Program-made: the position numbers and the translations under genes
Notes under the pieces: model-generated
Databases searched by the model: none
Told to the model about the DNA's origin: nothing
Seen by the model: the letters and a program-made list of their open reading frames with translations, nothing else
From: Nocardioides caldifontis
GTDB taxonomy: Bacteria > Actinomycetota > Actinomycetes > Propionibacteriales > Nocardioidaceae
Direction: 5' to 3'
DNA length: 64,000 nt
Assembly: GCF_008087345.1 (NCBI RefSeq)
Contig: NZ_VHIB01000017.1
Location: 1 to 64,000 of the forward strand
Shown here: positions 1 through 64,000 of the stretch, piece by piece
How positions within the stretch are numbered: the stretch's first letter is position 1
Layout: every line of letters starts with the position of its first letter

Positions 1-270
1 GCCGTCACAATCAAGGCCTCGGAGAACCCGGCGACTACAGCGCCGGCGGCCATCCATGCCCCGGCCGCAGATCCGACCCGGACGTCGCACTCAACGACTC
101 AACCCACAGCCAAAAGAAAGTTCGAGGTTAGTTCTCGGAGCCGCTCCTTGCGCGCACGCCGTCGTGCAGCGCGCAGTTCTCGTTTACGCGCGTCGGGATC
201 CCCTGCAGCCGATGGCGTCGCATCTGCCATGACAGGAAGGGTAGTCGAGGAGCATTGCATCGGCCGTTGA
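1..270 (+). CDS. Possible 3' end of a gene cut by the window edge
   Basis: Frame 1 is open from the first base to a TGA at 268-270, giving about 89 residues. The peptide is rich in Ala, Thr, Pro, Arg and Ser, with a basic stretch in the middle, and shows no domain I recognise. It could be the low-complexity tail of a gene starting left of the window, or just chance openness in GC-rich DNA. The following 220 bases up to the next gene show no other gene; they contain a CTCAGATCTGAG palindrome near 421. Confidence 0.2.
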   Translation, partial: AVTIKASENPATTAPAAIHAPAADPTRTSHSTTQPTAKRKFEVSSRSRSLRARRRAARSSRLRASGSPAADGVASAMTGRVVEEHCIGR

Positions 271-491
271 GCCGGGGCGTCTCGTGAGGTTGCGACGCTC
301 CTTCCGCCGCTTGTCAGCGCGGGGTACTGGCGCGTTGTCTTCGGAGGAGCCTTCAGCCGGGGCCAGCTAGGAGACTCTTTCGCCCTGCTGATGCCGAGGC
401 GTCTGTGTCGCGTTCATGTCCCTCAGATCTGAGGAGTTGAGGCCGATTGGACGCCGACAGTCCCCCCAATCGCCGTAGTTGAGGATGTGCC

Positions 492-1343
492 ATGTCGAAA
501 AGGTTTCGGGCCCGCGCTGTCACGACCCTTTTCGCGCTTGCGGTGAGCTCGATGTGGGCGTTGACCGGCGCGGATGCAGCCGAGCCCGCTTCCTCGTTCA
601 ACGTGAGCGCCAAGCCCTCCTCGATGGCGGCTTCGCGCGGGGTGACCCTGACCGCTTCGGCGAAACAAGTCGAGGAGGGTGACCGATTCGCCCTGACCGC
701 CGTCATCAAGTCCCCAGCCAAGGCTGCAACCGTGACGCTTCAGAGGTGGCATGTTCCCCCCTACTTTGGCGAGCCGTCGTGGCAGTCCGTGAAGACCCTT
801 CGGGCAAAGCGCAAGAGCAAGGTGACCTTCAGAGCCGTCGCCACCGACCTCAACGACGCGCGGTACCGCGTCTCTCTTCAGTACAGGGACAACAGAAAGC
901 GCTTCGTGTCGAACGCCACCGCCGTTACGATCTGGCGCTGGATCCCGCTCTCCGAGTACGACCCGTACTACGAGACCAGCGGGCTTCTCTTTGGTGAGGC
1001 CGCGATCAACGGCATCCGCTACGTCGGCTGGGGTGCTGCCTACTTCTCCCACGCCGGCACCTGGGAAGCCAGGTTCACCCCCGGGCGCCACTGCAAGGCC
1101 TTCAGCGGTGTCCTCGGCGTCGCTGATGTCTCCGACGACGGCTCGAGCGGCACCGTCAAGCTCACCGCAGACGACCAGGTCATCTACGAGTCGACCCCGC
1201 TGACGCCCGGGATGGACCTGCCTGTGCACATCCCGCTCTCCAAGCCCTACCGGATTGGGATCCAGCTGTTCGACACGTCACCGGATGCGATCGAGTCCTG
1301 GCCCGTCATCGGAGAACCCGAACTACTCTGCACCGGCGTCTAG
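492..1343 (+). CDS. Secreted protein with an NPCBM-like C-terminal domain
   Basis: 283 residues. The first about 30 form a classic Sec signal peptide (basic MSKRFRARA, hydrophobic core, likely cleavage after ADA), so the product should be exported. Residues 30-140 look like an immunoglobulin-type beta domain. Residues about 160-283 resemble the NPCBM family of putative carbohydrate-binding modules: a Cys pair brackets the domain (HCKAF near the start, LLC at the end) with a GSSGTVKLTADDQVIYES core. The start is chosen from GAGGA eight bases upstream of the ATG. It is the leftmost complete gene of the putative integrated element. The function is unknown; surface glycan binding is an inference from the domain. 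Confidence 0.7.
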   Translation: MSKRFRARAVTTLFALAVSSMWALTGADAAEPASSFNVSAKPSSMAASRGVTLTASAKQVEEGDRFALTAVIKSPAKAATVTLQRWHVPPYFGEPSWQSVKTLRAKRKSKVTFRAVATDLNDARYRVSLQYRDNRKRFVSNATAVTIWRWIPLSEYDPYYETSGLLFGEAAINGIRYVGWGAAYFSHAGTWEARFTPGRHCKAFSGVLGVADVSDDGSSGTVKLTADDQVIYESTPLTPGMDLPVHIPLSKPYRIGIQLFDTSPDAIESWPVIGEPELLCTGV

Positions 1344-1401
1344 AGGTCGCGCGCCCATACCCGTCCCGGATGAGCAGAACGCCTCGGCACGAGGCGGAAC
1401 A

Positions 1402-1449
1402 GCATTGCGTCTAACCGCCGCCAGTCGGGCGCGCTCGCATTGCGCCTAA
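1402..1449 (+). repeat. Two direct copies of GCATTGCGYCTAA upstream of the nuclease-like gene
   Basis: The 13-mer occurs at 1402-1414 and 1437-1449 with one mismatch, 35 bp apart, which places the copies on a similar helical face. They lie about 115-160 bp upstream of the next start codon. They could be a regulator site or chance. A short GCCTCG/CGAGGC hairpin at 1381-1395 just before them may end transcription of the secreted-protein gene. Confidence 0.3.
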
Positions 1450-1561
1450 GCGACGATGCCGTTCGCAGCGGTGCCTGGGCGGACGCTCGCAGCGAGCAGC
1501 GCCGAGGCCGTGTAGCTGCGTTGAACGGGGGACCGTCGGAGCCGTCCGTAACGATGACACC

Positions 1562-3016
1562 GTGAGAGACGAGGAGTTCATCGCCCGCGTGCGCCGGCAC
1601 AAGCCAAGCGCTCTACTGCCCTTGATCGCGCGCTTCGCCTCGACGCGAATGCAACCGGACGACTGGATGAAGGAAGGGCAACGCGGCCTCGGCTCGCCCT
1701 GGGCCCTCGCAGAGATTGCTCGGGTTTGCCTGGCCTACGGCAATCAGCACCGGAAGGACGCGACGTTCGCTGACCTGGTCGCGTGCAACGACGCCTACAA
1801 CGAACTTGACGACCCGGAGATGGTTGAGGGGTTCAACGGTCTCGTGGCTGGGTTCTTCCTGCGGATCTCCGAGCAACTCGAGTATCAACTTCCGCTCCGC
1901 CACGAGATGACGCGCGCTATCGCACTCTTCAACTACACGGAGCCAAAGCGGCCCCTGCGGGTGATCCGCAACGGGTGGGACACCGAGCTCCTCGGAGCCG
2001 ACCTAGTCACCTTCATCGCCGCCGGGGAGATGCTGCATATCGCGGCGAAGCCAAACCAGGGCCGGTTCAATCCCAAGTGGCTCGACCAGCCGAACTTCAG
2101 TTTTCTCCGCGACGTCACCGACCCCGATCTCTTGCGGGCCGCTTGGACCCGTAGCTACGTCATCGACGCTTCCGAGTTCGCCGCTCAGAACGGTCGGCCA
2201 CGCCCATCAGTGTGGCGCCGTTACGGACACAACCCGCTGCTGAGCCGGCCCGCAGTGAGCGGACTTCACGAGGACTGGCTCATCCCCGTTCCCGCCCTCG
2301 TCGTGCGCCGTCTGAGCCCACTCGGCCTCTACTACGCCGGCATCAAACGATGGGACAAGGCCTTCGCGGATGATCTCGGCGACCTATTCGAGCCATACAT
2401 CGGCTCACACCTGCGCCTCCTCGGACCCGATGTGGTCGAGCCCGGGTTTCGCTACGGTCGCGACAACCACGAGACAGTGGACTTCATCGCCACCCTGCCC
2501 GAGGTGGTCGTCCTGGTCGAGGTGAAATCGGTTCGACCCACGGCTCCCGTCCGGGCAGGCAACGAGCATGCGCAAGCAGAGCTAAAGCGGATGCTCAACA
2601 AGGGCGTCGAGCAACTCGAGCGAGCCGACCGGCTGATCGACGAGCACCACCCCGCCTTCGCCCACATTCCTCGAGACCGCCCTCGCGTCGGGCTGCTGGT
2701 GACCCTCGAGGACTTCCACGTCCTCAACAGCGCGTTCCACCGACCGCTGCTCGACCGCGAGCGCCCAGATTTTCCGATCGGGGTGACCTCAGCTGGTGAG
2801 GTCGAGCATTGGGTGACAGTGAAAGATTTGGCGCCTGGTCAAGTCATCCTCGATGCCCGCGCCGAGCAAGAGGAATACCCCTGGCCGATGGGCGCCGGCG
2901 TCGCGCTGAAGCAGCAACTGTACGGGCGCAAGCATCGACGGAACCCGATCATCGACCACGCGTGGTCAGTCGGTCCGTGGCAGCAGCTCGCGGCATTGCG
3001 ATCGAGGGACGGCTAG
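1562..3016 (+). CDS. PD-(D/E)XK nuclease-fold protein, probable defence or mobile-element cargo
   Basis: 484 residues, start GTG. The C-terminal half carries what looks like a PD-(D/E)XK core: Glu277 in LFEPYIG, Asp307 in TVDFIATL, then Glu320-x-Lys322 in VLVEVKS, followed by a helix with Gln (GVEQLERA). This is the metal-binding signature of restriction-type DNA nucleases. Residues 1-250 form an alpha-rich region I do not recognise. There is no methylase or helicase beside it. The start is supported by the collapsed second copy at 4165, which aligns from the same codon and shares upstream bases. Lower GC and different codon choice than the core genes to the right fit a transferred gene. Nuclease activity is inferred from motif spacing only. 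Confidence 0.6.
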   Translation: MRDEEFIARVRRHKPSALLPLIARFASTRMQPDDWMKEGQRGLGSPWALAEIARVCLAYGNQHRKDATFADLVACNDAYNELDDPEMVEGFNGLVAGFFLRISEQLEYQLPLRHEMTRAIALFNYTEPKRPLRVIRNGWDTELLGADLVTFIAAGEMLHIAAKPNQGRFNPKWLDQPNFSFLRDVTDPDLLRAAWTRSYVIDASEFAAQNGRPRPSVWRRYGHNPLLSRPAVSGLHEDWLIPVPALVVRRLSPLGLYYAGIKRWDKAFADDLGDLFEPYIGSHLRLLGPDVVEPGFRYGRDNHETVDFIATLPEVVVLVEVKSVRPTAPVRAGNEHAQAELKRMLNKGVEQLERADRLIDEHHPAFAHIPRDRPRVGLLVTLEDFHVLNSAFHRPLLDRERPDFPIGVTSAGEVEHWVTVKDLAPGQVILDARAEQEEYPWPMGAGVALKQQLYGRKHRRNPIIDHAWSVGPWQQLAALRSRDG

Positions 3017-3329
3017 CTCCTGACGTCTCGTCCGCCACGGCGAGAACCTGCTGGCGGGGCGTGGAGACGTCTGCCGCACATGTCGCTAGCGCCTGCCCCT
3101 TTCCGCTGGCTGAGACCGACGCTTCCTCCGAATTGGTCGCCCGATGCACGCGGGCGCGCTCGCCACGCTGCTCCCATCGCTGGCAGGCAGCTGAGCGCGG
3201 CCCTGAAGCCTTTGACTCGGGCGACGGTGCCTTCACCGTGCTGTCGCGTCACTGTTGCGTCGTGCTAGTACGCGCTGAGCCCGGTTGGCGTTCCGCATCG
3301 GGCGGGATCGGGCACGTGCGTCGCTGCGA
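3017..3329. other. Intergenic stretch, no gene seen
   Basis: About 310 bases between two convergent genes. I see no open frame with a ribosome site and protein-like composition, no RNA gene, and no clear hairpin with a T tract. The first 15 bases around the stop of the upstream gene (CGGCTAGCTCCTGAC, 3011-3025) recur exactly at 4264-4278 as part of the collapsed copy. Confidence 0.4.
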
Positions 3330-3467
3330 CTAGTCGCCCTTGACTTCAACGTCGTGCGGAGGTGGAGGCGGAGGCGGCTGGTTCTCGCGGATGTCCGGAA
3401 TCACAGGATTGGGCAGGGGCTCCGGCCGCTCGGGCGGTGGCGGAGGAGCTTGATCTTCGTCGGCCAC
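3330..3467 (-). CDS. 45-residue proline-rich microprotein
   Basis: A small open frame from GTG at 3467 to TAG at 3330. It begins VADEDQAPPPPPERPEPLP, holds two polyproline runs (five and seven Pro) joined by a segment with PVIPDIREN, and ends in acidic HDVEVKGD. It starts four bases after the stop of the three-helix membrane protein upstream, so the two are probably co-translated. An ATG overlapping that stop (ATGA) opens a different frame that closes after 24 codons and looks random, so the GTG frame is preferred. Polyproline stretches often bind partner proteins; the role here is unknown. Confidence 0.5.
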   Translation of the reverse strand: MADEDQAPPPPPERPEPLPNPVIPDIRENQPPPPPPPHDVEVKGD

Positions 3468-3471
3468 AAGG

Positions 3472-3945
3472 TCATTTCAACACGAGTCGAGCCAACAGAG
3501 CCAGAGACTCGACGGCCAAGGCCGCTACACCTATCGCAATGCTTGTCTGCATGCGGGCCAGCTTGGCGTAGTTATACGTGTGGTTGGCTTGGTGGCTCAT
3601 CGCTGTGGAGTAGAGCATGTGATCGGGCCCTAGCCTCTGAGTGTGGCGATCGTCGAACCAAGCGTCGATTCGCGTAGCGCTGAGCTCGAAGTGAAACTTG
3701 CGCGGGAACAGTACGAAGAGTGCCGCCCCCGCTACAAGCACGAAGGCTAGCGCGGCCACGTAGCCGGTCGTATCGAGCGCCCGATCCCCCACGAATCCGA
3801 AAGACGCCGCTACGATCGATCCGAACCCAACAAGCCCAATAGCCCGGTCCCGGACATTGTGCACGCGCTCACTCTGTCGGTCGATCGATCGACGGGCTTC
3901 CTCGAGCATCAACTCGAAACCGGGTGTCCAGTACTCGTTCGTCAT
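3472..3945 (-). CDS. Small three-helix membrane protein, SLATT-like layout
   Basis: 157 residues starting MTNEYWTPGF. An amphipathic N-terminal helix (residues 8-35, rich in Glu/Arg) is followed by hydrophobic segments at about 36-52, 60-81 and 134-155, with a soluble loop between the second and third. This resembles membrane effectors of the SLATT/DUF4231 type, in which a short cytosolic helix precedes closely spaced membrane helices; those are associated with defence modules. I cannot confirm family membership by eye. The open frame extends further upstream, but that part is Arg/Pro/Ala-rich and reads as noise, so this ATG is chosen despite a weak ribosome site. It is coupled to the proline-rich microprotein downstream. 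Confidence 0.5.
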   Translation of the reverse strand: MTNEYWTPGFELMLEEARRSIDRQSERVHNVRDRAIGLVGFGSIVAASFGFVGDRALDTTGYVAALAFVLVAGAALFVLFPRKFHFELSATRIDAWFDDRHTQRLGPDHMLYSTAMSHQANHTYNYAKLARMQTSIAIGVAALAVESLALLARLVLK

Positions 3946-4164
3946 GGTCAAGACCGTAGGCCGGACTCGCCCGCCCGCTTGTGGCCCCTCATGAAGCCGA
4001 CGTGCCGCGGCACCCGTCTCGGCGGCCGCCTGGTCCCGTGACCCCGGCGAACACCGTTGCGGGCGGGTCGCTGCGCGCGAACGGTGCGACCGCCGAGCTC
4101 GATCGTCATTCCTCGGCGGTCGTCGCCAGCACGGATCGTCGCAAGCGTTGGTCACGATATTCAA

Positions 4165-4270
4165 ATGAGGGACGAGCACTTCATCTCCCGCGTGCGCCGG
4201 CCGACCGTCGATAAGGCGTGGTCAGCGGACCGTTCCACCAGCTGGCGCAGGCCATGGAGACAGCGGCTAG
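4165..4270 (+). pseudogene. Internally deleted remnant of a second copy of the nuclease-like gene
   Basis: Bases 4165-4201 match the first 37 bases of the gene at 1562 (MRDEEFIARVRR versus MRDEHFISRVRR). From 4202 the sequence matches the last about 75 bases of that gene: PTVDKAWS here versus PIIDHAWS there, ending with the same CGGCTAGCTCCTGAC. The middle about 450 codons are gone. The join is in frame (RR straight to PTVDKAWS), but a later indel moves the old TAG out of frame. About 20 bases upstream of the start also align. This is the two ends of a paralogue with its body removed. Confidence 0.7.
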
Positions 4271-4535
4271 CTCCTGACCGACTAGTCGGCGAGGGCGCGG
4301 CCGTGCTGACTGGGCGTTACAAGTGCCGCAGGTGGTCGGTGCGGTCGTCCCCGATCACTGCGCTGGGACATGATTTGGGGGTAGGCCTGCCAGAGCAGCC
4401 CTGCCATTACGCCTCCGCATAGCGTGCCGAGCCACGGTTGGGTCTTTACCTCGCGCCTCCGCAACTGCGACCAGCTGGCGCAACCGACGTCCGGAGCCGA
4501 CGCCCGCATCGTAAGTCCGGCCGTTCAGTGGAGGG
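4271..4535. other. Intergenic stretch, no convincing gene
   Basis: About 265 bases between the remnant and the DUF3644 gene. A minus-strand open frame at 4282-4509 holds one hydrophobic segment (TLCGGVMAGLLWQAYP) but lacks a ribosome site and otherwise looks like random GC-rich sequence, so it is not called. Confidence 0.35.
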
Positions 4536-5582
4536 TCACGCGCCGCCCGACGAAGTGCTGGGGTCGTAGGCGGCGACCGCATCGTACGTGGCTTCGTCCG
4601 ACAGTTTGCGAACGAGAAAACTCACCCATGCCTCGGTATAGACGTACTGCTCGAAGGCCGGGTTCCACCTGCAGAAGTCGGCTCGTGTCGCCGCTTTATC
4701 CGCTGCACCGCTCGGTGGACGGGCTTTGAAGAAGCGCCAGGATTGTGTGTGCATGTGCATCGTGAACGGGCGAGCGATGGCCTCGGCGACCTTCGTCACC
4801 ACCTGCGCGGGGCGGAGATTCCCGAGATCCGCGACCGGCACCTGCTTCTCACGGATGATGGTGCGCACCTGGTCCACCACCGCGTTCTGCTCATCGGTCA
4901 GATCGCCGGCGTTCACGTAGGTCATCGCCGCGTCGGCTTCGGTCTTCGGCCCCTTGTGCGGTATGAGGTAGATCCGAAAGTCGAAAGCCTGGTCCTCGGC
5001 GATGCTCGGCTCGATCGTGGCGTCGAAGTCCTGGATCCATTCGAGCACCGCCACCGGCACGTGACTGCGCACGCGTTTCACGGCCGCGACGGCGTCCTGC
5101 GTGATCGAGGAAACAAAGAGGGGAAAGCGCAGCTCGGATGCCAAGGCCTCGTCGGCACCGAACCACTCGACGAGGGTTCGCTCGAAGTTCAGGAGGTGCG
5201 CCTGGGTGCGTCCGGCGACCAGAGCGGCGATGTTGTTCTCGTGGCGGTGCTCCACACGGTTCCTTAGACCGGTGAAGAACTCGATGTTGACTTTGCGGGC
5301 GTCGTTGTCGGCGAAGTGCTCCTTGAGCAGTTGATTCGACGCCTTGTACCGCCAGTCCCCGTCCTCGTGCCGGACGCGCCGACCGGACTTGTCGCGGATG
5401 AACAGATCGCCGCCGGTTCTCTGAGTGTGTGCCTGCATCAGCTTGAGCCAAGCCATCGCCATATGGACGAGGAACGCCTCCAACTGCCGCTCGTTGCCCT
5501 GACGGTTGTAGAGATCGACGGCCAACCGAGCTTCATTCTTCGCGGCTTGCAGCATGTGCCACCAGCGTGGGCGGGGCGGCAT
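4536..5582 (-). CDS. DUF3644 family protein with HEPN-type motif
   Basis: 348 residues. Residues about 12-180 match DUF3644: an N-terminal NEARLAVDLYNR helix, an AFLVHMAMAWLKLMQA helix, then VNIEFFTGLRNRVEHRH and a TQAHLLNFERTLVEWFG helix. Arg107-Asn108-x3-His112 fits the RN-x3-H catalytic signature of HEPN ribonucleases, a fold widespread in abortive-infection and toxin systems. The C-terminal 150 residues are less recognisable. The start is set by a strong AAGGAG site six bases before ATG at 5582; the longer open frame upstream is noise. It is transcribed away from the integrase, as element cargo. RNase activity is inference from the motif. Confidence 0.7.
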   Translation of the reverse strand: MPPRPRWWHMLQAAKNEARLAVDLYNRQGNERQLEAFLVHMAMAWLKLMQAHTQRTGGDLFIRDKSGRRVRHEDGDWRYKASNQLLKEHFADNDARKVNIEFFTGLRNRVEHRHENNIAALVAGRTQAHLLNFERTLVEWFGADEALASELRFPLFVSSITQDAVAAVKRVRSHVPVAVLEWIQDFDATIEPSIAEDQAFDFRIYLIPHKGPKTEADAAMTYVNAGDLTDEQNAVVDQVRTIIREKQVPVADLGNLRPAQVVTKVAEAIARPFTMHMHTQSWRFFKARPPSGAADKAATRADFCRWNPAFEQYVYTEAWVSFLVRKLSDEATYDAVAAYDPSTSSGGA

Positions 5583-5691
5583 CCGACGCTCCTTCCCCAG
5601 TCGTGGCCCGCCGAGCCCGGGCTCTCCCCGTGAGATTACGTGACGCTGGAACACGGGCGGGACGAGTCGCGGCGGCCTGCCCCAGAGCCGG

Positions 5692-6909
5692 TCACGTCCG
5701 AGCCCAAACAGCTTCAATATGAGCCGAGTGGTCCGGGGCGAGCCGGCTCTTGTGGATGTAATGACTCTCGGCGATCTCACGTGTGTTGCCCATCTGGGCA
5801 GCGGCTGCCTCCGCGCCGGCAGCGTTGGCGACGACGGTTCCGGTCGCGGACCGCAGCAGTCGGAGCTCGAACCACGTGCCGACCTCAGTGTCCTTCAAGA
5901 TGCGGTCCCGCAGCCGCGTGTTGATGTTGTTGAGCGACATCCAGTTCCCGGTCCGGGTGGCGAAGACGGCGTCGTTCTCGTTCGGCGGGGCAGCCATTAG
6001 CCGCTCTCGCAGCATCGAGGCCACGAAGGACGGGACAACCAGGGTGCGGTCGCCGGCGCCGCTCCCCTTCGTGTGCGGCTGGCGGGTCAGCTTGCCGGTC
6101 GCATCGTCAACCACGACGGTTCCGGTGATGTGAACGACCGGCCTGGTCACGCCGGGTTCTACTGGATAGGCGAAGTCGACGTCCTCATGTCGCACGGCGA
6201 GCGCCTCACCGGGACGGCAGGCGGTACCAGCGATGAACAGGACGAGGTCGCGGTACACCGTGCTGGGTCGCGGCCCTGGCCGTTCCGCCGTCATCCACGC
6301 CTCTATTGCTTCCAACACGGCGGTCAGGTCGGAAGCCGTCACTTCTCGATCCTTGGACCGCCGCTGCACGTCCTTTCGCTGGTAGCTCTGGATGTTCGCA
6401 AGGGGGTCGGTTCGTAGCGCCCCTTGGACCACGAGCCATCCGAGGAAGCCGTGGAGGACCTTGCGGACGTCGGGGTAGCGGCTTGGGGGCACGTCCCTGC
6501 GGAAGTACCCGTCGAGCCGCCCCGGGGTCAGGTGGCGGACCTGAAGCTCCCCCAGGATCGGAACGATCCAGTTGGTCGCTACCGAGCGATAGATCTTGAT
6601 GCTGCGCGGGTTCGCCCGGCCCACGCCGTTCCGGGCATCTTCCAGTCGGCGCTCGAGGTACGTCTCGATCGCGAGACGCACAGAGGTGCTCGGCCCGACC
6701 TCACCGGCGGAAGTCTCGGCCTCGAGCCGTTCTCTCAGCTCATCCATCAGTGCCTGTCGTGCTGCAGCCGCGGTGCGCCCCTTCTTGCGGCACCTGGCCC
6801 GCACGCCCGCGTGGTCGCGGTAGACGGCACCGGCCTCCCATCGGCCGGGTCCGAGCTGCGTGGCGGTGATCTTCCCGATCTCGCCGGGGTAGAGAGACGT
6901 TCGTGCCAT
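5692..6909 (-). CDS. int: Tyrosine recombinase (integrase) of a tRNA-associated element
   Basis: 405 residues with the usual integrase order: an arm-binding N-terminus (1-60), a SAM-like core-binding domain (about 70-175) and a catalytic domain (185-400). Catalytic residues visible are Arg232 (CRPGEALAVR), a likely Lys281, Arg353 and the nucleophile Tyr384 (ESHYIHK). The usual His of the H-x-x-R box is Arg350 and the His after LG is Asn374 (MGN), so two secondary catalytic positions are altered. An excisionase gene lies just upstream and a tRNA-Asn gene beyond that, the normal layout of an actinobacterial integrative element whose attachment site is the tRNA 3' end. Confidence 0.9.
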   Translation of the reverse strand: MARTSLYPGEIGKITATQLGPGRWEAGAVYRDHAGVRARCRKKGRTAAAARQALMDELRERLEAETSAGEVGPSTSVRLAIETYLERRLEDARNGVGRANPRSIKIYRSVATNWIVPILGELQVRHLTPGRLDGYFRRDVPPSRYPDVRKVLHGFLGWLVVQGALRTDPLANIQSYQRKDVQRRSKDREVTASDLTAVLEAIEAWMTAERPGPRPSTVYRDLVLFIAGTACRPGEALAVRHEDVDFAYPVEPGVTRPVVHITGTVVVDDATGKLTRQPHTKGSGAGDRTLVVPSFVASMLRERLMAAPPNENDAVFATRTGNWMSLNNINTRLRDRILKDTEVGTWFELRLLRSATGTVVANAAGAEAAAAQMGNTREIAESHYIHKSRLAPDHSAHIEAVWART

Positions 6910-6965
6910 GCGGTGGTCCTTGGATCACGGGCGCCGGCTGGGCGGCAACCGTTCGGATGCCGCCG

Positions 6966-7334
6966 TCAGGGCGCTGCTTGGTCTGTATGAGAGCGCTGGC
7001 GAGCGATCTGAGCTGGTCGACGCTGTCGAGTCAGGCTCGGCAGCTCGGCCGGGGAGCCCTTGCCGCGCTTGGACGCCTCCACCCCATCGGGAAGGTGGCC
7101 GTCGTCGGTCTCCGTGTGGTCGTCGATCCACGCAAGGAGGTCGACCAACCGGTAGCGGACGCTGCCGCCGACCTGGACGGCTCGCGGGCCGTAGCCGCGG
7201 CGTCGGGAGCGCCACATCCGGAGGGTGGCGACCGGGACGCAGAGGACAAGGGCCGCCTCGTCAGAGGTGAGCAGACGGTAGGCGGCGAGGTCCTCCGGGA
7301 GGCCGCTGGCGGAAGGAGCGATGTGGCTGGACAT
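6966..7334 (-). CDS. xis: Excisionase-like helix-turn-helix protein
   Basis: 122 residues. Residues about 20-75 form a MerR-type winged helix as in DNA-binding excisionases: LLTSDEAALVL, then VPVATLRMWRSRR (recognition helix), then a wing with VQVGGSVRYRLVDLLAWI. The C-terminal 45 residues are basic and look disordered. It sits 56 bases upstream of the integrase gene on the same strand, between integrase and the tRNA attachment site, the expected place for a recombination directionality factor. It probably also influences int transcription, but no operator is evident. Confidence 0.8.
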   Translation of the reverse strand: MSSHIAPSASGLPEDLAAYRLLTSDEAALVLCVPVATLRMWRSRRRGYGPRAVQVGGSVRYRLVDLLAWIDDHTETDDGHLPDGVEASKRGKGSPAELPSLTRQRRPAQIARQRSHTDQAAP

Positions 7335-7445
7335 GGCGCAAGCCAGGTACGCCTGAGACCCCTGTGACGGCGCTCCGTCAGGGCCCTACGCAGCCCCAAA
7401 GTTGTCGCAAAGTTGTCATTAGCGGGGCTTTGGGTCGAAACAGAA

Positions 7446-7485
7446 GAACCCCGCCTGACGCGTTTCCGCAGGCCAGGCGGGGTTC
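7446..7485 (-). terminator. Intrinsic terminator downstream of tRNA-Asn
   Basis: A perfect 12-bp inverted repeat (GAACCCCGCCTG / CAGGCGGGGTTC) with a 16-base loop lies immediately after the encoded CCA end of the tRNA. On the minus strand it is followed by a T-rich TTCTGTTTC. If the element integrated at the tRNA 3' end, this hairpin is now on the element side of the junction. Confidence 0.7.
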
Positions 7486-7487
7486 CG

Positions 7488-7563
7488 TGGCTCCCCCGGT
7501 TGGACTCGAACCAACAACCCTCCGGTTAACAGCCGAATGCTCTGCCAATTGAGCTACAGGGGA
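7488..7563 (-). tRNA. tRNA-Asn (anticodon GUU), likely attachment site
   Basis: A 76-base cloverleaf with encoded CCA. The acceptor stem TCCCCTG pairs with CGGGGGA (one G-T pair), the D arm is GCTC...GAGC, the anticodon loop reads CTGTTAA with anticodon GTT, and the T arm contains GGTTCGAGTCC. tRNA-Asn is a common integration target; an integrase and excisionase start within about 150 bases of its 3' end. I did not find a second copy of the 3' segment within the window, so the distal attachment repeat is probably left of base 1. Confidence 0.95.
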
Positions 7564-7692
7564 TCGGCCGCGGCTCGAAGCCGCAGCCCCGACAGGTTAG
7601 CAACTGCCCCGGAACGACGCACATCGAAGGGGTGACACGTGATCGGGGTAACCGTGACGCACCTGGTAGGTCAAGGGCTCCCCGAACTCTGG

Positions 7693-8196
7693 TCACAACA
7701 GCCCGAGGGACTCCTGGGCGTCGCGCAGCGCCTCCTCCGCGGCGGCGGCCACGTCGGGATCGGCGGTATCGATGCCGCGGTCGAACTGGTACGCCCACGT
7801 CACCGTGCCGCCCGCCGGTGGCCGGCGGGCGATGACGATCAGGCCGCGCTTCTTCTCGATCGGCACCCGCCGCTGGAGCAGCACGGAGGCGCTTACCCGC
7901 TCCCGGAGCAACGGCACGAGACCACCCGGTTCCGGCAGCACGAAGGACCACGCGGTGGTCGGCTCGCCGTACTCCTCGACACGTTCGACGGTCAGCGTCG
8001 AGGTGTCCTGGTCCCAGTCCCCACGGAGCACCCGCTCCCAGCGCAGGCACACCGGGTCGTCCCCGACCACGAAGAGGGCGTCCCGGGTGCCGACCAGCCA
8101 GGTCCCGTCCTCCGCCCGCGCCGACGCCAGCGGCCGACCACGCACGGCGGCCCGCACCTCGGCCGGCAGCTCCGCGCCACGTCCGAAGAGCCGCAT
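7693..8196 (-). CDS. Conserved hypothetical protein coupled to DnaG
   Basis: 167 residues, starting MRLFGRGAELP. Its ATG overlaps the dnaG stop codon (TGATG), so translation is coupled. The sequence is a soluble beta-rich protein with no signal peptide; it contains WLVGTRDALFVV and RGLIVIARRPP strands and ends in an acidic helix. Short proteins of this kind follow dnaG in several actinobacteria, but I do not know a function. The tRNA gene lies 130 bases downstream. Confidence 0.7.
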   Translation of the reverse strand: MRLFGRGAELPAEVRAAVRGRPLASARAEDGTWLVGTRDALFVVGDDPVCLRWERVLRGDWDQDTSTLTVERVEEYGEPTTAWSFVLPEPGGLVPLLRERVSASVLLQRRVPIEKKRGLIVIARRPPAGGTVTWAYQFDRGIDTADPDVAAAAEEALRDAQESLGLL

Positions 8197-11024
8197 CAGC
8201 CCGCGGCCCCGATCGCCTTCTCCCGCAGCGTCCGCCGGTGGCTCTCGAGGGCGACGAGCTCGCCGAACATCCGGTTGTACTCGGTCGCCTCGTCCACCGG
8301 GTTGGTCCGCTGCAGCTTCGACTTCAAGTCGTTGATCCGGCGCATCGCGGTCAGCTCGAGGAGCCGGTAGACGTTCGCCGCGGCGTAGGTCGGATCGGGG
8401 TCCCGGGCGCTCAGCACCGGTTCCACCGCCAATGCGTTGAGCACCTGCGCCGCGGAGGGGTCCTGGCCCGCACCGGACAGCGCGTCGCGCAGCTTGCCGA
8501 CCCAGACCTCCGGCTCCGGCGCGCCGGCGGGGCCTCCGTGCGCGGCGACCGCGTCCCACACCGCGCGGTAGCTGGGATGCGTGAAGTCGTTGCCGCCGAG
8601 GTCGGCCGAGATCGGCGCCACCAGCTGCGGGTGCTGGACGACGAGCTTCAGCGTCTCCCGTTCGAGGGCGAACCGGGGGTCGCGGAGGTCGGGCAGGTCG
8701 GTCCGCCTGGGCGCGGCGGCTGCGGGTGCGGCGGGCTCACGTCCCGACGGCGCCCGCCCGGACGCTCGGCGTACCTCCGCGCGCGCCTCCTCGATGTCCA
8801 CGCCGACCATGCCGGCGAGCTCGCGCGCGAACGCGTCGACCTTCGACCGGTCCCGGATGCTCGAGACCAGCTTCGCGGCCTCGCGGAGCGCGTCGATCCG
8901 CCCGTCGGCGCGATCGAGGTCGTAGCGCTGCACCACGTTGCCGAGCACGAACCGGTAGAGCGGGATCCGCCGGGCGACCAGCTCGCGGACGGCCGCGTCC
9001 CCGGACTTCAGCCGCAGGTCGCAGGGGTCGAGCCCGTCCGGCTCCACCGCGACGTACGTCTGGCCGACGAACTGCTGGTCGCCGCCGAACGCCCGCAGCG
9101 CGGCCTTCTGCCCCGCCTCGTCGCCGTCGAAGGTGAAGATCACCTCGCCACGGAACTCCTCGTGGTCGTGGAGGAGCCGCCGCAGCACCCGGCCGTGGTC
9201 CTCGCCGAACGCCGTCCCGCAGGTCGCGACCGCCGTGCCGACGCCGGAGAGGTGGCAGGCCATCACGTCGGTGTAGCCCTCGACGACCACCGCCTGCGAC
9301 GACCTGGCGATCTCCCGGCGCGCGAGGTCGATGCCGTAGAGGACCTGGCTCTTCTTGTAGATCGGCGTCTCGGGGGTGTTGAGGTACTTCGCCTCGATCC
9401 GGTCGTCGTCGAAGATCCGCCGGGCCCCGAACCCGATCGTCTCCCCCGAGGTCTCCCGGATCGGCCAGAGCAGCCGGCCGCGGAACCGGTCGTAGTGGCC
9501 TCGCTGGCCCTGGGCGACGAGCCCGGCGGTGACCAGCTCGGCGTCGCTGAACCGCTTCTGCCGCAAGTGCTTGTAGAGCGCCTCGCCGTCCCGTGGCGCG
9601 AAGCCGAGGCCGAAGGTGAGCGCTGCCTGCTGGTCGAACCCGCGCTCGGAGAGGAACTGGCGGGCGGCCACCGCGTCCGGGCCGCCGAGCTGGTCGGCGT
9701 AGAACTCCTGGGCGAGCTTGTGCGCCTCGACGAGCCGCTGGCGGCCGGGCCCCTTCGGCCGCGGCGTGTGGTCGTCCTCCTCCGTACGACGCAGCTGCAC
9801 GCCGGTGCGGTCCGCGAGGTACTCCACCGCCTGGGCGAACGCCAGCCCGTCGTGCTTCATCAGGAACGAGATGACGTCGCCCCCCTCGCCGCAGCCGAAA
9901 CAGTTACCCGTGAGGATGTTGTCCTCGAGGACGAAGGCGTGCCCCTCCTCGACCTCCGCACAGAAGACCTCTTCCTCGCGTTCGGTCTCCTCTACCGACT
10001 GCACCACCCATCCCCGTCGCGCAAACTTCTTCTGAGCAGCGACGAAGCGCTCGCGGTGCTCGGGGATGAGGAAGAAGTCCGGTGGGAGGTCGTCGTTGAC
10101 GAAGTGGATCCTGTGGAGGTCGCTCGGCTCGCGCCCCTCGAACCCGACCCGCGACTGCGTTGTGACCCCGTAAGTGGCGATGCCCAGGCGTGTGCACAGG
10201 AGTCGCACGAACTCGAGGTCCTCGCGCGACGCCGAGTTGAGGATGACCGTCCCGTCCTTGGCCACACAACCGTCCGCCGCGAAGTAGCCGGCGAGCCATC
10301 CGAGGAGGTAGGACGCCGACTCGTCGAGCGGCGGGCGCTCCTTGAAGAACCCCGGCAGGTGGTGGACCAGGAGGTTGGGCCCGGATGCCGACGTGACGCT
10401 GTTGGGGAAGTACTTGAGGATCGCCTCGTCCTTCGGAGGGCAGATCAACGCCATCGAGCCGCGGTGCCGAGTCCTGGTGCCGTCTCCGAAGGTGAACCCG
10501 TGGGCGACGCCGAAGGGCGATGCGACGGTCTGCGAGATGCGGGAGCCAGGGAAGACGTAGCAGAGCCGGTCGCCCGCCTTCAGCCCCGTGGTCACGACCT
10601 CACGCCGCGATGACTGGTCTTTGCCCGCCCGGACGAACCAACGGTGGCCGTCGGTCGCGTAGATCTCCTTGACCTGTCGGTTCCGGGTCAGGGTGAGCTT
10701 CCACAATCGCTGGACGCCGTACGACTTGAAGGGCGCCCAGTGCCACCGTGCGTCCACACCGAGGATCCGGTGGACGCCTCCGGCAAGCTCGCGGATCGGC
10801 TTGGTGCCCTCCCAGGTCATCACCCGCGTCTCACCAGCCAGGCAGTGGAAGCCGCGACCGGGACGGACGTGGAAGGACGGACTCTTCTCGTCGTGGAAGG
10901 GGCAGAGCCCCTTGAACGCTCCCCCGCCGGCGGGCTTGAGGGTGACGTACTGCCGGACGATCTCGACGAGGTCGGCGCGCTCGCGCACCAGCGCGATGTC
11001 CTCCTCGCGGATCAGCCCAGCCAC
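8196..11024 (-). CDS. dnaG: DNA primase DnaG, precursor containing an intein
   Basis: 942 residues as encoded; removing the 314-residue intein leaves 628, normal for actinobacterial primase. The N-terminal zinc-binding domain is split: CPFH (Cys41, His44) precedes the intein and CFGCGEGG follows it. The core has the toprim motifs VVEGYTDVMACH and FTFDGDEAG, and the C-terminal DnaB-interacting helical domain follows. It synthesises RNA primers at the replication fork. It lies 67 bases downstream of dgt on the same strand and is coupled to the hypothetical gene after it. The precursor cannot form the zinc site until the intein is spliced out. Confidence 0.95.
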   Translation of the reverse strand: MAGLIREEDIALVRERADLVEIVRQYVTLKPAGGGAFKGLCPFHDEKSPSFHVRPGRGFHCLAGETRVMTWEGTKPIRELAGGVHRILGVDARWHWAPFKSYGVQRLWKLTLTRNRQVKEIYATDGHRWFVRAGKDQSSRREVVTTGLKAGDRLCYVFPGSRISQTVASPFGVAHGFTFGDGTRTRHRGSMALICPPKDEAILKYFPNSVTSASGPNLLVHHLPGFFKERPPLDESASYLLGWLAGYFAADGCVAKDGTVILNSASREDLEFVRLLCTRLGIATYGVTTQSRVGFEGREPSDLHRIHFVNDDLPPDFFLIPEHRERFVAAQKKFARRGWVVQSVEETEREEEVFCAEVEEGHAFVLEDNILTGNCFGCGEGGDVISFLMKHDGLAFAQAVEYLADRTGVQLRRTEEDDHTPRPKGPGRQRLVEAHKLAQEFYADQLGGPDAVAARQFLSERGFDQQAALTFGLGFAPRDGEALYKHLRQKRFSDAELVTAGLVAQGQRGHYDRFRGRLLWPIRETSGETIGFGARRIFDDDRIEAKYLNTPETPIYKKSQVLYGIDLARREIARSSQAVVVEGYTDVMACHLSGVGTAVATCGTAFGEDHGRVLRRLLHDHEEFRGEVIFTFDGDEAGQKAALRAFGGDQQFVGQTYVAVEPDGLDPCDLRLKSGDAAVRELVARRIPLYRFVLGNVVQRYDLDRADGRIDALREAAKLVSSIRDRSKVDAFARELAGMVGVDIEEARAEVRRASGRAPSGREPAAPAAAAPRRTDLPDLRDPRFALERETLKLVVQHPQLVAPISADLGGNDFTHPSYRAVWDAVAAHGGPAGAPEPEVWVGKLRDALSGAGQDPSAAQVLNALAVEPVLSARDPDPTYAAANVYRLLELTAMRRINDLKSKLQRTNPVDEATEYNRMFGELVALESHRRTLREKAIGAAG
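9903..10844 (-). mobile_element. Intein with LAGLIDADG homing endonuclease inside DnaG
   Basis: Residues 61-374 of the DnaG precursor. It begins CLAGETRV (Cys1 nucleophile), has the block B motif ATDGHRWF, and ends AFVLEDNILTGN before Cys+1 of the host. Two dodecapeptide-like endonuclease motifs are visible: GVAHGFTFGDG and LLGWLAGYFAADG. The penultimate residue is Gly, not the usual His. The insertion lies exactly between the second and third zinc ligands, and Cys+1 is itself the third ligand. As a full-size intein with an endonuclease domain it should be capable of homing into intein-free dnaG alleles. Confidence 0.93.
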
Positions 11025-11091
11025 GGGCCGCAGTCTATGTCGCGCCGGGGAGCGGCTCGCCGCCCCTCAACAGGGCGTGCGGTCCGGGCGT

Positions 11092-12375
11092 TCAGCCCGC
11101 TGGTCGACACAGCCGCGCGTGCCATTCCCAGGCGCTGGCGTCGGTGAGGCTGGCCACCTGGTCGACGACGACCCGGAGCCGGGCCGCCTCGTCCGGAGCC
11201 TCCTCGAGGTCAGGGCGGAACCGCGGCTCGAGCAGCTCCGGCCCGCCGCCGACGAGCGCCTCGACGAGCTGCCGGACGACCTCCTGCTGGCGGGCGAGGA
11301 GCTTCATCCGGTCCTCGGCGCGCATCACCAGGTGTGCGGCGACGCCCTTGAGGACGGTGATCTCCAGCAGCGTCTCGTGGGGCACGACGAGGTCCGCGGC
11401 GTACCTCGTCAGCGGGTCGCCCCCGAACTGCTCGTGGGTGGCCTCGGTCGTCGCCCGGCAGAACCGGCCGATGAGGTCGGAGGTGAGGTTCTTCAGCGCG
11501 GCCAGGTCGCCGCGGCTCCCGTCGTACGCCGAGGTGGGCCAGCCGGGCTCGGAGGCGAGCCGGTCGAGGGCGGCGTCGAGGGCGGCGGGCTCGGCGGACG
11601 GGAGATACCACTCCTGGACGGTCCGCCAGACGTCGCGCCGCAGCCCGGGATCGCCGAGGGCGAGCAGGTCGACGCGGCCGGCGACCACACCGTCCTCGAC
11701 GTCGTGCACCGAGTAGGCGACGTCGTCGGCAAGGTCCATGACCTGGGCCTCGAGGCAGCGCCTCCGAGGCGGCACGCCCTCGCGCAGCCAGGCGAAGACC
11801 TCCACGTCGTCGTCGTACACCCCGAACTTGGCGACCGAGCGCGGGGTGCCGTCGGCATGCGCCCCGACCGGGGGTGCCGCGTCGCGGCGCGGCCAGGGGT
11901 ACTTCGTCGCCGCGTCGAGGCTGGCCCGGGTCAGGTTGAGCCCTGCGCTGCGGCCGTCCGGCGTGGTGCTCTTCGCCTCGAGCCGCGTGAGCAGCCGCAG
12001 CGTCTGGGCGTTGCCCTCGAACCCGCCGGCCGGGCCGGAGACCTCGTCGAGCGCCCGCTCCCCGTTGTGGCCGAACGGCGGGTGGCCGAGGTCGTGGGCG
12101 AGCGCGGCGGTCTCCACGACGTCGGCGTCGCAGCCGAGCTGGCGGGCCAGGTCGCGGGCGACCTGCGCGACCTCGAGGGTGTGGGTGAGCCGGTTGCGGA
12201 CGAAGTCGTCGCTCTGCGGGCCGACCACCTGGGTCTTCGCAGCGAGCCGGCGGAGGGCGGCGCTGTGCACCACCCGGGCGCGGTCACGCTCGAAGGGGGT
12301 GCGCGTCGAGTGCTTGCGCGGCTCGTCGACGAAGCGGGCGCGCGCCGCGTCGTCGTACCTCTCCGTCGACCCCAT
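11092..12375 (-). CDS. dgt: dGTP triphosphohydrolase-like HD protein
   Basis: 427 residues. The HD-domain motif is clear: RLTHTLEVAQVARDLA followed by AALAHDLGHPPFGHNGE (metal-binding His and HD pair), then a further conserved Asp in VMDLADDVAYSVHD. These enzymes hydrolyse dNTPs to nucleoside and triphosphate and act in nucleotide pool control. The N-terminal RKHSTRTPFERDRARVVHSAALRRL segment is typical of the bacterial dGTPase family. ATG at 12375 is chosen since upstream codons in frame are Ser/Thr/Arg noise. The dgt-dnaG order is common in actinobacteria. Confidence 0.92.
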   Translation of the reverse strand: MGSTERYDDAARARFVDEPRKHSTRTPFERDRARVVHSAALRRLAAKTQVVGPQSDDFVRNRLTHTLEVAQVARDLARQLGCDADVVETAALAHDLGHPPFGHNGERALDEVSGPAGGFEGNAQTLRLLTRLEAKSTTPDGRSAGLNLTRASLDAATKYPWPRRDAAPPVGAHADGTPRSVAKFGVYDDDVEVFAWLREGVPPRRRCLEAQVMDLADDVAYSVHDVEDGVVAGRVDLLALGDPGLRRDVWRTVQEWYLPSAEPAALDAALDRLASEPGWPTSAYDGSRGDLAALKNLTSDLIGRFCRATTEATHEQFGGDPLTRYAADLVVPHETLLEITVLKGVAAHLVMRAEDRMKLLARQQEVVRQLVEALVGGGPELLEPRFRPDLEEAPDEAARLRVVVDQVASLTDASAWEWHARLCRPAG

Positions 12376-12403
12376 CGGGAGCGACCCTAGCCACCAGGAC
12401 CGA

Positions 12404-12466
12404 CGAACCGCCCCTCGTGAGCGGCACGAGGGGCGGTTCGGTGCGGCACGAGGGGCGGCTCGACGC
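12404..12466. repeat. Palindromic intergenic repeat, possible bidirectional terminator
   Basis: A perfect 16-bp inverted repeat, CGAACCGCCCCTCGTG / CACGAGGGGCGGTTCG, with a five-base loop (12404-12440), followed by a third arm CACGAGGGGCGGCTCGACGC at 12447-12466. It lies between the stop of the exported SH3 protein and the dgt start. The same core (CGAGCCGCCCCTCGTG / CACGAAGGGCGGTTCGACAC) recurs four times at 54687-54816, so this is a dispersed family. It has no T tract. Confidence 0.75.
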
Positions 12467-12487
12467 AGGCGCTGGGCGCCGGGAGCG

Positions 12488-13363
12488 TCAGTAGACCGCC
12501 ACGTGGACGTGGTCGTAGTGGTTGGCGGTGACCGACCCACGGTCGGACATGTAGCGCCACCCCTCCGACGCCCGGTCCGGGGTCCAGATCCTCTGCGAGT
12601 AGATGATGTCGCGGATCTGCAGCCGGGAGGCGTTGGCACGGAGCCACTCGGCGATCTGCCAGCCGACCTCGCCGGAGATCATGATGTCGATCGCCCGCCC
12701 GTCGACGTGCTCGCCGTGCGGGTCCAAGCCGCCGTACGTGGTCGGCTGCGGGAAGGCCGCGCAGACCGCGCGGTAGACCACCGTCGCCGTCGAGGTCAGG
12801 CCGCCCTCGATCTCGGAGCCGTCGGGGCACGGCGCACTGGAGACGCCGGCCTCCGGTCCGGTCTCGGGCTTCGGCTTCTCGTCGGCGAGGTACTCCGCGT
12901 TGACCCAGCGGACGAGCTCCTTGCCCTTCGGCCCCGTCAGCAGCACCTCGGCCCACCCACCGACGACCTGCCCGGTCACCGCGACCTTGGTGCGCTCCTC
13001 GAGGACCCCCACCTTGGGCCCCTTCTCCCGGGGCTGCTTCCAGATGTTGAGGGGCTCGCTCGCGAACTTGTGGTCCACCGGCTTCGGTGCCAGGGCGACC
13101 CGTCCGGCGGTGCGCTGGGCGGAGCGCGAGACGCGCTGCTCCTCGCGCGACGCCTGGAGCGCCTCGATGGCGCCCGCGGAGGCCGCGGCGTTCGTCGCCG
13201 TGTCGCCCGACGGGGCGAGGTCCTTGTCCGAGGCTCCGGTCGCCAGCCCCACCGTCACGACCATGGCGGTGACCACGGAGGCGATCCCGGTGACCCGGGC
13301 GAGGCTGGTCCTGCGGAGGAGCGCGGCGGGTCGGGCCGTGGCCCGGTGTCGCGCTGAAGGCAT
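12488..13363 (-). CDS. Exported protein with SH3 domain and ARB_07466-like C-terminal domain
   Basis: 291 residues. A long N-terminus with a hydrophobic segment at about 25-45 (VTGIASVVTAMVVTVGLATG) indicates export or an anchor. Residues about 100-165 form an SH3-like cell-wall domain (LNIWKQPREKGPKVGVLEERTKVAVTG). The C-terminal 120 residues match the ARB_07466-type domain found in many actinobacterial exported proteins: a Cys pair, TTYGGLDPHGEHVDGRAIDIMI, and a final HYDHVHVAVY. The His/Asp pattern recalls M15 peptidases, so peptidoglycan binding or cleavage is possible. A strong AGGAG lies before the ATG at 13363. Confidence 0.8.
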   Translation of the reverse strand: MPSARHRATARPAALLRRTSLARVTGIASVVTAMVVTVGLATGASDKDLAPSGDTATNAAASAGAIEALQASREEQRVSRSAQRTAGRVALAPKPVDHKFASEPLNIWKQPREKGPKVGVLEERTKVAVTGQVVGGWAEVLLTGPKGKELVRWVNAEYLADEKPKPETGPEAGVSSAPCPDGSEIEGGLTSTATVVYRAVCAAFPQPTTYGGLDPHGEHVDGRAIDIMISGEVGWQIAEWLRANASRLQIRDIIYSQRIWTPDRASEGWRYMSDRGSVTANHYDHVHVAVY

Positions 13364-13501
13364 AGGGGTGCTCCTACGTGTCGACTTCAGGACTTCAGTC
13401 CGGCAGTGAAACACACGAGGCCACTCTGAGCCGCATTCAGGTCCAGCCCTGTGGACAGCGTCACAGCGCCTTACCACGTATCCGCAGGAACGTCCGTTTT
13501 G

Positions 13502-13520
13502 CGCTACCGGATCGGTAGCG
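13502..13520 (-). terminator. Possible terminator after dusB
   Basis: An 8-bp inverted repeat CGCTACCG / CGGTAGCG with a three-base loop begins ten bases past the dusB stop. On the minus strand it is followed by CAAAACGG, with no T run, so it is a weak candidate. Confidence 0.35.
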
Positions 13521-13529
13521 ATCGGCCGG

Positions 13530-14678
13530 TCAGCCGCCGGAACCCGACCAGACGTCCTCGGGTGCGCTGCACCCCACGCCGTCGCGGTCCGCGAGCCACC
13601 CCTCCGGCAGCACCACCCGCCGCGGGCTCCCCTGCCGGCCGCGCGGTGTCCCGAGCTCGGCGACCGGGAACGGCGCCGTCGGGTCGAGCTGCGCGAGCAG
13701 CCGGTCGAGGGTCTCCAGGGTGTCGACGAGGGCGAGCTCGCGACGGAGGTCACCGCCGGCGGCGAACCCCTTGAGGTACCAGGCCACGTGCTTGCGGAAC
13801 TCCTTGCACCCCCGCTCCTCCCCCATGTGGTGGACGAGCAGCTCCGCGTGGCGCCGCATCATCGCGGCCACCTCGCCGAGGTCCGGCAGGGTCGCCACCT
13901 GCTCGCCGGCGAACGCGGCGGCGAGGTCGCGGAAGAGCCACGGGCGGCCGAGGCAGCCGCGGCCGACCACGACCCCTGCGGCGCCGGTCTCCCCGACCAT
14001 CCGGAGCGCGTCGCGCGCCTCCCAGATGTCGCCGTTGCCGAGCACCGGGATCGAGACGTGGGCGACGAGCTCGCCGATCGCGGTCCAGTCGGCGGTGCCC
14101 GAGTAGGCCTGGGCGACGGTCCGGCCGTGCAGCGCGATCGCCGCGACGCCGGTCTCCTCCGCGATCCGGCCGGCGTCGAGGTAGGTCAGGTGGTCGTCGT
14201 CGATCCCCTTGCGGGTCTTCATCGTCACCGGCACGCCGTACGGCTCGGCGGCCTGCACCGCGGCAGTGAGCACGGCGGCGAGCAGGCTGCGCTTCCAGGG
14301 CAGTGCCCCGCCCCCGCCCTTGCGGGTCACCTTGGGCACCGGGCACCCGAAGTTGAGGTCGATGTGGTCGACGCCGTGCTCGGCGCAGAGGAGCTCGGCG
14401 GCCTTCCCGACGTACGCCGGGTCGGTGCCGTAGAGCTGCACCGACCGGGTGGTCTCCCGCTCGTCGAAGACGAGCATCTGCAACGTCGTGGCGTCACCCT
14501 CGACCAGCCCGCGGCTGGTGATCATCTCGCAGACGTAGAGCCCGGCGCCCTGCTCGCTGCAGAGCCGCCGGTACGCCGCGTTGGTGATCCCGGCCATCGG
14601 GGCCAGCACCACGGGTGTGGCCACCCGGAGGTCGCCGAGCCGCAGCCCCGGGTGCGGGAGAGCGGGCGTCGCGCTCAT
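13530..14678 (-). CDS. dusB: tRNA-dihydrouridine synthase
   Basis: 382 residues with a TIM-barrel FMN enzyme core. Diagnostic motifs are VVLAPMAGITNAAYRRL at the N-terminus, DLNFGCPVPKV with the catalytic Cys, MKTRKGIDD, LHGRTVAQAYSG and NGDIWEA / GVVVGRGCLGRPWLF for FMN phosphate binding. It reduces specific uridines in the tRNA D-loop using NADPH. The start ATG overlaps the stop of the lipoprotein gene upstream by four bases (ATGA). The usual actinobacterial C-terminal helical domain is present. Confidence 0.95.
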   Translation of the reverse strand: MSATPALPHPGLRLGDLRVATPVVLAPMAGITNAAYRRLCSEQGAGLYVCEMITSRGLVEGDATTLQMLVFDERETTRSVQLYGTDPAYVGKAAELLCAEHGVDHIDLNFGCPVPKVTRKGGGGALPWKRSLLAAVLTAAVQAAEPYGVPVTMKTRKGIDDDHLTYLDAGRIAEETGVAAIALHGRTVAQAYSGTADWTAIGELVAHVSIPVLGNGDIWEARDALRMVGETGAAGVVVGRGCLGRPWLFRDLAAAFAGEQVATLPDLGEVAAMMRRHAELLVHHMGEERGCKEFRKHVAWYLKGFAAGGDLRRELALVDTLETLDRLLAQLDPTAPFPVAELGTPRGRQGSPRRVVLPEGWLADRDGVGCSAPEDVWSGSGG

Positions 14679-15355
14679 CCGGAGGCGGCCCGGCCCTTCC
14701 CGCCGCGCTTGCCCTTCTTCTCCTTCGGCGTCGTGACCTCACCGCGCCACTCGATCGGGACGAAGTCCTCGGTGGGACGGTAGGAGACGCCCTCGAGCGA
14801 CCCCTTGTTCGGCGACAGGAAGACCAGGCAGGTCTTGAAGGTGTCGCCCGGCTTGAAGGCGGCCGGGAGGTTCTCGGTCGGGCACTTGTTGAACGCCGAG
14901 GTGAACTGCACCGCCTGGAGCAGGGTGTTCTCCCCGCTGATCCCCCACAGCGGCACGGCGACGTCGCCGAACGGCTCCTCGCCGGCGTTCCTCACCGTCA
15001 CGCGGACGTAGAAGTAGTTGCCGCGCTTCTTGTACGGGTCGTCGAGCTCGAACCCGGCGAAGTCCTTGATCGTCCCCTGGACCGCGGAGTCGACCCGCAT
15101 CCGGAGCACCCCGCCCTGGCGGCCGGCCTCGTGGGCGACCGTGGCCGGCTGGCGGAACTGCAGCTGGGTGCCAGGCTCGGTCAGCTCGACGTCGTCGGGC
15201 ACGTCCACGGTCGTCGTGGGGCTGGGCGACGCGCTCGCCGCGTCGGCCTCGGCGCCGTCGCCGCCGTCCTCACCGCCGGCATCGTCGGAGCAGCCGGCCA
15301 GCGCCAGCGCGGCGGTGGCGACGGCAGGGACGACGAGGCGACGGAAGCGGGGCAT
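14675..15355 (-). CDS. Lipoprotein with DUF4352-like fold
   Basis: 226 residues. The N-terminus MPRFRRLVVPAVATAALALAGC is a lipoprotein signal with lipobox LAGC, followed by a 35-residue acidic/Ser-Thr-Pro linker. The rest is a beta-sandwich resembling DUF4352/telomeric repeat-like exported proteins (FYVRVTVRNAGEEPF). The C-terminus is a lysine- and glycine-rich tail. It overlaps dusB by four bases. An in-frame GTG three codons upstream is an alternative start. The role is unknown; an extracytoplasmic binding protein is likely. Confidence 0.75.
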   Translation of the reverse strand: MPRFRRLVVPAVATAALALAGCSDDAGGEDGGDGAEADAASASPSPTTTVDVPDDVELTEPGTQLQFRQPATVAHEAGRQGGVLRMRVDSAVQGTIKDFAGFELDDPYKKRGNYFYVRVTVRNAGEEPFGDVAVPLWGISGENTLLQAVQFTSAFNKCPTENLPAAFKPGDTFKTCLVFLSPNKGSLEGVSYRPTEDFVPIEWRGEVTTPKEKKGKRGGKGRAASG

Positions 15356-15420
15356 CTCGGACACCGCTCCATTGTGCCGTGCGGAGCCACGGGAGCCCGG
15401 CAATCGGCACGGCATCCTGC

Positions 15421-16833
15421 TCAGCAACCCGGCAGCCTCTCGGCGATCCAGCCGCGCACGGAGTCCAGCGAGACCCGCTCCTGCTGCATGGTGTCGCGGT
15501 CGCGGACCGTCACGGCCTGGTCCTCGAGGGTGTCGAAGTCCACGGTCAGGCAGTACGGCGTGCCGATCTCGTCCTGGCGGCGGTAGCGGCGGCCGATCGC
15601 ACCGGCGTCGTCGAACTCGACGTTCCAGTACTTCCGCAGCTCGGTGGCGAGGTCCTTGGCCCGCGGGGTGAGGTCGGCGTTGCGCGACAGCGGCAGCACC
15701 GCGACCTTGACCGGGGCCAGCCGCGGGTCGAGCCGGAGCACGGTCCGCTTGTCCACGCCGCCCTTGGTGTTCGGCGCCTCGTCCTCGGCGTACGCGTCGA
15801 CCAGGAAGGTCATCAGGCTCCGGGACAGCCCGGCCGCCGGCTCGATGACGTAGGGCGTGTAGCGCTCGTTCTTGGCCTGGTCGAAGTACGACAGGTCCTG
15901 CCCGGAGTGCTTGCTGTGGGTCGAGAGGTCGAAGTCGGTGCGGTTCGCGATGCCCTCGAGCTCGCCCCACTCGGTGCCGGCGAACTCGAAGCGGTACTCG
16001 ATGTCGACGGTCCGCTTGGAGTAGTGCGACAGCTTCTCCTGCGGGTGCTCGTAGTGGCGCAGGTTCGCCGGGTCGATCCCGAGGTCGACGTACCACTGCG
16101 TCCGCACGTCGATCCAGTGCTGGTGCCACTCCTCGTCGGTGCCGGGCACGACGAAGAACTCCATCTCCATCTGCTCGAACTCGCGGGTGCGGAAGATGAA
16201 GTTGCCCGGGGTGATCTCGTTGCGGAAGCTCTTGCCGATCTGGGCGATGCCGAACGGCGGCTTCCTGCGGGCGCTGGTCACCACGTTGTTGAAGTTGAGG
16301 AAGATCCCCTGCGCGGTCTCCGGGCGCAGGTAGTGCAGCCCCGACTCGTCCTCGACCACGCCGAGGTAGGTCTTGAGCAGCCCGGAGAACTGGCGCGGCT
16401 CGGTCCACGCGCCGCGCGTGCCGCAGTTCGGGCAGGCCACCGTGGTCAGGTCGACGTCGTCGGGGTTGTCACGGTGCCCACTCTTCTTGGCCTTCTTCTC
16501 CGCTTCCTGCTCCTGCAGGTGGTCGGCGCGGAACCGCTTGTGGCACGACTGGCACTCGGTCAGCGGGTCGGTGAAGGTGTCGACGTGGCCGCTGGCCTCC
16601 CAGGTCTGCCGCGGGAGGATCACGCTGGAGTCGAGACCGACGACGTCGTCGCGCTGCTGCACCATCGAGCGCCACCACTGGCGCTTGATGTTCTCCTTCA
16701 GCTCGACACCGAGCGGCCCGTAGTCCCAGGCGGACCGGGTGCCGCCGTAGATCTCGCCGCACGGGTAGACGAAGCCTCGACGCTTCGCGAGGCTGACGAC
16801 GTTGTCGACCTTGGCCCCTGGCTTGGTGGTCAC
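15421..16833 (-). CDS. glyS: Glycyl-tRNA synthetase, single-chain type
   Basis: 470 residues of the eukaryote/archaea-like homodimeric class II enzyme. It starts [22 protein letters not shown] and holds [17 protein letters not shown] (motif 1 region), a four-Cys zinc knuckle pair (CQSCHKRF and CPNCGTRG), motif 2 around [12 protein letters not shown], and the C-terminal anticodon-binding domain. It charges tRNA-Gly. GTG at 16833 is chosen because AGGGAGAG lies just upstream; another GTG ten codons earlier lacks a ribosome site. Confidence 0.96.
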
Positions 16834-16905
16834 GATCTCTCCCTTGATCTGCACACGGTCCACCGACTGGCTGGCGGCGGAAGGGTCAAGACTATCCGGG
16901 GGTCG

Positions 16906-17223
16906 TCAGCCGTTCTGCCGCGGCTCTGACCGGTTGAGCTCCTCCCCGGGACGCACCACCTCGTAGGCGCTGGGCTCGTCGATCGCCTGCCCCAGCAGGC
17001 TCCACGCCCGCATCTTCACGTCGTACGACGAGAGGGCGCGACGGTAGGCACCGGGCCCCACCCACTCGGTCTGCAGGACCCACAGGGTCGGGTCGTCGAC
17101 GTTGCGGCCCACCACTCCGCGGACGTAGCCGCGCTGGGTGGAGAGCACTTGGAGCGCCTCGGCGAGCTGCTCGCCGAGGGCGAGGTCGCCGACGTCACCA
17201 CGGAACCGCGTCACCACCAGCAC
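16906..17223 (-). CDS. Antibiotic biosynthesis monooxygenase-fold protein
   Basis: 105 residues with the ferredoxin-like ABM/dimeric alpha-beta barrel pattern: MLVVTRFRG strand, a helix with QLAEALQVLSTQRGYV, then VVGRNVDDPTLWVLQTEW strands and a helix YRRALSSYDVKM. Such small proteins oxidise quinones or handle haem, or are non-catalytic. It lies between glyS and the divergent zinc operon; no link is evident. The start is GTG. Confidence 0.75.
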   Translation of the reverse strand: MLVVTRFRGDVGDLALGEQLAEALQVLSTQRGYVRGVVGRNVDDPTLWVLQTEWVGPGAYRRALSSYDVKMRAWSLLGQAIDEPSAYEVVRPGEELNRSEPRQNG

Positions 17224-17246
17224 CCCGACAGGCTAGCCCGCACCTT

Positions 17247-17284
17247 TTGACAACGGTTCTCATTCCGGCTGAGAATCGTTCTCA
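17247..17284 (+). promoter_or_regulatory. Zinc-operon promoter with two tandem Zur operators
   Basis: Two 15-bp palindromes, TGACAACGGTTCTCA (17248-17262) and TGAGAATCGTTCTCA (17270-17284, perfect), match the actinobacterial Zur box and are spaced 22 bp centre to centre, about two helical turns. They overlap a consensus -35 TTGACA (17247-17252) and a likely -10 GAGAAT (17271-17276, 18-bp spacer). Zinc-loaded Zur bound here would block polymerase completely. The predicted transcript start is about 17283, almost at the znuA ATG. Confidence 0.85.
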
Positions 17285-17286
17285 TC

Positions 17287-18189
17287 ATGACGCGACGACT
17301 CCTGCTCCCCCTCGCCTTGCTCGCCCTCCCCCTCACCGCGTGCGGCGACGACGGCACGTCCGGGGACGGCGGCGTCTCGGTGGTGACCTCGATCTACCCC
17401 GTCCAGTTCGTCGTCGAGCGGGTCGCCGGCGAGCACGCGACGGTCACCAACCTCACCTCCCCCGGCCAGGAGGCGCACGACCTCGAGCTCGGCATCGAGC
17501 AGACCGCCGAGCTCACCGACGCCGACCTTGTGGTGCACGGCAGCGGGTTCCAGCCGGCCGTCGACGAGGCGGCCGAGCAGAACGCCGAGGGCACGGTGGT
17601 CGACGCGATGGAGCTGCTCGAGACCCAGGGCATCGCCCTCCCCGACGGGGCGCCCACCGAGGTCGCCCCCGACGACCCGCACTTCTGGCTCGACCCCAAC
17701 GCGATGGCGCTGCTCGCCCGGGCGGTCCAGGACGAGCTGAGCAGGCTCGACCCCGACCACGCCACGGACTACGGGACGAACGCGGACGCGCTCGTCGACG
17801 ACCTCGCCGCGCTCGACGAGGAGACCTCCGCCGCCCTGGCCGACTGCGAGCGACGCACGGTCGTGGTGAGCCACGACGCGTTCGGCTACCTCGGCCGCCG
17901 CTACGACCTCGAGCTGGCGCCGATCGCCGGGCTCTCCCCCGACGCCGAGCCCTCCCCGGCGCACCTCGCCGAGCTCCAGGAGCTGATCGAGGAGGAAGGG
18001 ATCACCACCGTCTTCTCCGAGACGCTCGCCAGCCCGAAGATGGCCGAGACGCTCGCCGACGACCTCGGCCTCGCCACCGCGGTGCTCGACCCCGTCGAGG
18101 GGCTGACCGAGGACACCGAGGACGAGGACTACCTGTCGCTGATGCGTCGCAACGTCGAGGCGCTGCAGGAGGCGAACGGATGCAGGTGA
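17287..18189 (+). CDS. znuA: Zinc ABC transporter substrate-binding lipoprotein
   Basis: 300 residues. The signal peptide ends with lipobox LTAC, so the protein is membrane-anchored outside the cell. It belongs to the cluster A-I metal-binding proteins: STIYPVQF-like opening, GQEAHDLEL (first metal His), DPHFWLDPN (second His), VVSHDAFGYL (third His) and a C-terminal Asp/Glu region. It captures Zn2+ and hands it to ZnuB. The ATG lies only three bases after the second Zur box and has no ribosome site, so the message is probably leaderless. The next gene starts inside its 3' end. Confidence 0.93.
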   Translation: MTRRLLLPLALLALPLTACGDDGTSGDGGVSVVTSIYPVQFVVERVAGEHATVTNLTSPGQEAHDLELGIEQTAELTDADLVVHGSGFQPAVDEAAEQNAEGTVVDAMELLETQGIALPDGAPTEVAPDDPHFWLDPNAMALLARAVQDELSRLDPDHATDYGTNADALVDDLAALDEETSAALADCERRTVVVSHDAFGYLGRRYDLELAPIAGLSPDAEPSPAHLAELQELIEEEGITTVFSETLASPKMAETLADDLGLATAVLDPVEGLTEDTEDEDYLSLMRRNVEALQEANGCR

Positions 18190-19010
18190 ACCCGGTGATG
18201 GCCACGGAGGTGGACCCGGTGGTCCTCCGCGTCACCGACGGCTGCGTCGAGCTCGGCGGCCGGCCGGTGCTCCGTGGCGTCGACCTCACCGTGACGGCCG
18301 GCGAGGTGGTCGCCGTCCTCGGCGCGAACGGCTCCGGCAAGTCGACCCTGGTGCGCACCGTCCTGGGGCTGGCGCCGCTGCGTCGGGGCAGCGTCGAGCT
18401 CTTCGGCGCTCCCGTCGACCGGTTCCGCGACTGGCGCCGGGTCGGGTTCGTCCCGCAGCGGGTGACCGCGACCGCCGGCGTGCCTGCGTCGGTGTGGGAG
18501 GTGGTCGCGTCGGGGCGGCTGGCGCACCGCCCGCTCGTCGGCCCGATGCGGCGCCGGGACCGCGAGGCCACCCGCGACGCCCTGGAGGCGGTGGGGCTGG
18601 CCGACCGTGCCCGCGACGGCGTCGCGACCCTCTCCGGCGGCCAGCAGCAGCGGGTGCTCATCGCCCGCGCGCTCGCCGGCCGTCCGGAGCTGCTGGTCCT
18701 CGACGAGCCGACCGCCGGCGTCGACCTGGCCCAGCAGGACGCCTTCGCCGGCATCCTCGGGCGGCTGGTCGAGCGGGGCACCACCATCGTGCTCGTCGCC
18801 CACGAGATGGGGCCGATGGAGCCGCTGGTCGGCCGGACGGTCGTGATGCGCGACGGCCGCATCGCCTACGACGGCGCACCGCTGGAGTCCTTCGAGGACG
18901 TCCCCCACGCGCACGCCCACCACCCGCCGAGGCCGGCGGTCGACTACTCCCCCGCGCTCGCCGTGCCGCTCGACCGCGCCACCTCTCCCGACGAGGAGCA
19001 CCCGTCGTGA
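18180..19010 (+). CDS. znuC: Zinc ABC transporter ATPase
   Basis: 276 residues. It has Walker A GANGSGKST, a Q-loop, signature LSGGQQQRV, Walker B LLVLDEPTAGVD and switch His in LVAHEM. It energises zinc import by the ZnuB channel. The start ATG at 18180, ten bases inside znuA, has a strong AGGAGG. The last 40 residues are His-rich (HAHAHHPPRP), unusual for an ATPase and probably a zinc-binding tail. Confidence 0.93.
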   Translation: MQVNPVMATEVDPVVLRVTDGCVELGGRPVLRGVDLTVTAGEVVAVLGANGSGKSTLVRTVLGLAPLRRGSVELFGAPVDRFRDWRRVGFVPQRVTATAGVPASVWEVVASGRLAHRPLVGPMRRRDREATRDALEAVGLADRARDGVATLSGGQQQRVLIARALAGRPELLVLDEPTAGVDLAQQDAFAGILGRLVERGTTIVLVAHEMGPMEPLVGRTVVMRDGRIAYDGAPLESFEDVPHAHAHHPPRPAVDYSPALAVPLDRATSPDEEHPS

Positions 19011-20002
19011 GCTACCTCGCCTACGACTTCGTCCAGCGCGCGCTCATCGCGGCGTTCGTCACCGGGCTCGCCGCCCCCGCGGTGGGCACCTACCTGGTGC
19101 AGCGGCGCCAGGCCCTGATGGGCGACGGCATCGGCCACGTGGCGGTGACCGGCGTCGCCCTCGGCCTCGTGACGAACACCTCACCCACCGTGACCGCGGT
19201 CGTCGTGGCCATCGCAGGTGCCCTGGTGATCGAGGTGGTCCGCCAACGTGGCGGCGCGAGCGGCGACATCGCCCTCGCGCTGCTGTTCTACGGCGGGATC
19301 GCGGGAGGGGTGTTCCTCACCGGGCTCGCCGACCAGAGCGCGACGACGCTCAACACCTACCTGTTCGGCTCGATCACCACCGTCGACATCGGCGACCTGT
19401 GGGTGACCGGGGGGCTCGCGGTCGTCGTGGTCGCCGTCGCCGTCGGGCTGGCGCCGCGGCTCTTCGCGGTGGCGCAGGACCCGGAGTTCGCCAAGGTCGC
19501 CGGGATCCGGGTGACCGCCTACAACGTGCTCGTCTCCGTGCTGGCCGCCGTCACCGTGACCGTGGCGATGCGCACCGTCGGGCTGCTGCTGGTCAGCGCG
19601 CTGATGGTGGTGCCGGTCGCGACCGCGCAGCAGCTCACCCGCGCGTTCCGCGACACGTTGCTGCTCGCGATGGCGCTGGGCACCGCCGCCTCGGTGGGCG
19701 GGCTGCTGGTCTCGGCCGAGATCGACGTCGCGCCCGGCGCCACGATCGTGCTGCTCGCCCTCGCCGGGTTCGCCGCGGCCTGGCCGGTGGGCGCGTGGCT
19801 GCGGAGGAGACGCCGGGTCACCGCGCCGTTCGCGGCACCGGTGCTGGCGCGCGAGGAGCCCCACACCGTCGTACCCGAGGAGCACGAGCACGCGCACGGC
19901 CCCGACTGCGGCCACCCCGCGATCGTGCACGGGGACCACGTCGACTACGTCCACGACGGGCACCGGCACGCACCGCACGGAGGTCACTATGACGAGCACT
20001 GA
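19007..20002 (+). CDS. znuB: Zinc ABC transporter permease with His-rich tail
   Basis: 331 residues with eight or nine membrane helices typical of the ABC-3 permease family (QRRQALMGDGIGHVAVTGVALG, MRTVGLLLVSALMVVPVATA). The start GTG overlaps the znuC stop as GTGA. After the last helix come about 55 residues packed with His, Asp and Glu (HEHAHGPDCGH, HDGHRHAPHGGHYDEH), which should lie in the cytosol and bind zinc, perhaps as a buffer or sensor. The gene overlaps zur by 14 bases. Confidence 0.93.
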   Translation: MSYLAYDFVQRALIAAFVTGLAAPAVGTYLVQRRQALMGDGIGHVAVTGVALGLVTNTSPTVTAVVVAIAGALVIEVVRQRGGASGDIALALLFYGGIAGGVFLTGLADQSATTLNTYLFGSITTVDIGDLWVTGGLAVVVVAVAVGLAPRLFAVAQDPEFAKVAGIRVTAYNVLVSVLAAVTVTVAMRTVGLLLVSALMVVPVATAQQLTRAFRDTLLLAMALGTAASVGGLLVSAEIDVAPGATIVLLALAGFAAAWPVGAWLRRRRRVTAPFAAPVLAREEPHTVVPEEHEHAHGPDCGHPAIVHGDHVDYVHDGHRHAPHGGHYDEH

Positions 20003-20396
20003 CGCCGGCGCCGCACGGACGGCGCGGCCCACACGGCAGCGCCGGGCGGTCGCCGAGTGCCTGCGCCGGTTCGACGACTTCCGCTCCGCGCAGGAGATCC
20101 ACGACCTGTTGCGCCAGGGCGGCGACAACGTCGGGCTGTCGACGGTCTACCGCACCCTCCAGGCAATGGCCGACGCCGACGAGGTGGACGTGCTCCGCGC
20201 CGAGGACGGCGAGGCCCGCTACCGCCGGTGCAGCGACACCCACCACCACCACCTGGTCTGCCGCGGCTGCGGGCACACGGTCGAGGTGGAGGGGCCAGCG
20301 GTCGAGCGGTGGGCCACCAAGGTGGCCGAGGAGCACGGCTTCGCCGAGGTCAGCCACACCCTGGAGATCTTCGGGCACTGCCCGGACTGCGCCTGA
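19989..20396 (+). CDS. zur: Zinc uptake regulator, Fur family
   Basis: 135 residues. Winged helix in the first 80 residues (RQRRAVAECLRRFDDFRSAQEIHDLL, recognition helix NVGLSTVYRTLQAM). The metal domain has CSDTHHHHLVCRGCGH and a final HCPDC, giving the structural Zn(Cys)4 site and the regulatory His/Cys ligands. With zinc it should repress the operon from the tandem boxes at 17248-17284, so the regulator is encoded by the operon it represses. Confidence 0.93.
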   Translation: MTSTDAGAARTARPTRQRRAVAECLRRFDDFRSAQEIHDLLRQGGDNVGLSTVYRTLQAMADADEVDVLRAEDGEARYRRCSDTHHHHLVCRGCGHTVEVEGPAVERWATKVAEEHGFAEVSHTLEIFGHCPDCA

Positions 20397-20441
20397 CCGC
20401 CCGGGGCCGGCTCCCCGGGACCACCTGCCAGGATTCGGCCC

Positions 20442-21281
20442 ATGGATCTCGCGTTCTTCACCGTCGAGGGCGACGGCCTGGTGCCCACCCCGATCGCTCG
20501 CAGCATGTGGAAGGACGACCAGATGCACGGCGTCGCGCTCTCCGGCGCGCTGGCGCGGACCGCCGAGCGGTGCGCGCACGACGCCGGGCGTGACGACCTG
20601 AGCCCGGCGCGGTGGACCGTCGACCTCTTCCGGCCCGCGTCGATGGTCCGGTGCGACCTCTCCGCCGAGGTGGTCCGCGACGGTCCGCGGATCTGCCTCG
20701 TCGACGTGCTGCTCGAGCAGGACGGTCGGCGGGTGGCCCGGGCGAGCGCGACGTTCCTCAAGCAGACCCGCTCCGCCCCCGGCGAGGTGTGGACCCCCTC
20801 CGAGCGGCCGTCGCCGCCGCCCGAGGACGTCGTGCCACCCAGCGAGGAGCCGCGGGTGCCGTTCTTCCACAGCGAGGAGAACGGGTGGTCGCAGCGGTTC
20901 TCCGACCACCAGAACGCCTCACGGAAGCAGACCTGGCAGACCGGGCTGCCGATCGTCGTCGGCGAGCGGCCGACCGCGTTCCAGGTCGTGGCCAGCGTCG
21001 CCGACGCCACCAGCATGGTCACCAATTGGGGCGCCAACGGCGTGGAGTACATCAACACCGACATCACCCTCGCCCTGTCCCGACCGGCCGTCGGGCTCGA
21101 GGTCGGGCTGGTCGCCGCGGACCGGATCGAGCACGACGGCGTCGCGGTGGGGACGGCGACGGTCCTCGACCGGGCCGGAGTCCTCGGCTCCTCGATGGTG
21201 ACGTCGCTGGCGAACGCCGAGCGCGTGGTGAACTTCGAGAACGTCGAGTACACCGAGAGCGGCGAGCGCAGGAGCGTCTGA
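20442..21281 (+). CDS. Acyl-CoA thioesterase family protein (double hotdog)
   Basis: 279 residues. Two hotdog-like halves are visible: the first contains HGVALSGALARTAER and LSPARWTVDLFRPA, the second VASVADATSMVTNWGANGVEYINTDITLALSRP, as in TesB-like thioesterases of the 4HBT_3 type. Such enzymes cleave acyl-CoA to free acid. The middle is a Pro/Glu-rich linker (residues about 115-140). It follows zur after 45 bases on the same strand but lacks a metal link. Confidence 0.8.
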   Translation: MDLAFFTVEGDGLVPTPIARSMWKDDQMHGVALSGALARTAERCAHDAGRDDLSPARWTVDLFRPASMVRCDLSAEVVRDGPRICLVDVLLEQDGRRVARASATFLKQTRSAPGEVWTPSERPSPPPEDVVPPSEEPRVPFFHSEENGWSQRFSDHQNASRKQTWQTGLPIVVGERPTAFQVVASVADATSMVTNWGANGVEYINTDITLALSRPAVGLEVGLVAADRIEHDGVAVGTATVLDRAGVLGSSMVTSLANAERVVNFENVEYTESGERRSV

Positions 21282-21296
21282 GCCAGCGACGCGACC

Positions 21297-22103
21297 TCAG
21301 GAGTTCGGGAGCGCCCCGCCGTACCTGCGGTCCCGGCGCGCGTAGGCGTCGATCGCCTCCCACAGGTGGCGCCGGTCGACGTCGGGCCAGAGGACGTCGC
21401 TGAAGACCATCTCGGAGTACGCCGCCTGCCAGAGCATGAAGTTCGACAGCCGCTGCTCCCCCGACGTCCGCCAGACCAGGTCGGCGTCGGCGAGCTCCGG
21501 GACGTACAGGTAGCGCGCGAAGGTCTTCTCGTCCACCCGGTCGGCGTTCACCCGTCCCGCGGCGACGTCCTTGGCCAGGGCCCGCGCGGCGTCGGCGAGC
21601 TCGGCCCGGCCGCCGTAGTTGACGCACATCGTCAGCGTCAGCACGTCGTTGTCGGCGGTCAGCTCCTCGGCGACCCGCAGCTCCTTGATCACCGACCGCC
21701 ACAGCCGGGGCGCCCGCCCGGCCCACCGGACCCGGACGCCCAGCTCGTGCATCTCGTCGCGCCGCCGCCGGATCACGTCCCGGTTGAACCCCATGAGGAA
21801 CCGGACCTCGTCGGGCGACCGCGACCAGTTCTCGGTGGAGAAGGCGTAGGCCGAGACGGCCTTGACCCCGATCTCGATCGCCCCCTCGACCACGTCGAAG
21901 AGCGCGTGCTCCCCCCGCTCGTGGCCGGCGGTGCGCGGCAGCCCCCGCTGCTTCGCCCACCGGCCGTTGCCGTCCATGATCACCGCGACGTGCCGGGGCA
22001 CGAGCTCCGGCAGCAAGGCAGGCGGCCGCGCTCCGCTCGGGTGCGGCTCCGGAGGGCGTACGGCGGTCCGCCGGCTCCGAGCCCCTCGCGACCGACTGCG
22101 CAT
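21297..22103 (-). CDS. uppS: Isoprenyl diphosphate synthase, cis type (UppS)
   Basis: 268 residues. The family signature is clear: VAVIMDGNGRWAKQRGLPRTAGH with catalytic Asp, SAYAFSTENWSR, and near the C-terminus DLVWRTSGEQRLSNFMLWQAAYSEM. It extends farnesyl or decaprenyl precursors to the lipid carrier used in cell-wall synthesis. The first 30 residues are basic and proline-rich and may be spurious or a regulatory tail. It lies between the thioesterase (convergent) and a divergent MarR gene. Confidence 0.94.
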   Translation of the reverse strand: MRSRSRGARSRRTAVRPPEPHPSGARPPALLPELVPRHVAVIMDGNGRWAKQRGLPRTAGHERGEHALFDVVEGAIEIGVKAVSAYAFSTENWSRSPDEVRFLMGFNRDVIRRRRDEMHELGVRVRWAGRAPRLWRSVIKELRVAEELTADNDVLTLTMCVNYGGRAELADAARALAKDVAAGRVNADRVDEKTFARYLYVPELADADLVWRTSGEQRLSNFMLWQAAYSEMVFSDVLWPDVDRRHLWEAIDAYARRDRRYGGALPNS

Positions 22104-22168
22104 GTCACCCGTTCCTCTCGTCGATTCCGACCTACACTCCGACCACCGGGGAAGGGTGGAGGGATCAG

Positions 22169-22639
22169 ATGTACACCACTCAGATCGAGCAGCAGCTCAC
22201 GATCCTCCTGAGGCGCGTCCAGCGGATCCACTTCACCACGTCGGGCGGCGAGGTCGAGATGGACCGTTCGGCGTACGGCATCCTGTGCCGGCTCGTCGAC
22301 GAGGGGCCGCAGCGGCTGGGCTCCCTCGCCCACGCGTTCGGGCTCGACCCGTCCACGATCACCCGGCAGGTGCAGTCGCTGGAGAACACCGGCTGGGTCG
22401 CCCGCCACGCCGACCCCACCGACCGGCGGGCCTCGCTCCTCGACGTCACGGACGAGGGCCGGGAGGTGCTGGTCGCCACCCGCGACCGGCGGCGGGAGTG
22501 GCTGAAGTTCACGTTGCGCGACTGGACGCCGGAGGAGATGGACGAGTTCGGGCGGTTGATCGAGAAGTTCAACCGCTCCATCGAGCGGGTGGTCGAGGAC
22601 TGGGAGAACGGCACCAACCAGAACGGCGCGCCTGCCTGA
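22169..22639 (+). CDS. MarR family transcriptional regulator
   Basis: 156 residues with the MarR winged helix: DRSAYGILCRLVDEGPQRLGSLAHAFG, recognition helix DPSTITRQVQSLENTGWV, wing RHADPTDRRASLLDVT, and a C-terminal dimer helix. It is divergent from uppS and convergent with recO. The target and ligand are unknown. A GGAGGGATCAG ribosome site precedes the ATG. Confidence 0.9.
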   Translation: MYTTQIEQQLTILLRRVQRIHFTTSGGEVEMDRSAYGILCRLVDEGPQRLGSLAHAFGLDPSTITRQVQSLENTGWVARHADPTDRRASLLDVTDEGREVLVATRDRRREWLKFTLRDWTPEEMDEFGRLIEKFNRSIERVVEDWENGTNQNGAPA

Positions 22640-22652
22640 GTCGGCTCCGGCT

Positions 22653-23381
22653 TCAACGCTGGAGGTGGGTGAGCGACTTCAGCCCTCGCTCGAGGTGCCA
22701 CGCCAGGTAGGCCGCGACCAGCGTGCTGGCCTCCCGCAGGTGGCGCTCCTCCGTGGCGCCGACCGTCGCCCAGTCGCCGGAGAGCAGCGCCCCCAGGACG
22801 CGGACGGTCTCGGAGGCGGGGCGCGCCGAGCCGGGCAGCCGGCAGTCGCTGCAGAGCATCCCGCCCGCCGACGGGTTGAAGGCGACGTGCGGCCCCTCGA
22901 GGCCGCACCGGGCGCACCCGTCGAACGACGGGGCGTAGCCGGCCACCGCGAGCGAGCGGAGCAGGAAGGCGTCGAGCACCTGCGCGGGCGGGCGGCCGGC
23001 GTCGCACATGGCCCGGAGCGCGCCGACCAGCAGGAGGTACTGCTGGACCGCGGGCTCCTTGTCCTCGGTCACCAGCCGCTCGGCGGTCTCGAGCATGACG
23101 GTGCCGGCGGTGTAGGCGGCGTAGTCGGCGCCCACCCGGCTCGCGTAGGGCTCCAGCGTCTCCGCCTGGGTGATCACGTCGAGGCTCCGCGCCTCCGCCA
23201 GCTGCACGTCGACGTGGCTGAACGGCTCCAGCCGGGCGCCGAACCGTGAAGAGGTCCGGCGTACCCCCTTGGCGACCGCGCGGACCCGGCCGTGCCGGCG
23301 GGTCAGGAGGGTGATGATGCGGTCGGCCTCGCCCAGCTTCTGGGTGCGCAGCACGACCGCCTCGTCGCGGTAGAGGGGCAC
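22653..23381 (-). CDS. recO: DNA repair protein RecO
   Basis: 242 residues. N-terminal OB fold (PLYRDEAVVLRTQKLGEADRIITLLTRRHG, AVAKGVRR), then a helical domain with a four-Cys zinc finger (CARCG and CSDC). RecO loads RecA onto SSB-coated single strands with RecR. The start is GTG at 23381; the open frame continues upstream only because a broken hydrolase gene reads into it. Confidence 0.93.
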   Translation of the reverse strand: MPLYRDEAVVLRTQKLGEADRIITLLTRRHGRVRAVAKGVRRTSSRFGARLEPFSHVDVQLAEARSLDVITQAETLEPYASRVGADYAAYTAGTVMLETAERLVTEDKEPAVQQYLLLVGALRAMCDAGRPPAQVLDAFLLRSLAVAGYAPSFDGCARCGLEGPHVAFNPSAGGMLCSDCRLPGSARPASETVRVLGALLSGDWATVGATEERHLREASTLVAAYLAWHLERGLKSLTHLQR

Positions 23382-23398
23382 CGACCCATTGTGCCCGC

Positions 23399-23867
23399 TC
23401 AGGCGTGGCGGAGCCGGGCCGCCACGTGGCGCGCCCCGGCCAGCTCCTCGGCGAGCATCCGGGCGTCGGCGGCGAGGTGCACCGGGGCGCGCGGGTGGCC
23501 GACGACCAGCGCGGGCGCGTCGATCGTCCGCCGCTGCCGGCTCGAGCGAGGTGCCACCGACGACGGCCTGCTCGGCGCCGAGGTGGTCGAGGAGCGCCAC
23601 GACCTGCTCGGCCCAGGCGGGGACGGAGTACTCCTTGGGGTCCTCGGGACGGTCCGAGCGGCCGTGGCCCAGCAGGTCCAGCGTCACCACGTGCATCCCC
23701 GCCGCGGCGAGCACCCGTCCGAGCCGGTCGTGCATGGTCCGCGGCACCAGCTGGCTCTGGAGGAGCACCACCCAACGGTCGCCGCCGCCGAACGCGGTGT
23801 ACTCCAACCGGTCGTCGTCGATGAAGAACTGGCCGACGCGCTCCGACACCAGCCGTGAGGTCGTCAT
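23399..23867 (-). pseudogene. Alpha/beta hydrolase pseudogene with internal deletion and frameshift
   Basis: The first about 109 codons (from ATG at 23867) encode a normal start of an alpha/beta hydrolase: a beta-strand region, VTLDLLGHGRSDRP and the nucleophile elbow start AVVGGTSL. The sequence then jumps, with a frame change near 23540, to APALVVGHPRAPVHLAADA and ends LRHA with TGA at 23399, which is the C-terminal end of the same family. The middle of the protein, with most of the lid and the catalytic acid, is missing. Total length is not a multiple of three. Confidence 0.75.
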
Positions 23868-23930
23868 GCGCCCACTCTGAGCGCACGGGGCGGGGTGCGC
23901 AGCCGCGGCGCCACCGGCTACAACGGGAGC

Positions 23931-24401
23931 ATGGTCGAGCTCGTGCGCGTCACCCCCGACGACTGGGAGGAGTGGCGGGAGGTCCGGCTGCGGGCGCTCA
24001 CCGCCGACCCCGACGCCTTCGGCTCGGCCCTCTCCCGCGAGCAGGGGTGGGGCGAGGCCGACTGGCGCCGCCGGCTCGCCGGCGGACGCGACCTGGTCGC
24101 CCGCGTCGACGGGGTCACGGCGGCGACCGCGGGCTGGTTCGTCCGGGAGCCCGGCTGGGGCGACGTCGTCGCGATGTGGGTCGCTCCGACCCACCGCGGC
24201 CAGGGGCTGGGCCGGCTGCTCCTCGACGCGGTCGTCGCCGACATCGGCGCGGCCGGGCTGCGCGCCCGGCTGTGGGTGGCCGACGGCAACGGCTCCGCCC
24301 GCCGGCTGTACGAGCGCGCCGGGTTCACGCCCACCGGGGAGCAGGCGCCGATCCGGCCAGGGGCCACCCTGACCAAGTCGCTGCTCGTGCTGGGCGGCTG
24401 A
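23931..24401 (+). CDS. GNAT family N-acetyltransferase
   Basis: 156 residues. The acetyl-CoA site is obvious: VAMWVAPTHRGQGLGRLLLDAVV (motif A with R/Q-x-x-G-x-G) and NGSARRLYERAGFTPTGE. The substrate cannot be told. ATG at 23931 is preferred over an in-frame start 12 codons upstream because GGGAG precedes it and family homology starts at VELVRVTPDDW. It stands between divergent and convergent genes with no operon partner. Confidence 0.88.
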   Translation: MVELVRVTPDDWEEWREVRLRALTADPDAFGSALSREQGWGEADWRRRLAGGRDLVARVDGVTAATAGWFVREPGWGDVVAMWVAPTHRGQGLGRLLLDAVVADIGAAGLRARLWVADGNGSARRLYERAGFTPTGEQAPIRPGATLTKSLLVLGG

Positions 24402-24412
24402 GGGGGACGGGC

Positions 24413-26209
24413 TCAGCCGGCGTCGGCGGCCCAGTGGTGGCCGCCGGACGTCCCCGGCGACCGCGGTCCGTCCAGCGGCAGCCGGACGATGAAGGTGCTC
24501 CCCCGGTCCGGCTCGGACTCGACCAGGATGGTGCCGCCGTGGGCTTCCACGATCGACCGGGTGATGGCGAGGCCGAGCCCGATCCCCTGGATGGCGCGGT
24601 CCTCGGCCTCCTGGCTGCGGAAGAACCGCATGAAGAGCCGGCCGAGGTCCTCCGGCGCGATGCCGATGCCGGTGTCGCTCACCTTGAGCCAGAGGTCCTC
24701 GTCGCCACCCTCGAGCTCGACGGCGACGCTCCCCCCGCTCGGGGTGTACTTCACGGCGTTCGTCAGCAGGTTGTCGACGATCTGACGCAGCCGCACCGGG
24801 TCGCCGTGGACCACCAGCCCGGGCTGGACCGAGTGGCGCAGCCCCAGCCCCTGCGCCTCGGCGCGAGGGGCGTTGTGGGCGAGCGACTCGCGGACGATCG
24901 TCGAGAGGTCCGTGGGCTCGACGTCGAGCGCGACGTAGCCGTCGTCGACCTGCGCGGTGAGCAGCAGGTCGCTGACCAGGTCGAGGAGCCGCTCGGAGTT
25001 GCGCTTGGCGACCTCGAGCTTGCGGCGGACGCCCGGGTCGACGCCCTCCTCGTCGTCGAGGACCAGGTCGAGGAACCCCATGATCGAGGTCAGCGGCGTG
25101 CGGAGCTCGTGCGAGACCGAGGCGACGAAGTCGTCCTTCACCTTCAACGCGGCCATCAGCGGGGTGATGTCCTTGTAGACGAGGACCGCGCCGTCCCGCT
25201 CCCCGGAGCCGTCCCGCACCGAGCGCGCGGAGACCGAGAGCGCGAGCTGCTTGCTCGGCTCGGCTCCGATCCAGATCCGGTGGTCGTCGAACTCCTCGCC
25301 GAGGAGCGCGCGGGAGGTAGGCATCTCCTCGGTGGTGAGCCGGGTGACCCGGTCGGCGGCGAAGACGTCACCGAGCTGGCCGGCCCGGCCCGCGTGCCCC
25401 GCGGGGAAGGCGAGCGCCATGAAGGCCGCTTGACGAGGGTTGATCGACTGGTAGGTGCCGTCGCGGTCCAGCGCGACCAGCCCGACGTCGACGGTGCCGA
25501 CGATCGCGTCGTTGAGGGCCCGGTTGGCGAGCACGTCGTCGAGCGCGCGGGCGAGCCGGGTGCCCTGCTCCTCGAGCTCGGAGTTCTGCCGCACCCAGAC
25601 CTGGCCGGTGCCGGCCACGATGAACGCGCACAGGACGGCGAGGATGCTCAGCACCAGCCCGCGCGACCACCAGGCCGGTTCGGGGCCGTAGTAGACCAAC
25701 GTCGGGGCGACCACGAAGGTGGCGGTGCCGAGGAACGCCAACCCGACGCCCCGGAGCCGGTGGTCGGCGGCGAGCCACATCGCCGGGAGCACGGCGAGCG
25801 GGCCGAAGCCGTTGCCGTCGGGAGTGAGCCGCATCAGCCCGATGCCGACGAGGTCGAGCATGAGGGTCGCGGTCAACAGCCACAGCGGCGCCGCGCGGCC
25901 GCCGACGAGCGCGAGCAGCGTGGCGACGGCGACGACACCGAGGCCGGCCATCACGAACGTGTCGGTCAGCCCGACCCCGGCCCACCCCGCGAGCAGCGCC
26001 AGGTTCGCCAGCAGCGGCACGAGCAGCACGAGCTGGCGGATGACGACCTTGGGCACGGCCATCACCGCCTGCCGGACACCCTCCGGCTCGTTCGTCGCCT
26101 GCACCCTGCCGCCCCTGTGCCGCTGCTCGTGATCGCTGCTCTGATCGCCGCTTCGATCGCCGTTGATCGCCTGTGCTCGCTGCCCCCGGGTCCCATGGTC
26201 CCAGAGCAC
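24413..26209 (-). CDS. Membrane sensor histidine kinase with PAS domain
   Basis: 598 residues. After a hydrophilic N-terminus come six hydrophobic segments (about 55-220), then a coiled linker, a PAS domain (about 245-370), HisKA with VSHELRTPLTSIMGFLD (phospho-acceptor His) and HATPase with N box DNLLTNAVKYTPSGG, G1 DTGIGIAPEDLGRLF and G2 GIGLGLAI. It autophosphorylates on an unknown signal. No response regulator is adjacent; the nearest is at 30870. A start at MAVPKVV (about residue 50) is possible. Confidence 0.88.
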   Translation of the reverse strand: MLWDHGTRGQRAQAINGDRSGDQSSDHEQRHRGGRVQATNEPEGVRQAVMAVPKVVIRQLVLLVPLLANLALLAGWAGVGLTDTFVMAGLGVVAVATLLALVGGRAAPLWLLTATLMLDLVGIGLMRLTPDGNGFGPLAVLPAMWLAADHRLRGVGLAFLGTATFVVAPTLVYYGPEPAWWSRGLVLSILAVLCAFIVAGTGQVWVRQNSELEEQGTRLARALDDVLANRALNDAIVGTVDVGLVALDRDGTYQSINPRQAAFMALAFPAGHAGRAGQLGDVFAADRVTRLTTEEMPTSRALLGEEFDDHRIWIGAEPSKQLALSVSARSVRDGSGERDGAVLVYKDITPLMAALKVKDDFVASVSHELRTPLTSIMGFLDLVLDDEEGVDPGVRRKLEVAKRNSERLLDLVSDLLLTAQVDDGYVALDVEPTDLSTIVRESLAHNAPRAEAQGLGLRHSVQPGLVVHGDPVRLRQIVDNLLTNAVKYTPSGGSVAVELEGGDEDLWLKVSDTGIGIAPEDLGRLFMRFFRSQEAEDRAIQGIGLGLAITRSIVEAHGGTILVESEPDRGSTFIVRLPLDGPRSPGTSGGHHWAADAG

Positions 26210-26236
26210 GCGGTTCTCCGGAGCGGTTTGGACCAG

Positions 26237-27952
<1,716 letters not shown>

Positions 27953-27998
27953 TCAGGTTCTCCTCGCTGGCTGGGGTGTCCGGAAGCAACCACGAACT

Positions 27999-28039
27999 CC
28001 GCAGCGAGGGGGTCCGGTCGGTGTCAGACCTCGCTGCGG
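27999..28039 (-). promoter_or_regulatory. Attenuator-like hairpin in the leuA leader
   Basis: A perfect 11-bp inverted repeat, CCGCAGCGAGG / CCTCGCTGCGG, with a 19-base loop. Its 5' arm overlaps the end of the leader peptide frame, so a ribosome stalled at the leucine codons or at the stop would change folding. No T tract follows, so it may act through folding of a longer leader or on translation rather than as a simple terminator. Confidence 0.65.
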
Positions 28040-28068
28040 CAGCGAAGGAGGAGGCTGCGACGCATCAT
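28024..28068 (-). CDS. leuL: leuA leader peptide
   Basis: A 14-residue frame, MMRRSLLLRCRSEV, from ATG at 28068 to TGA at 28024, 75 bases upstream of leuA. Three consecutive leucine codons (CTC CTC CTT) are the expected sensor of charged tRNA-Leu. The predicted promoter places the transcript start within a few bases of the first ATG, so translation is probably leaderless. Confidence 0.75.
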   Translation of the reverse strand: MMRRSLLLRCRSEV

Positions 28069-28076
28069 CGTGGGCC

Positions 28077-28105
28077 ACCATACCGGGTCCGGCCCGGCAT
28101 GTCCG
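28077..28105 (-). promoter_or_regulatory. Predicted housekeeping promoter of leuL-leuA
   Basis: On the minus strand: -35 CGGACA (28100-28105), a 17-bp spacer, -10 TATGGT (28077-28082). Each hexamer matches four of six consensus positions. Transcription would start near 28070, two bases before the leader ATG. Confidence 0.6.
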
Positions 28106-28178
28106 CCGGAGGGGCGGGTACGGCTCCACCAGGGCGCGACGCGTCCGGCACCCGTACCCGTTCACAGGAGGAGCAGGA

Positions 28179-28589
28179 ATGCCCGCGAAGGACGAGATGC
28201 CCTCGACCGTGCAGCGTTCGCCCAAGAAGGCGCAGCGCACGTGGAGCAAGGCGCACGACGCCGCCGTCGAGGAGTACGGCGAGGGCGAGCGCGCGCACCG
28301 CACGGCGTTCAGTGCCCTCAAGCACTCCTTCGAGAAGGTCGGCGACCGATGGGAGGGCAAGGAGGGCGGCAAGAAGGGCCCTTCGGATGCCCAGGCGGCC
28401 CGCAAGGGCGGACCGGCCCGCAAGGGAGGCGGTACGTCGGAGGGGGTCGACGCGAACGCGACCAAGAGCCACCTCCTCGACGTGGCGAAGCGGCTCGACG
28501 TCACCGGCCGGTCGCGGATGACCAAGGCCGAGCTGGTCGAGGCCATCCGGAAGGCGAACGCCCGGAGCACCCGGAAGGCGCGCTCCTGA
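28179..28589 (+). CDS. ChaB-domain protein with Rho N-terminal-like domain
   Basis: 136 residues. Residues 1-60 match ChaB (MPSTVQRSPKKAQRTWSKAHDAAVEEYGEGERAHRTAFSALK, in short segments). A Lys/Gly-rich linker follows. Residues about 100-136 form a SAP/Rho-N helix-turn-helix (KSHLLDVAKRLDVTGRSRMTKAELVEAI), a small nucleic-acid binding fold. AGGAGGAGC precedes the ATG. This fusion recurs in actinobacteria; the role is unknown, with nucleic-acid association likely. Confidence 0.85.
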   Translation: MPAKDEMPSTVQRSPKKAQRTWSKAHDAAVEEYGEGERAHRTAFSALKHSFEKVGDRWEGKEGGKKGPSDAQAARKGGPARKGGGTSEGVDANATKSHLLDVAKRLDVTGRSRMTKAELVEAIRKANARSTRKARS

Positions 28590-28592
28590 CCC

Positions 28593-30734
28593 TCAGGAGC
28601 CGGCGCCGACCGAGAGCCGCTTGATCAGGTCGCCCACCTCGGCCGGCGGGATCGCCGGGCTCCACAGGTAGCCCTGTCCGGTGGTGCACCCGAGGTCGAG
28701 CAGGATGTCCTGCTGGTTCGCGGTCTCCACACCCTCGGCGATCGTGTCGAGGCCGACGGTCTCGGCGAGCGTCAGGATCGAGCTGGCCAGCGTCCGGGCC
28801 CGGGCGTCCTCGTCGCTGAGCGGCGCCACGAACGAGCGGTCGACCTTGAGGATCGACAGCGGGAGCGTCTGCAGGTAGCGCAGTGAGCTGTAGCCGGTGC
28901 CGAAGTCGTCGACCGCGAGCCGGAGCCCCTCGTCGGTCAGCCGGTGCAGGATGCGGCTGACCCGCTCCGGATCGCGCATGACCGCGCTCTCGGTGACCTC
29001 GAGGACCAGCCGGTCGGGCGGCACGCACCCGTCGCCGAGCGCCGACTCGAGGGCCGCCTGGAAGCCGCCCGGCAGGTCGAGGGTGGCGGCGGAGACGTTG
29101 ACCGAGAGGTAGGCGTCGGCGGAGACCACGCCGGCGTCGCGGAGCGCCCGCATGTCCGCGCACGCGCGGCCCAGCACGAGCTCGTCGAGCCGGGAGGAAT
29201 TCCCGGTGACCTCGAAGGCGGCCACGATCTCGTCGGGCCGGATCGCGCCGAGCGTCGGGTGGTGCCACCGCAGCAGCGCCTCGAACCCCTTCACGGTGCC
29301 CGTGGTCATGTCGATCAGCGGCTGGTAGTGCAGCCGGATCTGGTCGGACGGGACGTCGCGCCTCGCGAGCGAGGCGATCGCCCTCCGGCGACGGTGCCGG
29401 CGGTCGAGCTCGTCGTCGAAGACCAGGACCCCGTCGTCCCCGCACCGCTTCGCCTCGTCGAGCGCGATGCCGGCGTAGCGGAGCAGCTCCTCGGGCGCGT
29501 GCGGCGGCGAGATCGCGATCCCCACGGTCGCCGAGAGCGGGTGCCCCTCGACGGCCACCTGGAGGCCGCGGAGCGCGGCCCGGACCCGGGCCGTCACCTG
29601 CTCCACCTCGGGGAGGGTGAGGTCGTGCAGGACCAGCGCGAACTCGTCGCCACCGAGCCGCACTGCCGCGTGCGTGTCCCCCGCCAGCTCGCGCAGCCGC
29701 TCGGCCACCTCGATCAACAGCCGGTCGCCGCCCTCGTGGCCGTGGGCCTCGTTGACCGACTTCAGGTCGTCGAGGTCGAGCATCACGACGGCGACCCGGC
29801 CGCGGTCGCGGTCCCGCGCCGCCTCGGCGAGCCGCTCGGTGAGCACCCGGCGGTTGCCGAGCCCGGTGAGCGGGTCCTCCAGGGCCTGGCGGCGCAGCAC
29901 CGCCTCGGCTCGCCGCTCGACGGTGACGTCGCTGAACATCCCGAGCGAGCCGAGGAACTCGCCCTCGGCGGTCACGTAGGGACTCGCCGAGATGCTCAGC
30001 ACGCGACGGGAGCCGTCGGGGTGCGGGTAGTGGACGTCGTACTTCTCGGGGCCGCGCTGCAGCCGCTCGGCCAGCCCGGCGCGGCTGCGCTCGGCGTCGG
30101 CGGGCTCGAACAGCTCCGGGACGGAGAGGTTCTCGAGCTCCTCGACGGGGCGGCCGAGCAGCTCGCCCATGCGCCGGTTGATGAACAGCGGCTTGCCGTC
30201 GTGGCCGACCGCGAGGATCCCCTCCTGGGCGGCGTCGACGACGGTGCGGAGCCGGGTCTCGAAGTCGCGCGCGGCCTCCTGGGCCTGCACCTCGGCGGTC
30301 ACGTCGCGCACCGTGACGACGAAGCCGCCGATGACCGTGTCGTGGAGCCGGTTGGTCAGGGTGCAGTCGAGCCAGTGCCAGTCGCCCTTGGCGTCGAGGC
30401 CGCGCAGCCGGACGGTGACCACCCGGGCCGGTGACGCGCCGACGTCCTCGAGGGCCTGGCGCATCTCGTCGCGGTCGTCGGGGTGGACGAAGTCGAACCC
30501 GACCCGGGCGAGGAGCTCGTAGGGCGCGTACCCGAGCATCTCCTCGATGCTGGGCGCCACGTAGATCAGGTGCGCCTCGCCGTCGATCACCACCGACACG
30601 TCGGTGCTCAGCTCGTGGAGGCTCTCCCAGAACTCGAGCTGCCGCTCGGCCCGGTGGCTGGGCACACCGGGCTGCTCCGGCGACCCGGCCGGCTCGCTCT
30701 CCCCCCGAGAGTCGGGAGCGCGCGACGCATCCAT
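28593..30734 (-). CDS. PAS-PAS-GGDEF-EAL cyclic-di-GMP enzyme
   Basis: 713 residues. Two PAS domains (about 30-155 and 165-285), then GGDEF (about 290-455) with intact RLGGDEFAL active site, and EAL (about 470-710) with FEALLRW, DDFGTGYSSL and EGVE motifs. Both catalytic sites look intact, so it may make and degrade cyclic-di-GMP, switched by the PAS sensors. No membrane helix, so cytosolic. A longer open frame exists, but a likely -10 (TATTGT) lies inside it, so ATG at 30734 is chosen. It lies next to a response regulator and a histidine kinase. Confidence 0.88.
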   Translation of the reverse strand: MDASRAPDSRGESEPAGSPEQPGVPSHRAERQLEFWESLHELSTDVSVVIDGEAHLIYVAPSIEEMLGYAPYELLARVGFDFVHPDDRDEMRQALEDVGASPARVVTVRLRGLDAKGDWHWLDCTLTNRLHDTVIGGFVVTVRDVTAEVQAQEAARDFETRLRTVVDAAQEGILAVGHDGKPLFINRRMGELLGRPVEELENLSVPELFEPADAERSRAGLAERLQRGPEKYDVHYPHPDGSRRVLSISASPYVTAEGEFLGSLGMFSDVTVERRAEAVLRRQALEDPLTGLGNRRVLTERLAEAARDRDRGRVAVVMLDLDDLKSVNEAHGHEGGDRLLIEVAERLRELAGDTHAAVRLGGDEFALVLHDLTLPEVEQVTARVRAALRGLQVAVEGHPLSATVGIAISPPHAPEELLRYAGIALDEAKRCGDDGVLVFDDELDRRHRRRRAIASLARRDVPSDQIRLHYQPLIDMTTGTVKGFEALLRWHHPTLGAIRPDEIVAAFEVTGNSSRLDELVLGRACADMRALRDAGVVSADAYLSVNVSAATLDLPGGFQAALESALGDGCVPPDRLVLEVTESAVMRDPERVSRILHRLTDEGLRLAVDDFGTGYSSLRYLQTLPLSILKVDRSFVAPLSDEDARARTLASSILTLAETVGLDTIAEGVETANQQDILLDLGCTTGQGYLWSPAIPPAEVGDLIKRLSVGAGS

Positions 30735-30869
30735 AGCCCTCAGGGCCCTCCCCGTGATGATCGTGTCTGTTGTCACAATACCCACTCGAGTCACGAAACG
30801 GACTATTCGCATGCGTACGACCGAGGATCGGTCCCGCGATGGTGGCCGGAGGAGGCGGTCGGAGGTGGG

Positions 30870-31277
30870 TCAGGCGGAGAGACGGGAGCGCGCCGCGCTG
30901 CGGTGCCGCTCGAGCAGCCGGTCGATCTGCTCGACCAGGCCCATCGGGTCGAACGGCTTCGAGATGACGCCGGCCACGGCCAGGTCGTCCCAGAGCCGGC
31001 CCTCGCCGACCTGCACCTTGGCGGTCAGGAGGATCACCGGGATGTCCCGGGTGCGGGGGTCCTGCTGGAGGAGCCGGAAGGTGCCCGGACCGTCGAGGTC
31101 CGGCATCATCACGTCGAGCAGCACCAGGTCGGGTTGCTCCTCGACCGCGAGCCGGACGGCGGTCGCACCACGGTCGGTGTCGACGACGCTCCAGCCACCC
31201 ATGAGCTCCAGCGCAACGCCAGTGATCTCACGGATGTCGTCGTCGTCGTCGACGACCAGGACCTTGCGTCCGGGCAC
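30870..31277 (-). CDS. Single-domain response regulator
   Basis: 135 residues, a receiver domain only. Acidic pocket VVDDDDDI, phospho-acceptor Asp in LVLLDVMMPDLDG, Thr in ILLTAK and Lys in VISKPFDP are all present. With no output domain it probably signals by protein contact or relays phosphate. The candidate partner kinase is encoded at 32022, separated by a GNAT-like gene on the same strand; the GGDEF-EAL gene lies downstream. Confidence 0.9.
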   Translation of the reverse strand: MPGRKVLVVDDDDDIREITGVALELMGGWSVVDTDRGATAVRLAVEEQPDLVLLDVMMPDLDGPGTFRLLQQDPRTRDIPVILLTAKVQVGEGRLWDDLAVAGVISKPFDPMGLVEQIDRLLERHRSAARSRLSA

Positions 31278-31290
31278 GGGAGCCTCCCCC

Positions 31291-31917
31291 CTAGGGTGTC
31301 CCTTCCACGGTAGGCCTTTGTTCGGGCACGCGCCGGGTTTCTCCAGATTTCTCGCGCTGGAACGGCACGGCGGCGTAGTAGGTCTGGGTGTCGACGGGGC
31401 GGACCTTGCCGAACTCTCCCAGCATCAGCTGGGCGACGTCGGCGAGCCCGACGACCTCGTCGTTGTAGGCGCAGATGTCGAAGGCACACATCGCGTCCTT
31501 GGCCAGCAGGTCCTCGGTGATCTGCCGGGCGAGGAGGCTGAACGCGTGGGTGCGCCGGCGGCCGGGGGCGACCATGGTGAAGCCGAGGTAGTAGATCGCG
31601 TCGCGCTCGGCGAACTCGGGGTACTGGTGGGCGAAGAACTGCGGGCTGACCCAGTGGACCGTCTCGAGGTCGTTGGTGAGCGTCAGCAGCCCGAGCGGCT
31701 CGGCGGAGTCGTCGTCGCGGACGAGGTACTTGTCGACGCGCTCGTCGTACATCGTCTCGAGGAACTCGTCCTTGTGGAACAGGTGCCGGTTGGCGGCCCG
31801 GATGGCGATGTCGCCGAAGGTCTCGAGGTACATCTCGTAGAGCCGTTCCGCCGTCGGCGCGTCGATGCGACGGACGACGTCGACGGACATCCCTGCGGTG
31901 CGTTGTGATCCGACCAT
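31291..31917 (-). CDS. GNAT-like protein of unknown function
   Basis: 208 residues. The region AIYYLGFTMVAPGRRRTHAFSLLARQITEDLL looks like the central strand and pyrophosphate loop of an acetyltransferase fold, but the Q/R-x-x-G-x-G/A loop is altered. No membrane segment or signal. It sits 14 bases upstream of the response regulator in a same-strand run from a sensor kinase, so it may belong to that signalling unit. A start at MSVDVV (ten codons in) is possible. Confidence 0.55.
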   Translation of the reverse strand: MVGSQRTAGMSVDVVRRIDAPTAERLYEMYLETFGDIAIRAANRHLFHKDEFLETMYDERVDKYLVRDDDSAEPLGLLTLTNDLETVHWVSPQFFAHQYPEFAERDAIYYLGFTMVAPGRRRTHAFSLLARQITEDLLAKDAMCAFDICAYNDEVVGLADVAQLMLGEFGKVRPVDTQTYYAAVPFQREKSGETRRVPEQRPTVEGTP

Positions 31918-32021
31918 GGGGCTCCCATCCCGTGTGCTCCCGACCCCCTGCGGGTCACCCTAAAGGGTGCACAACGCAACTGGTAGGACCGTGTGGTCAC
32001 ACCGTGTGTCCCGTTCGTCCC

Positions 32022-34145
32022 TCACACCGGGCGCGGCGCGACCCCGTCCGACGGTGCCTCGACCGGCGCCGGCTCGGCGCGCGGGAGCGTGAACCGCAGC
32101 ACCGTCCCACGGCCGAGCTCGCTGTCGGCCCAGATCCGGCCGCCGTGCCGCTCGATGATCCCGCGGCTGATCGCGAGCCCGATCCCGGTGCCGCCCTTCT
32201 CCCGGGAGTCCGAGGAGTCGACCTGCTCGAACGGCTCGAAGATCGACAGCAGCTTGTCGGCGGGGATGCCGCGCCCCTGGTCGGAGACGACGAAGGTGAC
32301 GTGCTCGTCGTTCTCGATCGACTCCAGCCTGACCGTTGCGCCGGCCGGGGAGAACTTGATGGCGTTGCCGACGAGGTTGGTGAGGGTCTGCACGATCCGG
32401 TCGGAGTCCGCGAGGACCCGGCCCGGGGTGGGACCGACGACGAGGCGGACCCCCTCGGACTCGGCGAGCGGCGCCATCTCCTTCGCCGTGGTCCGCATCA
32501 GCACGCCGACCTCGCTCGGCGCGATGTCCATCGGCAGCTTGCCGGAGCGGATCCGCTCGACGTCGAGGATGTCGTTGATCAGCCGGGAGAGCCGGTCGCT
32601 GCTCTGCACCGCGATCGAGACCATCCGCTGCGCCTGCGGCGTCAGCTCGACGAAGGTCCCGCTGCCGAGCATCCCGAGCGAGCCGCGGATCGAGGTCAGC
32701 GGGGTGCGCAGCTCGTGGCTGACGATCGAGAGGAACTCGTCCTTCATCCGGTCGACCTCGCGGCGCTGGGTCACGTCGCGGAAGGCCACCACTGCACCCG
32801 AGATGCGGTCCTCGTCGAGCAGCGGGCTGGCGGTCACCTCGACCGGGAACGTGGAGCCGTCGCGGCGCCGGTAGACGTCCTCCTCGGAGGAGACCACGCG
32901 CCCCTCCGCGATCGCGTGCCGGACGTAGCACGAGTGCCGCTCGTGGCCGGTGTCGCCGGGCTCGGCGCCGTGCAGCCGCTCGTGCGCGTCGTGGCCGAGC
33001 AGCTGCTCGGGTAGGAATCCCAGCGCGAGCGCGGCCGACGGGTTGGCGAAGGTGACCCGCCCCTCGAGGTCCACGCCGTAGATGCCGTCGCCGACCGAGT
33101 TGAGCATCACCTCGAGCTGGCGGGTGACCCGGCTGAGGTCCTTGGTCTTCTCACGGACCCGCTGCTCGAGCCCGCCGCGGAGCCGCTGGTTGTCGATGAC
33201 GAGCAGGATCTGCCGGGCGCCGACCGCCAGCACGAGCACCACCCAGACCGCGGCGAGCGTCTCGGTGAGCGGGCCGCCCGGGGAGAGCGCCTGGACCGCC
33301 GCGGCGACCAGGAAGAGCGAGAAGACGAGGACCGTGCCCTGGACGTCGACCCGGCCGCTCGCCGGGCGCGGGGCGGAGTCCCGGGTTGCCGCCGGGTGCC
33401 AGGGGCAGGCGGCGAGGAAGAGGTACGCCGAGATCCACGGCACGTCGGGGAGACCGCCCGCGGTGTAGGCGTCCTGCACGTTGGCCACCGCGAACCCGAG
33501 GTCGCTGGCGGCCCACAGCACGTAGGCGAACGCCACGAGCCCGTAGAAGGACCGGTTCCCCTGGCTGCGGATCACCAGCAGCAGGGCGACCGTCGCCACC
33601 GCCACGTCGAGGACCGGGAAGACCAGCGCGCCCGGCCGCTCCGCGACCTCCCCGGACTCGACGATCCGGGAGAAGACGAGCACCAGCGCGATGATCAGCA
33701 CCGCGCAGCCGGTGACGATCCCGTCGAGCCAGCTGACGACGAGCCGGGCTCCGCCGAATGGCGTGTCGGAGAGGTTGAGCAGGCCGAAGACGCAGACCAC
33801 GAAGGCGCCGGCGATCAGCGCGTCGCCGGCGAGGCTGGGGTCCGCGACGGCGTCGCCGCCGAAGAGGCTCGTCACCACGTTGCCGGCGAGCACCATGGCG
33901 GCGGCGGTCGCGAGCACCCGCCACGCCTTCCGGCGTCGCCGGCCGGTGGCCCTGCGCGCCGCGACCGCGGCGCTGGCCATGATCGACACCCCGCCGAAGA
34001 GGAACCCCATCGCGCTCACGGTCTCGCGCGTCGAGTGCGGCAGCGGGCTCGAGAGCAGCAGCGCGAAGACGGCAGACAGCACCACCGCCGCCCCCAGTGC
34101 AAGGGGGAAGGCGCGCGAATGAAGGGCCGGAGCGGGGGCGCTCAT
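32022..34145 (-). CDS. Membrane sensor histidine kinase with PAS domain
   Basis: 707 residues. About nine hydrophobic segments cover residues 10-330, a MASE-like integral sensor. A coiled linker (LRGGLEQRVREKTKDLSRVTRQLE), one PAS domain (about 365-480), HisKA with VSHELRTPLTSIRGSLG and HATPase with TNLVGNAIKFSPAG, DQGRGIPADKL and GTGIGLAISRGI follow. ATG at 34145 is chosen because homology and hydrophobicity begin there. It probably feeds the single-domain receiver at 30870. Confidence 0.88.
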   Translation of the reverse strand: MSAPAPALHSRAFPLALGAAVVLSAVFALLLSSPLPHSTRETVSAMGFLFGGVSIMASAAVAARRATGRRRRKAWRVLATAAAMVLAGNVVTSLFGGDAVADPSLAGDALIAGAFVVCVFGLLNLSDTPFGGARLVVSWLDGIVTGCAVLIIALVLVFSRIVESGEVAERPGALVFPVLDVAVATVALLLVIRSQGNRSFYGLVAFAYVLWAASDLGFAVANVQDAYTAGGLPDVPWISAYLFLAACPWHPAATRDSAPRPASGRVDVQGTVLVFSLFLVAAAVQALSPGGPLTETLAAVWVVLVLAVGARQILLVIDNQRLRGGLEQRVREKTKDLSRVTRQLEVMLNSVGDGIYGVDLEGRVTFANPSAALALGFLPEQLLGHDAHERLHGAEPGDTGHERHSCYVRHAIAEGRVVSSEEDVYRRRDGSTFPVEVTASPLLDEDRISGAVVAFRDVTQRREVDRMKDEFLSIVSHELRTPLTSIRGSLGMLGSGTFVELTPQAQRMVSIAVQSSDRLSRLINDILDVERIRSGKLPMDIAPSEVGVLMRTTAKEMAPLAESEGVRLVVGPTPGRVLADSDRIVQTLTNLVGNAIKFSPAGATVRLESIENDEHVTFVVSDQGRGIPADKLLSIFEPFEQVDSSDSREKGGTGIGLAISRGIIERHGGRIWADSELGRGTVLRFTLPRAEPAPVEAPSDGVAPRPV

Positions 34146-34237
34146 GATGGGTCCAAGCGTAGGGAAACGGCCGTCCCCCATGTCCGTTTTGGCGTTATTG
34201 GCGGTGACGCGCACGCGGGGGCGGTGATACTGGCCAC

Positions 34238-34726
34238 GTGGCGAAGCTGCTCGTGGTCCACCACTCCCCGACCCGGGGCACCGCCGCCCTGCTCGAGGCG
34301 GTCCTCGAGGGGACCCGCGACGACGCCATCGAGGGGGTCGAGGTCACGGCTCGCCCGGCGCTCGAGGCGACCGTCGACGACGTGCTGGCGGCCGACGGCT
34401 ACCTCCTCGGCACCCCGGCCAACTTCGGCTACATGAGCGGCGCCCTGAAGCACTTCTTCGACTCCACCTTCCTGGCGGTCGGCGGCGCGCTGTCCGACGA
34501 CGGGTCGGCCGGCGGCTCCGGAGGGCGGACCGCGGGCCGCCCGTACGGCCTGTGGGTGCACGGGCGCTACGACACCGCGGGCGCGGTGCGCAGCGTGCAG
34601 TCGATCGTCGGCGCGCTCGGCTGGCGGCAGTCCGCCGAGCTCCTCGAGGTGCGGGGCGACGTCACCGAGGAGCACCGCGACGCGGCCTACGAGCTCGGCG
34701 GGACGCTGGCAGCACTTCTCTCGTGA
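34238..34726 (+). CDS. Flavodoxin-fold NAD(P)H reductase-like protein
   Basis: 162 residues. Flavodoxin motif KLLVVHHSPTRGTAALLEAV binds FMN phosphate, then LLGTPANFGYMSGALKHFFDSTF, the second FMN loop. A Gly-rich insertion (SDDGSAGGSGG) follows. It probably binds FMN and transfers electrons. GTG start, divergent from the histidine kinase at 34145. Confidence 0.85.
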   Translation: MAKLLVVHHSPTRGTAALLEAVLEGTRDDAIEGVEVTARPALEATVDDVLAADGYLLGTPANFGYMSGALKHFFDSTFLAVGGALSDDGSAGGSGGRTAGRPYGLWVHGRYDTAGAVRSVQSIVGALGWRQSAELLEVRGDVTEEHRDAAYELGGTLAALLS

Positions 34727-34801
34727 CCCGCCCGCCGCGGCTCCGTCGCCGCGCCCGGGGCACCAGTACGGTGAGCGGGTTCCCGACCTGAGGGGTGGCC
34801 G

Positions 34802-35587
34802 GTGCTCCGAGCGGCAGCCGTGACCGGCGCGTTGGTCTGCGTCCTGCTCGCCGGGTGCACCGGCACCGCCGACGGCGAGGACGAGGAGCTCTCGCTGGAC
34901 CCCCCCGAGCCCGGCGCCTGCCGGGCCCTGGAACCGGAGGACGTCGGGGCGAGCAGCGACGACTCCCCCACCGTCCCCTGCACCCAGGCGCACACGGCCG
35001 AGACCTTCCTCGTCGCCGCCCTCGAGCCGCCGCTCGCCGACGTCGGGCGCGACGACCCGCGGCTCGCGCAGGACGCCTACCGCCGGTGCAGCCGCGGGTT
35101 CCGGAAGCTCACCGGGGCCGACGACAGCCTCGCGCTCCGCACCGTCCTCTCGTGGGCCTGGTTCCGCCCGTCGGAGGAGCAGTGGGAGGCGGGCGCCCGC
35201 TGGTACCGCTGCGACGTCGTCGGCGGCACCGAGGAGTCGGCCTCGCTCGTCGGGCTCCCCCGCACCGCCGAGGGGGTGCTCCTCGGCATCCCGGCCGACC
35301 GGTGGATGGCGTGCGTGGACGACGAGGAGGTGGTCGGCGCCGTGCCGGTGCCGTGCTCCGAGCCGCACGGCTGGCGGGCCGCCACCACGATCGTCGTCGG
35401 CAAGGAGGGCGACCCCTATCCCGGGGACCGCGTCGTCGAGGTGCTCAGCCGGGACTACTGCTCGGACTCCGTGGGAGCCTGGTTGCACTATCCCCTGGAC
35501 TACGAGTACGCGTACACCTGGTTCGGCGAGGCCGAGTGGGACGCGGGGAACCGGAGGAGCGTGTGCTGGGCGAGGACCGACCAGTGA
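34802..35587 (+). CDS. Septum formation family lipoprotein, first of a tandem pair
   Basis: 261 residues, GTG start with GAGGGG upstream. Lipobox LLAGC at residues 15-19, then an acidic linker. Two repeats of the septum-formation (PF13845-like) pattern are visible: GACRAL...VPCTQAHTAETF and CSEPHGWRAATTI, each with Cys, Pro-C and His residues that mark the family, and WYRCDVV / CWARTDQ. Likely a membrane-anchored extracellular protein at the cell wall. The second copy starts eight bases downstream. Confidence 0.75.
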   Translation: MLRAAAVTGALVCVLLAGCTGTADGEDEELSLDPPEPGACRALEPEDVGASSDDSPTVPCTQAHTAETFLVAALEPPLADVGRDDPRLAQDAYRRCSRGFRKLTGADDSLALRTVLSWAWFRPSEEQWEAGARWYRCDVVGGTEESASLVGLPRTAEGVLLGIPADRWMACVDDEEVVGAVPVPCSEPHGWRAATTIVVGKEGDPYPGDRVVEVLSRDYCSDSVGAWLHYPLDYEYAYTWFGEAEWDAGNRRSVCWARTDQ

Positions 35588-35594
35588 GGCTCGC

Positions 35595-36437
35595 ATGAGG
35601 GCCGGGGCACGGGCGGCCGGCCGGCTGGTCGCCGCCGCGCTGCTGGTCACGCTCGTGGCGTGCACCGGCGACGACGAGGCCGGCCCCGACGAGGACCGGA
35701 CGTCGACCCCGACGGCCACCCGCACGCCCCCGCCCGAGCCCCCTCGGGTCGGGGAGTGCCGCCGGCTGACCCTGGACGACGCCGGGCTGCCCAGCAACGA
35801 CGCCGAACCGGTCGTCTGCCACCGGCGACACACCGCCGTCACCGTCCTCGTCGGGGACCTCGCCTCGGTGGCGCGCGGCCGGGGCGGCGAGGTCGACGTC
35901 GAGGCGAGGCCCGTGCAGCGACGGGTCGCCGGACGGTGCCGCGGGGAGCTGCCCCGCTTCCTCGGCGGCGACGACGAGACCCGCACGCTCAGCCGGTTCC
36001 AGGTCGTCTGGTTCCTGCCCACGGCGGAGGAGCAGGAGGCCGGTGCCGACTGGTTCCGCTGCGACGTGCTCGCCCTCGACCGGGGCGAGCGGCTGATGCG
36101 GCTTCCACCGCCGGGCCGGCTGCGCGGCGTGCTGGACCGGCCCCGGGGGCTCGGCACCTTCGGGCTGTGCGGCACCGCGGCCCCCGGCGAGCGCGGGTTC
36201 GAGCGGGTGGCGTGCGCGCGCCGGCACAGCTGGGTCGCGATCGGCACGATCCCGCTCGAGGGCGGGCGCCGCTACCCCGGCGTGGCGACCGTGCGCGAGG
36301 CGGGCGACGAGCCTTGCGCGGATCGGGTCCGCGAGCGGCAGGGGTTCCCCACGGAGTTCCGCTACGGCTGGGAGTGGCCGACCGCCGAGCAGTGGGCGGC
36401 CGGGCAGCGCCACGGGTTCTGCTGGGCACCTGCCTGA
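35595..36437 (+). CDS. Septum formation family lipoprotein, second of a tandem pair
   Basis: 280 residues. Lipobox LVAC, a Thr/Pro linker (STPTATRTPPPEPP), then the same domain pattern as its neighbour: GECRRL...VVCHRRHTAVTV, FRCDVLAL, ACARRHSWVAIGTI and the closing FCWAPA. The two share order and spacing of Cys/His but have diverged widely, so the duplication is old. It is convergent with era, ending 16 bases from it. Confidence 0.75.
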   Translation: MRAGARAAGRLVAAALLVTLVACTGDDEAGPDEDRTSTPTATRTPPPEPPRVGECRRLTLDDAGLPSNDAEPVVCHRRHTAVTVLVGDLASVARGRGGEVDVEARPVQRRVAGRCRGELPRFLGGDDETRTLSRFQVVWFLPTAEEQEAGADWFRCDVLALDRGERLMRLPPPGRLRGVLDRPRGLGTFGLCGTAAPGERGFERVACARRHSWVAIGTIPLEGGRRYPGVATVREAGDEPCADRVRERQGFPTEFRYGWEWPTAEQWAAGQRHGFCWAPA

Positions 36438-36453
36438 GCCGCGCGCCGAGCGC

Positions 36454-37380
36454 TCAGAAGCCGAGCCGGCGCAGCTGGCGCGGGTCGCGCTGCCAGTCCT
36501 TCGCGATCTTGACGTGGAGGTCGAGGTAGACCGGCGTGCCCAGCATCGCCTCGATGCTGCGCCGGGCCTGCGTCCCCACCTCGCGGAGCCGTGACCCCTT
36601 GTGGCCGATGACGATCCCCTTCTGCGACGACCGCTCGACGAAGAGGTTCGCGTGGACGTCGAGCAGCGGCTTGTCCTCGGGGCGGTCGGGACGGAGCCCC
36701 ATCTCCTCGACGACGACCGCGATCGAGTGCGGCAGCTCGTCGCGGACTCCCTCGAGGGCCGCCTCCCGGATCAGGTCGGCGACGATCGCCTCCTCGGGGG
36801 TGTCGGTGAGCTCGCCCTCGGGATACAGCGCCGGCCCCTCGGGCATCCGGGCCAGCAGCAGGTCGGCCAGCAGCTCCACCTGGTCACCCGCCACCGCCGA
36901 GACGGGCACGACCTCGGCCCAGTCGACACCGGTCTCGCGTCCCAGCGCGGCGATGTCGAGCAGGTGCTGCGCCAACCGGTCCTTCGGCACCAGGTCGGTC
37001 TTGGTGGCGATCGCGAACTTCGTCGACCGGCGCACCTTGGCCAGCTCGCCGACCAGGAACTTGTCACCCGGACCAATTCTCTGGTCCGAGGGGAAGCAGG
37101 CGGCGACCACGTCGACCTCGGCCCAGGTCGTCGTCACCAGGTCGTTGAGCCGCTCCCCCAGCAGCGTGCGCGGCCGGTGCAGCCCGGGGGTGTCGACGAG
37201 CACCAGCTGGCCGTCGCCCCGGTGCAGGATGCCGCGGACCACGGTGCGCGTGGTTTGGGGCCGCGACGACGTGATCGCCACCTTCGAGCCGACCAGCGCG
37301 TTGGTCAGCGTCGACTTCCCGGCGTTGGGTCGGCCGACGAAGCAGGCGAACCCGCTCCGGAATGGCTGCTCGTCGGCCAC
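36454..37380 (-). CDS. era: GTPase Era
   Basis: 308 residues. G1 GRPNAGKST, G2 TTRTVVRGI, G3 DTPGLHRPR, G4 TKTD and a C-terminal KH domain (GIVIGHKGSRLREVG) binding 16S rRNA. Era matures the 30S subunit. The G4 box reads ATKTD. GTG at 37380 lies just after the tmsB stop (six-base gap), so the gene may be carried on the fatty-acid transcript. Further upstream codons in frame are noise. Confidence 0.96.
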   Translation of the reverse strand: MADEQPFRSGFACFVGRPNAGKSTLTNALVGSKVAITSSRPQTTRTVVRGILHRGDGQLVLVDTPGLHRPRTLLGERLNDLVTTTWAEVDVVAACFPSDQRIGPGDKFLVGELAKVRRSTKFAIATKTDLVPKDRLAQHLLDIAALGRETGVDWAEVVPVSAVAGDQVELLADLLLARMPEGPALYPEGELTDTPEEAIVADLIREAALEGVRDELPHSIAVVVEEMGLRPDRPEDKPLLDVHANLFVERSSQKGIVIGHKGSRLREVGTQARRSIEAMLGTPVYLDLHVKIAKDWQRDPRQLRRLGF

Positions 37381-37385
37381 GCCGC

Positions 37386-38678
37386 TCAGCTCAACCAGTC
37401 GGGCCGCAGCGGGAAGTCCGAGCGGCCGTCCTCGTGGAGCTTCACCGCGAGCACCTGGTGGAGCTGGATGTCGTCGATCTCGAAGCCACGGCTGCAGCCC
37501 GAGAGGTAGAGCCCCCAGACCTTCGCGGTGCCCTCGCCCACCTCGGCGACGCACTCGTCCCAGTTCGCCGCGAGGTTCCTGGCCCACGCACGGCAGGTCA
37601 GCGCGTAGTGCTCGCGGAGGTTCTCCTCGTGGCGCACCTCGAGGCCGACGTCCTGGATCTCGGTGATGATCCTGCCCGAGCCGGTGAGCTCGCCGTCCGG
37701 GAAGATGTAGCGGTCGATGAAGGCGCCCGCGCTGACCGACCGGTTGTGCGGCCGGGTGATGCAGTGGTTGAGCAGCCGCCCGCCCGGGACGAGCTTGTCG
37801 CGCAGGAACGAGAAGTACGCCGGGTAGTTCTTGATCCCGATGTGCTCGGTGAGCCCGATCGAGCTGATCGCGTCGAAGTCACCCTCCGCCACGTCGCGGT
37901 AGTCCATGTGCCGGACCTCCGCGAGGTGGTCGAGCCCCTCGCGCTTGATCGCCTCCTGGGCCCACGTCGCCTGCTCGCGGGACAGGGTGACCCCGAGCGC
38001 CCTGACGCCGTAGTGCTTCGCCGCGTGGAGGACCATGCCGCCCCAGCCGCACCCGACGTCGAGGAGCCGCATCCCCTCGCGCAGCCCGAGCTTGCGGGCC
38101 ACCAGGTCGTGCTTGAACTCCTGGGCCTCCTCCAGCGTCGCACCGGCGTGCGGGTAGCAGGCGCAGGTGTAGGTCATCGACGGCCCGAGCACCAGCTCGT
38201 AGAAGCGGTTGGACACGTCGTAGTGGTGGTGGATCGCCTCGGCGTCGCGAGTGCGGCTGTGCCGCGCGCCCTCGACGAGCCGGCGCCACCTCGGCAGGTG
38301 CTCCTGCGGGGGCGGCGGCGGCGGGACCAGGTGGCGGATGCCCAGCCCGCGCAGCAACCGCACCGCCTCGGCCGGCGACGGCGCCTTGAGCGTGAAGCGG
38401 CTCATCGCCAGCTCCATCAGCTCGTAGGGGTCCCCGGGGTGGATGCCCTCCAGCTCGAGGTCGCCGGCGACGTAGGCGCGGGCCATGCCCAGGTCGCCCG
38501 GCGCGGTCAGGATGTAGGAGAGGCCGCGCTCGTTGCGCAGGTGCACCCGCACCTTCGCGTCCTCGGGGCCGGCCGAGCTCCCGTCGTACGCCGTGAAACG
38601 GAACGGGATCCCGTGCTCGAAGAGCGTCTCGAGCGCGCCCGCGATCGTGATGTCGTGCGTGGTGGTCCCAGAGGTCAT
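37386..38678 (-). CDS. tmsB: Cyclopropane synthase family methyltransferase, 10-methylene fatty acid synthase
   Basis: 430 residues. The SAM-binding core LLDVGCGWGGMVLHAAKHYGVRALGVTLS and the family motifs HHHYDVSNRFYELVLGPSMTYTCACY and EHIGIKNYPAYF mark the CFA synthase group. Next to an FAD-dependent partner (overlapping by four bases), it matches the actinobacterial tmsB/bfaB pair that methylates the C10 position of oleoyl phospholipids, forming a 10-methylene intermediate. Without the partner, cyclopropane formation would be the default call. It is membrane-associated by substrate. Confidence 0.85.
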   Translation of the reverse strand: MTSGTTTHDITIAGALETLFEHGIPFRFTAYDGSSAGPEDAKVRVHLRNERGLSYILTAPGDLGMARAYVAGDLELEGIHPGDPYELMELAMSRFTLKAPSPAEAVRLLRGLGIRHLVPPPPPPQEHLPRWRRLVEGARHSRTRDAEAIHHHYDVSNRFYELVLGPSMTYTCACYPHAGATLEEAQEFKHDLVARKLGLREGMRLLDVGCGWGGMVLHAAKHYGVRALGVTLSREQATWAQEAIKREGLDHLAEVRHMDYRDVAEGDFDAISSIGLTEHIGIKNYPAYFSFLRDKLVPGGRLLNHCITRPHNRSVSAGAFIDRYIFPDGELTGSGRIITEIQDVGLEVRHEENLREHYALTCRAWARNLAANWDECVAEVGEGTAKVWGLYLSGCSRGFEIDDIQLHQVLAVKLHEDGRSDFPLRPDWLS

Positions 38679-40066
38679 CGCGTCCTCACCGCCTTCTCGT
38701 AGAGCCCCGTCAGTCGTCCGTCCGGATCGTGTTCGCGTCGCACCTCGTCGAGGTTGGCGGTGCCGTAGAGCGCGTCGAACGTCGCGCGGTCGTAGTAGGC
38801 GTCGGAGTACAGCGACTTGTGGCCGCCGAGCTCGCTGACCTTCAGCTCGACCATGCGGTTCACGTCACCGTCGCTGCGCCCATCGGCGATCGGCACGGTC
38901 CCCCAGAACCCGACGTTGACGTAGGTCGTGCCCGGGTCGAGGGGGTACGACGGCCACGTGCGCGCCGCGAGCCGCGCACCGCCGGGGCCCTCGGCCTCAC
39001 GGAGCCGCAGCGGGCAGAGCCACACCGGTCGCATCCCGACCTCGGCGTCGAACCACTCGACGAAGGCGCGGGTGCGGTCGGCCGGCACCTCGATGTCCTG
39101 GATGACGCGCTCGCGCCGGACCCCCTGTCGCCGGTCGCGCCAGGCGGAGAACCCGACCTTCGCGTCGAACCCGATCAACCGGTGGTAGACGTCGCTGCGC
39201 CGGTAGCGCCGGGGCCAGAGCCGGCGGACGCCGGGGCGGTGCAACCCGAACGCTCCGGAGCACCAGAACCAGTCGGTGTCCCAGCGCCAGAGGTAGTCGT
39301 GCATCGTGAGCCGGTCGCGGTCGCGCTCCTGGAGCGAGCGGTAGTAGATCCGCTCGCCGGTGTAGTCGCTCGTCGCCCCAGGTCGGTCGGACCAGGTGGC
39401 CAGCGTCAGGTAGCTCTCCTGCGGCGAGAACGCGACGCCGTCGAGCCCGTCGACCCGCTGCCCCTCCCACGCCCGGTCGGCGGTGATGCGCTCCACCGCG
39501 GCGGTCAGCTCGTCGAGGTCGCGGAAGCGGAGGTGGCGGAGCTCGACGTACGCCGGGACGCGCTCGAGCTCGATGCGCAGCCGCGTGGCGTAGCCGAGCG
39601 AGCCGTAGGAGTTCGGGAAGGCGTCGAAGAGCCGGTCCCCCGGCTTCACCGTGACGACCTCGCCGGAGCCGGTGAACACGTCCATCTCGAGCACCGACTC
39701 GTGCGGCAGCCCGTTGCGGAACGAGGTGGACTCGATGCCGAGCCCGGTCACCGCGCCGCCGAGCGTGATCGTGCGGAGCTGGGGGACGACGAGCGGGATG
39801 AAACCGTGCGGCAGGGTCGCGTCGACGAGCGCCTCGTAGGTGCACATCCCCTGCACGTCGGCGGTGCCGGCGGCGGGGTCGACCTCGATGACGCCGGTCA
39901 GCCCCGAGACGTCGAGCCCCTGCGTGCGGTCGTGCGCGCCGGAGCGGAAGAGGTTCGAGGTCCGCTTGGCCAGCCGGACCGGGGCGTCCTCCGGGATCGC
40001 GGCGTAGGAGTCCACCAGCCGCCGGACACCCTCCGCGTGCGTCTCCCACCCCACCACGCCAGTCAC
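38675..40066 (-). CDS. tmsA: FAD-binding oxidoreductase, 10-methylene fatty acid reductase
   Basis: 463 residues. An FAD_binding_4 domain (residues about 20-180): TSNLFRSG, VIEVDPAAGTADVQGMCTYEALVDATLP, and LGGAVTGLGIES. The C-terminal part is the BfaA/TmsA type. It should reduce the 10-methylene made by TmsB to 10-methyl stearoyl chains (tuberculostearic-type acids), which keep membranes fluid. Start GTG at 40066 is selected because TGVVGWETHAEGVRRLV begins the family; upstream residues are noise. tmsA precedes tmsB on the transcript with ATGA coupling. Confidence 0.83.
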   Translation of the reverse strand: MTGVVGWETHAEGVRRLVDSYAAIPEDAPVRLAKRTSNLFRSGAHDRTQGLDVSGLTGVIEVDPAAGTADVQGMCTYEALVDATLPHGFIPLVVPQLRTITLGGAVTGLGIESTSFRNGLPHESVLEMDVFTGSGEVVTVKPGDRLFDAFPNSYGSLGYATRLRIELERVPAYVELRHLRFRDLDELTAAVERITADRAWEGQRVDGLDGVAFSPQESYLTLATWSDRPGATSDYTGERIYYRSLQERDRDRLTMHDYLWRWDTDWFWCSGAFGLHRPGVRRLWPRRYRRSDVYHRLIGFDAKVGFSAWRDRRQGVRRERVIQDIEVPADRTRAFVEWFDAEVGMRPVWLCPLRLREAEGPGGARLAARTWPSYPLDPGTTYVNVGFWGTVPIADGRSDGDVNRMVELKVSELGGHKSLYSDAYYDRATFDALYGTANLDEVRREHDPDGRLTGLYEKAVRTR

Positions 40067-40149
40067 GGCCCTCAACTTACCGCCCGTGGGTCCCGGCGCT
40101 CCTCGGCCCCTCGTGCACGACGCCATGGCACAAGTGGCCCCGCCCGCCC

Positions 40150-40174
40150 AACCGCCAGGCGCCCCCGGTCCGTC
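40150..40174 (+). promoter_or_regulatory. Candidate ECF promoter of the first sigma gene
   Basis: AACC (40150-40153), a 17-bp spacer, then CGTC (40171-40174), nine bases before the start codon. This matches the AAC/CGT pattern recognised by many ECF sigma factors and suggests autoregulation. A similar AACC-N16-CGTG precedes the second sigma gene. By eye only. Confidence 0.35.
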
Positions 40175-40182
40175 TACGGTGC

Positions 40183-40728
40183 ATGCACGCAGCGCAGCCC
40201 CTTCGAGAGGCGGTCGTGGTTCACGAGGACGAGGACGCGGAGTTCGACGAGTTCTTCCGCGCGACGTGGGCCCGCATGTTCCGGACGGCGTACGGCGTCG
40301 CCGGGGACCGGGCCACCGCGGAGGACGCGCTGCAGTCGGCGTACGCGAAGGCATTCGCCTCCTGGGGCCGGGTCCGGGCGGCGGGCCGGCCCGAGGCGTA
40401 CGTCCGCCGCATGGTCGTCAACGAGGTGCTCGACGTCCGGCGCAAGGGGTGGTGGCGGCGGGAGCGGCCGCTCCACGACGAACGGCCGCCGGACGCCGCC
40501 TCGCCCGAGGTGTCGAGCACCGAGCGCGACGTGGTGTGGCGGGCCGTCCTCAGCCTCCCGCCGCGGCAGCGCGCGGTGCTCGTCCTGCGCTACTACGAGG
40601 ACCTGAGCGAGGCCGACATCGCCGAGACCCTGGGCGTCACCCGCGGCACGGTGAAGTCGCAGGCCTCCGCCGCGCTCGCCGCGCTCCGCGCCACCCACCT
40701 CTCCGACCTGAAGGGGGAGCACTCATGA
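40183..40728 (+). CDS. SigE-family ECF sigma factor
   Basis: 181 residues. Region 2: FDEFFRATWARMFRTAYGVAGDRATAEDALQSAYAKAFASW. Region 4: VWRAVLSLPPRQRAVLVLRYYEDLSEADIAETLGVTRGTVKSQASAALAALR. No region 3, so an ECF factor, of the actinobacterial SigE/SigM-like group. The stop overlaps the next start as ATGA. The true start may be a GTG ten codons later. Confidence 0.92.
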   Translation: MHAAQPLREAVVVHEDEDAEFDEFFRATWARMFRTAYGVAGDRATAEDALQSAYAKAFASWGRVRAAGRPEAYVRRMVVNEVLDVRRKGWWRRERPLHDERPPDAASPEVSSTERDVVWRAVLSLPPRQRAVLVLRYYEDLSEADIAETLGVTRGTVKSQASAALAALRATHLSDLKGEHS

Positions 40729-41831
40729 GCAGCCAGGACCGCAGCCCCGACACCCTGCTCGCCGAGCGCGTAGCCCGCCACCTGACCGACCACCTCGACG
40801 CCACCCCGGCACCGCCGGCCGACCTCGACGCCGTCCGGCGGCGCGGCCGTGCCGCCCGGGGGCGACGTCGGGTCTCCTCGCTGGTCGCGGTGGCGGCCGT
40901 GGGGCTCGGCGCCGCGGCGTTGGTCGCCACCGCGCCGTGGCAGGACGATCCGGCCGGCCGACCCGACGGACCGGACCTCGCGATCGGCGCGCTCGACCTC
41001 TCCGGCGGGTTGCGGGCCTACGGCTCCCCCGACGGACGGCTCTCCCTCGGCGGTCGCACCGTCGACCTGGAGCAGGCCGAGGACCTCGACACCGACGCGG
41101 CGGCGACGGCGTACGGCGTCGTCTTCTTCGACCGCGGCCGGCCCCACCTGCTCGGCGAGGACGGCACGGCCGAGCCGCTGGTCGCGGGGCTTCCGGCGGC
41201 CCCCCGCGACTTCCACCCCACCGCGAAGACGGACGCCGTCGAGCCGCGGGTGGCGTGGGTCGTCATGGAGGACGGCGACGCCCGGCTGCAGGTCTACGAC
41301 CTCGAGCGGCGCGAGGTCGTCGCCTCGGACGAGGTGCCCTGCGGCGAGGAGGACTGCAGCGACGTCGTCGTCGACGGCATCGACAGCGGTGTGGTCTTCG
41401 TGCGGAACGCCGAGGCGACGTGGGTGTGGAGCATCGAGGAACGCACCTTCACCGAGCTCGCGGGGCCCGCGACCCGGGTTGCGGACGTCCGCAACCGCGT
41501 CCTGCTGTACGACGGGCCGCGGCCGACCCTGCCGCTGAGCGCCTGGCGCTACGTCGCCGGCGCGGTCGACGCCCAGCTGACCTTCGACGGCCGGCACGTC
41601 CTCGACTGGTCCGCGACCCTGCAGCCCACGGGCGGGGGCCGGCCGGTCGTCCTCGACGTGCCGCGGGACGTCATCTTCTTCACCTTCGACACCGACGGAT
41701 CGGTGCTCGCGGCGACGACGGGGTCACCGGCCCGGTTCTACGACTGCGTGGTGCCCTCGGGCCGGTGCGAGCAGATCGGGGAGATGGAGATGGTCGGGGG
41801 CGACCCGCTCTTCATGGGCAACGACATGTAG
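40725..41831 (+). CDS. Membrane-anchored partner of the ECF sigma factor
   Basis: 368 residues. Residues 1-45 are cytosolic and charged, one hydrophobic segment follows (about 48-66, VSSLVAVAAVGLGAAALVATAP), and the rest is an outer beta-rich domain with repeated strands (LSLGGRTVDLEQAEDL, AWVVMEDGDARLQVYDLERREVV). This layout fits an anti-sigma or sensor, though the short cytosolic part has no zinc motif. It is translationally coupled to the sigma gene. Function inferred from position. Confidence 0.65.
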   Translation: MSSQDRSPDTLLAERVARHLTDHLDATPAPPADLDAVRRRGRAARGRRRVSSLVAVAAVGLGAAALVATAPWQDDPAGRPDGPDLAIGALDLSGGLRAYGSPDGRLSLGGRTVDLEQAEDLDTDAAATAYGVVFFDRGRPHLLGEDGTAEPLVAGLPAAPRDFHPTAKTDAVEPRVAWVVMEDGDARLQVYDLERREVVASDEVPCGEEDCSDVVVDGIDSGVVFVRNAEATWVWSIEERTFTELAGPATRVADVRNRVLLYDGPRPTLPLSAWRYVAGAVDAQLTFDGRHVLDWSATLQPTGGGRPVVLDVPRDVIFFTFDTDGSVLAATTGSPARFYDCVVPSGRCEQIGEMEMVGGDPLFMGNDM

Positions 41832-41843
41832 CCGGGCGGCGGC

Positions 41844-42146
41844 TCACGGGCCGCCGAGCAGCACCATGAACACGACCGCAGCGACCACCCCGGCGGCCAC
41901 GCCCACGGCCGCGCCGACCGCCGTGGCACGGGCCGGGCTGGCGTCCGCGCCGGCGATCCCCGGCAGCAGCCGGCCGACGACCGCGCCCAGGAGCGCCATC
42001 AGCAGCAGCTGCACGGGGACCACCCAGCCCTCGGTCGCGTCGCCGTCGAGGAAGGTCGCGACGACCGGGAGGCTGAGGAAGCCGGCGACCGCGAGGAGGA
42101 CGACGGCCAGCGGGCGCTGGGCAGGAGCGGCTGCGGGACCGGGCAT
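41844..42146 (-). CDS. Small membrane protein
   Basis: 100 residues with three hydrophobic segments (about 13-30, 42-62 and 75-97) and short loops. No family recognised. It ends 13 bases from the convergent sigma-partner gene and lies 45 bases downstream of the MFS gene on the same strand, so it may be co-transcribed with that transporter. Confidence 0.6.
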   Translation of the reverse strand: MPGPAAAPAQRPLAVVLLAVAGFLSLPVVATFLDGDATEGWVVPVQLLLMALLGAVVGRLLPGIAGADASPARATAVGAAVGVAAGVVAAVVFMVLLGGP

Positions 42147-42190
42147 CGGGGCCTCCCTCGTGGACGGGACTCGGCTGGGTCGGCTGGAAC

Positions 42191-43360
42191 CTACCGGGTG
42201 CCGGGCTCGCGCGCGCTGGGCACGACGGCGGCGGACGGCAGGAGCACGACCGCGACCACCAGCAGTGCCTCGAGCGTGCCGACCCGCTCGGCCACGAAGC
42301 CGAGCAGCGGCGGGCCGGCGAGGAAGGCGGCGTACCCGATCGTCGAGACGACGCTGACGCGGGCGGCGGCACGACGCGGGTCGTCGGCGGCCGCGCTCAT
42401 CCCGACCGGGAAGCCGAGCGACGCGCCGAGCCCCCACAGGACGATGCCGAGCACGACCGGGACCACGTGGTCGCCGACGACGATCAGCACCACTCCCCCG
42501 GCGGCGGCCGCCATCGTCGCCCAGAGCACGCGGGTGCGCCCGTGGCGGTCGAGCAGCGCCGGCCCCCAGAGCCGCCCGGCGGTCATCGCGGTCACGAACA
42601 CCGCGAAGCCGGCCACGCCGACCCAGTGCTCGACGTCGTAGCCGTCGACCAGGGCGAGGGCGAGCCAGTCGTTGGCGGTGCCCTCGGTGAGCGCGAGCGC
42701 CAGCACCATCAGCCCGATCAGCAGCGTGCGTGGTTCGGTCCAGGCGCCCCACGCGGACGGCCTCGGCTCCGCGTGGTCCACCGGAACGTCCGGCACGAAG
42801 GCGCGGGTGCCGACGAGCAGCCCGGCGAACCCGACCACCGCCGCCGGCACCAGGTGCGCCGCCGCGGGGACGCCCAGCCCGACGAGGGCCGCGCCGACAC
42901 CTGAGCCCACGACCGTGCCGAGGCTGAACCCGGCGTGGAACCGCGGCATGACGGTGCGCCCGAGCCCCTGCTCCACCGCGGCGCCCTCGACGTTCATCGC
43001 GACGTCCCACACCCCGGTCCCGACGCCGTACGCGAAGAGACCGACGACCGCGGGCGCGACCGTCCCCGTCGCGAGCGCGACGGAGACCAGCGTCAGCCCC
43101 ACGAGCGCGCTGGCGCCGGCGGCCCGGATCACCGGGACGGTGCCGAACCGCTCGATCGCCGGCCCGGTGGACGGCATCGCGAGCACCGACCCGGCCGCGA
43201 TCGCCAGCAGGAGCAGCCCGAGCTGGCCGTTGCCCAGGTCGAGCGCCTCCCGGGCCTCCGGGATCCGCGAGACCCAGCTGGCGAACAGGAAGCCGTTGAG
43301 GAAGAAGGCCCAGCCGACGGCGTTGCGCGCAGCCAGCAGGCCGTGGGGCGACGCGGTCAG
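42191..43360 (-). CDS. MFS transporter with predicted CTG start
   Basis: 389 residues if the frame starts at CTG (43360-43358), which overlaps the upstream stop as CTGA. The next in-frame start is GTG at 43186, but codons between encode RNAVGWAFFLNGFLFASWVSRIPEAREAL, the canonical first helix and loop of this MFS subfamily, and an in-frame TGA lies 12 codons before the CTG with no ATG/GTG/TTG between. Twelve helices are visible overall; AMNVEGAAVEQ and FHAGFSLGTVVGSGVGAAL mark the fucose/YbjJ-like group. The substrate is unknown. Confidence 0.8.
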   Translation of the reverse strand: MTASPHGLLAARNAVGWAFFLNGFLFASWVSRIPEAREALDLGNGQLGLLLLAIAAGSVLAMPSTGPAIERFGTVPVIRAAGASALVGLTLVSVALATGTVAPAVVGLFAYGVGTGVWDVAMNVEGAAVEQGLGRTVMPRFHAGFSLGTVVGSGVGAALVGLGVPAAAHLVPAAVVGFAGLLVGTRAFVPDVPVDHAEPRPSAWGAWTEPRTLLIGLMVLALALTEGTANDWLALALVDGYDVEHWVGVAGFAVFVTAMTAGRLWGPALLDRHGRTRVLWATMAAAAGGVVLIVVGDHVVPVVLGIVLWGLGASLGFPVGMSAAADDPRRAAARVSVVSTIGYAAFLAGPPLLGFVAERVGTLEALLVVAVVLLPSAAVVPSAREPGTR

Positions 43361-43698
43361 GACCGGACCGTCTCGAGCACCTGGCCCCGCGCGTCACCGC
43401 GCAGGACCGGGACTCCGGTGCCCGCGAAGTCGCGCACGACGGCGAGGTCGTCCTCGGCGACGGCGTCCGCGTCGCCGAGCACCGCCACGGCCTCGAGGCC
43501 GGCCGACCCGCTCGAGACCGCCATCGCGACGGCCACGGCCACCGCGGAGAGCTGCAGCGACGGCAGCGCGACGGTCGCGCCGGCGTAGGTGCGGCCGTCC
43601 TGGTCGCGGACGCAGGCGCCTTCGGCGGCGCGCGTGCGGGCGCGGACGGAGCGGGCGAGCGTGACGAGCTTGGCGTCCTCGGCAGACAGGTCAGGCAT
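43357..43698 (-). CDS. Cytidine deaminase-like protein lacking zinc ligands
   Basis: 113 residues. The fold of a small cytidine deaminase is evident (DLSAEDAKLVTLARSVRARTRAAEGACVRD, YAGATVALPSLQLSAVAVAVAMAV), but the catalytic His/Cys-A-E and PCxxC motifs are absent. Such degenerate homologues are conserved between the CNNM protein and era in actinobacteria. Probably non-catalytic. The gene overlaps the CNNM gene by eight bases and the MFS gene by four. Confidence 0.78.
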   Translation of the reverse strand: MPDLSAEDAKLVTLARSVRARTRAAEGACVRDQDGRTYAGATVALPSLQLSAVAVAVAMAVSSGSAGLEAVAVLGDADAVAEDDLAVVRDFAGTGVPVLRGDARGQVLETVRS

Positions 43699-45010
43699 GC
43701 GAGTCAGAGTAGGAGTCGGTCTCCGCCTCCGGCTCCACCGCCTCGGTCTCGACCGGTGTGATGAGCACGGTGCCGATCCGGTTGCGCCGCCCCGCCGGTC
43801 CCTCGGCCTCGAACCGCAGCCCGTGCACCTCGACGACGGAGCCGGCGATCGGCACCCGCCCGAGGTGCTTGCCCATCAGCCCGCCGACGGTGTCGACGTC
43901 GTCGTCCTCGACGGCCACGCCGCAGACCTCCTCGAGGTCGTCGACGAGGAACCGGGAGCTCACCCGGAAGGAGCCGTTGGCGAGCTTCTCGACCTCGACC
44001 TCGGCCTGGTCGTACTCGTCGGTGATCTCACCCACGATCTCCTCGAGGACGTCCTCGATCGTGACCAGGCCGGCCGTGCCGCCGTACTCGTCGACGACGA
44101 TCGCGACGTGCTTGCGCTCGGCCTGCATCTCGCGCAGGAGCTGGTCGATCGGCTTGGAGTCGGGGACGTACATCACCGGCCGGACGACCGTCTCGATGCG
44201 CTCGGTGGTCTCGGCCTCGTGCTTGTCGAAAACGCGTTTGGTGACGTCCTTGAGGTAGGCCACGCCGATGATGTCGTCGAGGTTGTCGCCGACCACCGGG
44301 ATGCGGCTGAACCCGCTGCGCAGCGCCAGCGACATCGCCTGGCGCAGCGTCTTGTGGCGCTCGATGAAGACCACGTCGGTGCGCGGCACCATCACCTCGC
44401 GGACGATGGTGTCGCCGAGCTCGAAGACCGAGTGGATCATCTGCCTCTCGCCGGACTCGATCACCTGGCTGGCCTCGGCGAGGTCGACCAGCTCGCGGAG
44501 CTCCGCCTCGGAGGCGAACGGCCCCTCGCTGAACCCCTTGCCGGGGGTGATCAGGTTGCCGAGCACGATCAGCAGCTGCGGCAGCGGCCCGAGGATCCGG
44601 GTGAACAGCACGACGAAGCCGGCACTGAGCAGCGCCACCCGCTGGGCGTGGATCCGGCCGATCGTGCGCGGGCCCACGCCGATCACGACGAACTCGACGA
44701 CGAGCATCGTCCCCGCCGCCACGAGGGCACCCACGAGGTTGTTGTCGAAGACGCCGATGAGCACCTCGGTCACCAGCACGATCGCGGTGATCTCGCACAG
44801 CATCCGCAGGAAGAGCGCGGTGTTGAGGTAGCGGGAGGGGTCCTCGGCGATGGTCAGCAGCCGCTTCGCGCCGCCCTTGCCCTCCTCGACGAGCTCCTCG
44901 GCGCGCACCTTGGAGAGCGAGGCCAGCGCGGCGTCGACCGACGAGAAGAACCCCGCGACGAGCACCAGCACCGCGGCGGCGGCGAGCAACCAGGGGTCGT
45001 TGTGGGTCAT
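43691..45010 (-). CDS. CNNM/CorC family membrane protein
   Basis: 439 residues. A DUF21 membrane domain (three to four helices, residues 5-150), tandem CBS domains (about 215-335, with VMVPRTDVVFIERHKTL and DEYGGTAGLVTIEDVLEEIVGEI) and a C-terminal CorC_HlyC domain. The family works in Mg2+/Co2+ homeostasis. It sits between ybeY and the deaminase-like gene, the usual actinobacterial place. Confidence 0.93.
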   Translation of the reverse strand: MTHNDPWLLAAAAVLVLVAGFFSSVDAALASLSKVRAEELVEEGKGGAKRLLTIAEDPSRYLNTALFLRMLCEITAIVLVTEVLIGVFDNNLVGALVAAGTMLVVEFVVIGVGPRTIGRIHAQRVALLSAGFVVLFTRILGPLPQLLIVLGNLITPGKGFSEGPFASEAELRELVDLAEASQVIESGERQMIHSVFELGDTIVREVMVPRTDVVFIERHKTLRQAMSLALRSGFSRIPVVGDNLDDIIGVAYLKDVTKRVFDKHEAETTERIETVVRPVMYVPDSKPIDQLLREMQAERKHVAIVVDEYGGTAGLVTIEDVLEEIVGEITDEYDQAEVEVEKLANGSFRVSSRFLVDDLEEVCGVAVEDDDVDTVGGLMGKHLGRVPIAGSVVEVHGLRFEAEGPAGRRNRIGTVLITPVETEAVEPEAETDSYSDSHA

Positions 45011-45037
45011 CGGGTCCCCCCGGCGGGCGGCGTGGTG

Positions 45038-45526
45038 CTACTCAACGGTCTCGCCCGACAGGACGGCCTGCCACTCGGCCAGCAGCCGGGCCTGGAGCCC
45101 GAACATCTCACGGTGCTCCTCGGGCTCGGCGTGGTCGTAGCCGAGCAGGTGCAGGATGCCGTGCACGGTCAGCAGGTCGACCTCGTCGGTCGCGCTGTGG
45201 CCGGCCTGCCCCTTCTCGCGGGCCTCCGCGGCCTGGCGCTCGGCCACCTGCGGGCAGAGCACGAGGTCGCCGAGCACGCCCTCCTCGGGGTCCTCGTCGG
45301 CCAGCCCCGGACGGAGCTCGTCCATCGGGAACGCCAGCACGTCGGTCGGCCCCTGCTTCTCCATCCACCGCTCGTTGAGCTCGGCGATGGTCCCCTCGTC
45401 GACGAGCTTGATGCACAGCTCGGCCTGCGGGTGCACCCGGAGCCGGTCCATGACGAAGCGGCTCAGCCTCACCAGGCGGCGGACATCGACGTCGTGGCCC
45501 GCCTCCTCGAGCACCTCGATGCTCAT
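45038..45526 (-). CDS. ybeY: Endoribonuclease YbeY
   Basis: 162 residues. The zinc-binding signature is [22 protein letters not shown] is also family-typical. It matures the 16S rRNA 3' end. It overlaps phoH by four bases. Confidence 0.96.
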
Positions 45527-46554
45527 GTCGGTCGCGGTCCGCGTCGAGGACCAGGGCGGTCCTGCTCGTCGCGCGCCTCGAAGGCGTCGTACGCCGCCAC
45601 GATGCGGCCGACCAGCCGGTGGCGTACGACGTCGTGGCTGGTGAGCCGGTTGAACGACACGTCCTCCACGCCGTCGAGGATCTCCTCCACGACGCGCAGC
45701 CCGCTGCGGATCCCGCTCGGCAGGTCGACCTGGGTGACGTCGCCGGTGACCACGATCTTCGAGCCGAACCCGAGCCGGGTGAGGAACATCTTCATCTGCT
45801 CCGGCGAGGTGTTCTGCGCCTCGTCGAGGATGATGAAGGCGTCGTTGAGGGTCCGGCCGCGCATGTAGGCCAGCGGCGCGACCTCGATCGTCCCGGCGGC
45901 GAGGAGCTTCGGGATCGTCTCCGGGTCGATCATGTCGTGGAGCGCGTCGTACAACGGCCGGAGGTAGGGGTCGATCTTCTCGCTGAGCGTGCCGGGCAGG
46001 AAGCCGAGCCGCTCCCCCGCCTCGACCGCAGGACGCGTGAGGATGATCCGGTTGACGTTCTTCGCCTGCAGCGCCTGCACGGCCTTCGCCATCGCGAGGT
46101 AGGTCTTGCCGGTGCCGGCCGGGCCGATCCCGAAGACCACCGTGTGCTTGTCGATCGCGTCGACGTAGCGCTTCTGGTTGAGCGTCTTCGGGCGGATCGT
46201 CCGCCCGCGGTTGGACAGGATGTTGAGGCTCAGCACGTCGGCCGGGCGCTCCTGCGACTCCGCGCGGAGCATCGCGAGCGCGCGCTCGACCGTCTCGGGG
46301 GTCAGCCCCTGACCGGTGCGCAGGATCGCGACGAGCTCGTCGATCAGCCGCTCCGCGAGGGCCAGCTCGGCGGACTCACCGCGCAGGGTGACCCGGTTGC
46401 CGCGGACGTGGACATCGGCGTCGAAGCCGTTCTCGATGAGGGCGAGGTGCTCGTCGTTGGGGCCGAGCAGCGCCATCATGTTGATGCTGTTGGGCACGTC
46501 GACGATGTGCTGCGGCTGGTCCGAGCGGTCGCGACGGTTCGTGGTCTCTGACAT
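45523..46554 (-). CDS. phoH: PhoH family ATPase
   Basis: 343 residues. A KH-like N-terminal domain (about 30-85), then a P-loop ATPase: [58 protein letters not shown]. It is a cytosolic RNA-associated helicase-like protein that acts with YbeY in RNA quality control; translational coupling fits. Confidence 0.95.
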
Positions 46555-46632
46555 AGCGGCCCGGAGGCCGGCCTCCTGGTGGGTGAGCGGAACGCCTCCA
46601 TGCTACGGGAGGCGGCCACGGGACGCCCCTGA

Positions 46633-46977
46633 CTAACCGGGGGGCCACCCCATCGGCCGCCCGCCCAGGACGTGGCCGTGCACGTGGAACACCGTCTGGT
46701 GGGCGTCGGGGCCGGTGTTGAACACCAGCCGGTAGTTCTCACCCAGCCCCTCCTGCGCGGCCACGGCGGCGACGGCGTTCACCAGGTCGACGGCGACGCC
46801 TGGCTCGTGCTGGGCCAGCGCGGCGAAGTTGGGCTGGTGCACCTTGGGGATCACCAGCACGTGGGTGGGCGCCTGCGGGTTGATGTCGCGGAAGGCCAGG
46901 GTCGTGTCGGTCTCGTGGACTACGTCGGCCTGGACCTGGCCGCCGACCATCGCACAGAACAGGCAGTCGTCACTCAT
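46633..46977 (-). CDS. HIT family nucleotide hydrolase
   Basis: 114 residues. The histidine triad FHVHGHVLGG near the C-terminus is intact, and the N-terminus DCLFCAMV carries the Cys pair of the PKCI group. It hydrolyses nucleoside phosphoramidates. It lies upstream of phoH on the same strand and is divergent from the second sigma gene. Confidence 0.93.
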   Translation of the reverse strand: MSDDCLFCAMVGGQVQADVVHETDTTLAFRDINPQAPTHVLVIPKVHQPNFAALAQHEPGVAVDLVNAVAAVAAQEGLGENYRLVFNTGPDAHQTVFHVHGHVLGGRPMGWPPG

Positions 46978-47002
46978 GTCAGGGCACCTTAGTCGGCGTG
47001 TG

Positions 47003-47026
47003 AACCTCGGAGCCCCGGTGCGCGTG
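47003..47026 (+). promoter_or_regulatory. Candidate ECF promoter of the second sigma gene
   Basis: AACC (47003-47006), a 16-bp spacer, then CGTG (47023-47026), eight bases before the GTG start. It resembles the motif before the first sigma gene. If real, transcription would be leaderless or nearly so. Low confidence without data. Confidence 0.3.
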
Positions 47027-47034
47027 GAACTACC

Positions 47035-47577
47035 GTGACGCCAGTGATGACGGTCGCGGGCGCCTCGGCGGGGGCCACCGAGAGGTGGGACCCCGACGAA
47101 GCGGTCGAGCGGCTCTACGCGACCCACTACCGGGGGCTCGTCCGGCTCGCCGTGCTGCTGGTGCGCGACCAGGAGACCGCCGAGGAGGTCGTGCAGGACT
47201 CCTTCGTCGCGATGCACGGCCGCTGGGGGCGGCTGCGCGAGCCGACCAAGGCGCTGGCCTACCTGCGCCAGTCGGTCGTCAACCGCTCCCGGTCCGTGCT
47301 CCGCCACCGCGGCGTCGAGGCGAAGCACGCCCCGACGCTGGCCACCGGCACCGAGGCACCCGACCAGGTCGCCGAGCGGCTCCGCCGTGCCCACGTCCTC
47401 GACGCGTTGCAGACCCTGCCACGCCGTCAGCGCGAGGTCCTGGTCCTCCGCTACTACCTCGACCTCGACGAGGCGTCGATCGCCGAGACCCTCGGCATCA
47501 GCCGCGGCGCGGTGAAGAGCCACGCCTCGCGAGGCGCCGCCGCGCTCCGCCCCCTCCTGGAGACCCCGCATGACTGA
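47035..47577 (+). CDS. SigE-family ECF sigma factor
   Basis: 180 residues. Region 2 (VERLYATHYRGLVRLAVLLVRDQETAEEVVQDSFVAMH) and region 4 (LDALQTLPRRQREVLVLRYYLDLDEASIAETLGISRGAVKSHASRGAAAL) with no region 3. It is a paralogue of the factor at 40183, sharing LRYY-LDL-x-EASIAETLG. Start GTG at 47035, or ATG at 47047. It overlaps the next gene by eight bases. Confidence 0.92.
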   Translation: MTPVMTVAGASAGATERWDPDEAVERLYATHYRGLVRLAVLLVRDQETAEEVVQDSFVAMHGRWGRLREPTKALAYLRQSVVNRSRSVLRHRGVEAKHAPTLATGTEAPDQVAERLRRAHVLDALQTLPRRQREVLVLRYYLDLDEASIAETLGISRGAVKSHASRGAAALRPLLETPHD

Positions 47578-48640
47578 CCCGTACGACGGCCGGACCGACC
47601 ACGACGCGCTCCTGAGAGCCACCCTCCACGACGCCGTCGCGGACGTGGAGCCCCGCCCCGCCCTGGACGCCGTCCAGGCCCGAACGAAGGTGACCCCGAT
47701 GAGCAGCAAGCGCCCCTGGATCCTCGCCGCCGCCGGAGCGGTCGTCGCGGTGGCCGCCACCGTCGGCGTCGTCGCGGCGGTGACCGGCGACGACCCCGAG
47801 CGCACGCCGGTCGCCTCCCAGCCGACCGAGGAGCCGAGCGAGGAGCCCGACGGCGGGTCGGAGGAGTCGCCCTCCGACCCGACCGGGTCGGAGGAGCAGC
47901 AGGCCACGGTGCCGGTCTACTACGTGGGCGACCAGGGGGCCGGGCCACGGCTGTTCCGCGAGTTCCGCCAGGTCCCGAAGGAGGACGTCGCGGCCGCGCA
48001 GGTAGCCGAGGCGTTGCGCGCCGCGGTGGGCACCGAGCCGCTCGACCCGGACTACCGCACCCCCTGGCCCGCCGGCACGCAGATCAGGGGCGTGACCATC
48101 GACGGGACCGGGCAGGACGACGCGGTCTGGATCGACCTCTCCGGCGACGACGTCGAGCGGCGGCCTGGCGGGATGAGCGAGGAGGAGGCGACCCTCGCGC
48201 TCCAGCAGCTGGTGCACACCGCCCAGGGCGTCCTCCAGCAGCGCCAGCCGGTCGGCTTCCTCGTCGACGGCGAGGTGGGCCCCACCGTCCTCGGGCTCGG
48301 CACCACCGGCCTGGTCCAGGCCGCCGACCCCATGGAGGTGCAGTCCAGCGTCTGGATCATCAACCCGCAGGACGGTTCCGAGGTGGCCACGACCTTCACC
48401 GTCGAGGGGCGCGGCGCGTTCTTCGAGGCGGCGGTCAACTGGGAGCTGCTCAAGGACGGCGAGGTGGTCGACGAGGGGTTCACGATGTCCGAGGAGGGCA
48501 TGACCCTGTCGCCGTACAGCTTCGAGGTGACCGCGGAGCCGGGTGACTACGTGCTGCGGGTGTTCGAGGAGGACATGTCCGGCGGCACCGAGGGGTTCGG
48601 CTCGCCGGAGGACACCAAGCGGATCACCGTCGTGGAGTGA
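47570..48640 (+). CDS. GerMN/Gmad2-domain membrane protein, partner of the sigma factor
   Basis: 356 residues. Cytosolic N-terminus (1-45), one membrane helix (about 48-72), an acidic Ser/Glu/Pro linker, then an extracellular GerMN domain (about 110-235: VPVYYVGDQGAGPRLFREF...) and a Gmad2 Ig-like domain (about 260-356: WIINPQDGSEVATTFTVEGRG). GerMN proteins act at the cell surface. Coupling to the sigma gene suggests a signal-transducing role, like the partner at 40725. The cytosolic part has no canonical anti-sigma zinc motif. Confidence 0.75.
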   Translation: MTDPYDGRTDHDALLRATLHDAVADVEPRPALDAVQARTKVTPMSSKRPWILAAAGAVVAVAATVGVVAAVTGDDPERTPVASQPTEEPSEEPDGGSEESPSDPTGSEEQQATVPVYYVGDQGAGPRLFREFRQVPKEDVAAAQVAEALRAAVGTEPLDPDYRTPWPAGTQIRGVTIDGTGQDDAVWIDLSGDDVERRPGGMSEEEATLALQQLVHTAQGVLQQRQPVGFLVDGEVGPTVLGLGTTGLVQAADPMEVQSSVWIINPQDGSEVATTFTVEGRGAFFEAAVNWELLKDGEVVDEGFTMSEEGMTLSPYSFEVTAEPGDYVLRVFEEDMSGGTEGFGSPEDTKRITVVE

Positions 48641-48646
48641 GGGCGG

Positions 48647-49393
48647 TCAGCGCCAGCGGGTCCGGGCCAGCAGCGCGGCCGCCGCGGCCACGCCGGCCGT
48701 CGAGGACCGGAGCACCGACGAGCCGAGCCGCAGCGGCTCGGCCCCCACGGCGGCGAACGCCTCGAGCTCCTCGTCGCTGATCCCGCCCTCGGGGCCCACG
48801 ACGATCACGATCTCGCCGCGGCCGGGCACCGGGACGTCGGAGAGCGGCCCCGAGGCGGCCTCGTGGAGCACCACCGGGACCGAGGCCTTCTCGAGCAGCG
48901 CGACGACGTCGTCGGTGGTCGCCATGTCCCCGACCGTCGGGAACCACGCGCGCCGGGCCTGCTTGGCGGCCTCTCGGGCGGTGGTGCGCCACTTCTCGAG
49001 CGACTTCGCCGCGCGGTCTCCCTTCCAGCGGGCGACCGACCGGGAGGCGGCCCACGGGACGATGGCGTCGGCGCCGACCTCGGTCAGCATCTCGACGGCC
49101 AGCTCACCGCGGTCGCCCTTGGGGATCGCCTGCACGACGACGAGCCGCGGCGGCTCGGCCGGGTGCGTGTCGACCGCGAGCACGGTCGCCTCGAGGGATC
49201 CCTTCGCCACCGACTCGGTGCGGCACCGCGCGACGGTGCCGGCGCCGTCGGTCAGCAGGAGCTCCTCGCCGACCTCGATGCGGCGGACCACCGAGGCGTG
49301 GTGCCCCTCGTCGCCGTCGAGCCGGACCGTGGCGCCGACCGTGGCCTCACCGGCCGTCGGCAGCACGAACATCGCCAGGCTCACCGCGGTCAC
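48647..49393 (-). CDS. rsmE: 16S rRNA (uracil1498-N3)-methyltransferase
   Basis: 248 residues. N-terminal PUA-like domain (FVLPTAGE, GHHASVVRR), then a SPOUT fold with the deep trefoil knot VVGPEGGISDEEL and LRLGSSVLRSSTA. It methylates U1498 of 16S rRNA. GTG start overlapping the dnaJ stop (GTGA), third gene of the HrcA-controlled operon. Confidence 0.95.
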   Translation of the reverse strand: MTAVSLAMFVLPTAGEATVGATVRLDGDEGHHASVVRRIEVGEELLLTDGAGTVARCRTESVAKGSLEATVLAVDTHPAEPPRLVVVQAIPKGDRGELAVEMLTEVGADAIVPWAASRSVARWKGDRAAKSLEKWRTTAREAAKQARRAWFPTVGDMATTDDVVALLEKASVPVVLHEAASGPLSDVPVPGRGEIVIVVGPEGGISDEELEAFAAVGAEPLRLGSSVLRSSTAGVAAAAALLARTRWR

Positions 49394-50595
49394 CGCTGCC
49401 CGAAGGCGTCGCGCAGCCGGGTGAACACACCCTTGTGGTGCGTGGAGACCTGGCCGCTCGGCTTCTCCTCACCGCGGAGTGCGGCGAGCTGGCGGAGCAG
49501 GTCCTGCTGGCGGTCGTCGAGCCGGGTCGGCGTCTCGACCAGCACCCGCACGACGAGGTCGCCGCGCGAGCCTCCACGCAGCGACGGGACGCCCCACCCC
49601 TGCAGGGTCAGCTCCGCGCCGGACTGGGTGCCGGCCGCGATGTCGACCGAGACCTCGGTGGGAGGCGGCGTCACGAAGCCGGCCTCGGTCGCCGCGGCCT
49701 CGGACAGGTCCGACTCGAGCGTGGGCAGCACGACCGTGGTGCCGAGCGCCGCGGCGGTCATCGGGAGGGTGATCGTGCACAGCAGGTCACGCCCCTTGCG
49801 CACGAAGACCTCGTGGTCGGCGACGTGCAGCTCGACGTAGAGGTCCCCAGCCGGGCCGCCGCCCGGCCCGACCTCGCCCTGCTCTGACAGCTGGACCCGG
49901 GTGCCGTCGTCGACGCCCGCCGGGATCTTGACCGTCAGCGTGCGGCGCGACCGGACCCGGCCGTCGCCGGCGCACTCGCGGCACGGCTCGGGGATCAGCT
50001 GCCCGAAGCCGCGGCAGGCGGCACAGGGCCGCATGGTGCGGATCTCGCCGAGGAACGAGCGCTGGACGTGGAAGGTCTCGCCACGGCCCTGGCAGGTCTC
50101 GCAGGTCACCGGGTGGGTCCCCGGCGCGGTGCCCTCGCCGTGGCAGGTGGTGCAGAGCACGGCGGTGTCGACCTTGAGCTCGCGCGTGGTCCCGAAGGCC
50201 GCCTCGGCGAGGGACACCTCGAGGTGGATCAGCGCGTCCTGCCCCCGGCGTACGCGCGGCCGCGGCCCGCGTCCTTGGGACGCACCGGCCCCGCCGCCGA
50301 AGAAGGCGTCCATGATGTCGGTGAACGAGAACCCGGCACCGGCGCCTGCGCCGAACCCGCCCGACGCGAACGCGTCGCCGCCCATGTCGTAGCGGCGCCG
50401 CTTCTCGGGGTCGGACAGGATCTCGTAGGCCCGGGTCACGTCCTTGAACCGCTCCTGCGTCGCAGGGTCGGGGTTCACGTCCGGGTGCAGCTGCCGGGCG
50501 AGCTTGCGGTAGGCCTTCTTGATCGTGTCGGTGTCCGCGTCGCGGGCAACTCCCAGGATCTCGTAGGGATCGTGGCTCACGTGTGTTCTCGTCAT
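49390..50595 (-). CDS. dnaJ: Chaperone DnaJ
   Basis: 401 residues. J domain with HPD ([33 protein letters not shown]), a Gly/Phe-rich linker ([11 protein letters not shown]), a zinc-binding region with four CxxCxGxG-like repeats ([32 protein letters not shown]) and C-terminal substrate domains. It is the second DnaJ type, paired with HrcA rather than DnaK. Start ATG overlaps the hrcA stop. Confidence 0.95.
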
Positions 50596-51614
50596 CCTTC
50601 GTCGAGGATCTTGGACAGGTACTGGGCCACCGCGCGCACGCTCGCCATCGCTCCGGGGTAGTCCATGCGGGTCGGCCCGACGACGCCGAGGTTGGCCAGG
50701 GCCTCCGCTCCCGGACCGTAGCCGGTGGCCACGACCGAGGTGGACGCGAACCCCTCGTAGGGGACCTCCGAGCCGATCCGGACCGTCAGCGCCGAGGGCG
50801 AGGTCGCCTCACCGAGCAGCTTGAGGAGCAGGACGTGCTCCTCGAGTGCCTCGAGCAGCGGACGGATCGTCACCTCGAAGCTGTCGCCGAACCGGGCCAG
50901 GTTGGCGGTGCCGCCCACGACGACGCGCTCGTCGGAGCGGTGGTCGGACATCGCCTCGACGAGGGCGGCGACGAGCAGGGAGACCGCAGGCCGCTCGTGC
51001 GGCTCGAACTGCTCGGGCACCTCGGCGACCCGCTCGGCCGCCTCGGCGATCCGCTCCCCCATCGCCGCCCGGTTGACCGCGGTGCGGAAGGCGGCGACGC
51101 GCTCCTCGTCGAGCGCCTCGGGGAGCTCCACGACCCGCTGCTCCACGCGGCCGGTCGAGAGGATCAGGACCATCAGCAGCCGGGTGGTGCCGAGCGTGAC
51201 CAGCTCGACGTGGCGGACAGTGGAGCGCGAGAGGGTCGGGTACTGCACGATCGCGACCTGGCGGGTGAGGCTGGCGAGCAGCCGGACCGACCGCTGGACG
51301 ACGTCGTCGAGGTCGACGGCCCCCTCGAGCAGCGTGGTGATCGCCCGCCGCTCGGCCGCGCTGAGCGGCTTGACCTGGCTGAGCCGGTCGACGAAGAGCC
51401 GGTACCCCTTGTCGGTGGGGATGCGGCCGGCGCTGGTGTGCGGCTGGTGGATCAGCCCCTCCTCCTCCAGCGCGGCCATGTCGTTGCGGATCGTGGCGGG
51501 CGAGACGCCCAGCGCGTGGCGCTCGACCAGCGCCTTCGACCCGACCGGCTCCTGGGTGGAGACGTAGTCCTCCACGATCGCGCGGAGCACGGCCATCTTG
51601 CGTTCCTCGACCAC
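50592..51614 (-). CDS. hrcA: Heat-inducible repressor HrcA
   Basis: 340 residues. N-terminal winged helix ([47 protein letters not shown]), GAF-like and dimerisation domains after. It binds CIRCE and represses chaperone genes. GTG at 51614 preceded by AAAGGAG. It starts 24 bases from the CIRCE element and heads hrcA-dnaJ-rsmE. Confidence 0.95.
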
Positions 51615-51637
51615 GACCTGCTCCTTTCCGCGCGTTC

Positions 51638-51662
51638 TGGCACTCTGTCGACCGGAGTGCCA
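51638..51662 (-). promoter_or_regulatory. CIRCE element, HrcA operator
   Basis: TGGCACTC, nine bases, GAGTGCCA: a perfect 8-bp inverted repeat with the conserved 9-bp spacing of CIRCE. It lies in the short space between hrcA and the divergent MBL-fold gene, so HrcA should autoregulate its operon and might also affect the other side. Confidence 0.93.
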
Positions 51663-51698
51663 ATGGTACAAGCACCTTGCCCGGCTAGCCTGGTGCGA

Positions 51699-52604
51699 AT
51701 GCACGCCTCCGCCCCCGGTCCTGACGGCCGTTTCACCGAGGTCGCCGACCGCACCTGGGTCGCCCGGCACGCCTGGCTCGACGTCAACGTCACGCTCGTC
51801 GAGGGCGACCGCGGCCTGCTCCTCGTCGACACCCTGGGCTCCGAGCGCGCCGCCCGCGGGATGCTCGACGAGGTGCGCCGCGTCACCACGCGCGACGTCG
51901 TCGCGGTCGTCAACACCCACGAGCACTTCGACCACACCTTCGGCAACGGTGCGGTGCTCGCGCGCTGGCCGGGGGTCCCGGTCCACGCCCACGAGGAGGC
52001 AGCGGCCCGGACGGTGGACTCCGGCAGGACCGCCCAGGAGCAGTACGCCGGACAGGACGACGGCACCGACGAGCACCGTGACCAGCACCGTGACGAGCAC
52101 CGTGACGAGGTGCTCGCCACCGAGCCGGTCCCGGCGACCGTCACGTTCTCCTCCGTGGCCGTGGTGGACCTCGGGGACCGGGTCGTCGAGCTGGTGCACC
52201 CCGGACGCGGCCACACCGCCGGTGACGTGGTGGTGCGGGTCCCCGACGCCGACGTGCTGCTCGCCGGGGACCTCGTGGAGGAGTCGGCGCCGCCGTCGTA
52301 CGGGCCGGACTCCTACCCGCTCGACTGGCCCGCGGCGCTGGACTTCGTCGCCGACCTGCTGACGCCCGACACCGTGGTGGTCCCGGGCCACGGGGCGCTC
52401 GTCGACAAGGCGTTCGTCGCCGACCAGCGCGGTGACGTGGGGATGGTGGCCGAGGCGATCTTCGACGCGGCCTCGCGCTCGGTGCCGGTCGAGCAGGCCG
52501 CCCGGGAGGGCGAGTGGCCGTTCCCCGAGCGGACGGTGCTCGAAGCGCTGCGCCGCGGCTACGACCAGGTGCCCCGCGCGGCCCGCCGGCTGCCGCTGGT
52601 CTGA
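51699..52604 (+). CDS. Metallo-beta-lactamase fold hydrolase
   Basis: 301 residues. Zinc motif [13 protein letters not shown] (H-x-H-x-D-H), then [10 protein letters not shown] with a third His and VPGHGALVD. Substrate unknown. Residues about 124-137 are a run of [14 protein letters not shown] from a 12-bp tandem repeat in the DNA, an acidic/His insertion between the metal motifs. The C-terminal 46 bases overlap the convergent DUF1707 gene. Confidence 0.88.
52068..52109 (+). repeat. 12-bp tandem repeat inside the MBL-fold gene
   Basis: GACGAGCACCGT repeats three times (one copy has C for G) plus a half unit. It encodes Asp-Glu/Gln-His-Arg units. In-frame slippage would lengthen or shorten the loop by four residues without breaking the gene. 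Confidence 0.85.
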
Positions 52605-53107
52605 CCCCAGCCGTGGTCCGCGGAGGCGTGGCGCCGCACCAGCGCCGGCCGCACCATCCAGGCGAAGGCGACCCAGGCGAGCAGGAGGACGACGAAGAAC
52701 GGCACCGGCGTGAGCAGCGCCACCGCCAGCGACAGCGCGAGCGCGGGCAGCAGCGGGAACCGCGGGCGGCGCGGCCGGCGCGCCAGTGGCTGCACCGGCG
52801 GGCCGAGCGTGGCGTGCGGCCGCGGCAGGTCGCCGAACAGCACGGTGAGGTCGCCCGCGGTGCGGGCCGACCAGGCGGCCGTCGACCGCTCGTCGAACTC
52901 CTCCTGGCTGAGCCGTCCCGCGGCGTAGTGGTCGCCGAGCGCCTGGACCGCGGACTCGCGCTCCGCGTCACCCACCCGGAGCTGGGACGAGCGCGCCCAG
53001 GCGGTCAGGTCGGCGGCGAAGCCCGACATCCGGGGCATGCCCTGGTAGCTCGAGCCGGTCCACGAGCCTGCCCAGGAGCCCGAGTGGCGCTTCCCCCCGC
53101 AGCTCAT
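52559..53107 (-). CDS. DUF1707 membrane protein
   Basis: 182 residues. DUF1707 motif: [53 protein letters not shown], at residues about 42-95. Two hydrophobic helices follow (about 118-133 and 137-152). DUF1707 proteins are common actinobacterial membrane proteins of unclear role. It overlaps padR upstream by four bases and the MBL gene at its 3' end by 46 bases. Confidence 0.85.
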
Positions 53108-53694
53108 GACTCCGGCTCCCCGTCGGCGAGCAGCCCGTAGAGCTTGCGGCGGGTCTCGGCGAGGATCTCGGCCGCCTCCGCCTGCTGCTGCCGGGTGCCC
53201 GAGGTGACGACCTGCCAGACCGCGGCCATCACCTGGCCGGCGACGGGCTTGAGGTCAGGGGTGGTGTCGGCGGTCGGCTCCTCCTCGAAGGGGCGCCAGG
53301 TCGCCGCGAGCTCGTCAGGGTGCTCCTCGACGTAGCGGACGCCGGCCTCGGTCAGCGTCAGCAGCCGGCGCCCCGAGCCCTCGGTGCCCTCGACCAGCCC
53401 CTCGTCCTCGAGCTGCTGGATCGTGGGGTACACCGAGCCCGGGCTGGGCTTCCACGCACCTCCGGAGCGCTCGGCGATCTGCTGGATGACCTGGTAGCCG
53501 TTCATCGGCTCGACCGCGAGCACGTCGAGGATCGCGCTGCGCACGTCGCCCCGACGTACCTTGGGGGTGCGGGTCGCGCCCTGCGCCATCCCGAGCAGTC
53601 CGAGCACCCACGGCGGCGGAGAGCCGTGCTTCCACGGTTGCGGGCCACCGGAGCCTCCGCCCCAGCCGGCGTCCCAAGGTCCGCGTCGCGTCAT
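53104..53694 (-). CDS. PadR family transcriptional regulator
   Basis: 196 residues. PadR winged helix at about 48-120 (RRGDVRSAILDVLAVEPMNGYQVIQQIAERSGGAWKPSPGSVYPTIQQLEDEGLV, in segments), then a C-terminal dimer helix (about 150-190). Residues 1-45 are Gly/Trp/Pro-rich and probably flexible. Stop overlaps DUF1707 start, so the pair is one unit. A perfect CGATATATCG palindrome lies 35 bases upstream. Confidence 0.9.
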   Translation of the reverse strand: MTRRGPWDAGWGGGSGGPQPWKHGSPPPWVLGLLGMAQGATRTPKVRRGDVRSAILDVLAVEPMNGYQVIQQIAERSGGAWKPSPGSVYPTIQQLEDEGLVEGTEGSGRRLLTLTEAGVRYVEEHPDELAATWRPFEEEPTADTTPDLKPVAGQVMAAVWQVVTSGTRQQQAEAAEILAETRRKLYGLLADGEPES

Positions 53695-53728
53695 TCCGAG
53701 CACCTCCGGCGATCGATCCGTAACAAGA

Positions 53729-53738
53729 CGATATATCG
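53729..53738. promoter_or_regulatory. Candidate PadR operator
   Basis: CGATATATCG, a perfect 10-bp palindrome in otherwise GC-rich DNA, upstream of padR and divergent from the DUF3097 gene. PadR proteins of this kind usually bind AT-rich palindromes near their own promoter. Confidence 0.45.
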
Positions 53739-53829
53739 CGATGGTCGGCCCGGCCAGAGGGTTGTGACGCTCGTCTGGACCGGCGCGCCGGGGAGGTCCG
53801 GATCCGCGGCCGCCCGTACGGTTTCCGCC

Positions 53830-54684
53830 ATGGTGTCCGGCTCCTTCGACCGCTACGGCAGCGACGTCCTCAACACCGACTGGCGGGCGCCGAAGCGGGG
53901 CCGGGCCGTCGAGATCGAGGCCGACAAGGGGCTGGTGGTCGAGGAGGTCACCACCGACTGGTGCGGCGAGATCGTCGCGGTCGAGCGCGACCTCGACACC
54001 GTCACGCTCGAGGACCGGCGCGGCCGTCGGCGTACCTTCCCGCTGGGCCCTGGGTTCCTGCTCGAGGGGGTGCCGGTGATCCTGCGGCCGCCGAGCCGGC
54101 AGGGGCCGAAGGCGCCCACGCGCACGGCCTCGGGCTCGGTCGCGGTGCCGGGGACCAAGGCACGGGTGGCCCGGGCGAGCCGGATCTTCGTCGAGGGGCG
54201 CCACGACGCCGAGCTGGTCGAGAAGGTGTGGGGCGACGACCTGCGCATCGAGGGCGTGGTGGTGGAGTACCTCGACGGCATCGACGACCTCTCCGAGCAC
54301 CTGCGCGACTTCCGCCCCGCCGCCGAGCGCAAGGTCGGCGTGCTCGTCGACCACCTGGTGGCCGGGTCGAAGGAGAGCCGGATCGCCGCGTCGGTGGCGA
54401 AGAGCCCGATCGGCAAGCACGTGTTGATCGTGGGCCACCCGTTCGTCGACGTCTGGCAGGCCGTCAAGCCCGAGCGGCTCGGCATCAAGGCGTGGCCGAC
54501 GGTCCCCCGCAACGTCGAGTGGAAGAAGGGCGTCTGCCAGAGCCTCGGCTGGCCGCACCGGGACCAGGCCGACATCGCCCGCGCCTGGAAGCACATCCTG
54601 TCGAAGGTCAGCTCCTTCAACGACCTCGAGCCCGCCCTGCTCGGCCGCGTCGAGGAGCTCATCGACTTCGTCACCGCCCCCTGA
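53830..54684 (+). CDS. DUF3097 family protein
   Basis: 284 residues. DUF3097 from start to end: GSFDRYGSDVLNTDWRAPKRGRAVEIEADKGLVVEEV, IFVEGRHDAELVEKVWGDDLRIEGVVVEYLDGIDDL, VGVLVDHLVAGSKESRIA, VLIVGHPFVDVWQAVKPERLGI, then a helical end. The toprim-like VEGRHDAELVEKVWG suggests a nucleic-acid enzyme fold. It is a core actinobacterial gene of unknown function. Confidence 0.9.
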   Translation: MVSGSFDRYGSDVLNTDWRAPKRGRAVEIEADKGLVVEEVTTDWCGEIVAVERDLDTVTLEDRRGRRRTFPLGPGFLLEGVPVILRPPSRQGPKAPTRTASGSVAVPGTKARVARASRIFVEGRHDAELVEKVWGDDLRIEGVVVEYLDGIDDLSEHLRDFRPAAERKVGVLVDHLVAGSKESRIAASVAKSPIGKHVLIVGHPFVDVWQAVKPERLGIKAWPTVPRNVEWKKGVCQSLGWPHRDQADIARAWKHILSKVSSFNDLEPALLGRVEELIDFVTAP

Positions 54685-54686
54685 CC

Positions 54687-54816
54687 GTGTCGAGCCGCCC
54701 CTCGTGGCGCGCCGGACTGTGTTGAGCCGCCCCTTCTGGCGTCGCGGAGGCGCCCATCGCGCGCCACGAAGGGCGGTTCGACACGGATCGCGCAACCACG
54801 AAGGGCGGTTCGACAC
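54687..54816. repeat. Cluster of four inverted intergenic repeat units
   Basis: Units at 54687-54711, 54719-54741, 54764-54784 and 54796-54816. The first two read GTGTCGAGCCGCCCCTCGTGG and GTGTTGAGCCGCCCCTTCTGG; the last two are identical, CCACGAAGGGCGGTTCGACAC, the reverse complement of that pattern. Together they can fold into a large stem. The cluster lies between the convergent DUF3097 and hemW genes, a place for bidirectional transcription termination. The same family occurs at 12404-12466. Confidence 0.8.
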
Positions 54817-54827
54817 GGGGAAGGTGG

Positions 54828-56054
54828 TCAGGGCAGGAGGTCGCGCACGACGGCGTCGGCGAGCAGCCGACCCCTGAGGGTCAGCACCAGCCGGTCGTCG
54901 TGGCGCTCGACGAGCCCGTCCGCCTCCAGGTCCGGGACCCTCGCGCGTCCCGCGTCGTCGAGCACCTCGAGGGACAACCCCTCCACCAGCCGGCTCTCGA
55001 GGAGGACCCGCTCCACCCGCCTGGTCTCGGCGTCCAGCACCTCGCGGCCGAGGGCCGGGCTGGTGCCCGAGGCGATCCGCTCGGCGTACGCCGCGGGGTG
55101 GCGGACGTTCCAGAACCGCGTGCCCGCGACGTGCGAGTGGGCGCCAGGGCCGACCCCCCACCAGTCGCCGCCGCGCCAGTAGAGCAGGTTGTGGCGGCAC
55201 CGGGCCTTCTCGTCGCGGGCCCAGTTGGAGAGCTCGTACCAGGAGAACCCGGCGGCGCTCAGCAGCTCGTCGGCGATGAGGTACTTGTCGGCCAGGTCGT
55301 CGTCGTCCGGCGCCGGCACCACTCCACGGTTCACGCGCCGGGCGAGGGCGGTGCCGTCCTCGACGATCAGGGCGTACGCCGACACGTGGTCGGGCTCGCA
55401 GGCGAGCGCGGCCTCGAGCGAGGTCCGCCAGTCGTCCACGCTCTCGCCCGGCGTCCCGTAGATCAGGTCGAGGCTGACCTGCTCGAACCCGGCCTCCCGG
55501 GCCCAGCCGACCGCCCGCGGGACCCGCTCCGGGTCGTGGGTGCGGTCGAGGACGCGCAGCACGCCGGGGACCGCGGACTGCATGCCGAACGAGATCCGGT
55601 TGATCCCCCCGGCCCGCAGCTCCGCGAGCGACTCCGGGGTCACGCTGTCCGGGTTGGCCTCGGTGGTGACCTCCGCGTCGGGGGTCAGCCCGAACTGGTC
55701 GTCGACCGCCCGGACCAGCCGGACCAGGTCGCCGGCGGCGAGCAGCGTCGGGGTGCCGCCGCCGAAGAACACCGTCTCGGCGGGGCGGTCCACCCCGGCG
55801 AGCGCCTCGCGGGCGAGGCGGAGCTCGGCGGTCGCCGCTTCGGCGTACGTCTCGCGCGAGGCGCCGGGCGGTCCGCCGACCCGGCCGAGCTCGGCCGCGG
55901 TGTAGGTGTTGAAGTCGCAGTAGCCGCACCGCACCGCGCAGAACGGGACGTGGACGTAGACGCCGAGACCCCGCTCCCCCGCGGCGGCCACCGCCTCGGG
56001 GGGCAGGGCACCGTCGGGGGGCGCGGGGTCTCCGTCAGGAGGGGCGGATGGCAC
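54828..56054 (-). CDS. hemW: HemW, coproporphyrinogen oxidase-like radical SAM protein
   Basis: 408 residues. CAVRCGYCDFN holds the three Fe-S Cys (CxxxCxxC) that bind SAM. GGGTPTLL, LDLIYGTPGES and NLLYWRGGDWWGVGPGAHS follow. It has no Cys after the motif as in true HemN, so it fits HemW, a haem chaperone. The N-terminal 30 residues are Pro/Asp-rich. Confidence 0.93.
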   Translation of the reverse strand: MPSAPPDGDPAPPDGALPPEAVAAAGERGLGVYVHVPFCAVRCGYCDFNTYTAAELGRVGGPPGASRETYAEAATAELRLAREALAGVDRPAETVFFGGGTPTLLAAGDLVRLVRAVDDQFGLTPDAEVTTEANPDSVTPESLAELRAGGINRISFGMQSAVPGVLRVLDRTHDPERVPRAVGWAREAGFEQVSLDLIYGTPGESVDDWRTSLEAALACEPDHVSAYALIVEDGTALARRVNRGVVPAPDDDDLADKYLIADELLSAAGFSWYELSNWARDEKARCRHNLLYWRGGDWWGVGPGAHSHVAGTRFWNVRHPAAYAERIASGTSPALGREVLDAETRRVERVLLESRLVEGLSLEVLDDAGRARVPDLEADGLVERHDDRLVLTLRGRLLADAVVRDLLP

Positions 56055-56069
56055 GCACCCCAGTCTGCG

Positions 56070-57869
56070 TCAGGAGGAGTAGAGCGCCTCGATGCGGTCC
56101 TTGTAGTTCTGCTCGACGACCTTGCGCTTCACCTTCATCGACGGCGTCATCTCGCCGGACTCGACCGAGAGGTCCTGGTCGAGCACGACCCACTTCTTGA
56201 TCGTCTCCCAGCGGTTGAGCCGCAGGTTGAGCTCGTCGACGTAGTCGCCGACCATCTCCTGCACCTCGGGCAGGTTGACGATCTCGCTGTAGGAGAGCCC
56301 GGACTTGCCGTTGTGCTGTGCCCACCCGGCCATCGCGTCGGGGTCGAGGGTGATCAGCGCGACGCAGTAGTTGCGCTCCGCCCCGTGCACGAGGAACTGG
56401 CTGGCGTAGGGGCAGATCGCCTTGAACTGCGACTCGATCGCCGACGGGGCGATGTACTTGCCGCCGGAGGTCTTGAACAGGTCCTTCTTGCGGTCGGTGA
56501 TCCGCAGGTGCTCCCCGTCGAACTCGCCGATGTCGCCGGTGTGGATCCACCCGTCGACGAGCGTCTCGGCGGTGGCTTCGGGGAGGTTGTGGTAGCCCTC
56601 CATGACGCCGGGGCCCTTGATCAGGATCTCGCCGTCCTCGGCGATCTTCACCTCGGTGCCCGGGAACGGAATCCCGACCGAGCCGAACTTGTAGTCGTCG
56701 GGGTGGTTCACCACCGCGCCCGCGGAGGTCTCGGTCATGCCGTAGCCCTCGAGGATGAGGATGCCCGCGGCGTGGAACCACTCGGCGACCTCGCTATTGA
56801 GCGCGGCGGCGCCCGAGATGAAGAACCGGACCCGGCCTCCGAAGCGCTCGCGGATCTTGCTGAAGACCAGCCGGTCGAACAGCGCGTGCTGCAGCTTCAG
56901 CGGCAGCGGCACCGACTTGCCCTCGCGCTTGAGCCGGTCGACCTTCAGCCCGACCTCGAAGGCCTTGTTGAAGATCTTCTCCTTCGCGCCGCCCTCCTCG
57001 GCCTGCATCGTGACGATGCGGCCGTGGGCCTTTTCGAAGATGCGCGGGGCCGCGCCCATGAAGGTCGGCTTCACGACGGCGAGGTTCTCGATGATCTTGT
57101 CGACGCGACCGTCGACCGCGGTCGCGAAGCCGCAGGCGAGCTGGGTGGAGAGCAGCACCTTGCCGAAGGAGTGCGCCATCGGCAGCCAGAGGAACTGCAG
57201 GTCGTCCTCGCTGAGGATGTGCTGCGCCTCGATGGCCGCGCCCTCGTAGGTCCAGGACTTGTGCTTCAGCCGGACGCCCTTGGGCCGGCCGGTGGTCCCG
57301 GAGGTGTAGATCAGGGTGGCGAGCGAGTCGCCGTCGGTGCCGTCGATGCGCTCCTGGACGGCCTCGGGGTTCTCGTTGAGCCGCTCCTCGCCGAGCTTCT
57401 CGAGCTCCGCGAGCGAGATCACCCAGTCGCCGTCGGTGGCGCCGTCGTAGGTGACGACCTTGGTGAGCAGCGGCAGCTCGCTGCGCCGCTCCTTGAGCTT
57501 GGCGATCTGGACGTCGTCCTCGGCGAAGACCACCCGGCTCTCGGAGTCGGCCAGGATGTAGGCAACCTCCTCGCCCAGGGTCGTCGGGTAGACCGTCGTG
57601 GTCGCGGCGCCGGCGCACATGATCGCGAGGTCGCTGAGGATCCACTCGTAGCGGGTGCCGGAGGCGATGCCGACCCGCTGCTGGGGCTCGACGCCCAGCG
57701 CGATCAGCCCGGCGGCGTACTTCTTGACGCGGTCGCCGGTCTCCTTCCAGGTGATCGACTCCCACTGGTCCCCGACCGGGAACCGGTAGGCCTCACGGTT
57801 CCCGCTCTTCGCGACCCGTTCCATGAACTGCTGGCTGACCGTCATGGGACGGTTCTCGACAGCGCTCAT
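56070..57869 (-). CDS. Long-chain fatty acid-CoA ligase
   Basis: 599 residues. AMP-binding motif YTSGTTGRPKG, ILEGYGMTETSAG, TGDIGEFDGEHLRITDRKKDLFKTSGGKYIAP and the C-terminal DPDAMAGWA. It belongs to the FadD15-like group that activates fatty acids in the cytosol. The start ATG at 57869 is preceded by GTGAGAGAT. Stands alone; upstream bases contain GTGACCTGAATTCGTGACC, a direct repeat. Confidence 0.9.
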   Translation of the reverse strand: MSAVENRPMTVSQQFMERVAKSGNREAYRFPVGDQWESITWKETGDRVKKYAAGLIALGVEPQQRVGIASGTRYEWILSDLAIMCAGAATTTVYPTTLGEEVAYILADSESRVVFAEDDVQIAKLKERRSELPLLTKVVTYDGATDGDWVISLAELEKLGEERLNENPEAVQERIDGTDGDSLATLIYTSGTTGRPKGVRLKHKSWTYEGAAIEAQHILSEDDLQFLWLPMAHSFGKVLLSTQLACGFATAVDGRVDKIIENLAVVKPTFMGAAPRIFEKAHGRIVTMQAEEGGAKEKIFNKAFEVGLKVDRLKREGKSVPLPLKLQHALFDRLVFSKIRERFGGRVRFFISGAAALNSEVAEWFHAAGILILEGYGMTETSAGAVVNHPDDYKFGSVGIPFPGTEVKIAEDGEILIKGPGVMEGYHNLPEATAETLVDGWIHTGDIGEFDGEHLRITDRKKDLFKTSGGKYIAPSAIESQFKAICPYASQFLVHGAERNYCVALITLDPDAMAGWAQHNGKSGLSYSEIVNLPEVQEMVGDYVDELNLRLNRWETIKKWVVLDQDLSVESGEMTPSMKVKRKVVEQNYKDRIEALYSS

Positions 57870-58019
57870 ATCTCTCACCACCGGGGACACGTGCCACCTC
57901 CACCTCGCTCGCGCCACGGCCGGATCGGCCCGTGGTCACGGATTCGGGGATCAACCTAGCCGCCGTCGCTACCGGTCGGTACTCCCACCCGTGTCACAGG
58001 TCACGAATTCAGGTCACTC

Positions 58020-58697
58020 TCAGGTCCGGCCGTCGACGTACGCCTGGGCGCGGTCGTAGACGTGCGCCGGCAACCCCTCGACCTCGAGCAGCAACGGGAG
58101 CAGCGCCGGCTCGGTGGTCAGGGCGCCGAACATCGCCGCCGCGGTCAGGCCGTGGTCCGGGCGGTCCACGACGTCGATCGGGTCCCCCGCCGCGATCCAG
58201 CCCGGCTCGAGGATCGAGAGGAAGACGCCGGGGCGGCCGCGCTCGACGAACCGCTCGGGCCAGGTTCGAGCGTCGACGCCGTTGACCCCCATCCACCGCC
58301 CGAAGGTCTCGCACGGCACCCGGACCGAGGTCACCTGGAGCCGGACGGTGCCCACGAGCCACTGCTCACCGATCACGCAGCCGTTGAGGTCGAGGTCGCG
58401 GGTGGTGAGGTTCTCGCCGAAGAGCCCCGGCCGCACGCCGCGCCCCGAGGTGCCGTGGAGCTCCGTGCCCCACCACTCGAGGTCCTCGAGCGCGTAGGCG
58501 TGGACAGCCTGGTAGGTCCCGCCGTGGTTCCGCTGGTCGCCGACCTCGTCGCCCTGGAGCGAGCGGCCGTCGACCAGCACCGGTCCGTGCACCGGGAGCT
58601 TGTCGATCGCCGAGACCAGCAGCGGCTTCTGCTCGAGGGTCCTGGCGCGTCCGACGTTGACCGACGCCACGGTGGGGTAGCCCATGGCGTCCATCAT
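58020..58697 (-). CDS. MOSC domain protein
   Basis: 225 residues. MOSC beta barrel: SAIDKLPVHGPVLV, GDEVGDQRNHGGTYQAVHAYA, RPGLFGENLTTRDLDLNGCVIGEQWLVG, LQVTSVRVPCETFGRWMG (conserved Cys). MOSC domains handle molybdenum cofactor sulfur chemistry. Start ATG at 58697 overlaps the kinase stop by four bases. Confidence 0.92.
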   Translation of the reverse strand: MMDAMGYPTVASVNVGRARTLEQKPLLVSAIDKLPVHGPVLVDGRSLQGDEVGDQRNHGGTYQAVHAYALEDLEWWGTELHGTSGRGVRPGLFGENLTTRDLDLNGCVIGEQWLVGTVRLQVTSVRVPCETFGRWMGVNGVDARTWPERFVERGRPGVFLSILEPGWIAAGDPIDVVDRPDHGLTAAAMFGALTTEPALLPLLLEVEGLPAHVYDRAQAYVDGRT

Positions 58698-59593
58698 TCC
58701 TGGACCGCCTTGGCGACCGCGACGTTGGCCGTGATCCAGCCGCGGTCGGGCGCCCGCTCGTCGAGCTCCCAGACGGCGTTGAGCACCACGCGGAGCACCG
58801 CCCAGTCGCGGGCGCGCTCCTCGTCGAGCCAGGCGGTGTCGACGATGGTGTGGAACCGCCGCCGCACCGTGCCCCGGACGTCTCCGGAGGCGACCACCTC
58901 GTCCCACCGGTTCCACAGCATCGGCGCGGGCTCGAAGTGCGGGTCGCCGTTGAGCGGCTTGGGGTCGATCACCAACCAGGGCTCGCGATCGGCGCGCAGC
59001 ACCTGGGCGTAGTGGAGGTCGCCGTGGAGCAGCCGCGCGTCCGTGTCGGGGTCGGCGGCGAGCTGACGGGCGAGCGACGCCGCCTGCTCGACCATCCGGT
59101 GCGGGACGGGCGCCCCGCGCGGCACGGCGCGCAGCCGCTCCTCCCAGCGCGCACAGAGCCGGGAGAGCGACCGGAGGCGCGCCAGCGGGGCGAGGTGCAG
59201 CCGTGCGTACGCCGAGGCGACCACCTCGCACGCCTCGACGTCGTCGACGGTGATGAGGTCGTCAGGGCCGGCCCGCTCCAGCAGGAGCGCCCGGCGGTGC
59301 GGGTCGGCACGCAGCAGCCGCACGGTCCCTTCACCGTGCCAGTGCTGCAGTGCGAGGTGCTCGTGGGCCGACTCGTCGTCGGGGAAGCCGAGCTTGAGCA
59401 CCGCATGCTCCCCCGCCGAGACCACCGGCAGGACCAGCGAGCAGTGCCCGTGGGCGGTGCCGCCGTCCGGGCGCAGCTCCCACTCCTCCAGCAGCTCGCC
59501 GACCAGCGCCGGGAGCCGGGCGACCCAGGCGGCCCACGCCTCTCCGCGGTCAGCCATCGCGAGCACGCCCGAGGGCAGCGTCACGGCGCTCAC
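58694..59593 (-). CDS. Aminoglycoside/hydroxyurea phosphotransferase family kinase
   Basis: 299 residues. Brenner-type motif LLHGDLHYAQVL with catalytic Asp, then LVIDPKPLNGDPHFE, the metal site. N-lobe GTAHGHCSLVLPV and AVLKLGFPDDESA (Lys). The APH(6)/HUR type phosphorylates streptomycin or hydroxyurea in relatives; the substrate here cannot be told. It is coupled to MOSC. Confidence 0.87.
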   Translation of the reverse strand: MSAVTLPSGVLAMADRGEAWAAWVARLPALVGELLEEWELRPDGGTAHGHCSLVLPVVSAGEHAVLKLGFPDDESAHEHLALQHWHGEGTVRLLRADPHRRALLLERAGPDDLITVDDVEACEVVASAYARLHLAPLARLRSLSRLCARWEERLRAVPRGAPVPHRMVEQAASLARQLAADPDTDARLLHGDLHYAQVLRADREPWLVIDPKPLNGDPHFEPAPMLWNRWDEVVASGDVRGTVRRRFHTIVDTAWLDEERARDWAVLRVVLNAVWELDERAPDRGWITANVAVAKAVQE

Positions 59594-59672
59594 CGGTGCC
59601 CGCCGACTGTCGTCATGCCGCCCATTCCCTCATGGGCGCCGCTCCTGTCCACCCGCACCCCGAGGAGCCGCC

Positions 59673-60280
59673 GTGACCGACGACAGTCCCGTGCTGGTCA
59701 CCGGCGCCTTCGGCAACGTCGGCCGCCACACCCTCCGCGCGCTGCTCGCCGACGCCGCCGCCCTCGACGAGCTCGTGTCGTCGGTGGCTCCGCGGGCGGT
59801 GCTCCACCTCGCCGCGATGATCCCGCCTGCGACGTACCTGCGCCCGGAGCTCGCCGCCGCGTGAACCTCGGGGCCACCGCCGGGCTGGTCACCGCCGTCG
59901 GACGGCTCGACCGGCCGTGCCGCCTGGTGGTCACCTCGAGCGTCGCCGTCTACGGCTCCCGCAACCCGCACGCCGTCAACGGCCGCGACGTCGGGCTGGC
60001 CTTCTCCCGTGCCGTCGACGCCCCGTGCAGCCACCGCACGCTGCTCGTCGCCGGCGACGACTCCACGCGGATGACCCAGCTCGAGCTGTCGCGGTCGGTG
60101 ACCGGCGCGCTGGGGCTGCGGGACGTGCTGCCGCCCGGTCGCACGGGCGACCCGACGGACGACGCGGCGTGGTTCAAGGTCGACTGGATGGACACCGAGG
60201 AGGGCCACGCCCGACCCTGGGAGGGGATCCGGCGCCTGTGGGGCGACGGCGCGCTGGTGGAGCCGGCGCCGGAGGGCTAG
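59673..60280 (+). pseudogene. NAD-dependent epimerase remnant with several deletions
   Basis: Starts GTG with VTGAFGNVGRHTLRALL (Rossmann motif). The next stretch, AAALDELVSSVAPRAVLHLAAMIPPATYL, belongs further downstream in the family, so a block is missing. A frameshift at about 59862 (TGA, with an overlapping GTG) breaks the frame; the second frame continues NLGATAGLVTAVGRLDRPCRLVVTSSVAVYGSRNPH, then jumps to GRDVGLAFSRAVDAPCSH. The end has no C-terminal helical domain. At least two deletions and one frameshift. Confidence 0.75.
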
Positions 60281-60281
60281 C

Positions 60282-61115
60282 TCACTCCCCCTGCCGCCCG
60301 TACGACGCCCGCCGCGCCGCCCTCCGCAGCGTGGCGAGGACGGCCGGACCCAGGACCACGATCCCCACGGCGTTGGTGATCGCGCGGCCGGTGTCCCAAC
60401 CGCCGGTGGACGTGAGCAGCGTGAAGATGCCGAAGCGGTGCAGGTTCTCCAGCAGCGGCGCGCCCGGGACGAACGACAGCGACCCCTCGTGGCCGGGGAC
60501 CTCGATGCCGAGGAGGAACGGCCACGAGGAGAGGTTCATGATCAGTCCGAAGAGGTAGGCGCAGAGGACGCCGTACACGACGAGCATCGCGATCTCCGCG
60601 CGACCGGTGATCGCACGGCCCGCGAACGAGCGGGGCAGCAGGCCGGCCCCCAGGCCGATCCAGGCGGAGGCCAGCATCTGGTAGGGCAGCCACGGCCCGA
60701 CGCCCGCGGTGAGCAGCGCGGACGCGAACAGCGACGTGCACCCCATCACGAAGCCGAACCCCGGCCCGAAGACCCGCCCGGCCAGCACCAGCAGGAAGAA
60801 CACCATCTCGATGCCGGCGAGCCCGCCGCCGAGGGTGCGCATCGCGGAGTTGACGGCGGTGAGCACGCCGAGCATCGCGAGCGCCTTGGCGTCCATGCCA
60901 CCCTCGGTGAGCTCGACGAGGACCACGAGCACGACGACCGGGAGCAGGGTGAGGAAGAGGAACGGCGGCGCGACGGTGTCGACGCCCTCCTCGGGCACGA
61001 GGAGCAGCGGCCAGGCGAACATCAGCAGCCCGGCCAGGGACGCCAGCGCCAGGACCAGCGCCGAGCGGGGCCCCACCCGGACCGCGCTGTCGTTCGGGCG
61101 CACGAGCGTGGTCAC
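60282..61115 (-). CDS. ECF transporter substrate-binding membrane (S) component
   Basis: 277 residues, GTG start overlapping the ATPase stop as GTGA. Seven or so helices; GGGLAGIEMVFFLLVLAGRVFG and TSLFASALLTAGVGPWLPYQML are typical of the S component of the actinobacterial operon of this type. It binds the vitamin or metal substrate. Cobalamin is likely by operon resemblance to cbr/SCO2321-2325-type loci, but not proven. Confidence 0.8.
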   Translation of the reverse strand: MTTLVRPNDSAVRVGPRSALVLALASLAGLLMFAWPLLLVPEEGVDTVAPPFLFLTLLPVVVLVVLVELTEGGMDAKALAMLGVLTAVNSAMRTLGGGLAGIEMVFFLLVLAGRVFGPGFGFVMGCTSLFASALLTAGVGPWLPYQMLASAWIGLGAGLLPRSFAGRAITGRAEIAMLVVYGVLCAYLFGLIMNLSSWPFLLGIEVPGHEGSLSFVPGAPLLENLHRFGIFTLLTSTGGWDTGRAITNAVGIVVLGPAVLATLRRAARRASYGRQGE

Positions 61116-62710
61116 ACCAGCACCTCCCGGACCTGGTCGACGGTGAGCCACCCGGGCCCGAGGATCTTCGACATCTGCGGCGCGAACGCCGGCGACTCCG
61201 CGAGCACCCGGTCGACCGGACCGGCGGAGACGACCTCGCCGCCCGCCATCACGACCACCTCGTCGGCGACCCGGGCGACGAACTCGACGTCGTGGCTGGC
61301 GACCAGCACGCCACGCCCCTCCGCCACCAGCTGCCGCACGATGCGGCCGAGCATCTCCTTCGCCTCGTAGTCCAACCCGCGGGTCGGCTCGTCGAGCGCG
61401 ACGACCCGGGGGCGGGCGGTCAGCACGAGGGCGAGCACCAGGGCGAGCTGCTGCCCCTCGGAGAGGTCGCGCGGGTGGTGGTCCCCGTCGATCCCGGGCG
61501 CGAGCCGGTCGAGGAGGTCACGGCAGGTGCCGTCCGGCGCCTCGGACTGCCGGTCCGCGGCGCGGCACTCCTCATCGACCGACTCGAGGTAGAGCAGGTC
61601 GGCGGCGGTCTGCGGCACCAGCCCCACCAAGGACCGGGCTCGCGCCGGCGTGGCACCGCCCGGGTCCTCCCCCAGCACCTCGACCGTCCCGGCGTCGCGG
61701 CGGCCGGTGCCCTGGAGGGCCCAGAGCAGCGAGGACTTCCCGGAGCCGTTGCGCCCCATCACCCCGACCACGGTGCCGGCGCCCACGGAGACCGACACCT
61801 CCCGCACCGCGACCGTCCGCCCGTAGCGGACGGTCACGCCGTCCGCGCGCAGCAGCGGCCGGCCGGCGGGCGGCCGCACCGCCGCCGGAGGCGAGCCCAG
61901 CGCCTCGGCGAGCGCCCGGCTGCGGCGGCGGGCGTCACGCACCGTGACCGGCAGCGGCGCCCAGCCGGCGAGCCTGCCGAGCTCGACGACCGGCGGCGCC
62001 ACCGGGGAGGTCAGCAGCATCTCCCTCGTCGGGCCGGCGGTGACCTCGCCGTCCTGGACTACCAGGAGCCGGTCGGCGAACGGGATCACACGCTCCATCC
62101 GGTGCTCGGCCATCAGCACCGTGAGCCCGAGGTCCTCGACGAGCCTCGCCAGGGTCCCGAGCACGTCCTCGGCGGCGGTCGGGTCCAGCGCCGACGTGGG
62201 TTCGTCGAGCACGAGGAGCCGGGGGTGCATGGTGAGCACCGAGCCGATCGCCACCCGCTGCTGCTGGCCGCCGGACAGGGTGCGCAGCGCGCGGTGGCGC
62301 AGGTCGGCGATGCCGAGCAGGTCGAGGACCTCCTCGACACGGCGCCGCATCGTCTGCGGCTCCAGCCCGAGCTGTTCCATCCCGTAGGCGAGCTCCTCCT
62401 CGACGGTGTCGGTGACGAAGGTGCGCAGCGGGTCCTGGCCGACGTAGCCGACGAGGTGGGCGAGCTCGCGCGTCGTGTGGTCGCGGACGCTGCGCCCGCC
62501 GACGAGCACGTCGCCCTCAAGCAGCCCGCCGGTGAACCGCGGCACCAGGCCGTTGACGGTGCGCAGCAAGGTCGACTTGCCGGTGCCGGTCCGGCCGGCG
62601 ACGAGCACCAGCTCCGACTCGGCGACCTCGAGATCGACCCCGCGCAGCGTCGGCTCGGGGGCGCCTTCGTAGGTGAAGGTCAGGTCGTGCCAGCGGACCA
62701 TCGTGGTCAC
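61112..62710 (-). CDS. ECF transporter double ATPase (fused A and A')
   Basis: 532 residues holding two ABC modules. First: Walker A GRTGTGKST, signature LSGGQQQRV, Walker B LLVLDEPTSALD. Second: Walker A GRNGSGKSS, signature LSEGQQLAL, Walker B VVALDEPTRGLD. Normally ECF ATPases are two proteins; here they are fused. GTG start overlaps the EcfT stop (GTGA). Confidence 0.9.
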   Translation of the reverse strand: MTTMVRWHDLTFTYEGAPEPTLRGVDLEVAESELVLVAGRTGTGKSTLLRTVNGLVPRFTGGLLEGDVLVGGRSVRDHTTRELAHLVGYVGQDPLRTFVTDTVEEELAYGMEQLGLEPQTMRRRVEEVLDLLGIADLRHRALRTLSGGQQQRVAIGSVLTMHPRLLVLDEPTSALDPTAAEDVLGTLARLVEDLGLTVLMAEHRMERVIPFADRLLVVQDGEVTAGPTREMLLTSPVAPPVVELGRLAGWAPLPVTVRDARRRSRALAEALGSPPAAVRPPAGRPLLRADGVTVRYGRTVAVREVSVSVGAGTVVGVMGRNGSGKSSLLWALQGTGRRDAGTVEVLGEDPGGATPARARSLVGLVPQTAADLLYLESVDEECRAADRQSEAPDGTCRDLLDRLAPGIDGDHHPRDLSEGQQLALVLALVLTARPRVVALDEPTRGLDYEAKEMLGRIVRQLVAEGRGVLVASHDVEFVARVADEVVVMAGGEVVSAGPVDRVLAESPAFAPQMSKILGPGWLTVDQVREVLV

Positions 62711-63831
62711 GCGGCCACCTCCTCGCGAGCGGCCGGTTCGTCGGCGGCGTCGGTGCGGGCCTGGTCGGCCGGGAGCGGGGTCGCGAAGGCCGGCACCACA
62801 CCGAGGAGCACCGCGACGAGGGCGAGGCCGGAGAGCGCGGGCCAGGTGGCCGGGTCGGTGTAGGCGACGTCGGGGCGCTGCCGGAGCGCGACGGTGGCCA
62901 GCACGGCGACCGCGATGCCCGTGCCGGCGGTGAGCAGCTCGGCCGGGCGCCAGCGGTCCGGGCGGTACCTCGTCCGGGTCACCCGCCGCCCGGCGGTGAC
63001 GAAGCCCGCGACCGCCAGCACGACGCCGCCGACCAGCATCGGCCAGGCGAGCACCTGCGGCGCCGTGGAGTCGAGGAAGGCGTAGCTGCCGACGCAGAGC
63101 CCGACGAGCCCCGCGACCAGCAGCGTGCCGGTGACGCGGCGCCAGGGTGCGGACAGGTTCCCGCTGCGGCCGTAGCCGCGCGCGTCCATGCTCGCGGCCA
63201 GGGCGAGGGACCGCTCCAGCGCGTCCTCCAGCACGGGTACGACGATCCGCCGCAGCGCCCCGATGCCGCGGCCCGGGTCCCCCCGCAGCCGCCGGGCCCG
63301 GCGCACCCGCTGGACGCTCTCGGCGAGCTGGGGGAAGAGCGAGAGCGCGATGACGACCGCGGTGCCGACCTCGTACAACGCCGGCGGGAGGGAAGCGAGC
63401 AGCCGCTTCGGGTTCGCCAGCGAGTTGGCCGCCCCGACACAGACGAGGAGGGCACCGAGCCGCATCCCGTCGTACAGCCCGAAGAGGAGGGACTCGCTGG
63501 TCACCGGCCCCAGCAGGGTGATGCCGGCCGCGAAGTCCGGCAGCGGGATCTCGGGCAGGTCGAGGAGCACGGTGTCGCCGTACTGGCCGCCGAGGAGGAC
63601 CCGGAAGACCACGCGGAGCACCACGACGACCAGCGCGACCACCAGGTAGAGCCGGAAGGACAGCGCCCACGGCGCGTCGGAGCGCCGCGCCACCACGGTC
63701 AGGCAGGCGACGAGGGTCAGCAGCACGAGCAGCACCGGGTTCGTCGTGCTGCTGGCAGCGACCGCCAGCCCGAGCGCCCAGATCCACCAGGCCCCCGGGT
63801 GGAGGTCGCGCGGGAGGACAGCGATCGTCAG
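62707..63831 (-). CDS. ECF transporter transmembrane (T) component, predicted CTG start
   Basis: 374 residues from CTG (63831-63829), which overlaps the stop of the upstream gene as CTGA. The first in-frame GTG is at 63735, but this would lose HPGAWWIWALGLAVAASSTTNPVLL, the usual first helix. No ATG, GTG or TTG lies in the frame before it. GGAGGAG lies directly upstream; ATC at 63825 with that site is an alternative. The CbiQ/EcfT motif AASMDARGYGRSG is intact. It links S and A components. Confidence 0.8.
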   Translation of the reverse strand: MTIAVLPRDLHPGAWWIWALGLAVAASSTTNPVLLVLLTLVACLTVVARRSDAPWALSFRLYLVVALVVVVLRVVFRVLLGGQYGDTVLLDLPEIPLPDFAAGITLLGPVTSESLLFGLYDGMRLGALLVCVGAANSLANPKRLLASLPPALYEVGTAVVIALSLFPQLAESVQRVRRARRLRGDPGRGIGALRRIVVPVLEDALERSLALAASMDARGYGRSGNLSAPWRRVTGTLLVAGLVGLCVGSYAFLDSTAPQVLAWPMLVGGVVLAVAGFVTAGRRVTRTRYRPDRWRPAELLTAGTGIAVAVLATVALRQRPDVAYTDPATWPALSGLALVAVLLGVVPAFATPLPADQARTDAADEPAAREEVAA

Positions 63832-64000
63832 CTCCTCCGTCGCCAGGCGGTCACACCTGCCGCCGCGCCGAGGACGAGCACCGCCGCACCAGCGAGCAGC
63901 AGCATGGACGTGTCGCCGCCACCGCCGTCCACGTCGTCCGAGACCGGCGCGGCCGCGTCGCTGAGCTCGTCGCTCTCCTCCGCTTCCGGAGTCGCACTGG
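63828..64000 (-). CDS. 3' end of a surface-anchored protein (SCO2322-like), cut by the window edge
   Basis: Only the C-terminus is visible: an acidic/Ala linker (PEAEESDELSDAA), GGGGDTS, one helix (MLLLAGAAVLVLGAAAGVTA) and WRRRS then TGA. This is a C-terminal membrane anchor of a secreted protein. In similar operons a SCO2322-type protein precedes the ECF transporter. Its stop overlaps the next start as CTGA. Confidence 0.6.
   Translation of the reverse strand, partial: SATPEAEESDELSDAAAPVSDDVDGGGGDTSMLLLAGAAVLVLGAAAGVTAWRRRS

Follow-up and report, generated by a model that had tools for sequence, protein, structure and literature searches.

The dnaG gene of Nocardioides caldifontis, which lies within the 64,000-nucleotide stretch analysed here (the window; contig NZ_VHIB01000017.1, positions 1 to 64,000), encodes a DNA primase precursor whose zinc ribbon is interrupted by 314 residues. 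This arrangement raises the questions of what the insert is, how it would leave the protein, and whether its place within a metal site gives it a part in controlling the primase. The features of the gene are listed below.

8196 to 11024, minus strand: dnaG, DNA primase precursor with intein, 942 aa, GTG start (single open reading frame, Pfam, NCBIfam)
10845 to 11024, minus strand: N-extein, residues 1-60, with zinc ligands C41 (10902-10904) and H44 (10893-10895) in CPFH
9903 to 10844, minus strand: intein, 314 aa, C61 to N374 of DnaG (open reading frame, Pfam, NCBIfam, boundaries common to 72 DnaG homologues)
10842 to 10844, minus strand: Cys1, putative class 1 nucleophile, at the position of zinc ligand three in the precursor (Cys in 73/73 DnaG inteins)
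10638 to 10655, minus strand: block B with T64, H67 (B:10) and W69 (B:12) (73/73 each)
10020 to 10544, minus strand: homing endonuclease region, about intein residues 101-275, two LAGLIDADG-type motifs with acidic D121 (10482-10484) and D191 (10272-10274) (PF14528, Foldseek)
9960 to 9962, minus strand: C295, block F cysteine (F:4), the nucleophile position of class 3 (73/73 DnaG inteins, 67/67 parsed inteins of other hosts)
9903 to 9911, minus strand: block G with T312 (G:5), G313 (penultimate) and N314 (73/73 each)
8196 to 9902, minus strand: C-extein, residues 375-942, opening with ligands C375 (+1; 9900-9902) and C378 (9891-9893) in CFGC

Pfam identified the CHC2 zinc ribbon, DNAG_N, Toprim and DnaB-binding domains in the 942-residue protein, and the NCBIfam dnaG model gave two partial matches that flank residues 61-374. 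A genome-wide search returned this gene, in two pieces around the intein, as the sole dnaG match, together with a single copy of the intein. The coordinates and the boundaries C61 and N374 agree with the original prediction of a 314-residue intein placed between zinc ligands two and three: C41 and H44 precede the insert, C375 and C378 follow it, and C375, the Cys+1 that had been proposed as the third ligand, indeed opens CFGC. The N-extein aligned with the zinc domain of DNA primase 1d0q (E 7.9e-12), and DnaG contains the C-x2-H ... C-x2-C pattern of the CHC2 ribbon (PF01807; 1d0q alignment), whose four ligand residues we take to be the zinc binders in 1d0q. Without the intein, the spacing between ligands two and three is 16 in this DnaG and in its nearest relative, L012, and 17 elsewhere (x17 in 71 DnaG rows, x16 in 2). 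Because 330 residues part the same two ligands in the precursor, a zinc-loaded primase would be expected only after splicing, which supports the earlier proposal that active primase would exist only from that point on.

Within the insert, Pfam LAGLIDADG_3 matched DnaG residues 239-289 (E 4.9e-9) and NCBIfam intein_Cterm matched residues 352-375 (E 0.009), both over their cutoffs. The Pfam Intein_splicing model stayed below its cutoff (E 8e-4, 19.6 of 35.8 bits), which counts against the splicing reading. The insert is in frame in a conserved host protein and is absent at the same point from close relatives: CPFH-x17-CFGC ran unbroken in 14/14 intein-free relatives, which were the first ones listed, all from two genera, and thus a non-random draw. 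One genome per species was scanned with an alignment of seven relatives, which gave 73 loci; 72 of these carry the intein in DnaG, with CPFH before it and CFGC after it, and the exception, L071, is an anaerobic ribonucleotide reductase. Since 72 of 73 contigs share the DnaG site and the site is uninterrupted in all 14 intein-free relatives, the insert at this point is, as judged from the sequences compared, not a product of chance. DnaG is named in a 2018 review table of bacterial intein hosts (PMC5874633); the host is the same, and the site, the organism and a zinc ligand are absent from the passage concerned. Within the open-access literature searched, we found no account of an intein placed in the zinc site of DnaG, nor any paper that combines 'intein' with 'Nocardioides'.

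The 72 DnaG carriers comprise 56 of actinomycete type (one labelled Bacillus) and 16 proteobacterial ones, mostly of Sphingomonadales type; because the species scan relied on two short peptide patterns, it is no census. In the order of N. caldifontis, 9/196 genomes carry the intein, all nine at the DnaG site as far as the sequences were read (for G191, the C-terminal half of the intein). In its class 10/394 genomes do: nine have it in DnaG, and the tenth has it in an RtcB-type gene that contains a frameshift. Of 112 genomes from the family of Geodermatophilus obscurus, 31 carry the intein, and in 28 of these it was read at DnaG, 21 times at full length and 7 times as a mini-intein. Two-piece matches as in mini-inteins were seen in G592 and G662, as judged by match pattern alone; the intein of G648 is in RtcB, and G662 has an RtcB copy as well. 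The order, class, family and named-locus sets overlap one another. The family of the DnaG intein is found at cysteines of ribonucleotide reductases and RtcB as well.

A search of the viral collection returned 70 loci. Inspection by eye and with Pfam placed the intein at the cysteine that opens C-x2-C in five distinct viral primase-like proteins (L085, L086, L089, L107, of which L108 is a near copy, and L142); Toprim or DNAG_N scored over the cutoff in L086, L089 and L107 and weakly in L085 and L142. Other viral hosts include ribonucleotide reductases. The 51 distinct +1 contexts of the non-DnaG rows have Cys in 48 and Ser in 3, with C-x(2-4)-C in 14. In the intein tree, viral primase L107 fell inside the proteobacterial clade with moderate support (84). 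Sixteen phage GenBank records matched at E under 1e-5, 13 of them annotated as ribonucleotide reductase or similar, and none of the 16 covers 80% of the intein query.

The intein of the window is 47.9-53.3% identical to those of 6 proteobacterial loci, for which extein identity is 34.2-40.2%. At 6/10 actinomycete loci compared, the intein is no more similar than the extein, a pattern that vertical descent would give and that counts against spread by homing. In the trees, Jiangella and two Geodermatophilaceae bins have inteins that group within those of Nocardioidaceae and exteins that group elsewhere (AU test, p 0.029 and 2.6e-6, for groups that were chosen after viewing the tree). The intein tree held 104/140 parsed rows, leaving out 14 near-copies, L145 and 21 close DnaG rows; the extein tree held 52/73 DnaG rows and the AU tree 30/73.

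With two motifs carrying acidic residues and a PF14528 match over the cutoff, the central region has the marks of a LAGLIDADG homing intein. D121 and D191 are each kept in 62/64 full-length copies and changed in 2/64. Nine of the 73 DnaG inteins are mini-inteins of 145-209 aa that lack the endonuclease domain and keep all the splicing residues named above. In close pairs analysed by NG86, dN/dS was 0.02-0.19 for the splicing parts (12/12 pairs) and 0.02-0.18 for the endonuclease parts (11/12 pairs), the exception being L056/L059 with 0.65 at dS 0.05; splicing-part dS exceeded extein dS in 11/12 pairs, with some values near saturation. Given this one ratio of 0.65 and the acidic changes in 2/64 copies, not every full-length copy need be active.

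AlphaFold2 modelled DnaG residues 1-440 with a mean pLDDT of 87.2 from an alignment of 56 rows that lacked L064, L053 and a further 19 of the 72 DnaG loci. Ten-residue blocks from 61 to 340 had pLDDT 82-98, and the halves of the zinc ribbon had lower values (68 and 62 for residues 41-60, 67 for residues 371-380), which in the model fits a ribbon that would be unable to form before splicing. The top Foldseek matches were endonuclease-bearing VMA inteins (E 6.9e-13, TM about 0.5), with matches of the endonuclease region to PI-SceI and I-DmoI. These VMA inteins (PI-SceI, TliVMA) are the best fold matches and likewise combine a Hint and a LAGLIDADG domain, but they are only 13-19% identical in the best rows and sit in another host protein. 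Sequence searches for solved relatives gave one chance match for the intein alone (E 0.73) and, with a mini-intein profile, none at E under 0.05, which counts against the intein reading.

The residues expected to carry out splicing are strictly kept. C1, T64, H67, W69, C295, T312, G313 and N314 are invariant over the 73 DnaG inteins, H302 has one exception, and position -1 holds His in 70 and Tyr in 3. Cys1 and the block B TxxH (T64, H67), each in 73/73, are features of class 1. The penultimate His, common but not obligatory in that class, is absent. The original prediction had correctly singled out Gly at this place (G373 of DnaG), but we reject it as a special feature, as it is the norm of the family: Gly in 73/73 DnaG inteins and in 44 of the 67 parsed relatives from other hosts, nine of which have His. 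Passages of PMC5050341 describe class 1 inteins of mycobacteriophages, the Bethlehem RDF intein and the A1 TOPRIM inteins, the latter in phage proteins of primase type. Gly is penultimate in the RDF intein too, where the change Gly316His lowered splicing, which shows that Gly can function at this place. These inteins differ from the present family in that no mycobacteriophage is among the 16 phage records matched at E under 1e-5.

The same intein also carries the Trp(B:12)-Cys(F:4)-Thr(G:5) triplet which, at H+2, in block F and at N-2, defines class 3 according to passages of PMC5222942 and PMC7891396; it is complete as W69, C295 and T312 in 73/73 DnaG inteins. Class 3 inteins have no nucleophile at position 1, and here Cys1 is present in 73/73. 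Among the 67 parsed inteins of other hosts (4/71 non-DnaG rows, L071, L124, L126 and L144, were unparsed), C295 is found in 67, W69 in 66, T312 in 56 and Cys1 in 59. Seven rows from viral contigs with ribonucleotide reductase-like hosts (L143, L146-L150 and L152) lack Cys1, probably begin with Pro, and keep W, C and TGN; in the tree they are represented by five distinct rows that form one clade on a long branch. From these residues we conclude that the DnaG intein is of mixed type, with the Cys1 and TxxH signature of class 1 and the W-C-T signature of class 3. Mixed inteins were reportedly studied by Tori and Perler in 2011 (J Bacteriol 193:2035), among them the TOPRIM intein of Nocardioides sp. 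JS614, which is said to have Cys1 with the class 3 W-C-T and whose splicing class was probably tested in that work. The JS614 intein would resemble ours in its genus, its TOPRIM (primase-type) host and its combination of Cys1 with W-C-T.

We consider it highly probable that the insert belongs to a phage-linked family of LAGLIDADG homing inteins targeted to the zinc-ribbon codons of dnaG, with class 1 splicing in cis as its most likely route. Initiation by Cys1 is the best candidate because the strict keeping of this residue argues for its use. The zinc ribbon is divided in the DnaG precursor as it is made. By analogy with class 1 inteins, Cys1 would then attack the His60-Cys1 bond, the N-extein would pass to Cys375 (+1), and Asn374 would cyclise, with the block B and block F histidines replacing the missing penultimate His. 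An acyl shift would then leave an uninterrupted C41-H44-C375-C378 ribbon able to take zinc. Cys295, with Trp69 and Thr372 (T312 of the intein), may act as a helper and as a possible second entry point. The endonuclease domain would spread the element into empty dnaG alleles; such a homing cycle fits the two LAGLIDADG motifs, the low dN/dS, the conflict between intein and host trees and the mini-inteins without endonuclease, and the patchy occupancy (9/196 in the order) adds to the tree conflict as indirect support.

The weak Pfam splicing score could also point to a broken, non-splicing insertion or an assembly artefact. We regard this as extremely unlikely, given that the insert recurs at the same site, with its frame open, in 72 named contigs as well as in other genomes (overlapping sets), that no second dnaG copy was found in the genome, and that the element is under purifying selection. 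A class 3 mechanism, in which Cys295 (F:4) would initiate splicing and Cys1 would be a relic, deserves more weight and is nevertheless unlikely. The class 3 signature may leave room for another initiating cysteine and in this respect counts against the class 1 route. The viral relatives that lack Cys1 and keep W, C and TGN speak for the class 3 mechanism. However, a relic would not be expected to persist in 73/73 DnaG inteins and 59/67 others. In class 3 inteins the Thr of TxxH is as a rule missing (passage of PMC6195587); here it is present in 73/73, and the +1 residue is Cys, whereas a passage of PMC5222942 gives Ser or Thr as usual for class 3. Class 1 initiation is thus retained as the favoured route.

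A further reading is that the intein is regulatory: Cys+1 being also a zinc ligand, splicing would sense zinc or redox state and gate the primase, and hence replication. The geometry is as this reading claims, and the histidines H60, H127 and H362 would be close to the active site, as would the conserved thiols C1, C295 and C375. In a Mycobacterium DnaB intein, also in a replication protein, splicing is inhibited reversibly by zinc and blocked by oxidation, as passages of PMC7360933 and PMC6195587 report. M. smegmatis DnaB intein 1, a class 3 intein with W-C-T, is inhibited by zinc bound to its catalytic Cys118 (passage of PMC7360933), but it has no Cys1, has Ser at +1, is a mini-intein, and shows its zinc effect without a host zinc site. 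The known effect is inhibition through a catalytic cysteine and not a requirement for zinc; titles of cited papers indicate that zinc inhibits several unrelated inteins, so that a zinc-ligand site is unneeded. Mini-inteins without endonuclease persist in dnaG, and some authors read such forms as domestication, but a homing cycle is expected to end in such forms too, retained by the lethality of imprecise loss. Furthermore, the full-length copies resemble endonuclease-bearing homing elements, and relatives on ribonucleotide reductase and RtcB cysteines have the same splicing residues. Altogether, we give the regulatory reading little chance.

The original prediction had also reported a zinc-uptake operon in the window, allowing that no link to the intein was shown. 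It is present, outside the intein system:

17247 to 19771, plus strand: metal (zinc-type) ABC transporter genes, with an ABC ATPase that best matches AztA but below the cutoff, and a PF00950 permease at 19022-19771

The distance between the PF00950 permease and dnaG is 9.3-15.6 kb in 6/8 intein carriers and 8.6-16.1 kb in 9/14 intein-free relatives. In the other 5/14 relatives PF00950 is far off or on another contig; of the two remaining carriers, G153 has no PF00950 match at 1e-30 and in G161 the match is on another contig. This neighbourhood of dnaG and the zinc operon is, on the gene orders compared, an old one, and therefore proximity is no evidence of a link to the intein. As the order is common to intein-free relatives, we reject the operon as evidence for such a link; its proximity is independent of the intein and counts against the regulatory reading as well.

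One form of metal control can be drawn from the N-extein and Cys1, which together read CPFH-x16-C, the Pfam and 1d0q alignments running through Cys1. As a guess, zinc on C41, H44 and Cys1 would block the first step of splicing. We put forward, as a long shot, a metal trap by ligand swap: the N-extein and Cys1, with Cys295 or Cys375 nearby, would bind zinc and lock the thiol that starts splicing; with splicing, Cys+1 would take over from Cys1 as ligand; abundant free zinc would keep the primase as an inactive precursor; and Cys295, of class 3 type, could by-pass the lock. The family would then be a transitional form, still extant, that links class 1 to class 3 and has two cysteines able to start splicing. 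A positive zinc effect alone would be insufficient to establish this trap, because zinc inhibition through a catalytic cysteine is known without host zinc sites (passage of PMC7360933).

If the element is nothing special, it adds a further example of a homing intein inserted at a conserved cysteine. The family is nevertheless a large natural set, with 72 named contigs, two phyla, phage-type relatives, and both full-length and mini forms. Its splicing thiols coincide with the metal site of an essential replication protein, which would allow metal inhibition of splicing to be tested in a native setting, and the presence of class 1 and class 3 signatures together offers a direct test of how class 3 inteins arose.

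In the window's DnaG (10845-10905) and in L012, its nearest relative, the spacing between zinc ligands two and three is shorter by one residue, exactly at the splice junction, than in the remaining 71 carriers of the intein and in the 14 relatives without it that were compared. Because both the DnaG and the intein of L036 (record title Bacillus sp. AZ43, unverified) group within Geodermatophilaceae, that record is probably mislabelled as Bacillus. An additional DNAG_N match was present at another location in five of the genomes searched (G014, G052, G055, G146, and G153), within an open frame of ~2000 aa in four of them; the same search found no second DNAG_N match in the window's genome. A further open frame of the window and two RtcB genes carrying an intein of the DnaG intein's family are as follows.

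1562-3016, plus strand, window: open reading frame with a GapS1-family match far under the cutoff (44 of 320 bits)
1108-3237, minus strand, L216: RtcB with intein (PF01139, E below 1e-100)
631-2829, L217: RtcB with intein (PF01139, E below 1e-100)

In L216, L217, and a third RtcB-type copy (L166, genome G205), CHHNY directly follows the insertion point, and a frameshift in the endonuclease part splits the L166 intein.

On viral contigs, the intein precedes C-x2-C or C-x3-C in three related host proteins: L122, with a weak PAPS-reductase match barely over the cutoff, and L088 and L093, for which no host-domain match was found.

Seven further viral-contig relatives, in RNR-like host proteins (L143, L146-L150, and L152), lack Cys1, and position 1 is probably Pro. 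All seven retain the W-C pair and have Cys at +1, which makes them class 3-like inteins with Cys+1, a combination that a 2016 paper terms unique to one intein (PMC5222942).
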